A stretch of DNA of 32,979 bases from Anaerolineales bacterium (GTDB lineage Bacteria; Chloroflexota; Anaerolineae; Anaerolineales; UBA6663), in assembly GCA_020845955.1 (NCBI GenBank), contig JADLEU010000229.1:1-32979 (forward strand), given 5' to 3'. Numbering within the stretch: position 1 is the stretch's first letter; the number at the start of each line of letters is the position of its first letter. Positions 1-32,979 of the stretch are shown here, one piece after another. Below the pieces are notes generated by a model. That model saw only the letters and a list, made by a program, of their open reading frames with translations. It was not told the origin of the DNA and ran no database searches. Position numbers and translations under genes: made by a program.

Positions 1-99
1 ATCCGCGGCTACTTCGCGGACTTCCTGCCCGCGCGCGCCTTGGCGCTGACCAACTGTGAGGTCGTCCGACTGGCCCAGGCGGGAGCGGCCAAAACATGA
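1..99 (+). CDS. C-terminal tail of an unidentified protein (partial)
   Basis: The first reading frame is open from the window edge to a TGA at 97-99 and gives 32 residues ending AQAGAAKT. Nothing in this tail identifies a family. It ends 10 bases before the stop of the convergent truncated sensor gene, so the two genes meet tail to tail without room for a terminator. The start and most of the gene lie outside the window. It could be spurious, but codon use resembles the neighbouring genes. Confidence 0.45.
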   Translation: MRGYFADFLPARALALTNCEVVRLAQAGAAKT

Positions 100-109
100 T
101 CCGAACTTT

Positions 110-670
110 CTACGAGTGACTTAGCAGCACCAGCGCCTGCCCGTGAAACAGGCTGGGCGCGCGCACCGCGCCTAGCAGCACCAGGCTGATCCCCAGCAGG
201 ATGACGCCATGCGCGTAGGCGGCAAAGACCCAGACGGCCACGCCCGGCTCGGAGGCCAGGGCGGTGAACGGCCCAGACGTGTCGAGGCGCGGGTCGGACC
301 ATACCAACCCATGCCGATGGTTAGTGAAAACCAGGATCAGGAGAACGGCCGGGACAGCCAGACCCAAGGCCAGCAGGTCGGGCCGGAGTGAGCGTTCGCG
401 GCCCGTGTATTGCAAGGCAAAAGTGAGCCAGGCCAACGGGACCAGACTGATGCCGAGGTAAGCGATCCTGGCCCACGCCAGCTTGGCAGCCAGGCTGGCG
501 CTGGAGATTTCGAGGAAATACGCGGCGGCCCAGACCGCCCCGGCGAACGCAAACGCCGCGAACAGCCGGCCGGCGCGGGTGCGGCGGCCCCACCCATAGA
601 ACGCTATGGCCGCCGCGCCCACACCACCCAGCAGCACTGGCAGGCTGTACGGCGTAAACACAAAGTCCAC
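110..670 (-). pseudogene. Truncated 7TM sensor (histidine-kinase N-terminal 7TM domain only)
   Basis: 186 residues with about six hydrophobic helices. The pattern FAFAGAVWAAAYFLEISS, AYLGISLVPLAWLTFALQYTG and FTNHRHGLVW is that of the 7TM input domain (HisKA_7TM-like) found at the N-terminus of many histidine kinases, cyclases and SpoIIE-type phosphatases. In that family the 7TM block is followed by PAS, kinase or other output domains. Here the protein stops inside what should be the last helix (HGQALVLLSHS), so the whole output module is missing. The start is a GTG at 670 with a GGGAG ribosome site about five bases upstream. It lies downstream of, and in the same direction as, the degenerate LuxR regulator, suggesting a former two-component pair. 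It is most likely a gene remnant left by a deletion, though a stand-alone membrane sensor cannot be excluded. Confidence 0.7.
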
Positions 671-700
671 GTACGCTCCCAGCAGTCTTAGTTGGCCGTC

Positions 701-706
701 ATTATA
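701..706 (-). promoter_or_regulatory. -10 box upstream of the truncated 7TM sensor
   Basis: A perfect TATAAT on the minus strand lies about 30 bases upstream of the GTG at 670. No convincing -35 hexamer is seen at the usual distance. It suggests the 7TM fragment has, or had, its own promoter in the 220-base gap behind the LuxR-type gene. Confidence 0.45.
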
Positions 707-891
707 TACTCGCGTGGGGCGGTCGCGCCGTTCGGCCAGGGCGCGTCGGCGGCAGACCAGGATCGGCGCACATCCCCGCGGCCTGGCTGCAGCAGCGTGG
801 GCGCGCGAGCGGGTCCGCCGGTTGAGGGACGCCGGCGCCAGGCAGGGAAACGCCGGCCGGACGGGGAATTCAAGAGCGAATGACGTGGGGC

Positions 892-1557
892 TTAGTGCGC
901 GGTCCAGGTCATAGAGGTTCCATACCGGCGGGCGAAGTTCGCGGCTTCACCGCGGTTCTTCATCTTGAGCTTGTCGAGGATGTTGCGAACGTGGATCTTG
1001 ACCGTGTGCTCTGAAATAACGAGTTGCTGGGCGATTTCCTGATTGGTCGCCCCGCCTGCCACGCAGCGCAGCACTTCAATCTCCCGCCGCGTCAGATGAT
1101 CCATTACCGAGGGCTGCGGCTCTGGGCGTGCCATCTGCAGCCGGAACTTTTGGATCAGCCGGCTGGTCTGTGCCCGCGAAATTACCAGTTCGCCGTTGGC
1201 CAGGGCCCGCAGCGCGGCCAACACATGCGAGACCGGCGTTGCCCTGGCGATATAGCCCTTGGCGCCAGCCCGAAACGCCTCGAACAACTCGTCATCCGTA
1301 TCCTGGGCGCCCAGCAGCACCACCTGGCATTCCGCCTGCCGAGCCCCGATCTCGCGCAGCGTCTCCATCAAATTGCTGCCGGCCAGTTCGGCGCTCAACA
1401 GCACCACATTGGGCTTTAGAACTGCAATCTGGTCTAGGGTTTCACGCAGCGTGCTGATTCGGCCCACAATCTCATAGCCGGTCTCAGTGGACAGCAAACT
1501 GCGCAACCCTTCGCCAAACAGCACGTGCTCGTGCGCAATGAGAAGACGCATCGTCAT
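892..1557 (-). CDS. NarL/LuxR-type response regulator with degenerate receiver
   Basis: 221 residues: a CheY-like receiver (about 3-120) and a LuxR-type DNA-binding helix-turn-helix (about 150-210, with LTRREIEVLRCVAGGATNQE and ISEHTVKIHVRNILDKL). The HTH is canonical. The receiver has the right fold pattern but not the chemistry. The acidic pair is His9-Glu10, the phospho-acceptor aspartate after VVLL is Ser55, the conserved Thr/Ser position is Gly83, and the conserved lysine in the GYxxK motif is Arg105. It should therefore not accept phosphate from a kinase and probably acts as a phosphorylation-independent DNA-binding regulator. The truncated 7TM sensor follows it on the same strand, so partner and phosphorylation may have been lost together. 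ATG codons at 1557 and 1551 are both possible starts. The upstream gap to mutY is AT-richer than average and presumably carries its promoter. Confidence 0.9.
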   Translation of the reverse strand: MTMRLLIAHEHVLFGEGLRSLLSTETGYEIVGRISTLRETLDQIAVLKPNVVLLSAELAGSNLMETLREIGARQAECQVVLLGAQDTDDELFEAFRAGAKGYIARATPVSHVLAALRALANGELVISRAQTSRLIQKFRLQMARPEPQPSVMDHLTRREIEVLRCVAGGATNQEIAQQLVISEHTVKIHVRNILDKLKMKNRGEAANFARRYGTSMTWTAH

Positions 1558-1884
1558 CAGTGCAGCATCTTACGTTACACGGTGGCTGGCCGTAAGCGTG
1601 CCCCCTGGCTGCAGGCTGCACATCCTGGCAGCCAACCCACGTGCCGTATAACCCCCTCCTTACCGTTTTATGTAATCTCAGCGTTCACCCAGAAAACTGT
1701 GTTCGATAATATCTGTAAATTACCGCATTCTTGGCGATAATAACAAAAGGGATTCGTTGAGAGGGGAGTTAGAGGAGAGTTTAGAGAACTACAAGGGGCT
1801 CGCTATCGCTTGGAAACAAGCCAAACGTTCGAAACGGTCGTGCGCTGCGCCGAGTCACGGGGGTGAATGCAGGCAGGCTGAACC
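1558..1884. other. Intergenic region between mutY and the LuxR-type gene
   Basis: About 327 bases with no credible gene. It contains an AT-rich patch around 1650-1750 that stands out in this GC-rich segment and probably holds the promoter of the minus-strand LuxR-type gene. I could not fix a convincing -35/-10 pair. Toward mutY there are only weak short inverted repeats (around 1810-1840) and no clear T-run terminator. Confidence 0.4.
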
Positions 1885-3018
1885 CTAGCCCCCACCCTTC
1901 GTCCCTGGTCTGTCGTCCCGGAGCAGTCCGCGCTTCTCGTCAGCCAACAGCGCCTCAGCGATCTTACGGTCCAGCTTGCCCATGGGATATTGGACCAATT
2001 CCTGCACGCGGACCCAACGGCGCAGGCGGCCCGCGCGCCGCAGCCGGCCGGCCTGCCAGCGGCAGTCGAACACGTGCAGCGTGAGCCTGAAATGGGTAAA
2101 GGCGTGCTGCATGGTCAGCATTCGAGAGCCGATTCGCACCTTCAGCCCGCAATCGGCGCGCAGCGCCGCGCGCAGACAGGCGCCGTGCCGCGCATCTGCC
2201 TTGCGGCCGGCCTGAGCCTCGGCCGGGCACACCGCCTCCGGAAAAGCCCACAGCCCACCCAACAGCGCCTCGGGCGGCCGCTGGACAATCAGCACGCGCT
2301 CGCGCTTGCGCACCACGCCGGCCGCCTGCACGCGTTGCGGCCGCGCCGGGCGGGCGGGCGTGACCGGCCGCTCGCGCTGCACACCCAGGCGATAGGCCGC
2401 GCACAGATCGCGCAGCGGGCAGAGCAGACAGGCTGGGGCGCGCGGCGTGCAAATGGCCGCACCCAGGTCCATCAGCGCCTGGTTGTAGTCGCCGGCGCGG
2501 CCCGGCGGCACCAGGCTCTCGGCCAGCGCCCACAACTGCCTCTCGCCGGCCGGTGATTTCACGTCGGCGCGGAAATCGAACACCCGCGCCAGCACGCGCT
2601 TGACGTTGCCATCGAGCACCGCCGCATCTAACCCAAAGGCGATCGAGGCGATCGCGCCCGCGGTGTAGCGGCCAATACCGGGCAGAGCGCGCAGCGCCGC
2701 CACCGTGCGCGGCAGCGCGCCGCCGTACTCGACCGCCACCTGCTGCGCGGCGCGCAGCAGGTGGCGCGCGCGCGAGTAGTAGCCCAATCCCTCCCAGGCC
2801 GCCAGCACCGCCTGCGGCTCGGCGGCAGCCAGCGCCTCGATTGTCGGGAACAGCCTCAGCCAGCGCTGGTAATAGGGGAGCACGGTCTCCACCTGAGTCT
2901 GTTGGAGCATCACCTCGGAGACCCAGACCTGGTATGGGTCGCGCGTGGCGCGCCAGGGCAGAGCGCGCTGATGGCGCGCATACCAAGACAACAGGCGACC
3001 GGATAGATCGGAGGTCAT
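1885..3018 (-). CDS. mutY: A/G-specific adenine DNA glycosylase MutY
   Basis: 377 residues from the ATG at 3018. MutY removes adenine mispaired with 8-oxoguanine in base-excision repair. Visible hallmarks are WVSEVMLQQTQV with the catalytic Glu35, the helix-hairpin-helix LPGIGRYTAGAI, AAVLDGNVKRVLAR with the catalytic Asp136, and the iron-sulfur loop C-x6-C-x2-C-x5-C at residues 190-206. The C-terminal third (about 230-350, with VLIVQRPPEALLGGLWAFPE and QHAFTHFRLTLHVF) is the NUDIX-like domain that reads 8-oxoguanine. An in-frame ATG at 3039 would add seven residues. The later ATG is preferred because a perfect TATAAT ends seven bases before it, so transcription would begin at or next to that ATG, giving a leaderless message. 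It is divergent from dnaA across a 0.75-kb region. All catalytic residues are intact. Confidence 0.95.
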   Translation of the reverse strand: MTSDLSGRLLSWYARHQRALPWRATRDPYQVWVSEVMLQQTQVETVLPYYQRWLRLFPTIEALAAAEPQAVLAAWEGLGYYSRARHLLRAAQQVAVEYGGALPRTVAALRALPGIGRYTAGAIASIAFGLDAAVLDGNVKRVLARVFDFRADVKSPAGERQLWALAESLVPPGRAGDYNQALMDLGAAICTPRAPACLLCPLRDLCAAYRLGVQRERPVTPARPARPQRVQAAGVVRKRERVLIVQRPPEALLGGLWAFPEAVCPAEAQAGRKADARHGACLRAALRADCGLKVRIGSRMLTMQHAFTHFRLTLHVFDCRWQAGRLRRAGRLRRWVRVQELVQYPMGKLDRKIAEALLADEKRGLLRDDRPGTKGGG

Positions 3019-3024
3019 AGGGCG

Positions 3025-3030
3025 ATTATA
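3025..3030 (-). promoter_or_regulatory. -10 box of mutY, positioned for a leaderless transcript
   Basis: A perfect TATAAT on the minus strand is separated by only six bases from the ATG at 3018. Bacterial transcription usually begins about seven bases after the -10 box, which here is the start codon itself. The -35 region is weak. It overlaps the seven-residue extension that the upstream ATG at 3039 would encode, which is why that start was not chosen. Confidence 0.6.
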
Positions 3031-3039
3031 CTGGCTCAT

Positions 3040-3551
3040 GGGCCGCGACTTGACAGCACGGGTTATGCAGTCGCTTTGCTGCCTTCGCCGCGGCCAAAGG
3101 CGAGATCAGGCGGGGTGTGGATAAGCGGCGGATTATCGGGGATAAGTTGCTGAGAATGTGGAGAAACATGTGGAGGTAGCGCCCTAATCTTGGGATAACT
3201 GCTGGTGCCTTTTCGGCACTGCACGCCCAGGCGCTGACGCGCGGCCAAGGGGTCGGGCGAGGCCGCCCTCCGGCCAGATGGCGCTCTCTCATCCTCCCCT
3301 GCGAGGCTTGAGCACACTCCTACAAGAGCGCCGGAGTCCCTGCCTGATGAGCTTTCATGGCACGCGGACAGGTGGCAGGAAGCGGGTGATACCCCCATAG
3401 GTGGGCGTCCCTGGCCGGCCCTTGGGTGTTTGTGGCGGTGAGTCCGCCTCCGGTGAACGGCGCCGGTCAACGGCAGCGTGCTCCGGGAGTTCTTAACATT
3501 CGCCCGGTTTTAAAGAATCGAATCTTTTAACTTCACATCACGCGATTCTAC
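3040..3551. other. Upstream DnaA-box region, candidate half of oriC
   Basis: Non-coding stretch between mutY and the dnaA promoter. A perfect DnaA box is present on the minus strand at 3116-3124 (TGTGGATAA, the complement of TTATCCACA). Weaker relatives follow: TGTGGAGAA at 3157-3165 (8 of 9), CGGGGATAA at 3137-3145 (7 of 9) and TTGGGATAA at 3190-3198 (7 of 9), all in the same orientation. A 12-base imperfect direct repeat, CCGGTNAACGGC, sits at 3450-3461 and 3463-3474. The boxes may autoregulate dnaA, form part of the origin, or both. No protein with family-like features is seen here on either strand. Confidence 0.55.
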
Positions 3552-3580
3552 TTGAATCGGCCTCGCCAGTCTGTTAGAAT
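3552..3580 (+). promoter_or_regulatory. Sigma-70-type promoter of dnaA
   Basis: TTGAAT at 3552-3557 and TAGAAT at 3575-3580 are separated by exactly 17 bases, in a locally AT-rich patch. The start of transcription would be near 3587, leaving a leader of about 200 bases before the dnaA ATG. The longest possible dnaA reading frame begins on the TTG of this -35 element, so that start cannot be used on this transcript. Confidence 0.65.
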
Positions 3581-3785
3581 TCGCGTCGCTGCCGGAAACG
3601 AAACCTGGCAACCTAATTGGCGGCCATCATCCCTTCCCAATTCACAGGTCAAGGGGGCAGGGCAGCGCTGTCCATCAGCGGCGGTCTTCTCGCGCCCCGC
3701 GAAGGCCAAGGCCAGCGCGTGGCGGCAGCAGCGGCCGCCTGGCGCAGCCGAACACCGGACTCCTCTTCGCGCAGGGAGAATGCCG

Positions 3786-5150
3786 ATGCAGCCTGATCAA
3801 GTCTGGCAAGCGGCCCTTGGCCAACTGCAAATGGAAATCCCCAAGAGCACCTTCGATACCTGGGTCCGCGGCACCGCGCTGGTGGCCCAGGAGGAGGACG
3901 CTTACGTTGTGGGAGTCAACAACGCCTATGCCAAGGACTGGCTGGAGAACCGGCTGCAGGGCACGGTAAAGCGCACCCTCACCAACCTGGTCGGCCGCAG
4001 CGTCGATGTCCACTTCGTCGTCGCTCCCGCCAGCAGCGCGCCGGCGCCTAACAGCATGGGGACAGACCCGGGTGACCAAGCGCCTGAAGGCGCTAGCGGC
4101 GCGCGGCTCGCCGCGCTGAGCTCGTCCACGCTCAACCCGAAGTACAAGTTCGAGTCGTTTGTCGTTGGGCCGAGCAATCGCCTGGCGCACGCGGCCTGTA
4201 TGGCCGCGGCCGAGAACCCGGCCAAGGCTTATAACCCGCTGTTTGTCTACGGCGGCGTTGGGCTGGGGAAGACCCACCTGCTGCAGGCCGTGGGCAATGC
4301 CTGCCGGGCGCGCGGCCTGGCCGTGCTATATGTCTCTTCCGAGGAGTTTACCAACGACCTGATCAACGCCATCCGCAACCACACCACGGAAGACTTCCGC
4401 GACAAGTATCGCAGCATCGATGTGCTCTTGATCGACGACATCCAGTTCATCGCCGGCAAGGAATCGACCCAGGAAGAGTTCTTCCACACCTTCAACACCC
4501 TGCACGGGCAGGACAAGCAGTTGGTGATGACGTCAGATCGCCCGCCCAAGGCCATGGTGACGCTGGAAGAGCGGCTGCGCTCGCGGTTCGAGTGGGGCTT
4601 GACGGTCGACATTCAGCCCCCCGACCTGGAGACGCGCCAGGCCATCCTGCGCACCAAGGCCGAGCGCGCCCGGCGGCAAGTGGACGACGCCGTCATTGAG
4701 TTGATTGCGCGCCGCGTGCAAAGCAACATCCGCGAGCTCGAAGGCGCGCTGACGCGCGTGCTGGCCTACGCCGACCTGATCGGCCAGCCCTTGACCATGG
4801 ATCTGGCCACCTCGGCCCTGGCGGATCTGCTGCCGCGCCATCGCACGCTGGCCGCGCCGCAGATCATCGACACGGTGGCGGGGTTCTACACCGTGACGAG
4901 CGCCGCCCTGCTGGGACCGGACCGGACCAAAGAAGTGGCCCTGGCCCGCCAAGTCGCGATGTACCTGCTCCGCGAGGAGACCGAGGCTTCGCTACCGGCT
5001 ATTGGCGAAGCGCTCGGCGGCCGCGACCACACCACCATCATGTACGGCTGCAGGAAGATTGCCGACATGATCGAGCGCGATGACAGCCTGCGCCGCCAGG
5101 TGATCTCGCTCCGCGAACGCCTGTACAGCCAGGTCGGCGTCCCAGCCTGA
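3786..5150 (+). CDS. dnaA: Chromosomal replication initiator DnaA
   Basis: 454 residues from the ATG at 3786, the normal DnaA size. DnaA binds DnaA boxes as an ATP-bound oligomer and opens the origin. Domain I (about 1-85, VWQAALGQLQMEIPKSTFDTW) is followed by a short variable linker rich in Ala, Ser and Pro. The AAA+ domain then has Walker A GGVGLGKT (residues 156-163), Walker B VLLIDDIQF (213-221), sensor-I TSDRP and the arginine-finger segment RLRSRFEWGL. Domain IV ends with the DNA-binding signature GGRDHTTIMYG (411-421). The start is supported by AGGGAG at 3773-3778, seven bases before this ATG; the in-frame ATG at 3780 is too close to that site. Reading further upstream would run into the promoter. 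dnaN does not follow, unlike the classic dnaA-dnaN-recF order. Confidence 0.97.
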   Translation: MQPDQVWQAALGQLQMEIPKSTFDTWVRGTALVAQEEDAYVVGVNNAYAKDWLENRLQGTVKRTLTNLVGRSVDVHFVVAPASSAPAPNSMGTDPGDQAPEGASGARLAALSSSTLNPKYKFESFVVGPSNRLAHAACMAAAENPAKAYNPLFVYGGVGLGKTHLLQAVGNACRARGLAVLYVSSEEFTNDLINAIRNHTTEDFRDKYRSIDVLLIDDIQFIAGKESTQEEFFHTFNTLHGQDKQLVMTSDRPPKAMVTLEERLRSRFEWGLTVDIQPPDLETRQAILRTKAERARRQVDDAVIELIARRVQSNIRELEGALTRVLAYADLIGQPLTMDLATSALADLLPRHRTLAAPQIIDTVAGFYTVTSAALLGPDRTKEVALARQVAMYLLREETEASLPAIGEALGGRDHTTIMYGCRKIADMIERDDSLRRQVISLRERLYSQVGVPA

Positions 5151-5170
5151 CACCACGCTTCTCCTTGCCC

Positions 5171-5197
5171 AGGCACCTTTGCATAAGGCGCCTTTTT
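5171..5197 (+). terminator. Intrinsic terminator of dnaA
   Basis: AGGCACC and GGCGCCT form a seven-pair stem with one mismatch around a nine-base loop, followed directly by TTTTT at 5193-5197. It begins 20 bases after the dnaA stop codon and is the clearest intrinsic terminator in the window. Confidence 0.8.
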
Positions 5198-5683
5198 GAT
5201 TCCGCCGGGGAAGCGCTCGGCACGGACTTTCCCGTCCGGCAGTTCCAGCACGTCGGTTTACTTATGTAGCTGAGACGACTCCGAATGTGGATAAGTGACC
5301 CCTATTCTGTGGAAAAGCGGCCCCAGCTGGGGAAAGATTGGTGCCTTGAGTTGTGGTGGAATTGGCCTTATGAAAAGATTACAGCCTATATATGGGGGGT
5401 GATCGTAATCCACCGGATAGATGTATAGCCTGGCACCGGAGTAATCGTTATGACGTGCCTGCGCTGTCCCCAACATCCCCATTTTCCTCAGGCCTAGCCT
5501 GGGGAGAATGAGCGCACGGCCAGCCGCCACATGCGGCGTTACCTTGCTCGGCCAGCCTGCGGCTGCGGTCTAAACGCCGCTCTTCGCTGGCTCTCCACAT
5601 TTCCCCAGCGACTACTGCGACTACGAGATATATATCTACTTAATTAACAGGATCTGTATAACAATCTCGTTCCAGCCATGGCG
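5198..5683. other. Downstream dnaA region with DnaA boxes and AT-rich element, candidate oriC
   Basis: No credible gene occupies this stretch. A perfect DnaA box TGTGGATAA is at 5286-5294 and TGTGGAAAA (8 of 9) at 5308-5316, both on the minus strand. Weaker 7-of-9 forward matches are at 5406-5414 and 5591-5599. At the far end is a strongly AT-rich tract, about 5620-5670, containing the palindromes AGATATATATCT (5626-5637) and TTAATTAA (5640-5647), plausible as a DNA unwinding element. Together with the boxes upstream of dnaA this resembles a replication origin placed next to its initiator gene. Confidence 0.6.
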
Positions 5684-6283
5684 CTAACGCTGATGTCCGG
5701 TCAGGCTGGTAAGAGGCTTCTCGCGTTTGGCCTCACGCTGGCGCGTCTTCCAGGCGGTACGCTGGCCTTCGATGTCACGGCTAAGCGCCATCCAGTCGGG
5801 CACCAGCAGCTGCAGCCCCTGGAAGTTGTGCGGCAGCAGATAGCTCATCAGCCAGAAGCGCAGCCAGCGCCGGCTGATGGGATAAGCGGTGAGATCGAGC
5901 CCCAGCATGGTGCGGCCGAGGAAAGGCCCGACCAGGCGCTGATCGCTCCAGCGCACGCGCTCCGGCTCAAACGGGATAGGCCGCGTGGTGCGGATCCGGT
6001 TGTACGAGATGGCCAGTCGGAAGAGCGGCGTGCTCAGCAGCACGTGGTTAGCGCGGCACTGCACGTAGGCCAGTCGTGGTCCAATCAGGGCGTAGCCGAA
6101 GATGAGCAGGCTGACGGCGCTGAGACCCAGCAGCCCGGCACGCACTTCGACCGCGTCCAACGGTCCAGGCACCCAAACTACCATCACCGCCGACAGCGCG
6201 GCGGTGAGCAGCGCCGGGGCGCGCCACAACGCGAACAGGCGCGCATACAGCAGCAGGGGATGGCGGCGGGCGGCAGCGGGCAT
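5684..6283 (-). CDS. Membrane protein with two N-terminal helices and a PH-like domain
   Basis: 199 residues from the ATG at 6283. Two strongly hydrophobic segments (about 20-40 and 45-68) precede a soluble part with the strand pattern LAYVQCRANHVLLSTPLFRLAISYNRIRTTRPI, which resembles bacterial PH-like (YdbT-type) domains on membrane anchors. The C-terminus is basic (TRQREAKREKPL) and probably cytoplasmic. I do not recognise a precise family and no catalytic residues are evident. The reading frame is open further upstream, but that part is Arg/Pro-rich and unlike a protein N-terminus, and a TATACT -10 box lies 12 bases before the chosen ATG. It is convergent with dnaA across the putative origin and shows no operon partner. 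Confidence 0.6.
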   Translation of the reverse strand: MPAAARRHPLLLYARLFALWRAPALLTAALSAVMVVWVPGPLDAVEVRAGLLGLSAVSLLIFGYALIGPRLAYVQCRANHVLLSTPLFRLAISYNRIRTTRPIPFEPERVRWSDQRLVGPFLGRTMLGLDLTAYPISRRWLRFWLMSYLLPHNFQGLQLLVPDWMALSRDIEGQRTAWKTRQREAKREKPLTSLTGHQR

Positions 6284-6295
6284 GGCTGGCGCCGG

Positions 6296-6301
6296 AGTAT
6301 A
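6296..6301 (-). promoter_or_regulatory. -10 box of the PH-like membrane protein gene
   Basis: TATACT on the minus strand, 12 bases before the ATG at 6283, giving a leader of only a few bases. The -35 region is not convincing. Confidence 0.4.
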
Positions 6302-6530
6302 GCACCAAACTGCCGCCAAAAAGAGGGACCAAAGCTGCTGGGCAGCATTGCCGGCCCAAGGACAACGCCGCGCATGGGTGGCGCATGCTGACGGATCGCG
6401 CCCCGGCGATTGCGGCGTGCCGATGGCTTTCGGCCACCGGTTGGGCATGGAGGCCGCCCTGGTCCGCTGGCAGCGGCCGTAACCTTTCGGCTTCTGCCTC
6501 ATCTAACCTCCCTAGACCAGGAGGTCGATG

Positions 6531-6938
6531 ATGAGAAAAACGCAATCCATTGGGATCATGGTTCACCTGAAAACCGATCTGGAGGCGGCCGAAGCGCGCG
6601 TCACGGCCGCGCTCAAGGCCGAGGGTTTTGGGGTGCTGACGCGCATCGACGCGCGCGCAACGTTCCAGCAGAAGTTGGGCGTCGAATTTCGCCCCTACCT
6701 GATCCTGGGCGCCTGCAACCCAGCGCTGGCCTACCGCGCGCTGACCGCGGCGCCGGAAGTGGGCCTGCTGCTGCCGTGCAACGTCACCGTGGCCGCCGAC
6801 CCCGGCGGCGGCACTGAGGTCGCGCTGGTCGATCCGCTCTCCATGCTGGGAGTGGTGGATGACCCCGCGCTCGCGCCCATCGCCGCCGAGGCGCGCGATC
6901 GCCTGGCCCGCGTGGCCGCTGCCTTGCAGGGAGAGTAG
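6531..6938 (+). CDS. DUF302 family protein
   Basis: 135 residues. The sequence (IGIMVHLKTDLEAAEARVTAAL, GVLTRIDARATFQQKLGVEF, RPYLILGACNPALAYRAL, LLLPCNVTV) is typical of DUF302, a small alpha/beta domain of unknown biochemical role sometimes linked to redox or metal stress. The ACNP motif around the single central cysteine is the family signature. Two consecutive ATGs occur; the second, at 6531, is chosen because AGGAGG (6519-6524) is six bases before it and only three before the first. There is no signal peptide, so it should be cytoplasmic. The FmdB-like zinc-ribbon gene starts three bases after its stop, so the two are surely co-transcribed. Confidence 0.88.
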   Translation: MRKTQSIGIMVHLKTDLEAAEARVTAALKAEGFGVLTRIDARATFQQKLGVEFRPYLILGACNPALAYRALTAAPEVGLLLPCNVTVAADPGGGTEVALVDPLSMLGVVDDPALAPIAAEARDRLARVAAALQGE

Positions 6939-6941
6939 GCC

Positions 6942-7154
6942 ATGCCGCTCTTTGAATTTGTGTGTGCCGCCTGCCAGACGCCCTTCGAGGAGTTGGTCCG
7001 CAGCAGTGAGGCGGTCAAAGAGGTCGTTTGCCCCGCCTGCGGCAGCCGGCAGGTGCGCCGGCAGTTATCCACGATTGCCGCCAAGCGTCCCTCCGGCAGC
7101 GGCGGCTACGCCAGTTCCGCCAGCGCCGCGGCCTGCGCCCCCGGCGGCACTTGA
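6942..7154 (+). CDS. FmdB-type zinc-ribbon protein
   Basis: 70 residues. MPLFEFVCAACQTPFEELV followed by CPACGSRQVRRQLST is the FmdB/CxxC_CxxC_SSSS family: two CxxC pairs (residues 8-11 and 30-33) that should bind one zinc, then a Gly/Ser/Ala-rich flexible tail. The family is often called a putative regulator but its function is unproven. It lies three bases after the DUF302 gene, with GGAGAG before the start, so it is the second gene of a two-gene operon. A large perfect hairpin follows 72 bases later and probably ends the transcript. Confidence 0.9.
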   Translation: MPLFEFVCAACQTPFEELVRSSEAVKEVVCPACGSRQVRRQLSTIAAKRPSGSGGYASSASAAACAPGGT

Positions 7155-7226
7155 GGCATCCGCTGATCCGGCCGTGCGCCGGCGACCATCCTGATCACCT
7201 GGACAGCGCCTCAAAGCGCATCAGGC

Positions 7227-7272
7227 GCACTCCGCGGACGGGCTGGCACAGGCTGGCCCGTCCGCGGAGTGC
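7227..7272. terminator. Large perfect hairpin (17-bp stem, 12-base loop)
   Basis: The arms at 7227-7243 and 7256-7272 are exact reverse complements (GCACTCCGCGGACGGGC on the left) around a 12-base loop. It lies downstream of the DUF302-FmdB pair. There is no T-run after it, so it may be a non-canonical terminator, an mRNA 3' stabiliser, or an extragenic palindromic repeat. Confidence 0.6.
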
Positions 7273-7653
7273 CGATCCTGGGCACAGAAGATCACCCAGT
7301 AGGCGTTAAGCGCCCGCACCTCGGCTGCCGAGTTGGCGCCAAAAGACACCCCCCCGCATTCCACTCGAACCCAGGCCCATCGCGGCCTCCATGCGCCGGT
7401 ACGGCGTCGTCCGTAGGGGCGAAGCATCGGCCCTCGTCCCCCCAAGGCCTGAGGCCTGCTGCGCCGGCCGCTGCTTCGCCCTGTGCGCCGCTGCGCTCTT
7501 TCTCCTCCAGCGCCCAACGCGTGTTATCTCACAGCTCAAGAGCTATGCCCGACCACGCGGTCGGGATATCGTAGAACGGGCCCTTGCCAGCCGGTGCCGG
7601 CCTTAGCTTGCCTGGGGCGCGACACGATTGGCAGGTAAGTCGCCGTTTGCCGA
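7273..7653. other. Unassigned region upstream of padR
   Basis: About 380 bases without a recognisable gene. Short open frames on both strands are Arg/Ala/Pro-rich and look like composition artefacts. The minus strand at about 7270-7350 reads FGANSAAEVRALNAYWVIF, which is more protein-like and might be a fragment of a lost gene, but no family is recognised. Two small inverted repeats (GGCGTTAAGCGCC near 7300 and a Gly/Cys-rich one just after it) are present. Confidence 0.3.
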
Positions 7654-7682
7654 TTGACAAGATCCAAAACATCCACTAGTAT
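7654..7682 (+). promoter_or_regulatory. Sigma-70-type promoter of padR
   Basis: A perfect -35 TTGACA (7654-7659), a 17-base spacer and TAGTAT (7677-7682). The start of transcription is expected near 7689, inside the inverted-repeat operator. The open reading frame of padR begins formally at the TTG of this -35 box, so the true start must be later. Confidence 0.7.
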
Positions 7683-7710
7683 ATCAAAATATGATATATC
7701 GGAGTTTGAT
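7681..7710 (+). promoter_or_regulatory. Probable PadR operator
   Basis: ATATCA (7681-7686), five bases, TGATAT (7692-7697) forms a perfect inverted repeat overlapping the -10 box and transcription start. A further TGATAT half-site is at 7707-7712, across the padR ATG. PadR regulators usually bind such AT-rich palindromes and repress their own promoter, so autoregulation is likely. The ribosome site GGAG (7701-7704) lies between the two parts. Confidence 0.65.
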
Positions 7711-8088
7711 ATGTCCCCAATCACCGACCCCACTTCGTTTCTGCCGCTGACGCCAGCCGCCTTCCATATCCTGCTGACCCTGGCTGACGGCGAAAAGCAC
7801 GGTTACGGCATCATGCTCGAGGTGGCGGCTCTGTCCAGCGGCCAGATCAAGCTCGGCGCGGGCACCCTCTATGGCACCATCAAGCGCATGCTGGCCGATG
7901 GCTGGATCGAGGAGAGCGACGAGCGTCCCGATCACGACCTCGACGACGAGCGGCGCCGCTACTACCGCCTGACCGATTTGGGCGGCAAGGTCGTGCGCGC
8001 CGAAGCCGAGCGGCTTTCGCGGCTGGTCGACGCCGCGCGCACGAAAAGGCTTATCCCGAAACCGCGCTCGGGCTTCATGCTGTCGTGA
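7711..8088 (+). CDS. PadR family transcriptional regulator
   Basis: 125 residues from the ATG at 7711, which has GGAG six bases upstream. It is a short PadR protein: a winged helix (LTPAAFHILLTLADGEKHGYGIML, LGAGTLYGTIKRMLADGWIEE, RRRYYRLTDLGGKVVRAEAERL) and a short C-terminal helix for dimerisation. The GTLYGTIKRM recognition helix and the RRRYYRLTDLG wing are canonical. PadR proteins mostly repress the neighbouring membrane or efflux gene and are released by small ligands. The large membrane protein gene 39 bases downstream is the likely target and is probably co-transcribed. A good promoter and a palindromic operator lie directly upstream, indicating autoregulation. Confidence 0.93.
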   Translation: MSPITDPTSFLPLTPAAFHILLTLADGEKHGYGIMLEVAALSSGQIKLGAGTLYGTIKRMLADGWIEESDERPDHDLDDERRRYYRLTDLGGKVVRAEAERLSRLVDAARTKRLIPKPRSGFMLS

Positions 8089-8127
8089 TCCGGCCTTAGC
8101 CACTATCGATCGAGGCGGAGTCCTGGC

Positions 8128-9642
8128 ATGTCCACTACCCCCGCGCCAAATGTGTCCTGGTCCAGCCAACTCTATCGGGCGCTGCTGGTGTTCTTCCCGC
8201 CCCGTTTTCGCGCTGAGTATGAGCGCGAGATGGTGCTCTTCTTTCGCGACTCGCTGCGGGCCGCCCAGCGCACCGGCAGCCTGCTCAACATCTTCTTCTG
8301 CTGGTTGACGGCAATCCTGGATCTGGGGCAATCTGCCGTGCACGAGTGGTTCGTCCATAAGCCCGGCCCCGGCCACTATGTGCAAAAGCTCGGCGTGGGC
8401 TTCGTGGCCGGCGCAGTGGGCGGCCTGGTGGCGGGCCTGGGCTCGCGCCTGGCGATGCGCGGGGTGGCCTTGACCGCGGGCCTGCCGGTCAGTTTCACGC
8501 CGGCAGGCAGCCTTGCTCTCCTGGTCTTCGGATTGATATTCGGACTGCCCTTTGGCGTGAGCTTCGTGGCGGTGCGACGACTACTGCCCGGCCGGGGCGC
8601 CTGGCAAGGCCTCTTCTATGGGTTGCTCCTGTTCCTCATCTTCCTGGCACCCCCGCTCTTGTTCTACCGCGAAGGGGAAGCGCTGCTGGCCTCGCCGCTC
8701 ATCGGCTTAAGTCTGTTCGCGCCGCTACCCCTAACATATGGGATTACGGTAGCCCTGGCGGCCAGGTACCTCGAGCGCCGCTTTATGCAACTGCCCGCGC
8801 CGTCGGCGGCGCCGCGGCCCGCCCCGCGCTGGCCCGCGATCGTGACCGAAGTCAGCGCCGTCGTCGTTTTCGCGCTGTGCCTAGAAGTGGCCGTCCTGGG
8901 CGTCCTCTCGATCACCAATCACATCTCGCCCATCCCGCCCGCCATCGTTCGCGCGGCGCGCGACGCCAGCCTGCCGTACGCTGTTATCCGCGATGGCAAC
9001 AACTGGCTGATCAGCCTGGCGGTGCTGGGCTACTTTGGCCTGGCCAGCGTCCTGTTCTGGGGCCGTGGGCGCTCGGCCATGGCGCGCTTCACGGCCATCG
9101 TGCTGTTTCTGTTCGGCGGCGCTGTCTTCAACACGGGGACGCGCTACTATGCCAGCCTAGTTAGCGACCTGGCGCCGGTGCAGGCGGCCATTCACGGCTT
9201 GCAGTTGGTGGGCGTCAGCGCCTTGCTGGCCCTGCTCTATGTATTTCCCTCTGGCCGGGTAACGCCCAACTGGACTCGACCGCTGGCAGTGGCCTGGCTG
9301 GCTTTTGCCGGCGTCTGGCTCATCGCGCCCTGGCCTGAGCCACTGACCCTGATCGCCATTGTGGGCTTTTTCGTCTCGGGCCTGGCAGCCCAGATCCAGC
9401 GCTATCGCGCCGCGCCGGCCGGCGAGCGCCTGCAGCTGCGCTGGCCGCTGGCGGGTTTCACCGTGGCCATTCTGGGCTTCAGCCTGGTGGCATTGGCGGT
9501 GCTGATCGCGCCTGATCTGAGACTGTCCCGGGTTGATGGGCTGGGCGGCCTGGCCGCGTTTGGGCTGTATATGCTGCCTTGGCTCTTTATCCCGACGACC
9601 GTTGCCTACGCCATGCGCCGGCACAGGCTGTGGACGACCTGA
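8128..9642 (+). CDS. Polytopic membrane protein with permease-prefix-like N-terminus
   Basis: 504 residues with roughly a dozen hydrophobic segments. The N-terminus (SQLYRALLVFFPPRFRAEYEREMVLFFRD) resembles the permease-prefix segment seen on MacB-like permeases encoded beside PadR regulators. No MacB periplasmic or FtsX-type core is recognised after it; instead there are two blocks of transmembrane helices (about 85-215 and 235-500). The second block, with YVFPSGRVTPNWTRPLAVAW and the ending IPTTVAYAMRRHRLWTT, looks like the membrane input part common to Chloroflexota sensor kinases, without any output domain. It follows padR by 39 bases in the same direction, a recurrent pairing, so it is probably controlled by PadR. 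Function is unknown; transport or envelope-stress sensing are both possible. Confidence 0.75.
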   Translation: MSTTPAPNVSWSSQLYRALLVFFPPRFRAEYEREMVLFFRDSLRAAQRTGSLLNIFFCWLTAILDLGQSAVHEWFVHKPGPGHYVQKLGVGFVAGAVGGLVAGLGSRLAMRGVALTAGLPVSFTPAGSLALLVFGLIFGLPFGVSFVAVRRLLPGRGAWQGLFYGLLLFLIFLAPPLLFYREGEALLASPLIGLSLFAPLPLTYGITVALAARYLERRFMQLPAPSAAPRPAPRWPAIVTEVSAVVVFALCLEVAVLGVLSITNHISPIPPAIVRAARDASLPYAVIRDGNNWLISLAVLGYFGLASVLFWGRGRSAMARFTAIVLFLFGGAVFNTGTRYYASLVSDLAPVQAAIHGLQLVGVSALLALLYVFPSGRVTPNWTRPLAVAWLAFAGVWLIAPWPEPLTLIAIVGFFVSGLAAQIQRYRAAPAGERLQLRWPLAGFTVAILGFSLVALAVLIAPDLRLSRVDGLGGLAAFGLYMLPWLFIPTTVAYAMRRHRLWTT

Positions 9643-9697
9643 TCCAAACCACCTAAACACAACCGCTCGTCTGCGTTCGTCTCGAAAGGAGATTGTG

Positions 9698-10108
9698 ATG
9701 CCTCGCAGCCTCAGCCTCTTCGCCTTGCTCCTCGCCGGCCTGGCCGCGGCCTGCCAGGGCGCCGCCGGCGCTGCCGCGCGCGTGCGCTTTAGCGCGCCGG
9801 CCGACGGCAGCACGGTCAGCGGCCCCGTCCACGTCACCTTCGCGGCCGAGAGCTTCACCGTCGAGCCGGCCGGCGAGGTCAAAGCCGGCGCCGGCCACCT
9901 GCACATCATGGTGGACACCGACTGCCTCACAGCCGGCACGGTGATCCCCAACGACGAAACGCACCTGCACTACGGCAAGGCCCAACTCGAAGCCGAGCTT
10001 GACCTGGCGCCGGGCCCGCACACCCTGTGCCTGCAGGCCGCCGACGGCGCCCACACGGCCCTGGCAGGCGAGGGCATGACGCACGTCATCGAGATCACGG
10101 TCGAATAG
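9698..10108 (+). CDS. DUF4399 lipoprotein
   Basis: 136 residues from the ATG at 9698, with AAAGGAGA ending six bases before it. A lipoprotein signal is clear: MPRSLSLFALLLAGLAAAC, with lipidation expected on Cys19. The mature part (RVRFSAPADGSTVSGPVHVTF, GHLHIMVDT, NDETHLHYGKAQ, LAPGPHTLCLQAADG) is a complete DUF4399 domain, an Ig-like fold with conserved HLHI and HLHYG histidines that could bind metal. The biochemical role of the family is not established. It is followed 43 bases later by a damaged membrane gene and then by a Cu/Zn-SOD-like gene, so this may be an extracytoplasmic metal or oxidant-handling cluster; that is inference. Confidence 0.85.
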   Translation: MPRSLSLFALLLAGLAAACQGAAGAAARVRFSAPADGSTVSGPVHVTFAAESFTVEPAGEVKAGAGHLHIMVDTDCLTAGTVIPNDETHLHYGKAQLEAELDLAPGPHTLCLQAADGAHTALAGEGMTHVIEITVE

Positions 10109-10151
10109 CCGGAGACCGCCGGCACCCGAACGACTCACGGGAGGCGCACAC

Positions 10152-10734
10152 ATGACAACCATTGCGGCACGCCGGGAGAAGTACGACTGGCGCGTCTTCG
10201 GCGCCTGGCTGGTGTCCAGTTTCGTGGGGATGGCCCTGAGCATGCTGGCCGCCCTGACGCTCATGTGGAGTGTGGCCGGCGCAATCGGGCCGGCGGCCGG
10301 CGAAACAACAGCCTTGCTCGCCGCCGGCGCGATCTTAGGGCTCGGCCTGGGGCTGGGCAGCGGCCTGCTTCCCGGTTTGGCGCTGCGCCAGCGCTTGGGC
10401 GGGCTAGGCCCCTGGCTGGCCGCCAGCCTGCTGGCCGGTGCCGCGGGCGGGGCACTCGTGTTCCCGCTGGCCATCAGCCAGGGCACTGGCGGGCCGGGGT
10501 GGGTGGCGCTGGTGGCGCTAGGCGCGGTGTTGGGGTTAGGCCAATGGCTGGCGCTGCGCGGCCGGGTGGTGGGTGCTGGCCAGCGCCGCGGCCGTGGGCA
10601 CAGGCCTGGCCGTGGGATTTCAGTTGGGCGGCGAAGGCCGCGAAGCGATTGCGATCGGGGGACTGGCGCTGGTGTACGCCCTGTTCAGCGCTGGCCCGAT
10701 GGGCTGGATACTCTCAGAAGGAGACAAAGCATGA
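10152..10734 (+). pseudogene. Small membrane protein, frameshifted near 10560
   Basis: The frame from ATG 10152 (GGGAGG upstream) encodes Gly/Ala/Leu-rich transmembrane helices up to LGQWLALRG, then turns abruptly into Arg-rich nonsense. The natural continuation is in the +1-shifted frame from about 10564: AGWWVLASAAAVG, VGFQLGG, LVYALFSAGPMGWIL, which is hydrophobic and ends with a TGA at 10732-10734. That TGA overlaps the next gene's start in an ATGA, a typical coupling arrangement, which supports the shifted frame as ancestral. The break is in or near GGCCGGGTGGTGGG. About 190 residues would result if repaired. The pattern WLALRG followed by WWVLASA resembles a glycine-rich four- to six-helix membrane family of unknown function. 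Either a real mutation or a base-level assembly error. Confidence 0.75.
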
Positions 10735-11408
10735 AGACCAACGCAGCATATCGGAACTGGATCGCCGGAGTGGCGCTGCTGGCGCTCGCCTTGGCCCTGG
10801 CGCTGGCCTTGGCCCTGGTGCTGGCCTGGCCGGCGGGCGCGGAGGGCAGCCAGGTGACACACGGCGCCCTGCACGCCTACGCCGCGGGCCTGGCGCGCGG
10901 TTATGCCATCACCGGCCACGCCGTCATGACGCGTGCCGGCAGCTACAAGACCCTGGTCTGCGTGCATGCCAGCGGGCTGGCCCCCAACACAACCTACGGG
11001 GTGCACGTCCACAACCGGGCCTGTGGCGATAGCAACGCCGGGGGGCACTATTAGCACCTGGTCGGCGGCGCCGTGGACCCGGTCAACGAGATCTGGCCGG
11101 GCTTTACGACCAGCGAGGCTGGGATCGGGAACGGCAACGCCGTGAAGGCCTTCTGGGCGCGGCCTGAGGCGCAGGCCGTTGTCATCCACGACGTCGACGG
11201 CGCGCGCATCGCCTGCGCCGACCTGCTGCCGGAGCGGCCGGCAGCAGAACCGACCGCTGAGTTTCAGCCTGGGCCCGGCCAGGAGCGTGGCCAGAGCGCC
11301 GGAGCCGCGCCTCTGGCAGGGCTGCTTTCTAGCGCCGGATCGCCCGCCCCGCACGATACTCCCCCCGCGGTTGTCACCTTCGCGCCTTTCGGGCATCCAA
11401 GCAAGTAG
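10731..11408 (+). pseudogene. Cu/Zn superoxide dismutase-like secreted protein interrupted by TAG
   Basis: ATG 10731 with AAGGAGA about six bases upstream. A long Leu/Ala signal peptide (residues about 8-37) precedes a Cu/Zn-SOD-like domain: YGVHVHNRACG (copper ligands His92 and His94) and NAGGHY (His106). At codon 108 (11052-11054) there is an in-frame TAG. The same frame then continues perfectly in family style: HLVGGAVDPVNEIWPGFTTS, NGNAVKAFWARPEAQAVVIHD with the last copper histidine, and GARIACADLL, ending at 11408. The stop sits where GGHYQH would be expected, so a single CAG to TAG change explains it. If not read through, the product lacks a copper ligand and should be inactive. It is overlapped by the upstream membrane gene. 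A low-complexity Pro/Ala/Gly tail follows the domain. Confidence 0.82.
10788..10823 (+). repeat. 18-base tandem duplication in the SOD-like signal peptide
   Basis: 10788-10805 and 10806-10823 are two copies of an 18-base unit, GCCTTGGCCCTGGCGCTG, differing at one position. They encode alternating Ala-Leu and lengthen the hydrophobic core of the signal peptide, probably by replication slippage. Confidence 0.8.
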
Positions 11409-11439
11409 AGCACAGTGTTCTCGAAAGGCAGCGACAACG

Positions 11440-11859
11440 ATGGAAATGATCATTGACTTCCCTGGCGGCGCGCGCGTGGATGCCCACTTCAAAGGGTATA
11501 CCGTGCCGACCGATCAGCCCCCGTACGGCGGCGGCGAAGGCGCGGCCCCCACGCCCTTTGCCACCTTCCTGGCTTCGATCGGCACGTGCGCCGGAATTTA
11601 CGTGCTGGGCTTCTGCCGGCAGCGCGGCCTGGACACGACCGGGCTGCGCCTGGTGCAGCGGCTGGACGTGGACCGCGGCACCGGCCTGGTGCGCCAGGTG
11701 GCGCTCGAGATCGAGTTGCCGCCGGGCTTTCCGGAGAAGTACCGCGGCGCCGTCATCCGCTCGGCCGAGCAGTGCGCGGTCAAGAAGCACTTCGAGCACC
11801 CGCCCGAGTTTGCGATCACGACGCGCACGGCGGCGGAAGACCCGCTCACGGTGGCCTGA
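11440..11859 (+). CDS. OsmC family protein (first copy)
   Basis: 139 residues from the ATG at 11440 (an ATG at 11446 is also possible; the ribosome site is weak). The OsmC fold is clear: PTPFATFLASIGTCAGIYVLGFCRQRG in the central helix and RSAEQCAVKKHFEHPPEF near the C-terminus. The two family cysteines are present, Cys50 and Cys112, expected to act as peroxidatic and resolving thiols in peroxide or thiol reduction, though YhfA-like members are not all proven peroxidases. It is cytoplasmic. It lies just downstream of the damaged SOD-like gene and upstream of the ECF sigma/anti-sigma pair, with a second, divergent OsmC on the other side, suggesting an oxidant-stress neighbourhood. Confidence 0.9.
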   Translation: MEMIIDFPGGARVDAHFKGYTVPTDQPPYGGGEGAAPTPFATFLASIGTCAGIYVLGFCRQRGLDTTGLRLVQRLDVDRGTGLVRQVALEIELPPGFPEKYRGAVIRSAEQCAVKKHFEHPPEFAITTRTAAEDPLTVA

Positions 11860-11906
11860 CGAGCAACCCTGCAAGCATCGCTTGGGCGCGCTGCGGCGCC
11901 GCAAGT

Positions 11907-11934
11907 GCGCCGCCCGCATCGGGTGCGGTTGCGC
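11907..11934 (+). terminator. Possible terminator after the first OsmC gene
   Basis: GCGC and CCGCA pair with TGCGG and GCGC around a five-base loop, with a small internal loop. A second inverted repeat, AGGGGC and GCCCCT, is at about 11951-11967. There is no T-run, so the assignment rests only on position between two transcription units. Confidence 0.35.
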
Positions 11935-11972
11935 CGCCCATTAGTTTGCCCAGGGGCTCGCCGCCCCTGCGC

Positions 11973-11978
11973 TATAAT
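11973..11978 (+). promoter_or_regulatory. -10 box of the ECF sigma gene
   Basis: A perfect TATAAT eight bases before the GTG start at 11987. Transcription would begin at or one base before the start codon, so the message is probably leaderless or nearly so. AGGAGG at 11980-11985 touches the start and is too close to act as a normal ribosome site for that GTG; it would suit the in-frame ATG at 12008 poorly too. Confidence 0.55.
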
Positions 11979-11986
11979 CAGGAGGT

Positions 11987-12631
11987 GTGACCACTGCCGA
12001 GACGGTAATGGACGACCCCCTGATTGCGGAGACAAGTGACGAGCGTGCCCTGATCGCGCGGCTGCAGGCGGGCGACAAGGCGGCCTGCGCAGAGTGCGTC
12101 GAGCTGCACGCGCCCGGCCTGTACCGGCTGGCGCGGCGGATGATGCGCGACGAGGCCGAAGCCGAGGACGTGGTGCAGGAGACGCTGCTGAGCGCCTTCA
12201 AGAGCATCGCCCACTTTGAGGGCCGCTCGGGTCTGCGCACCTGGCTTTACCGCATTGCCTACAACGCCGCCCTGATGCGGCTGCGGCGCTCGCGGCCCGA
12301 CAGCGTGTCGGTGGAAGGGGCCGGGCTGGACGGCGACGCCGGCCTGCCAGTGCCGCGCCAAATGTTCGACTGGTGCTGCCTGCCCGAAAGCGACTTCGAT
12401 TCGCGGGAGGCCCGCGACCAACTCGAGGCCGCTGTCCAGGCCCTGCCCGAGAAACTCAAGGTCGTCTTTGTGCTGCGCGAGTTGGAGGGTCTGTCGACCG
12501 AGGCCGCGGCGGAAGCGCTGGGGCTTTCCCCCGAGGCCGTGAAAACCCGCCTGCACCGTGCCCGGTTGTGGCTGCGCGAACGCCTGGCAGCCTATTTCAC
12601 TGAGTTGGCCCAACCCGCCGCGGAGGACTGA
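11987..12631 (+). CDS. ECF-type RNA polymerase sigma factor
   Basis: 214 residues from a GTG. Region 2 is clear (LYRLARRMMRDEAEAEDVVQ, FKSIAHFEGRSGLRTWLYRI, ALMRLRRSR) and so is region 4 (ALPEKLKVVFVLRELEGLST, AAEALGLSPEAVKTRLHRAR). The region 2-4 linker is longer than average and contains DWCCLP. No region 1 or 3 is present, so it is a group 4 (ECF) sigma factor that redirects RNA polymerase to a small stress regulon. The anti-sigma gene begins on the base after its stop codon, so the pair is translationally coupled. Neighbouring OsmC genes on both sides are plausible targets. An in-frame ATG at 12008 is an alternative start that would only remove seven residues. Confidence 0.93.
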   Translation: MTTAETVMDDPLIAETSDERALIARLQAGDKAACAECVELHAPGLYRLARRMMRDEAEAEDVVQETLLSAFKSIAHFEGRSGLRTWLYRIAYNAALMRLRRSRPDSVSVEGAGLDGDAGLPVPRQMFDWCCLPESDFDSREARDQLEAAVQALPEKLKVVFVLRELEGLSTEAAAEALGLSPEAVKTRLHRARLWLRERLAAYFTELAQPAAED

Positions 12632-12877
12632 ATGGAGCCGCACGACTGCCGCCACCTGCTAGGAGATCTCTCGGACTATCTGGACGGCCAGGCCTCGGCC
12701 ATGTTGTGCGCCGAGATCGAGCGCCACCTGGAAGACTGCGCCAACTGCCGGGTCGTGATCGACACGTTGCGCCAGACGATCAGGCTCTACCGCGATCTGC
12801 CCGGCCCGCTTCTGCCGCCCGCTGCCCGCGAGCGCCTCTACCACTTCCCGGACTCAGGACAATTCCTCCGGCCCTAA
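12632..12877 (+). CDS. Zinc-binding anti-sigma factor (ZAS/zf-HC2 type)
   Basis: 81 residues, directly abutting the sigma gene (TGA then ATG). The motif ERHLEDCANC gives H-x3-C-x2-C (His32, Cys36, Cys39), the zinc anti-sigma signature; additional His4, Cys6, His8 and Cys26 could complete the site or form redox disulfides. There is no transmembrane helix and the tail after residue 60 is short, so it is a cytoplasmic ZAS protein like RsrA rather than a membrane one. In that family oxidation of the zinc thiols releases the sigma factor. This fits the OsmC genes around it. The redox-sensing role here is inference from motif and context. Confidence 0.88.
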   Translation: MEPHDCRHLLGDLSDYLDGQASAMLCAEIERHLEDCANCRVVIDTLRQTIRLYRDLPGPLLPPAARERLYHFPDSGQFLRP

Positions 12878-13043
12878 TCGGACGAACAGCATCTCCTTTT
12901 TCAGCCAAAACTCACTAGCGCCCGACCCGCGTCTCGGGCAGAGTCAGGCTGGCGCGCGTGCCTGGTCGTGGTCCGCCGTGCCTGTCACCGGAACGGCTCT
13001 GCCGCATCTAAGCAGGTGAGACCAACCAGGAGGCTGTCCCAGG

Positions 13044-13499
13044 ATGTCGCAAACCATTGTGAAGTGGCTGGACAAGAAGCAGTTTGTGGGGATCGACTCA
13101 AGCCGGCACTCGGTCGTCATGAGCAGCCAGGACGCCGAGAACGCCGTCGGGTGCAAGCCGTCGGATCTGCTGCCGCTGGCGTTGGGTTCGTGCGTGGCGG
13201 TGGACGTGGTCGAGATCCTGGCCAAGCAGCGCACGCCGCTGGCCAGCCTGGAGATCGTCATCGACAGCCAGCAGGACCCCGCGCCGCCCTGGGCCTTCCG
13301 GCGGATCCACCTGACCTTTCGCGTGGCCGGCGCGGGCCTGACGCCGCGCGCTGTCGAGCGCGCCATCCGCCTGGCCGAGGGTAAGTATTGTTCGGTGGCA
13401 GACACGATCCGGGCGGTGACCAAGATCACGCTGGACTTTGAGTTGGACGGCGCCGTGTATGCCTGCCCTGGCGAGGCGGCCGAGGCGGTGCCGGCGTAA
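13044..13499 (+). CDS. OsmC family protein (second copy)
   Basis: 151 residues; ATG 13044 with AGGAGG at 13028-13033, ten bases before it. OsmC core: GCKPSDLLPLALGSCVAVDVVEIL with Cys50, and EGKYCSVADTIRAVTKITLDFEL with Cys116, the expected peroxidatic and resolving pair. It is clearly a different subfamily from the OsmC at 11.4 kb (the second-cysteine motif is KYCSVADTI rather than EQCAVKKHF), so it is not a recent duplicate. It lies 166 bases after the anti-sigma gene, in the same direction, and may belong to the sigma regulon. A GGAAC motif at about 12990 could be an ECF -35 element but is weak. Confidence 0.9.
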   Translation: MSQTIVKWLDKKQFVGIDSSRHSVVMSSQDAENAVGCKPSDLLPLALGSCVAVDVVEILAKQRTPLASLEIVIDSQQDPAPPWAFRRIHLTFRVAGAGLTPRAVERAIRLAEGKYCSVADTIRAVTKITLDFELDGAVYACPGEAAEAVPA

Positions 13500-13583
13500 C
13501 AAGACCGCGCTTCGCCCAATTGCGCAACCAGAGCGAAACATCCGTCAGCGACGCGCCTGCGCCAGGAATATTCCTAACCCGCC

Positions 13584-14753
13584 ATGCTCCCTGCCGCCCA
13601 AGCCCTCAAACCCAAGCTCGTAGAACTGCGCCGCACGATCCACCGCCACCCCGAGTTGGCCTTCCACGAACACCAGACCGCCGAGTTGGTGGCCCGCACG
13701 CTCGGCGAGTTGGGCGTGGAGGCGCAGACCGGCGTGGGGCGCACGGGCGTGGTGGCCTACCTGGGCGAAGCCGAGGGCCCGGTGGTGGCCATCCGCGCCG
13801 ACATGGACGCGCTGCCGATCCTGGAGGCCAACCAGGCCGAATATGCCTCGACTGTGCCCGGCCAGATGCACGCCTGCGGCCACGACGCGCATACCGCCAT
13901 GCTGCTGGGCGTGGCCATGCTGCTGGCGCGGCGCGAGCTGCCGGGCCAGGTGCGGCTGCTGTTCCAGCCGGCCGAAGAGGACACCGACGGGACCGGCGTG
14001 AGCGGCGCGCCGCGCATGATCGAGGCCGGCGCGCTGCGCGGCGTCGACCACGTGCTGGCGCTGCACGTGGCGCCGCAGCTCGACACCGGCACTATCTCGT
14101 GCGGCGGGGGCCAGGTGTCGGGCGCCGTGGATACTTTCCGCGCCTACGTGCACGGGCGCGGCGGGCACGGCGCGCGCCCCGACCAGACCGTCGACGCCAT
14201 CTGGCTGGCGGCGCAGGTGCTCAATGCGCTCTACGCCGTGCCGTCGCGCCGCGTCGACCCGCTGCGGCCGTCCGTGCTGTCGCTAGGGGTCGTGCGCGGC
14301 GGCGCCGCTTCCAACGTCATCCCCGAGCAGGTCTACCTGGAAGGCACGCTGCGCAGCATGGACGAGAAGGTGCGTGAGCAACTGCTGGACGAGGTCAAGC
14401 GCTGCCTGGGAGTGGCCCGCGCGCTGGGGGGCGACTACACGCTCGAGGTCGAGCGCGGCTACCCCAGCATGGTCAACGATGCCGGCGTGGCGGCGCGGAT
14501 CCTGGAAGTGGGGCGCGATCTGCTGGGCGAGGCCGGGTTGGCCGAGGACCAGATCACGATGGGGGCGGAGGATTTCAGCTATATGACCGCCCACAGCCCC
14601 GGAGCGATGTTCTCGCTGGGCGTGCGTGTGCCCGGCATGCCCATCCGCCACGTGCACACCCCCGATTTTGACCTGAACGAAGACGCGCTGCCCATCGGGA
14701 CGGCCGTCCTGGCCGAGACGGCGCTGCGGTTGCTGCGGCAAGCTAAGCGCTGA
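13584..14753 (+). CDS. M20 family metallo-amidohydrolase (hippurate/IAA-amino acid hydrolase type)
   Basis: 389 residues, the family's normal length. It hydrolyses N-acyl amino acids using two metal ions. Metal and catalytic motifs are all present: RADMDALPI, MHACGHDAHTAMLLG (Cys98, His100, His103), LLFQPAEE (Glu131/Glu132), ALHV (His161) and the C-terminal MGAEDFSYM and RHVHTPDF. The dimerisation lid (SGAVDTFRAYVHGRGGHGARPD, RGGAASNVIPE) is also complete. This is the M20D branch that includes hippurate hydrolase, N-acetyl-diaminopimelate deacetylase and IAA-amino acid hydrolases; the exact substrate cannot be told. There is no signal peptide, so it acts in the cytoplasm. No strong ribosome site precedes the ATG. 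It is followed directly by a decayed SWIM gene. Confidence 0.93.
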   Translation: MLPAAQALKPKLVELRRTIHRHPELAFHEHQTAELVARTLGELGVEAQTGVGRTGVVAYLGEAEGPVVAIRADMDALPILEANQAEYASTVPGQMHACGHDAHTAMLLGVAMLLARRELPGQVRLLFQPAEEDTDGTGVSGAPRMIEAGALRGVDHVLALHVAPQLDTGTISCGGGQVSGAVDTFRAYVHGRGGHGARPDQTVDAIWLAAQVLNALYAVPSRRVDPLRPSVLSLGVVRGGAASNVIPEQVYLEGTLRSMDEKVREQLLDEVKRCLGVARALGGDYTLEVERGYPSMVNDAGVAARILEVGRDLLGEAGLAEDQITMGAEDFSYMTAHSPGAMFSLGVRVPGMPIRHVHTPDFDLNEDALPIGTAVLAETALRLLRQAKR

Positions 14754-14754
14754 C

Positions 14755-15150
14755 GCCAGCGAGCGGGTCCTGGCGTTGGCGCCGGACCCTCGCTCGCCGG
14801 CGCGGACAGCAGCCTGGCCTCCCCCGCGCACTGGCGCCGCCTCGGCCAGAGCGATCAGGCAGTTTGGGGTGAATGCCAGGTCAGCGGCCCTCACCCCTAC
14901 CAGGTCCAGGCCGCGCTCACCGGCCTGGCCTTTCACTGCACCTGCCCCAGCCGAAAACGCCCCTGCAAGCACGCCCTTGGCCTGCTGCTGTTGGCCGCCA
15001 GCCAGATCGGCGCCCTTGAGCCGGGCGGCGAGCCCTCCCCCGAGATCAGACCCGCCCGGCCGCGGCGCTCGCGCCCGGCGCGCGCCGGGCAGCCGAGCGC
15101 GATGCCAAGGTGGCGGCCGGCATCGGCGAGTTGGCGCTGTGGCTGTCTGC
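14755..15150 (+). pseudogene. Remnant of a SWIM zinc-finger gene
   Basis: Fragments in three successive frames make up one recognisable protein start. ASERVLALAPDP (frame from 14755) is followed by LASPAHWRRLGQSDQAVWGE and FHCTCPSRKRPCKHALGLLLL (frame from 14814), a SWIM finger of form C-x-C-x7-C-x-H. Then come RAAERDAKVAAGIGELALWL (frame from 15086). Homology ends near 15146, where an oppositely oriented aldo/keto reductase remnant begins. At least two frameshifts and a 3' truncation make it non-functional. SWIM domains bind DNA or proteins. A second, intact SWIM protein lies in the XPB operon at 18.9 kb, but that is a different architecture. Confidence 0.75.
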
Positions 15151-15189
15151 CCCAGGTGCTCCAGCACCGGTCGGGCTTTTCCCAGCGCC

Positions 15190-15609
15190 TGGGGGAAATG
15201 GTGCTGGTAGAGATCGATCGCCTCGCGGCCAAGCCGCCGCAGGCCCGCATCCAACTCCTTGGCGAAATCCGGCGGCCGGAAGAACAGCGACCCCGGGAAC
15301 TTGCTGGCGATCACCATCGCGTTATCGCGCGCCAAGTCCCCCAAGCGCCGCTCCGAAGCGCCCCCGCCGTACATCGCCGCCGTATCAAACAGCGTGACCC
15401 CGGCCGCCAGGCTGGCCTGGAAGGCCTGCTGCTCGGTCTCGGCGCCGTGCGCCCCGCCATATGCCAGATTGGCGGGCGAAAACCGTCCCAGTCCGCTGGG
15501 TTGACCCCCAGGTCATGGCCCCCACGCCGAGGCATGGGACGCGCAGCGGACAGCGCCCTAGCGGTTTCGCGGAGGCCACGAACGGGTCTTCAGGAGAAGA
15601 GCGAACCAT
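15190..15609 (-). pseudogene. Aldo/keto reductase N-terminal remnant
   Basis: From the ATG at 15609 the frame reads PCLGVGAMTWG and then shifts at a run of five G (near 15505). In the shifted frame it continues GLGRFSPANLAYGGAHGAE, QQAFQASLAAGVTLFDTAAM, YGGGASERRLG, VIASKFPG and LRRLGREAIDLYQHHFP. These are the N-terminal blocks of an aldo/keto reductase, including the catalytic Asp and Tyr region (FDTAAMYGGG). Homology stops at about 15190 and the C-terminal half of the barrel is missing. The start lies 15 bases beyond the stop of the NAD(P)-binding reductase gene on the same strand, so it was the second gene of that TetR-controlled unit. One frameshift at a homopolymer could be an assembly error, but the truncation is real. 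Confidence 0.75.
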
Positions 15610-15624
15610 CGACGCCCGCCGCTG

Positions 15625-16308
<684 letters not shown>

Positions 16309-16355
16309 TGGCCTCTCTTTGGCGGCTGCGTTGCCTCAACTATCGACTTGTGATA

Positions 16356-16373
16356 CGATACAGCTCTGTATCG
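16356..16373. promoter_or_regulatory. TetR operator, copy 1
   Basis: CGATACAGCTCTGTATCG: eight-base arms that are exact reverse complements around a CT centre. It lies between the divergent reductase and tetR genes. Confidence 0.8.
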
Positions 16374-16388
16374 ATGCGGCGCATCATA

Positions 16389-16406
16389 CGATACAGAACT
16401 GTATCG
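16389..16406. promoter_or_regulatory. TetR operator, copy 2
   Basis: CGATACAGAACTGTATCG: same arms as copy 1 around an AA centre. The flanks extend the symmetry (ATACGATACAG on the left, CTGTATCGTGT on the right). It starts 33 bases after copy 1, close to three helical turns, so both dimers would bind the same face of the DNA. Confidence 0.8.
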
Positions 16407-16425
16407 TGTCAAGTGGCAAATCGGC

Positions 16426-16995
16426 ATGAAATCAAAAACCACCCCCAAAGACAAGCTCTTCCAAGCCGCCGCCCGCTTGTTCTACCAGCACGGGTACCGG
16501 GCGGTCGGCGTGGACACGATCGCGTCTGAATCTGGCATTGGAAAGATGACGCTCTATCGTCATTACCCCTCCAAAGATGATCTGATCGTCGCCTACCTGA
16601 ATGACAGCCATCAAGTCTTCTGGGATCAGTTCGAGCAGATCACCCAGGCGGCGCCCACCGCGCGCGAGGAACTGCTGGCCTTCTTTCAGGCGCTGCAGGA
16701 TTACGTGCTGTCGCCGGATTGCTATGGCTGCCCCTTCATCAACACGGCTGCTGAGTTCCCTGAGCGGGGGTACGCCGGCCACCAAGCGGCGGCCGAGCAC
16801 AAGCGCAGCGTCCTGGCGCGCTTTCGGCGGTTGGCCGAGGAGGCCGGGGCGCGCCAGCCCGAGGCGCTGGCCAATGCCCTGTTCCTGCTGATGGATGGCG
16901 CGTATGTGTCCGCGCGGATGTTTGGCGCCTCCAAGCGCAGCCCGGCCGTTTCTCTGGCTGACACGGCGCGGCAGTTGATCGACGCCAGTTGCTAA
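16426..16995 (+). CDS. TetR/AcrR family transcriptional regulator
   Basis: 189 residues. The N-terminal helix-turn-helix is typical: KDKLFQAAARLFYQHGYRAV, GVDTIASESGIGKMTLYRHY, PSKDDLIVAYL. The ligand-binding half contains the CYGCPFINTAAEFPE segment seen in many AcrR-like repressors of oxidoreductase genes. It should bind the two CGATACAG-NN-CTGTATCG operators immediately upstream and repress both itself and the divergent NAD(P)-binding reductase until an unknown ligand is bound. No strong ribosome site is seen before the ATG (GGCAA), so a short leader is possible. The protein is complete and shows no anomalies. Confidence 0.93.
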   Translation: MKSKTTPKDKLFQAAARLFYQHGYRAVGVDTIASESGIGKMTLYRHYPSKDDLIVAYLNDSHQVFWDQFEQITQAAPTAREELLAFFQALQDYVLSPDCYGCPFINTAAEFPERGYAGHQAAAEHKRSVLARFRRLAEEAGARQPEALANALFLLMDGAYVSARMFGASKRSPAVSLADTARQLIDASC

Positions 16996-17071
16996 TAGCC
17001 CCGCGCCGGCCAGTCGCGAGACAATATAATCCGGCACTCATGTACGCACATACACACTTACGCGCCCGCCC

Positions 17072-17100
17072 TTGCCGCTTCCCCGGCAATCCGGTATCAT
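17072..17100 (+). promoter_or_regulatory. Promoter of the XPB operon
   Basis: TTGCCG (17072-17077), 17 bases, TATCAT (17095-17100), predicting a start near 17107 and a leader of about 30 bases before the ATG at 17137. A perfect TATAAT at 17025-17030, without a clear -35, may be a second, upstream promoter. Confidence 0.5.
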
Positions 17101-17136
17101 CGCCTCGCTGCCCGATTCCTTTCCGAAGCACTCTGC

Positions 17137-18906
17137 ATGCCCTTTAACCCCCAGAACCCCCTCGTCGTCCAGTCTGACCGCACCGTACTGCTCGAAGTCC
17201 AAAGCGATCTCTACGAGAGCGCGCGCGATGCACTGGCCCGCTTCGCCGAGCTCGAAAAGAGTCCCGAATACCTGCACACCTACCGCCTGACGCCGCTCTC
17301 GCTCTGGAACGCCGCCGCGGCCGGGCTGACCGCGCCCGACATCCTCGGCGCCCTCGAGCAGTATTCCAAGTACGACCTTCCCAGCAACATCCGCGCCGAG
17401 ATCGCTGAGCAGGTTGGGCGTTATGGCCGGGTGCGGCTGCTGCGCCGCGGCGAGGCGCTGGCGCTCGAGTCCGGCGACGAGGCCCTCATCGCCGAATTGG
17501 CCCGCCACAAGGCCGTCGCGCCCCTCATCCGCGCCCAACCCGACGCCCGCACCCTGCTGACCGACCGGGCCGACCGCGGGCGCCTCAAGCAGGCCCTGGT
17601 GGGCGTCGGCTACCCGGCCCAGGACGAGGCCGGCTACACCGACGGCCGCCATCTGCCCCTCCGCCTGCGCGCCCCGGCCCTGAGCGGAGAGCCGTTCGCC
17701 CTGCGCCACTACCAGCAGGCGGCCGTGCAGGTCTTCCACGCGGGAGGCGCGGCCAGCGGCGGCAGCGGCGTCATCGTCCTGCCCTGCGGTGCGGGCAAGA
17801 CCCTGGTGGGCATGGGCGTCATGGCCGCCCTGCAGACCGCCACCCTCATCCTCACGCCCTCCACCGTGGCCGCGCGCCAGTGGATCGCCGAGTTGCTCGA
17901 CAAGACCACCCTCACGCTTGAGGAGATCGGCGAGTACTCGGGGCTGGAGAAGGAGATCCGGCCGGTCACCATCGCCACCTATCAGATCGTCAGCTACCGC
18001 TCGCGCCGCAGCCAGGCCTTCCCGCACTTTTCTCTCTTCGACCGCGAGGACTGGGGCCTGATCATCTACGACGAGGTCCACCTGCTCCCGGCCCCGGTCT
18101 TCCGCATCACGGCCGACCTGCAGGCCCGCCGCCGCCTGGGGTTGACGGCCACGCTGGTGCGCGAGGACGGGCACGAGAAGGACGTCTTCTCCCTCATCGG
18201 ACCCAAGAAGTACGACGTGCCCTGGAAAGTGCTCGAGAAGCAGGGCTGGATCGCCACCGCCGAGTGCCACGAGATCCGCCTCAACCTGCCGGCCGATCAG
18301 CGCCTGGAATACGCGCTGGTGGACGACCGCGAGAAGTACCGCTTCGCAGCCGAGAACCCGGTCAAGCTGGCCGTGCTCGAGCAGGTGCTGGCCAAGCATC
18401 AGCGCGACAGCGTCCTGGTCATCGGCCAGTACCTCGACCAGCTCGATCAGATCGCCGCGCGGCTGGGCGCGCCGCTCATCACTGGCCAGACGCCGGTGGC
18501 CGAGCGCGAGCGGCTCTTTGCGGCTTTTCGCGCCGGCGAGGTGGCCTGCCTGGTGGTCTCCAAGGTTGGCAACTTCGCCGTCGACCTGCCCGACGCCAAC
18601 GTCCTCATCCAGGTCTCGGGCACCTTCGGCTCGCGCCAGGAGGAGGCCCAGCGCTTGGGCCGCATCCTGCGCCCCAAGCGCAACGGCCTGCTGGCCCACT
18701 TCTACACCCTGGTCACGCGCGAGACGCGCGACCAGGAGTTCGCCGCCAACCGCCAACTGTTCCTCACCGAGCAGGGCTACCACTTCGACATCCTCTACGA
18801 GCACGAGGTGGCCGGCTGGAAGCCAGCCACCCTGGCGGCCGAGGCGTATGTGGTTCGCCGGCCTCCTCCGGCCCTGCCCGCAGCCGCCCCCGAGCCGTCC
18901 GGCTGA
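17137..18906 (+). CDS. XPB/ERCC3-type superfamily 2 DNA helicase
   Basis: 589 residues. XPB is the 3'-5' translocase of nucleotide-excision repair and transcription factor IIH; bacterial and archaeal homologues exist but are poorly understood. Motifs in order: FALRHYQ (188-193), Walker A PCGAGKT (216-222), Ia LTPST, DEVH box (312-315), LTATLVRED with motif III and the XPB-specific RED triplet (342-344), motif IV/V (VVSKVGNFAVDLP) and motif VI QEEAQRLGRILRP (501-513). An N-terminal domain (about 1-175) resembles the damage-recognition part of XPB. All catalytic motifs are intact. Its TGA shares one base with the ATG of the SWIM protein gene, and a third gene overlaps that by four bases, so the three form one coupled operon. 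The C-terminal Pro/Ala tail is disordered. Confidence 0.95.
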   Translation: MPFNPQNPLVVQSDRTVLLEVQSDLYESARDALARFAELEKSPEYLHTYRLTPLSLWNAAAAGLTAPDILGALEQYSKYDLPSNIRAEIAEQVGRYGRVRLLRRGEALALESGDEALIAELARHKAVAPLIRAQPDARTLLTDRADRGRLKQALVGVGYPAQDEAGYTDGRHLPLRLRAPALSGEPFALRHYQQAAVQVFHAGGAASGGSGVIVLPCGAGKTLVGMGVMAALQTATLILTPSTVAARQWIAELLDKTTLTLEEIGEYSGLEKEIRPVTIATYQIVSYRSRRSQAFPHFSLFDREDWGLIIYDEVHLLPAPVFRITADLQARRRLGLTATLVREDGHEKDVFSLIGPKKYDVPWKVLEKQGWIATAECHEIRLNLPADQRLEYALVDDREKYRFAAENPVKLAVLEQVLAKHQRDSVLVIGQYLDQLDQIAARLGAPLITGQTPVAERERLFAAFRAGEVACLVVSKVGNFAVDLPDANVLIQVSGTFGSRQEEAQRLGRILRPKRNGLLAHFYTLVTRETRDQEFAANRQLFLTEQGYHFDILYEHEVAGWKPATLAAEAYVVRRPPPALPAAAPEPSG

Positions 18907-21311
18907 TGCCCGCCCCCCTCAAGCCGCTGGCTCTGTCGGAGCCCGAGCTCAAGCGGATCTTCGGTCCCAAACGCCTGGCGCGCGCCGAGCGCAACCTGCT
19001 GGCGGGCCATCCGGCGTTGCGCCAGCGCTACCACAACAACGTCCTCCTGACGCATTGGGCCAGCGCCCCCGACGCGCCGCAGCAGATCCTGTTCTCCGAC
19101 CGGGGCGAGCCCGGCTTTGACTGCACTTGCCCGGCCTGGCAGAGGGGCGACGACTGCGACCACGTCGTCGCCGCGGCCCTGGCCTGGGTGCGCGACCCAG
19201 GCAGCTTCGCGCCGCAGCCGGAGGCCTTTGACTTCGACCAGTTCTACGCCGACCGCGGCTACGATGAGGTCGTTCTTGGGGATGACTTCGACGACGACCT
19301 CGACGAAGAACTGGCTGAAGACTCTGAAGAGGACGACTTTGAGGAGGACTTCGACGAGGCCGACGCCTCCGAATTCGGCGCATCGCTGACCGCTGTCGTG
19401 TCCGAGTCCGCGCCGGGGACCGAGGGTGAGCCGGCCCTCATCACCGTTGGCCTGGAGGTGCCCGACCTGGCGCCCGCCTACCGCGAGGTGCTGTCCGCGC
19501 TGACCCTGCCGCAGATGCGGGCGCTGGCCGAGCGCCGCGGCGTGCGCCTGCCGGGCAACAAGCGCGAGCCGGCCTTGGACGCCCTGGCCCAGGCGCTCTC
19601 GCGGCCGGGCGCGCTGGCCGAGGTCTGGCCGAGCCTATCGCCTGCCGCGCGCCTGGTGCTGGGCGCCCTGCCGTATCTCACCACCTACATGGGCGTCATG
19701 CGCGCTCAGCTCCCGCCCGTGCTCGATGCCCTCCAGCCCAAGCTGGGCCAGCGCGCGGAGACGGCCCTGGAAGAACTGCGCGAGGCCGGATTGGTGGTGG
19801 CCGGCAACTACGGCGCGCTGGCCTGGCCGCGCGGCCTCCAGCTGCGCCTGCCCCCCGACCCCGACCTGCTCCCACCCCGGCCAGACAGCGGCAGGCTGCG
19901 GGTGCGGGCTGCCCCGCCGGGCCTGGCCTTCGCCGCGCTGACCTCCAGGCTGCTGGCGGCGCTGCACGGGGCCGCGCCCACACTGCGCGTCCGCCCCGCC
20001 CGTGAGCCCCACCCGCTGGAGCTCAAGTTCTTCGGATCGGGCCAGCAGTGGCCTTACGAGCCCGGCGAGCTCGAGGCCCTGGCCTTGCAGCCTAACGCCC
20101 AGCGCGCCCTGCGCCAGTACAGCCTCAGCGTGCCGTTAGCGCCGCCGCTGCTCGACGACGCCTCCCACGAGGCCCTGGCACGCGAACAGGCCGTCGACCC
20201 ATTGGTGCTCAACTTTGCCCTCGGCCTGCTGCGGGCGCTGGGCCAGGTTGAGATGCCTCCCGGGCAGGCGCCGATGGTCAACGCGCAGACCTTCGTGGGC
20301 TTTCTCAGCCAGCACCCGCTGCTGCTGGCGCTGCCGCTCTTCACCGCCTACCTGAACGACACGAGCTGGACTGAGTTTGACCTGGCGCGCCGGCGCGATC
20401 CTGATCTTATCCTCGGACATCCCGCGCAGCCGGTCTTCAATTTTAGCTACAGCCAACTGCTCCAGGTGCTGGCCTCGGCGCGCGCCGCGCTGATCAAGCT
20501 GCTGCGCCGCGCGCCGGCCGGCGAATGGATTGCGCTGGACACGGTCGTGGACCGCGCCTACGCCCTCAACGCCCAGAACGGGCTATGGCCCGCGCCGGGC
20601 ACCGTGATCCTGTTCCACCAGGGCCAGAACCTCAACGGCGCGCATGAGACCGACTGGCGCCGCTTCTACACGCCCTATCTGGAAGCTATTGTCGCCGGGC
20701 CGCTGCATTGGCAGGGCCTGATCGACCTGGGCTACGACAAAGACCAGTTGGTTGCTTTCCGCCTGACCACGCTGGGCGCGTTCGTGCTCCTCCAGCTCGA
20801 GACCCTGGCGGCGCCGGCCATGAGCCAGGGCACCTCGACGCTGGCCTTCTTGCCTGGTGGCGGGCTGCGGCTGCGGCCGGCGGGCGCCAAAACCGAGTTA
20901 GTACGCCTGTTGGGCCAACTCGGCCAGGTGAGCGCCGGGCCAGACGGCACGCTGGATTACGCCGTGAGCGCGCAGGGCGCCAGCCAGGCGCTGCGGTCCG
21001 GCTGGAGCAGTGACCGCATCTTGGCCGTCCTGGCTGATGGCGCCGGCGCGCCCGTGCCCGCCGAGTTGGCCGGCCGCCTGCGCGAGTGGGAGGCGCGCAC
21101 CGGCGAGGTGCAGCTCTACGAGCGCCTGGCGCTGGTTGAGTTGGCCGACGATTACGCCCTCGACGAGCTGCTGGCGGGGACCTCGCTGGCGCGTTACCTG
21201 CTGTACCGTTTCAGCCCGCGGCTAGTGGCCATTCGGCCGGAGGGCGTCGAGGCGCTGCGCGACGAATTGGTGGCCAGGGGCTACACGCCCCGGCTGGAGA
21301 CTGGCCCATGA
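18906..21311 (+). CDS. SWIM zinc-finger protein with acidic tract and helicase-associated C-terminus
   Basis: 801 residues; the ATG at 18906 overlaps the XPB stop by one base. A SWIM finger occupies residues 73-86 (CTCPAWQRGDDCDH, C-x-C-x8-C-x-H), a zinc motif that binds DNA or protein. It is followed by a strikingly acidic segment at about 118-157 (DDFDDDLDEELAEDSEEDDF) that could mimic DNA or contact a basic partner. The C-terminal part (about 645-801) resembles the helicase-associated domain (Helicase_C_3 type) also found in the third gene. The region in between (about 170-640) is helical and unassigned; one stretch (LPQMRALAERRGVRLPGNKR) looks like a SAP-type DNA-binding helix pair. The reading frame is open upstream inside the XPB gene, but that part is an Arg-rich shadow. 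It probably loads or regulates the helicase. Confidence 0.85.
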   Translation: MPAPLKPLALSEPELKRIFGPKRLARAERNLLAGHPALRQRYHNNVLLTHWASAPDAPQQILFSDRGEPGFDCTCPAWQRGDDCDHVVAAALAWVRDPGSFAPQPEAFDFDQFYADRGYDEVVLGDDFDDDLDEELAEDSEEDDFEEDFDEADASEFGASLTAVVSESAPGTEGEPALITVGLEVPDLAPAYREVLSALTLPQMRALAERRGVRLPGNKREPALDALAQALSRPGALAEVWPSLSPAARLVLGALPYLTTYMGVMRAQLPPVLDALQPKLGQRAETALEELREAGLVVAGNYGALAWPRGLQLRLPPDPDLLPPRPDSGRLRVRAAPPGLAFAALTSRLLAALHGAAPTLRVRPAREPHPLELKFFGSGQQWPYEPGELEALALQPNAQRALRQYSLSVPLAPPLLDDASHEALAREQAVDPLVLNFALGLLRALGQVEMPPGQAPMVNAQTFVGFLSQHPLLLALPLFTAYLNDTSWTEFDLARRRDPDLILGHPAQPVFNFSYSQLLQVLASARAALIKLLRRAPAGEWIALDTVVDRAYALNAQNGLWPAPGTVILFHQGQNLNGAHETDWRRFYTPYLEAIVAGPLHWQGLIDLGYDKDQLVAFRLTTLGAFVLLQLETLAAPAMSQGTSTLAFLPGGGLRLRPAGAKTELVRLLGQLGQVSAGPDGTLDYAVSAQGASQALRSGWSSDRILAVLADGAGAPVPAELAGRLREWEARTGEVQLYERLALVELADDYALDELLAGTSLARYLLYRFSPRLVAIRPEGVEALRDELVARGYTPRLETGP

Positions 21312-23620
21312 GCGCCGGCCTGCCGGAGCTGTTCGAGCGCTACAATTCGGCCGCGGTGACGGCCATGGCCAGCTTTCACGGGCTGCCACACCCGCGCCCC
21401 AAGGGCGAGCAAATCGCCGCGCTGGCGCGGCTGCTGCGCGCTCCCGAACAGGTGCGGCGCAGCCACGCGGACCTGAGCGCCGCCGAGCACGCCCTGCTCG
21501 AAGCGATCCTGCAGCGCGGCGGGCAGGCCAGCACGCGCGCGCTGCGCGAAAGCCTGCAGGCCCAGGGCCTGGTGGAGTCTGGCCCACCGGGCCGCGACCG
21601 GCCCAATCCGCGCGCCGCCCGCTCGCGCAGATTCGGCGACGTGCTCGCTCGGCTGATGCTGCGCGGCCTGGTCTTTCCGCTCGAGCCCGCGCCCGAACCC
21701 AACTATGGCGGCACGCCGCCCAAGCTCAACTTCGAGCGCGTGCCGGCCATGGTTTTCGTCCCCCAACCCATCCGCCAGCACCTGCCCGCGCCCGCGCCCG
21801 CCAAACCGGTATTCGGCGCTGTCCCGGCCGTCGCCCACGAACAGGAGAGCTCGGCGCGCGTCTTCCAGCGCGACCTGTATCTCTATTGGAGCTTTGTCTG
21901 GGGCCAGCCGCTGATCCTCACCGCCAAGGACGAGCCGCATAAGAGCGCGCTGCGCGACATCGCCGGACGGCTGCTGGCGCGCGTTGAGATCGGCAAGGGC
22001 CTGGGCGAGCTCGATCACCCGCGCCTGCGCTTCCTGCGCCTGCTGTTGGCCGATCTGGGCTTGATTGCCCTTGCCGGCGACCGGCAGTGGGCGGCGAGTG
22101 AGACGGCCGATGAGTTCTTCGGCCTGCCGCCCGCCGAGCGCGTCCAGCGCAGCTACGAGGCCTGGCGCCTCAGCCGCCGCTTTAGCGAGGTCGTGCTGCT
22201 GCCCGCGGGCGCGCGCCCCGCCAAGCTTGGCCCCGCGCAGCTCGAGGCCGGCCCTCCCATCCAGCACGCCCGCCAGGTCGTGCTCCAGGCGCTGGCCGGC
22301 TCCGCCCGCGCCGGCTGGGCCGCGCTGGATGACCTGGTGACGCACCTGCGCGAGACCGATTACGAGTTCCTTATCCCGCGCCCGGCCGAGCTGCCTTACG
22401 AGCACTTCTACCACCCCGACCCCTACGACGCCATGCACAATCCTATTGGCGCCAACTTCCCGCCGATGCGCGGCGAGGCCGACGGCTGGGCCAAGGTCGA
22501 GGCCAATTTTATCCGTGGCATCGTCTTCGGCCCGCTCTATTGGCTTGGCCTGGCTGACCTGGGCTGGAAGGAGGCGCCGCCAGCCGCTGGCCCGCCCGAC
22601 GCGCTGCGGCTGACGCCGCTGGGGCTGTGGGTGCTGGGGCGCGGCCCGCGGCCCGAGATCCCCGCCGAGGGCGGGCGGGTGGTCGTGCAGCCCAACCTGC
22701 ACATCGTCGCCCTGGACCCCATCAACGATGCCACGCTGGTGTCGCTCGACCGCTTCGCCGAGCGCCTCAGCGCCGAGCGGGCCGTCGAATACCGGCTGAC
22801 GCGCGCCTCGGTCTACCGCGGGCAGCTCGCCGGGTGGGACGCCGCCCGCATCCAGGGCTTCTTGCGCGAGCAGACCGGCGCCGAGCTGCCCGGCAACGTC
22901 GCCCGCACCCTGGACGAATGGCAGGCGCAGCACGAGCGCATCGTGCTGCGCTCGGACGTCACCCTGGCGCACGGCCCGGCCCAACTCTTGGCCCGCCTGG
23001 CCGAAGATCCTCGCCTGAGCGCCCTCATCGCCGCGCGGCCGCTGCCCGAGGTGCTGCGCCTGGCCGGGGCCCAGGCGCTGGGTTCGGTGGTCGAGGCGCT
23101 CGGCGCGCTGGGCACCCTGCCGCTGGTGAGCGCCGCGGCCGAGGTGCCGGCCAACGCGGTCGAGGCCGAGGAAGACGGCCGGGTGCGGCTGCTGGCGCCG
23201 CGGCCCAACCTCTACCTGCATGGCCACCTGGCGGCTTTTGCCGACCCGGCCGGCGACGGCGCCTACCAGATCTCGGCCCTTAGCGTGTCGCGCGCGGCGC
23301 GCGCTGGGCTGGGCGCGGCCGACGTGCTCCAGCAGCTGAGCGCCGTCCACCGCGGCCCGGTGCCAGCCGGGCTGGCGCGCCGCATCCGCGCCTGGGCCAA
23401 GCACTACGGCGACGCCGCTCTCGAGGAGACCGTGCTGCTCCAGGTGCGCGACGCCAACACGCTGGCCGAACTGCTGGCCGATCCCGAGTTGGCCCCGCTG
23501 CTCAAGCCCTTCAAGCCGTCGACGCGCCGCGCCCTGGCGCGCGTCCGCCCCGAGGACCTCGAAGCCCTGCGCGCCCGCCTGGCTGAGCGCGGCGTCGACC
23601 TCAAGCCCAGGCTCGAGTAA
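21308..23620 (+). CDS. Helicase-associated protein with two tandem C-terminal domains
   Basis: 770 residues; its ATG overlaps the previous stop as ATGA. The N-terminal half is helical and divergent. Residues about 457-600 form a helicase-associated domain (GRVVVQPNLHIVALDPINDA, FAERLSAERAVEYRLTRASV, LPGNVARTLDEWQAQHERIV). A second, more degenerate copy covers about 625-770 (QISALSVSRAARAGLGAADV, VPAGLARRIRAWAKHYGD, and the end LRARLAERGVDLKPRLE). The second copy parallels the end of the SWIM protein (LREWEARTGEVQLYERLALV, LRDELVARGYTPRLE), so the two proteins are distant paralogues. Related proteins occur beside XPB in actinobacteria. No nuclease or ATPase motif is visible. It is likely a structural partner of the helicase and the last gene of the operon. 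Confidence 0.82.
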   Translation: MSAGLPELFERYNSAAVTAMASFHGLPHPRPKGEQIAALARLLRAPEQVRRSHADLSAAEHALLEAILQRGGQASTRALRESLQAQGLVESGPPGRDRPNPRAARSRRFGDVLARLMLRGLVFPLEPAPEPNYGGTPPKLNFERVPAMVFVPQPIRQHLPAPAPAKPVFGAVPAVAHEQESSARVFQRDLYLYWSFVWGQPLILTAKDEPHKSALRDIAGRLLARVEIGKGLGELDHPRLRFLRLLLADLGLIALAGDRQWAASETADEFFGLPPAERVQRSYEAWRLSRRFSEVVLLPAGARPAKLGPAQLEAGPPIQHARQVVLQALAGSARAGWAALDDLVTHLRETDYEFLIPRPAELPYEHFYHPDPYDAMHNPIGANFPPMRGEADGWAKVEANFIRGIVFGPLYWLGLADLGWKEAPPAAGPPDALRLTPLGLWVLGRGPRPEIPAEGGRVVVQPNLHIVALDPINDATLVSLDRFAERLSAERAVEYRLTRASVYRGQLAGWDAARIQGFLREQTGAELPGNVARTLDEWQAQHERIVLRSDVTLAHGPAQLLARLAEDPRLSALIAARPLPEVLRLAGAQALGSVVEALGALGTLPLVSAAAEVPANAVEAEEDGRVRLLAPRPNLYLHGHLAAFADPAGDGAYQISALSVSRAARAGLGAADVLQQLSAVHRGPVPAGLARRIRAWAKHYGDAALEETVLLQVRDANTLAELLADPELAPLLKPFKPSTRRALARVRPEDLEALRARLAERGVDLKPRLE

Positions 23621-23745
23621 GCCGCTACGCCCGCGGCCCGGCCGCACACCGCCTACCCGGCCCCAATCGGGCGCTTTCCAGGCGCGCGGCGGGCGGCGGG
23701 CCACTTTATGCAAACAGGACCTTGTGGAGCGCCGGCCGAACGCCG

Positions 23746-23751
23746 TATACT
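23746..23751 (+). promoter_or_regulatory. -10 box of the DUF1361 gene
   Basis: TATACT, with TTGTGG 18 bases upstream (23722-23727) as a weak -35. It lies 37 bases before the ATG at 23789, leaving a leader of about 30 bases. Confidence 0.45.
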
Positions 23752-23788
23752 GCTCCGAATCTTGTCGCGTTCCACCAACCAAGGACCT

Positions 23789-24535
23789 ATGGTCAAACTG
23801 CTGCGCTCCATGATCCGCCACTATCGCCAGATTGCCGTGCTTGCCGCCCTGCTCTTTGCCACCGCGCTTTGCCTGGCGCTGCTGGCGGCGCGTGTGGTCC
23901 ACGCCCGCGACTTTGGATACATCGGGTTCGCGTGGAACCTCTTCCTGGCCTGGCTGCCCATGCTGTGCGCCCTGCTGGCCTACAATTTGTATAAGCCGCG
24001 CTCGCGCCTCAGTTGGCGGACACTTGCACCGCGCGGAAGCGCATTTGTCGTGGCCGGCTGCGCCATCGTCTGGCTGCTGTTCTTTCCCAACGCGCCCTAC
24101 CTGCTGACCGACATCCTGCACCTGGCGCCACGGCCGGGGGTGCCGTTGTGGTATGACCTGATCCTGGTGATCGCTTTTGCCTGGACCGGCTCGCTGCTGG
24201 GGTTGGTATCGCTGTTCCTGATGCAGATGCTGGTGAGCCGGGCGGCCGGCCCGCTGCTCAGCTGGGGGTTTGCGCTGGGCGTGCTGGGCCTGAGCGGCTT
24301 CGGCATCTACCTGGGGCGCTTCCTGCGCTGGAATAGTTGGGACGTGCTCCTCAACCCGGCGCCGCTGCTGGCCGACATCCTCAGCCGGCTACAGCACCCG
24401 CTGGCCAATTGGCGCGCCTTTGCCTTCTCGGGGTTGTTCTCGCTCGTCTTCCTCTCGGCCTATCTCACCTTCGCGGCTCTGGCCCACTGGCAGTGGGAGC
24501 GGCCGGCCACCCAAGAATTACGCGATCATTCCTGA
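23789..24535 (+). CDS. DUF1361 integral membrane protein
   Basis: 248 residues from the ATG at 23789 (AAGGA upstream), with six or seven transmembrane helices. The signature of DUF1361 is clear: FAWNLFLAWLPMLCALL, VWLLFFPNAPYLLTDILHL, WYDLILVIAFAWTGSLLGLV and FGIYLGRFLRWNSWDVL. The family is widespread in bacterial membranes and of unknown function. An upstream in-frame ATG (23708) would add 27 residues that overlap the promoter and lack family similarity, so the later start was chosen. It follows the XPB operon by about 170 bases and has its own -10 box, so it is probably a separate unit. Confidence 0.9.
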   Translation: MVKLLRSMIRHYRQIAVLAALLFATALCLALLAARVVHARDFGYIGFAWNLFLAWLPMLCALLAYNLYKPRSRLSWRTLAPRGSAFVVAGCAIVWLLFFPNAPYLLTDILHLAPRPGVPLWYDLILVIAFAWTGSLLGLVSLFLMQMLVSRAAGPLLSWGFALGVLGLSGFGIYLGRFLRWNSWDVLLNPAPLLADILSRLQHPLANWRAFAFSGLFSLVFLSAYLTFAALAHWQWERPATQELRDHS

Positions 24536-24579
24536 GGCACCTGGCGCCGGGTGCATTAATACACCGCGCCAGATGGTCA

Positions 24580-24597
24580 CGTCCAACCCGTTGGACG
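24580..24597. terminator. Hairpin between DUF1361 and panE
   Basis: CGTCCAA and TTGGACG form a perfect seven-pair stem around CCCG. It sits between two convergent genes, where it could end both transcripts, but there is no adjacent T-run. The rest of this 210-base gap holds nothing recognised. Confidence 0.4.
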
Positions 24598-24746
24598 CGC
24601 CGTTTTGAAGCCGCGCCAGTCCGCGGAGCGCCCCGCCGCGCAACGTAGTGGGTAGCACGGGAGTGGGCCTGTCATCGCCAAGCCTCGGTCTGTGCGGCTG
24701 AAGGGGTCTCCGTCGCGGCCCATCCATTTCCTCTGCCAGACCCCCA

Positions 24747-25697
24747 CTAGGCCTCTCGCGGGAACACCAACTCGCCGCGCGCCCGCAAGTCCTGGGGCCG
24801 CAGGCATTGGTAGATCAGCGTGTTCACCGGCACCGGCACGCCCGCCGCCGCGCCCAGCCGCACTACCGCGCCCGACTGCGCCTCCAACTCCGACGGCTTG
24901 CCGTCCAGGATGTCGCGCTGCATCGAGGCCGTGCCGTGCGGCGGCAGGCCGTCGACGATGGTGAGCGCCTCGGCCACGGCCGCCTCGGTCAGCGCGATGC
25001 CGCGCGCCTGGGCCACGGCCAGGATCTCGCGCATGGCCTGCTCGAGCACCGCGCGCGTCTCGGGCAGTTGGCGGAACACGCCGGCCGGCGCGCGCGTGAT
25101 GGCGCCGACGGCGCCCACCGGGGTGACGAACAAATACTTGGCCCACAGCGCGGCGTGGATGTCGGCCGGCACCTCGACGGTCATCCCGGCCGCGCTGGCC
25201 GCCGCCTGGCGCAGCCGCTCGACGCGCGGGCTCGGCCGGTTGTCGAGCTCGTTGAACGCCAGGTAAGGGTTGGTCCCGGCGTGGCGGATGTGGCCCGGCC
25301 CGGCGATAAAGCTGAGGATGCGCGCCAGCCCGCCCAGCACGTGCTCGCGCCCGATGGCCACCGCCACCTGGCCGGCCGCTTCCACACCGTTCTGCAGCGG
25401 CACCACGGCGGTCTCGGGGCCCAGCAGCGGCCGCAGCGCCTGGGCCGCCACGGCGACCTGCCAGGTCTTGACGCCCAGCAGCACGAAGTCCACCGGCCCG
25501 ATCTCCGCCGGGTTGTCGGTGGCCGTCACGGGCGAAACGGCAAAGTCGCCCAGCAGGCTGTCGACGCGCAGCCCGTTGGCGCGCAGCGCGTCGAGGTGGG
25601 TGCCACGCGCGATGAAGGCCACGTCGAGGCCGGCCTGCGCCAGCCGGCCGCCGAAGTAGCCGCCGGCGCCACCCGTCCCAAACACTGCCAGCTTCAT
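24747..25697 (-). CDS. panE: 2-dehydropantoate 2-reductase (ketopantoate reductase)
   Basis: 316 residues from the ATG at 25697, which has GGAGG six bases upstream; a longer start would include the ribosome site. The enzyme reduces ketopantoate to pantoate with NADPH on the path to coenzyme A. The N-terminal motif MKLAVFGTGGAGGYFGGRLAQAG is the Rossmann fingerprint and IARGTHLDAL binds the NADPH phosphate. VKTWQ and PLQNGVE are the conserved active-site blocks, with the catalytic lysine in ALWAKYLFVTPVGAVGAITR, and the substrate loop GKPSELEAQSG is present. All are intact. Some family members act on other 2-keto substrates, so pantothenate biosynthesis is likely, not proven. It is encoded directly downstream of a decayed decarboxylase fragment on the same strand. 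Confidence 0.9.
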   Translation of the reverse strand: MKLAVFGTGGAGGYFGGRLAQAGLDVAFIARGTHLDALRANGLRVDSLLGDFAVSPVTATDNPAEIGPVDFVLLGVKTWQVAVAAQALRPLLGPETAVVPLQNGVEAAGQVAVAIGREHVLGGLARILSFIAGPGHIRHAGTNPYLAFNELDNRPSPRVERLRQAAASAAGMTVEVPADIHAALWAKYLFVTPVGAVGAITRAPAGVFRQLPETRAVLEQAMREILAVAQARGIALTEAAVAEALTIVDGLPPHGTASMQRDILDGKPSELEAQSGAVVRLGAAAGVPVPVNTLIYQCLRPQDLRARGELVFPREA

Positions 25698-25704
25698 TAG
25701 TGCC

Positions 25705-26095
25705 TCCTTTGCCAAGTCGGCGCCCAGCGCCCGCGGTCTGCGCCAGCCGGTCGAAGTCCTCGCGCCGGCTGCTGTAGTGGGTGATGGCCGCCCTCAGCGC
25801 GCAGCGCCCGCCGAGCGTGGCGCCGCTGAGGGCCGCCACGCCGCTCTCGCACAGCCGGATGAGCAGTTGCTGGTTGAGGGCGTTCAGCGCCGCCTCGCCC
25901 AGCCCGCCGGGATAAAGCGCCGGCAGGCGATGTTGAGCGGCGCCGGCGCCACCAATTCCAGGCCGATCGCGGCGTCGACCACGCGGCCAGGCGCCGCGCC
26001 TGGGCCAGGTTCTGCGGGAACAGCCGGCCGTCCTTGGGGGCGCCGTGCTCCTTGAGCGACAGCCAGCTATGGCAACACGTGGACCTGGAAATCGG
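25705..26095 (-). pseudogene. C-terminal remnant of a PLP-dependent (aromatic amino acid type) decarboxylase
   Basis: Read on the minus strand, three frames in turn give one family-like sequence: SWLSLKEHGAPKDGRLFPQN and LAQARRLAA; then VVDAAIGLELVAPAPLNIAC; then LGEAALNALNQQLLIRLCES, GVAALSGATLGGRCALRAAI and THYSSRREDFDRLAQTAGA. These are the C-terminal blocks of group II PLP decarboxylases (aromatic-L-amino-acid decarboxylase type). The PLP-lysine half is absent and at least two frameshifts occur, so it cannot be functional. It sits between the ICMT-like gene and panE on the same strand and ends a few bases before the panE start. Confidence 0.75.
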
Positions 26096-26121
26096 CATAG
26101 GCCTGGGCCGCGCCCCGCGGC

Positions 26122-26604
26122 TCAGTAGAGGAAGGGGAAGAACTTGCGCACCCGGCGCCGGTAGCCGGCGTAGTCGGGGAACCGGCGCGCCAGTTGGGCC
26201 TCCTCGCGCCGCGTCTTCAGCTCGAACAGCACCAGCAAGGCCGCGGCCAGCGCCAGGGTCAGGAAGCTGTTCGTCAGCAGCCCCCAGCCAAACGCGCCCA
26301 GCAGCAGTCCGCCGTAGATTGGATGGCGCACGAAGCGGTACGGCCCACGCTCGACCAACTCGGCGTCGTCCTTGGGATACGGCAGCGCGCTCAGGTTGCG
26401 GCCCAGCGCGATTATCCCCGCCAGCGCCAGCAGCCCGCCGGCCAGCCCGAATGACAGCCCGGCGAAGCGCGCCGCGGGGCCCCACGGCGCCGGCCAGCCA
26501 GGCGCCCCCGCCAGCGGCGCCAGCGCGATCAGCCCGAACAGCACCATCTGTGCCACAACGAACCACTCGCCGCGGCCGTTCTTCCACCATGGTTCACACG
26601 CCAT
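26122..26604 (-). CDS. ICMT/PEMT-like integral membrane methyltransferase
   Basis: 160 residues with about four transmembrane helices. The C-terminal half carries the family signature: LVERGPYRFVRHPIYGGLLL (the RHP cofactor-binding motif), then ELKTRREEAQLARRFPDYAG and RRRVRKFFPFLY. Such proteins (isoprenylcysteine carboxyl methyltransferase and phospholipid N-methyltransferase relatives) methylate membrane-bound substrates using S-adenosylmethionine; the bacterial substrate is usually unknown. The ATG at 26604 has GAGG seven bases upstream and a perfect TATAAT about 53 bases before it. Nothing is missing. It is divergent from threonine synthase. Confidence 0.88.
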   Translation of the reverse strand: MACEPWWKNGRGEWFVVAQMVLFGLIALAPLAGAPGWPAPWGPAARFAGLSFGLAGGLLALAGIIALGRNLSALPYPKDDAELVERGPYRFVRHPIYGGLLLGAFGWGLLTNSFLTLALAAALLVLFELKTRREEAQLARRFPDYAGYRRRVRKFFPFLY

Positions 26605-26656
26605 CGCGCACCTCGCTCTCGACCGGCCGCGCCCAATTGCGTCCGGGCTGCGGATG

Positions 26657-26662
26657 ATTATA
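26657..26662 (-). promoter_or_regulatory. -10 box of the ICMT-like gene
   Basis: A perfect TATAAT on the minus strand, about 53 bases upstream of the ATG at 26604. A CTGACA hexamer lies upstream but only 12 bases away, too close to be its -35. Confidence 0.5.
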
Positions 26663-26952
26663 ACGGCTGCCTGTTGTCAGCCGCTGTACGAGGCCGATAC
26701 CCAGCGCGGTGGTGGCAGCCGAGGCCTCCCTGGCGCCGGGCGGCGCCCACGCCGGCGAACGCATCGGCCATATTTTCTAGCAGGGGCCCGGCCTAGAGCC
26801 GCTCGCCTGGCGGCGGCTGCAGCCGCTCGATCCGCCGTGGCGCTGGTCCGAGTACGATGCCGTGCTGGCCCGCCGGCGCTGGGCCGGCGGCGACCCCGGC
26901 CAGCGGCCTGCATCGGCCTAGCGCCGCTCTGGTTTTGGCCGCCGGCCGGCGT
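26663..26952. other. Intergenic region, possible gene remnant
   Basis: About 290 bases between divergent genes with no intact gene. On the plus strand, about 26790-26900 reads LEPLAWRRLQPLDPPWRWSE and YDAVLARRRWAGGDPG between two stops, which is protein-like and may be the end of a lost gene; I do not recognise the family. Confidence 0.3.
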
Positions 26953-26958
26953 TATACT
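26953..26958 (+). promoter_or_regulatory. -10 box of the threonine synthase gene
   Basis: TATACT, 38 bases before the TTG start at 26997, leaving room for a short leader with the GGGAGG ribosome site. No good -35 is visible. Confidence 0.45.
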
Positions 26959-26996
26959 CGCGCTGCTGTGCCGTTCTGGCGCGGCGGGAGGCCCCA

Positions 26997-28169
26997 TTGT
27001 TTTATCTCCACGATCTTTATTGCCCCGAATGCGGCGCGGTCTTCGCGACCGGCGCGCTGCACACCTTCTGCACCGCGTGCCGCTCGCCCCTGCTGGCCCG
27101 CTACGACCTGGCCCGCGCTCGTGCCGAACTCGACCGCGCGGCCTTCAGCGCGCGCCCGCGGGGCATGTGGCGCTGGCACGAACTGCTCCCCGTGCGCGAT
27201 CCCGCCTGCCGCCTGGCCCTGGGCGAGGGCGATTGCCCGCTGCTGACCGCGCCGCGCCTGAGCACGGCCCTGGGCCTGCCGCACCTGTTCATCAAAGATG
27301 AGAGCTTCAACCCCACCGGCTCGTTCAAGGCGCGCGGCATGGCGGCTGCCGTATCGGCGGCCCTGGAGTTGGGCGTGCGCGAGTTGGTGGTGCCCACGGC
27401 CGGCAACGCCGGCGGCGCGCTGGCGGCCTACGCCGCCCGCGCCGGCCTGCCCGCGCACGTCTTCATGCCGGCCGATGCGCCGGCCGCCAACGTCGTCGAG
27501 GCGCGGCTGTACGGGGCGGATGTGCAGCTGGTCGCTGGCTTGATCAGCGACGCCGGCCGGTTGGCGGCGGCCGCCGCCGCCGAGCACGGCTGGTTCGACG
27601 TCTCGACCTTCAAGGAGCCCTACCGCGTCGAGGGCAAGAAGATCATGGGCTACGAGTTGGCGGAGGAGTTCGGCTGGTCGCTGCCCGACGTCATCATCTA
27701 TCCCACCGGCGGCGGCACCGGGCTGGTGGGCATGTGGAAGGCCTTTGCCGAGCTGGCCGAGCTCGGCTGGCTGGTGGATGACCGGCGCCCGCGCATGGTC
27801 TCGGTCCAGGCCGCGGGCTGCGCCCCCATCGTGCGCGCCTTCGACCTCGGCGCCGAGCGGGCCGAGTTCTTCGCCGGCGCCGCCACGCTGGCGGCCGGGC
27901 TGCGCGTGCCCGGCCCCTTCGCCGACCGCCTGATCCTGCGCAGCCTGCGCGAGAGCGGCGGCACGGCCGTCGCCGTCGGCGACGACGAGATCCTGGCCGC
28001 CCAGCGCGAGCTGGCTCAGGCCGAGGGCATCTTCGCCGCCCCCGAGGGGGCCGCCACCCTGGCCGGCCTGCGCCGCCTCGCCGCCGAGGGCTGGGTCCGG
28101 CCTGGCGAGCGGGTGGTGCTGTTCAACACCGGGGCGGGGCTGAAGTACCTGGACGGCGTTTCCGCTTAA
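26997..28169 (+). CDS. thrC: Threonine synthase
   Basis: 390 residues. The enzyme converts O-phosphohomoserine to threonine using PLP. An N-terminal zinc ribbon (Cys9, Cys12, Cys25, Cys28) precedes the fold-type II PLP domain. The PLP lysine is Lys111 in [36 protein letters not shown] holds the cofactor phosphate side, and [16 protein letters not shown] is the glycine-rich phosphate loop. The ending [14 protein letters not shown] is characteristic of the ThrC branch. The start is a TTG at 26997, supported by GGGAGG (26986-26991) five bases upstream; no in-frame ATG exists nearby. The best match is the shorter, plant-like/thermophile ThrC class with a zinc ribbon. It stands alone, with no other threonine-pathway gene next to it. 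Confidence 0.92.
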
Positions 28170-28329
28170 GTAAGCTGGGTCAGAGCGTGCCTGCCAGATG
28201 CGCAGCGGCTTTACAGGCGAAACAACGAGCACTGCTGGGCGGGCTGTTCTGCCAATTGCGCTGGCGGTCACGAAACCGCGGCACCGGATATACCCCATTT
28301 GTACCCTCCCGGCAGCCATTCCCAACCTC

Positions 28330-28335
28330 TATAAT
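28330..28335 (+). promoter_or_regulatory. -10 box of the SGNH hydrolase gene
   Basis: A perfect TATAAT, 77 bases before the ATG at 28413. No clear -35. The 160 bases before it, back to the thrC stop, hold no recognised feature. Confidence 0.5.
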
Positions 28336-28412
28336 GACTCGGTGGCCAGCGCGGGCGGTCCGCGCTGCAGTGGTACTCGGCGCAGGTGGGCGGATTCAAC
28401 TCGGAGTCGTTG

Positions 28413-29522
28413 ATGGCGCAAAGACGGGCTTGGCCGTGGGTGGCTGTTGGGATCCTGGGTGTGTGGCTGGCGCTAAGGGTGCTGCCCGCCGCGGCTGCTG
28501 GCGGCGACGACCAGGGGCGCTTCTACATCACTGTCAGCAGCGCCTACGCCCGCGAGGCCCCCTCCGAGGACAGTACCGCGGTCTTCTCCGTCTTCTGGGG
28601 CCAGGACTACGCCATCACCCAATACTCCGCCGACGACGCCTGGGTGCAAATCAACGGCTGGGGCGACGTGTACGGCTGGCTGCCCCTCTCGCATGGCACC
28701 CTCGACGGCGGCGGCCTGGCCGCGCACCCGCCCATCCCCGAGCCTAATATTCCCCTCGGCGTCGTGCCCCAGGTCGGCGCCGTGGCGCGCGAGTATTACG
28801 AGTACGGGCTGTCCCTGGGCAACGACCCGGCCGCCTTCTCCAAGCTCGGCGACTGCAACACCGAGAACGGCCGCTTCCTGGTGATGTTCGACACCGGCGA
28901 GTACCGCCTCGGCCCGCACTTCGCCCACCTCCAGCCCGTCATCGACCACTTCGCCGGCTCCTTCGAGCGCGAGAGCCTGGCCGCCAACTCCGGCTTCAGC
29001 CCGGGGTCGGTCCTCGACCCCGTCTGGGCCAACCCCGAGTTTTGCGGCCGCGACGAATCGCCGCTGGCTTGCGAGCAGCGGCTGCACGCGCCCAGCCTGG
29101 CGCTGGTCAACCTCGGCACCCACAGCGGCGCCTCGATCGAGGCCTTTGACAGCAGCATGCGCCGGCTGATCGAGGCCACCCTGGCCGAGGGCGTGCTACC
29201 CATCCTGGCCACCAAGGCCGACGACGTCGAGGGCGACGGCCAGGTCAACGCCGTCATCCGCGACCTGGCCGAAGCCTACGGCCTGCCGCTGTGGGACTTC
29301 TGGGCCGCGGTGCAGCCTCTGCCCGCCGGCGGCCTGTCGAGCGACGGCATTCACTTCACCTACGGCCGCTCCCACTTCGACGACCCCTGGGCCATGACCC
29401 GCGGCTGGACCTGGCGCAATCTGACCGCGCTGCTGGCCCTCGACGCGGTCTGGCGCGGCGTTGGCGGCGGCCCGGCCGTGCCCGCCCCTGTCTCCGGCGT
29501 CCCCGGCGCCTGGCGCCGCTGA
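28413..29522 (+). CDS. Secreted SGNH/GDSL-like hydrolase with SH3-like N-terminal domain
   Basis: 369 residues from the ATG at 28413, which has GGAG six bases upstream. A signal peptide (about 1-29, ending RVLPAAAAGG) is followed by an SH3b-like domain (about 35-95, YITVSSAYAREAPSEDSTAV, WVQINGWGDVYGWLPL). The rest fits an SGNH hydrolase: KLGDCNTENGRFL in the block I position, SLALVNLGTHSGAS in the block III position, ILATKADD, and SSDGIHFTYG with the catalytic Asp-x-x-His of block V. Block I reads Gly-Asp-Cys instead of Gly-Asp-Ser, so the nucleophile would be Cys148; this may be a subfamily trait or a loss of activity. Likely substrates are cell-surface glycans or esters; none can be named. 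It has its own promoter and no operon partner. Confidence 0.75.
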   Translation: MAQRRAWPWVAVGILGVWLALRVLPAAAAGGDDQGRFYITVSSAYAREAPSEDSTAVFSVFWGQDYAITQYSADDAWVQINGWGDVYGWLPLSHGTLDGGGLAAHPPIPEPNIPLGVVPQVGAVAREYYEYGLSLGNDPAAFSKLGDCNTENGRFLVMFDTGEYRLGPHFAHLQPVIDHFAGSFERESLAANSGFSPGSVLDPVWANPEFCGRDESPLACEQRLHAPSLALVNLGTHSGASIEAFDSSMRRLIEATLAEGVLPILATKADDVEGDGQVNAVIRDLAEAYGLPLWDFWAAVQPLPAGGLSSDGIHFTYGRSHFDDPWAMTRGWTWRNLTALLALDAVWRGVGGGPAVPAPVSGVPGAWRR

Positions 29523-29685
29523 CGTCTCCCGGCCGCCCGTCCCCATCGTTCCGCTCCGTCCCTCCGGCTCGCCCTGCCGCTGTCCTTTATCCAGCGACAT
29601 CCACAATAGTGTGTTGAGCCCGGGCTTGCTTGAGTCAGCCTGGAGGCGCTCGCGTTGCCCGGTGCATGCCGCGACCGACTGAGAC

Positions 29686-29691
29686 TATAAT
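29686..29691 (+). promoter_or_regulatory. -10 box of the cyclase/AAA gene
   Basis: A perfect TATAAT, 74 bases before the chosen ATG at 29766. The -35 region is not recognisable. The rest of the gap back to the SGNH gene shows nothing else. Confidence 0.5.
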
Positions 29692-29765
29692 GGGCGCAGA
29701 CCTTCTTGGCCGCGCCTGGCGACAGCCAACCGGCCAAGCGTCAGCCAGCGGCAACGCGGTTCCCA

Positions 29766-32700
29766 ATGGATTGTCCCAATTGTGGCCGGGCCAACCGGCC
29801 GCAAGCCAACTTCTGCCGCTACTGCGGCATGCACTTCGCCCTGGCGTGCCCGCGCTGCCGCGCGGTGCTGCCCGACGATGCCGTCTTCTGTGACCAGTGC
29901 GGCCAGCAGCTCGGCCAGGCCCTGCGAATACCCCCGTCCCAGGCAGCCGCGCCAATCGAGCGCGCCGCAGCCCCTGCGCCGGCCGCGCCTGTGCCAGCCA
30001 GCGCGGCCTCGACGGCTGGCGGTGAGACGCGCCCAACCGCTATGCCGGCCCTGGCACCTCAACTCCAGCAGTACATCCCGCCCGAGTTGATGCAGAAGCT
30101 CGAGGTGGCCCGCGCCAGGGGCGAGATGGTGGGCGAGCGCCGCGTAGTGACGATGCTGTTCTGCGACGTGAAGGGTTCGACGGCCGCTGCCGAGCAGTTG
30201 GACCCAGAAGACTACGGCGAGATCATCAACGGCGCGTTCGAGCACATGATCAAGCCGGTCTACAAATACGAAGGCACGCTGGCGCGGCTGATGGGGGATG
30301 CCATCCTAGCTTTCTTTGGCGCGCCGATCGCCCACGAGGACGACCCGCAGCGCGCCGTGCTGACCGGGCTCGAGATCGTTGACGGCATGGACGCCTACCG
30401 CACGCAGGTGCTGCAGAAGTGGGGCCTCGACTTCAACGTCCGCGTCGGCATTAACACCGGCTTGGTCGTCGTCGGCGCGGTCGGCTCTGACCTGCGGCTG
30501 GAGTACAGCGCGCTGGGCGACGCGATCAACCTGGCCGCGCGCATGGAGCAAACCGGGGCGCCGGGGACGGTCCAGATCGCGCACGACACCTACAAGCTGA
30601 TTACGGGGTTGTTCGACTTTGAAGCGCTCGGCAGCCTCCCGGTCAAGGGCAAGAGCGAACCCGTGCGCACGTACCGGGTGCTGCGGCGCAAGGCCTTCGC
30701 GGCGCGCTCGCGCGGGATCGAGGGTTTGCAGGCCGAGATGGTCGGGCGCGACTTCGAACTGCAGGTGCTGCGAGGCATCATGGCCGACCTGCAGCGCGGC
30801 GTGGGCCGGATTGTCTGTGTGTTGGGCGAGGCCGGGTTGGGAAAGAGCCGCTTGATCAGCGAAACGCGCCTGGAGTTCAACGCGGCGGGCGGCGCCGAGC
30901 ACCAATGGCATGAGGTCGGCAGCCTGTCGTACGAAAGCAACCAGGCCTACGCGCTGATCCAGCGCCTGATCCGGCGCGTGTATGGCCTGCCTTACAACAG
31001 CCCGCCCGCGGCGGTGCGCGAGAAACTGGCGGTGCTGGCGGACCGCCTGCCGGAGGCGCAGCGCCCGCACGCCCTGCCGGTGCTGGGCGCGCTGTTTGGC
31101 CTGGAGGGCGCCGCTGGGGAACTGGCGCTGGAGGGTGAGACCTTTAAGCGCGAGCTGCTCGAGACGATGCGGGCCTGGTGGCTGGCTGATTTCTCAACAG
31201 CGCCCACGGTGCTGGCGTTCGACGACACGCATTGGGGCGATGCCGCCTCGATCGAGCTGCTGCGGCAATTGCTGTCCCTCACGGCCAGCATACCGCTGGT
31301 GCTGATTTTCGCGCTGCGGGCTGAGCGCCAGGCCCCGGCCTGGCAGTTGAAGGTGCTGGCTGGCGACGATTACCACCACCGCTACACCGAGGTCGGGCTG
31401 CATCCGCTCTCACCAACCGACAGCGCGGAGTTGCTCAACCGCCTGCTGCTCAATCCCGAGCTGCCCGACCGCCTGCGCGCCAACATCCTCGAGAAGGCGG
31501 GCGGCAACCCCTTCTTTATAGAAGAAGTGGTCCGCGCCTTGATCGAGCGCGGCCTGGTGTTTGTCGAGACACGGTCGATCGCTGGGGAGACGCGGCGGGT
31601 CTGGCGGGCGACGGATGAGGGCGCCGATTTTGCCATCCCCAACAATGTGCAGCTGCTGTTGGCGGCGCGGCTAGACCGGCTGGAGGAAGCGACGCGTGGA
31701 ACGCTGCAGGTGGCCTCGGTCATCGGCCGCTCATTCTACCATCGTGTTTTGGAGGCGGTGGACGAGGCCGCCTCAGACCTGGACCAGCGCCTGGGCGCGC
31801 TGATGCAGTTGGATATGATCCGCGAGGCGGCGCGGGTTCCCGAGGTGGAGTACGCCTTCCGCAACCCGATGACGCAGGAGGCCGTGTACAAGACGATCCT
31901 GGTTAAGCGGCGACGCGTCTTTCACCGCCGGGTGGCCGAAGCCATCGAAGCGCTGTACCCAGACCGGCTGGAAGGGCTGTGCGGCCTGCTGGCGCACCAC
32001 TTCACCCTGGCCGGGCAGCGCGCGCGGGCCATCGAGTATGACCGCCGGGCAGCCCGGCAGGCGCTGACGGTGTTTGCCTATGACGACGCGCTGCGCAGCC
32101 TGCGCGGTGCACTGGACCTGGTCGAGCCGGAGGTGGCCGGCGAGGTCCACCCGATCCTGCTGGAGGAACTGGCCGACGTCCGCCGGCTGCTGCGCGACGG
32201 CAGCGGCGCCATCGAGGCCTACCAGCAGGCGCTGGCGCTGCGCCAGACCCGATCCGGCGATCCATATGACGCCGTGCGCCTGCAGCGCAAGATAGTGCAG
32301 GTCGTGACCGAGCTCAAGTGGTCGGTCGGCCTGGAGACCCTGCAGCAGCTGGGTGAGGCGGGGCAGCAGGCGCGGGCCGGGCTGGCTGGCGCGCGCGAGC
32401 GCCTGCGAAGCCAGCCACCGCACTTGGAGACCGTTCGCATGCTGGTGGCGCTCTCGGCGGATGCGTGGCGCATCCAGGAGCCGCCGGACTGGGAGGCAGC
32501 CGAGCGCTACGCGCAGGCGGCGGTGGATATGGCGCGGCAACTCGATAGCCCGCTGGATCTCTCCCAGGCATTAGGCGCCCTGGCGAATGTTTTGGACGGG
32601 GCCAGCCGGTTGCGCGAACATCTGGAGGTGGCCGAACAGCGGCTGGCGCTGTGCCAGGCGGCCGGGCTGGAAGACGTGCATGAGCGCATTGAGGCGCTCC

Positions 32701-32936
32701 GCTCGGCGGGCGCGGCGCGGGTGTACGTCGGCGAGTATCAGCCAGCTCTCCTCTACCTGCGCGAGGCCGCCGCGCTGGCCGCGCAGGCCTACGCGGTCGA
32801 GCAGCAAGCCAATGCGATCGGGCTGCAGCAGCAGTGCTGGTTCCGCCTGGATACGTGGGACGAGGTGCTGAAACTTGAGGATCAGTGGCGCGCGCTAGAG
32901 CGGCGTTATGCTCGCGAGCGCGTGGGGGAAACCTGA
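29766..32936 (+). CDS. Zinc-ribbon class III adenylyl/guanylyl cyclase with AAA ATPase and TPR-like repeats
   Basis: 1056 residues from the ATG at 29766, where MDCPNCG begins; the frame is open 20 residues further but that part is not family-like. Two zinc ribbons come first (Cys3/6/17/20 and Cys28/31/42/45). After a Pro/Ala linker comes a class III cyclase domain (about 122-310) with the metal aspartates Asp134 in LFCDVKGST and Asp178 in MGDAILAFFG, then VRVGINTGLVVVGAVG and ALGDAINLAARME. The STAND-type ATPase follows (Walker A GEAGLGKS near residue 360, Walker B TVLAFDDTHWGD) and then helical TPR-like repeats. Such proteins couple signal sensing to nucleotide synthesis. The TGA at 32934-32936 may be premature: the same frame continues FFVALSAAVHALRG without a stop to the window end, so the gene may be longer or interrupted. 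Confidence 0.88.
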   Translation: MDCPNCGRANRPQANFCRYCGMHFALACPRCRAVLPDDAVFCDQCGQQLGQALRIPPSQAAAPIERAAAPAPAAPVPASAASTAGGETRPTAMPALAPQLQQYIPPELMQKLEVARARGEMVGERRVVTMLFCDVKGSTAAAEQLDPEDYGEIINGAFEHMIKPVYKYEGTLARLMGDAILAFFGAPIAHEDDPQRAVLTGLEIVDGMDAYRTQVLQKWGLDFNVRVGINTGLVVVGAVGSDLRLEYSALGDAINLAARMEQTGAPGTVQIAHDTYKLITGLFDFEALGSLPVKGKSEPVRTYRVLRRKAFAARSRGIEGLQAEMVGRDFELQVLRGIMADLQRGVGRIVCVLGEAGLGKSRLISETRLEFNAAGGAEHQWHEVGSLSYESNQAYALIQRLIRRVYGLPYNSPPAAVREKLAVLADRLPEAQRPHALPVLGALFGLEGAAGELALEGETFKRELLETMRAWWLADFSTAPTVLAFDDTHWGDAASIELLRQLLSLTASIPLVLIFALRAERQAPAWQLKVLAGDDYHHRYTEVGLHPLSPTDSAELLNRLLLNPELPDRLRANILEKAGGNPFFIEEVVRALIERGLVFVETRSIAGETRRVWRATDEGADFAIPNNVQLLLAARLDRLEEATRGTLQVASVIGRSFYHRVLEAVDEAASDLDQRLGALMQLDMIREAARVPEVEYAFRNPMTQEAVYKTILVKRRRVFHRRVAEAIEALYPDRLEGLCGLLAHHFTLAGQRARAIEYDRRAARQALTVFAYDDALRSLRGALDLVEPEVAGEVHPILLEELADVRRLLRDGSGAIEAYQQALALRQTRSGDPYDAVRLQRKIVQVVTELKWSVGLETLQQLGEAGQQARAGLAGARERLRSQPPHLETVRMLVALSADAWRIQEPPDWEAAERYAQAAVDMARQLDSPLDLSQALGALANVLDGASRLREHLEVAEQRLALCQAAGLEDVHERIEALRSAGAARVYVGEYQPALLYLREAAALAAQAYAVEQQANAIGLQQQCWFRLDTWDEVLKLEDQWRALERRYARERVGET

Positions 32937-32979
32937 TTCTTCGTCGCGCTCAGCGCGGCAGTCCACGCGTTGCGTGGCC

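Follow-up and report, generated by a model that had tools for sequence, protein, structure and literature searches.

The locus described here raises the question of whether bacterial XPB works alone or with TFIIH-like partners. A study of M. tuberculosis XPB considered a TFIIH-like complex improbable for the bacterial enzyme, since other subunits had not been found, while allowing for unknown partners (PMC3353954). The function of bacterial XPB was still called elusive in a 2026 review (PMC13024598), and no report of a bacterial p52 or TFIIH was found in the open-licence literature, which is weak evidence of absence. The window, the whole stretch of 32,979 nucleotides from an Anaerolineales bacterium (Chloroflexota; contig JADLEU010000229.1), carries a three-gene operon for which we favour, with a probability of roughly two in three, the following reading: an XPB double-strand DNA translocase with two p52/TFB2-type subunits, corresponding in bacteria to the XPB-p52-p8 arm of TFIIH (ERCC3-GTF2H4-GTF2H5; Ssl2-Tfb2-Tfb5 in yeast).

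Operon architecture and genomic linkage

The operon consists of the following genes:

17137..18906, + strand: XPB/ERCC3-type SF2 DNA translocase, 589 aa (NF045503 repair_heli_XPB, 859.6 bits, cut-off 610; ERCC3_RAD25_C, 161 bits; all motifs intact)
18906..21311, + strand: P2, SWIM-finger p52/TFB2-like protein, 801 aa (Pfam SWIM and Helicase_C_3; pLDDT 83.1; Foldseek)
21308..23620, + strand: P3, p52/TFB2-like protein with an extra unit of clutch and C-terminal domain (CTD), 770 aa (pLDDT 90.8; Foldseek)

The stop of XPB overlaps the start of P2 by one base (TGATG) and the stop of P2 overlaps the start of P3 by four (ATGA), so that the ORF coordinates bear out the operon and its 1 bp and 4 bp overlaps as first described in the initial annotation. 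The helicase, also described there as intact, belongs to the NF045503 family by a wide score and has GAGKT at 218 (motif I), DEVH at 312 (II), RED at 342 (within LVREDG) and QRLGRILR at 505 (VI). No Rfam or tRNA features were found in the window.

All three genes occur together on 53 of the 63 P3-bearing Chloroflexota contigs, most of the exceptions being contig ends. Because the same operon recurs in this way, it is neither chance nor an assembly accident, and the conserved linkage on which the initial annotation had made its proposal depend was found. Across 400 genomes of the phylum, a P3-like protein is present in 61/64 with XPB and in 58/336 without it (Fisher 1e-34, a value not corrected for the kinship of the genomes). 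Apart from these three genes the neighbourhood shows no conserved family (maximum 5/53 loci), and an SOS/LexA-type box, GAACn(2-7)GTTC, lies upstream of XPB in 2/79 regions, equal to shuffles. A 1223-aa ORF resembling an XPB-P2 fusion (L126) is not relied on, its P2 being frame-shifted further along. At another locus (L132) a p52-like gene adjoins an XPB whose match is without the N-terminal domain (NTD); a separate SWIM gene also adjoins this XPB.

These counts bear on a reading in which P2 and P3 make up a separate complex for DNA binding or regulation, with XPB a mere neighbour. Ktedonobacteria hold P2 and P3 together and apart from XPB, and some genomes that lack XPB encode P2-like proteins of 550-600 aa next to unrelated metabolic genes, both of which would fit such a complex; however, the linkage at 53/63 loci, the P3-like gene in 61/64 XPB genomes and the XPB/p52-like neighbours in three further phyla make it improbable. 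XPB, P2 and P3 are likely to belong to one multi-subunit complex, and we infer that it may be stoichiometric.

Clutch-type domains in XPB and P3

The N-terminal part of XPB contains two regions with relatives in P2 and P3:

17158..17427, + strand: XPB NTD (Helicase_C_3; p52-clutch fold family), residues 8-97 (Pfam, hhalign)
17422..17646, + strand: post-NTD region of XPB, residues 96-170, akin to the CTDs of P2 and P3 (hhalign)

Pfam Helicase_C_3 matches XPB with 124.5 bits over residues 9-130. This domain, first described in the partner proteins as a tail, is XPB's own NTD, of a fold common to the p52 clutch. Against an hhalign background in which unrelated domain pairs score under 2%, the XPB NTD aligns with the clutch domains of P2 and P3 at 98.0-98.2% probability, and residues 96-170 align with the CTDs at 93% (P2), 88% (P3 unit 1) and 49% (P3 unit 2).

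P3 is divided as follows:

21449..23119, + strand: p52-like part, residues 48-604 (p52 40-461 of 9pd3_D, Z 13.8, 378 residues)
22667..22942, + strand: clutch 1, residues 454-545 (XPB-NTD structure match; Tfb2 in orthologues)
22940..23119, + strand: p8/TFB5-like domain 1, residues 545-604 (TFB5 structures)
23159..23413, + strand: clutch 2, extra unit absent from p52, residues 618-702 (profile search, hhalign)
23414..23611, + strand: CTD 2, residues 703-768 (hhalign)

The first 17 PDB matches of the P3 AlphaFold model (pLDDT 90.8) in Foldseek are all p52/TFB2, with 8ebs_D the best (E 7.4e-9). The winged-helix half without the clutch matches p52 6tru_D (Z 9.8, 157 residues), clutch 1 matches the XPB NTD of 7egb_6 (Z 14.3, rmsd 1.9, 91 residues) and the domain that follows it matches TFB5 (3dom_B, Z 7.0, 56 residues; 3dgp_B, Z 6.7). 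Clutch 2 is related to the human XPB NTD by profile search (E 1.2e-6) and to the XPB NTD by hhalign (98.2%), and CTD 2 to the CTDs of P2 (96.4%) and of P3 unit 1 (95.9%). The two helicase-associated domains noticed earlier in P3 are present as two Helicase_C_3 stretches, at 112 bits in Pfam.

At the sequence level, a P3 profile recovers yeast TFB2 from PDB sequences (E 0.003), and Pfam Tfb2 matches 31/52 P3 orthologues at E<=1, on clutch 1 and just upstream. Among the orthologues scanned singly, that of L158 alone exceeds the Tfb2 cut-off (38.4 bits against 34.5), with a match that begins 44 residues before the clutch. Window P3 has no Tfb2 (PF03849) match at E<=1 and falls short of the curated cut-off, and is therefore labelled p52-like rather than Tfb2; Tfb2 is likewise not among the matches of window P2, which is also below that cut-off.

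P2 and its optional SWIM finger

The features of P2 are as follows:

18918..19241, + strand: N-terminal SWIM region, residues 5-112 (ZSWIM8 match, Pfam)
19122-19163, + strand: zinc-ligand motif (SWIM) within the N-terminal SWIM region
19263..19382, + strand: acidic, poorly ordered tract, residues 120-159 (23 D/E of 40; pLDDT 38-48)
19518..21287, + strand: p52-like part (winged helices, clutch and CTD), residues 205-794 (alignment to p52)
20823..21110, + strand: clutch domain (Helicase_C_3), residues 640-735 (structure match, hhalign)
21108..21302, + strand: CTD, p52-CTD/p8-like, residues 735-799 (p52 alignment reaches residue 461)

The first 18 PDB matches of the P2 AlphaFold model (pLDDT 83.1) in Foldseek are all p52/TFB2, and residues 205-794 of the model are co-linear with p52 18-461 of 8ebt_D and 26-461 of 9pd3_D (Z 12.1). 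The clutch matches the XPB NTD of 7o4l_7 (Z 13.0, 95 residues), its Pfam Helicase_C_3 score being 34.5 bits, barely over the cut-off of 34.2, and the CTD matches TFB5 (3dom_D, Foldseek probability 0.96, E 1.2). In the winged-helix half, p52 (Z 9.4) is matched no better than unrelated winged helices (Z 9.5).

The SWIM finger reported earlier is present as the motif CTCPAWQRGDDCDH (residues 73-86), with both the CxCx(n)CxH pattern and a Pfam PF04434 match (23.5 bits against a cut-off of 19.6). The surrounding region resembles the N-terminal region of ZSWIM8 (Z 10.0, 105 residues), whereas the remainder of P2 is unmatched to ZSWIM8. In the initial annotation, this finger and the acidic tract were proposed to recruit or regulate the helicase, a mechanism in keeping with both elements in the window and with the SWIM gene that adjoins XPB at L132. 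However, the SWIM motif occurs in just 18/49 P2 proteins, and the acidic tract beyond window P2 occurs only at L164, L168, L172 and L173 (5/49 P2 proteins in all), so neither is a conserved means of recruitment and that mechanism is now decidedly unlikely. Both are optional and lie outside the core of the system.

Relation to TFIIH

P2 and P3 are, judged from their sequences, full-length paralogues, each forming its own clade in a tree (support 0.87 and 0.88). Their C-termini had been noted as related; the kinship is far wider, the profiles aligning over 559 columns (E 5e-48). In the predicted models both are co-linear with the whole of p52, with the winged-helix array, clutch and p8-like CTD in identical order, so that a system first described as not nameable can be named as p52/TFB2-like by fold match. 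Whole-chain TM-scores to p52 are low (0.2-0.3) because the domain arrangement differs, and the p52 likeness is therefore one of domain order and of individual domains. The p8 resemblance of the modelled CTDs is structural and not at sequence level: Pfam Tfb5 has no match in the window's own genome, and a profile of the P2 and P3 CTDs gave chance matches only, without p8.

XPB with its NTD is present here as in TFIIH. TFIIH has a single p52 whereas the Chloroflexota operon has two p52-like subunits, of which P3 has a second clutch and CTD unit and P2 may bear a SWIM finger, and the operon is without a separate p8 gene. Of the other TFIIH subunits, the search covered XPD-type (DEAD_2), with one 950-aa ORF, and TFB5, with none.

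The likeness could also have arisen by convergent assembly, in which the N-terminal unit of XPB (clutch-type and p8-like) was copied and joined to winged-helix arrays in bacteria, apart from eukaryotic p52, so that P2 and P3 would work like p52 without full-length homology. The presence of this two-domain unit within XPB itself, the commonness of winged-helix arrays and Tfb2 scores far below those of Helicase_C_3 all lend this some weight, although p52 ranks above XPB in both fold searches, the Tfb2 matches start upstream of the clutch and the winged-helix half of P3 by itself matches p52, which leaves convergence the less probable course, at perhaps one chance in four.

Archaeal XPB has a dedicated partner too, Bax1, and the operon partners here might suggest a helicase-nuclease machine of that type; Bax1 is a nuclease, whereas P2 and P3 have no nuclease domain and a p52-like fold, so this reading is barely credible. 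Nuclease families are absent from P2, P3 and their orthologues, as the initial annotation had found for this operon. An anti-phage or anti-plasmid system, hinted at by a weak likeness to PADLOC PbeA (77.6 bits) confined to the helicase, is very unlikely, given no PADLOC match beyond chance for the partners (best P2 E 0.046, P3 none), no conserved neighbouring gene, whether nuclease, methylase or other, and no plasmid homologue of P3 (tblastn with window P3). A known anti-phage system was accordingly rejected. Phage homologues of XPB amount to a single unverified faecal contig.

Candidate XPB partners in other bacterial phyla

In Actinomycetota, Deinococcota and Bacillota, too, p52-like proteins are encoded next to XPB or in its vicinity (Actinomyces, Nonomuraea, Nocardia, Tsukamurella, Paenibacillus and Deinococcus). 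Three Deinococcus plasmids carry XPB, a small p8-like ORF and a p52-like gene in a row; in this arrangement (L238, L242 and L243) the partner families are those of the Chloroflexota operon. The p8-like domain is there a separate protein of 99-115 aa, giving a parts list that resembles the eukaryotic one, and the small ORF has no p8/Tfb5 match at sequence level. A 99-aa neighbour in Actinomyces was considered as p8 and rejected as not p8-like. In actinobacteria and Bacillota, a single Helicase_C_3 protein, akin to P3 and annotated as 'helicase-associated domain-containing protein', is encoded next to XPB or within a few genes of it; these loci have one partner, no SWIM finger and variable order and spacing, in contrast to the two partners in Chloroflexota. 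We take Rv0861c-Rv0862c of M. tuberculosis to have the same arrangement.

The odds are about even that bacteria own a homologous XPB-p52(-p8) module, such that one TFIIH arm would be older than eukaryotes or stand outside them, with a duplicated p52 and optional SWIM finger in Chloroflexota and three parts with a free p8-like protein in Deinococcus.

Proposed mechanism and significance

In human TFIIH, a factor for transcription and DNA repair, p52 is the subunit by which XPB is held, through its NTD. The XPB NTD and the p52 clutch form a described dimer (PMC6422496), and p52/p8 have been described, with respect to XPB, as 'activator and speed limiter' (PMC7708078). By analogy, the XPB NTD of the bacterial translocase would dock on a clutch of P2 and/or P3, the two like domains forming a pseudo-symmetric pair. 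P2 and P3 may, in addition, pair with each other, because the operon encodes four clutch-type and four p8-type domains, which suffices for two pairs of each. DNA or another partner would be held by the winged-helix arrays, together with SAP or SWIM where present, and P2 and P3 could couple and restrain the XPB ATPase in the manner of p52/p8. The motor would in this way be brought to duplex DNA to open or remodel it. The most likely setting, we infer, is DNA repair or the removal of stalled complexes, in a genome that also encodes UvrA.

With a p52-like candidate encoded next to it, whether bacterial XPB has TFIIH-like partners can be tested directly, and the lack of such a partner could account for the large excess of purified bacterial XPB that DNA unwinding requires. 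Such operons could give small, culturable models (e.g. Deinococcus) of the XPB-p52 clutch that is hit by human disease mutations, and could bear on the origin of TFIIH.

The operon and its genes

The three-gene operon proposed in the initial annotation was confirmed, with all three open reading frames at exactly the positions given there:

17137-18906, XPB helicase, 589 aa
18906-21311, P2, SWIM-finger p52-like protein, 801 aa, its start overlapping the XPB stop by one base
21308-23620, P3, p52-like protein with two Helicase_C_3 domains, 770 aa, in ATGA overlap with P2

XPB scores 859.6 bits against the NCBI equivalog model "DNA repair helicase XPB" (cut-off 610) and its helicase motifs are all intact. 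In P2, Pfam recognises one Helicase_C_3 domain and, at 23.5 bits, a SWIM finger; P3 has two Helicase_C_3 domains. The next gene encodes a DUF1361 membrane protein (23708-24535), absent from the conserved neighbours in the linkage survey. The source assembly comprises 6.06 Mb in 431 contigs. Elsewhere in the window, dnaA (3552-5150) precedes the operon by 12 kb in the same orientation, and 29706-32936 encodes a 1076-aa protein with a double zinc ribbon, an adenylate/guanylate cyclase domain and an AAA ATPase domain.

P2 and P3 resemble the TFIIH subunit p52/TFB2

Profile-profile comparison aligns P2 with P3 over 559 columns (E 5e-48), and by sequence the two are paralogues; P3 ends in an extra unit. 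P2 proteins and P3 proteins each form their own clade in a tree, so the duplication is old. AlphaFold models built from 52 (P3) and 49 (P2) orthologues reached pLDDT values of 90.8 and 83.1, and when all solved structures were searched with them, the first 17 hits for P3 and the first 18 for P2 were TFIIH p52/TFB2 chains (best E 7.4e-9 and 1.8e-8, respectively). Nearly the whole length of p52 is covered, residues 40-461 aligning on 48-604 of the P3 model (Z 13.8) and residues 18-461 on 205-794 of the P2 model. The clutch, the p52 domain that grips the XPB N-terminal domain in TFIIH, superposes on that XPB domain in both P3 (Z 14.3, rmsd 1.9) and P2 (Z 13.0), and the P3 domain after it matches TFB5/p8 (Z 7.0; 3dom_B, chain identity checked). 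Whole-chain TM-scores of the predicted models against p52 are low because the domain arrangement differs, and the winged-helix match of the predicted P2 model to p52 ties with unrelated winged helices.

Sequence support for this likeness is weaker than the structural support, but independent. At E<=1, the Pfam family Tfb2 matches 31 of the 52 P3 orthologues, one of which (locus L158) exceeds the curated cut-off (38.4 bits, residues 399-508) in a match that begins 44 residues before Helicase_C_3. Searching with the P3 profile brings up yeast TFB2 (E 0.003) as well as the N-terminal domain of human XPB (E 1e-6). Since the window's own P3 has no Pfam Tfb2 match at E<=1, we term these proteins "p52-like".

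The clutch-type domain is common to XPB, P2 and both P3 units (hhalign probability 98-99%), and the domain following it occurs once in P2 and twice in P3, with a weaker counterpart in XPB (49-93%); as a control, the two different domain kinds score below 2% against each other. XPB and P2 carry one of each and P3 two, so the operon holds four clutch-type and four following-type domains. The strongest rival explanation is convergence, in which the likeness of P2 and P3 to p52 would derive from this shared unit. In TFIIH, p8 pairs with the p52 C-terminal domain. The XPB N-terminal domain pairs there with the p52 clutch (PMC6422496), and by analogy the operon's four domains of each kind would pair two by two.

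Linkage across Chloroflexota

Scanning genomes with the P3 alignment gave 72 loci, and linkage was counted in the 63 whose P3 was good (L149-L211); the named relatives are Chloroflexota and the remainder uncultured bacteria. The association of the three genes held up, the full trio being present in 51 of 63 loci, or 53 counting weaker P2 matches in L151 and L152. Loci without it are mostly cut off by contig ends, L158 being a genuine exception in which P2-P3 is present and XPB is not nearby. Gene order is XPB-P2-P3, or P2-P3-XPB in L164, L168 and L172. No further conserved family was found around the trio, the commonest neighbour family occurring in 5 of 53 loci. An extra Helicase_C_3 protein of 610-660 aa adjoins the trio at L149:6734-8566, L150:923-2881, L187:4178-6007 and L202:4632-6617. 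At L126:8008-11679, XPB and P2 share one 1223-aa frame with a frameshift further on in P2, either a natural fusion or a sequencing error.

Among 400 genomes sampled from the phylum, XPB was found in 64 and a P3-like protein in 119, the two occurring together in 61 of the 64 XPB genomes (Fisher p ~1e-34, uncorrected for phylogenetic relatedness). In a few genomes, G229, G256 and G270 among them, an XPB N-terminal domain can by itself just reach the cut-off for a P3-like protein, but these genomes also have separate, stronger hits. In Ktedonobacteria, P2-like and P3-like genes adjoin and XPB sits elsewhere.

Optional parts and XPB-free relatives

The SWIM finger and acidic tract, to which the initial annotation gave a part in recruiting or regulating the helicase, are both present in the window but optional in the family, occurring in 18 and 5 of 49 P2 proteins; a weak SAP match occurs in 13 of 49. 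A variant operon (L132:8448-13273) encodes a p52-like protein, an XPB of 511 aa matched without the N-terminal domain, and a separate 565-aa SWIM protein. Because this last follows XPB, SWIM proteins do associate with the XPB system, and are its accessories. P2-like proteins also occur without XPB, beside unrelated genes, in many Anaerolineae-type relatives, and the family therefore has roles beyond XPB. Free-standing P2-like proteins of 550-600 aa were seen in XPB-free relatives (L133-L147, e.g. L135:9256-10899), their genes often adjoining a YegS/diacylglycerol-kinase-type gene.

Putative XPB partners in other bacteria

On annotated replicons, XPB has a gene for a "helicase-associated domain-containing protein" (NCBI) as a direct or close neighbour in Actinomyces (L235), Tsukamurella (L236, with five intervening genes), Paenibacillus (L239, where the genes overlap) and Deinococcus (L238, L242, L243), and unannotated relatives lie near XPB in Nonomuraea and Nocardia. 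P2/P3 profiles match every one of these neighbours. Three Deinococcus plasmids have, between XPB and the p52-like gene, an ORF of 99-115 aa annotated only as hypothetical, whose C-terminal 60 residues score 41-54 bits against the profile of the P3 C-terminal domain:

L238:7762-8061, p8-like ORF
L242:6755-7102, p8-like ORF
L243:6759-7088, p8-like ORF

In its parts list the Deinococcus trio resembles the eukaryotic TFIIH arm: motor, clutch subunit and putative small subunit. XPB and a 929-aa Helicase_C_3 ORF also occur on an unverified "bacteriophage" faecal contig (L241, MT836665.1), which is probably bacterial DNA.

Proposed working

Bacteria (PMC3353954) and archaea (PMC7672443, PMC13024598) have been said to lack a TFIIH-like complex, and no report of a bacterial p52 was found in the open-licence literature. 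In TFIIH the clutch recruits XPB (PMC6422496), and p52/p8 activate and also limit its ATPase (PMC7708078); by analogy, P2 and/or P3 would seat XPB and couple the movement of this translocase to DNA gripped by the winged helices. On its own, M. tuberculosis XPB has to be in large molar excess to unwind DNA (PMC3353954), which is how a motor without its partner would be expected to behave. Since UvrA (1400 bits) and one DEAD_2 (XPD/DinG-type) ORF are encoded in the genome, XPB is no replacement for UvrABC. The cellular setting that we favour for the proposed complex would be repair or the removal of stalled complexes.
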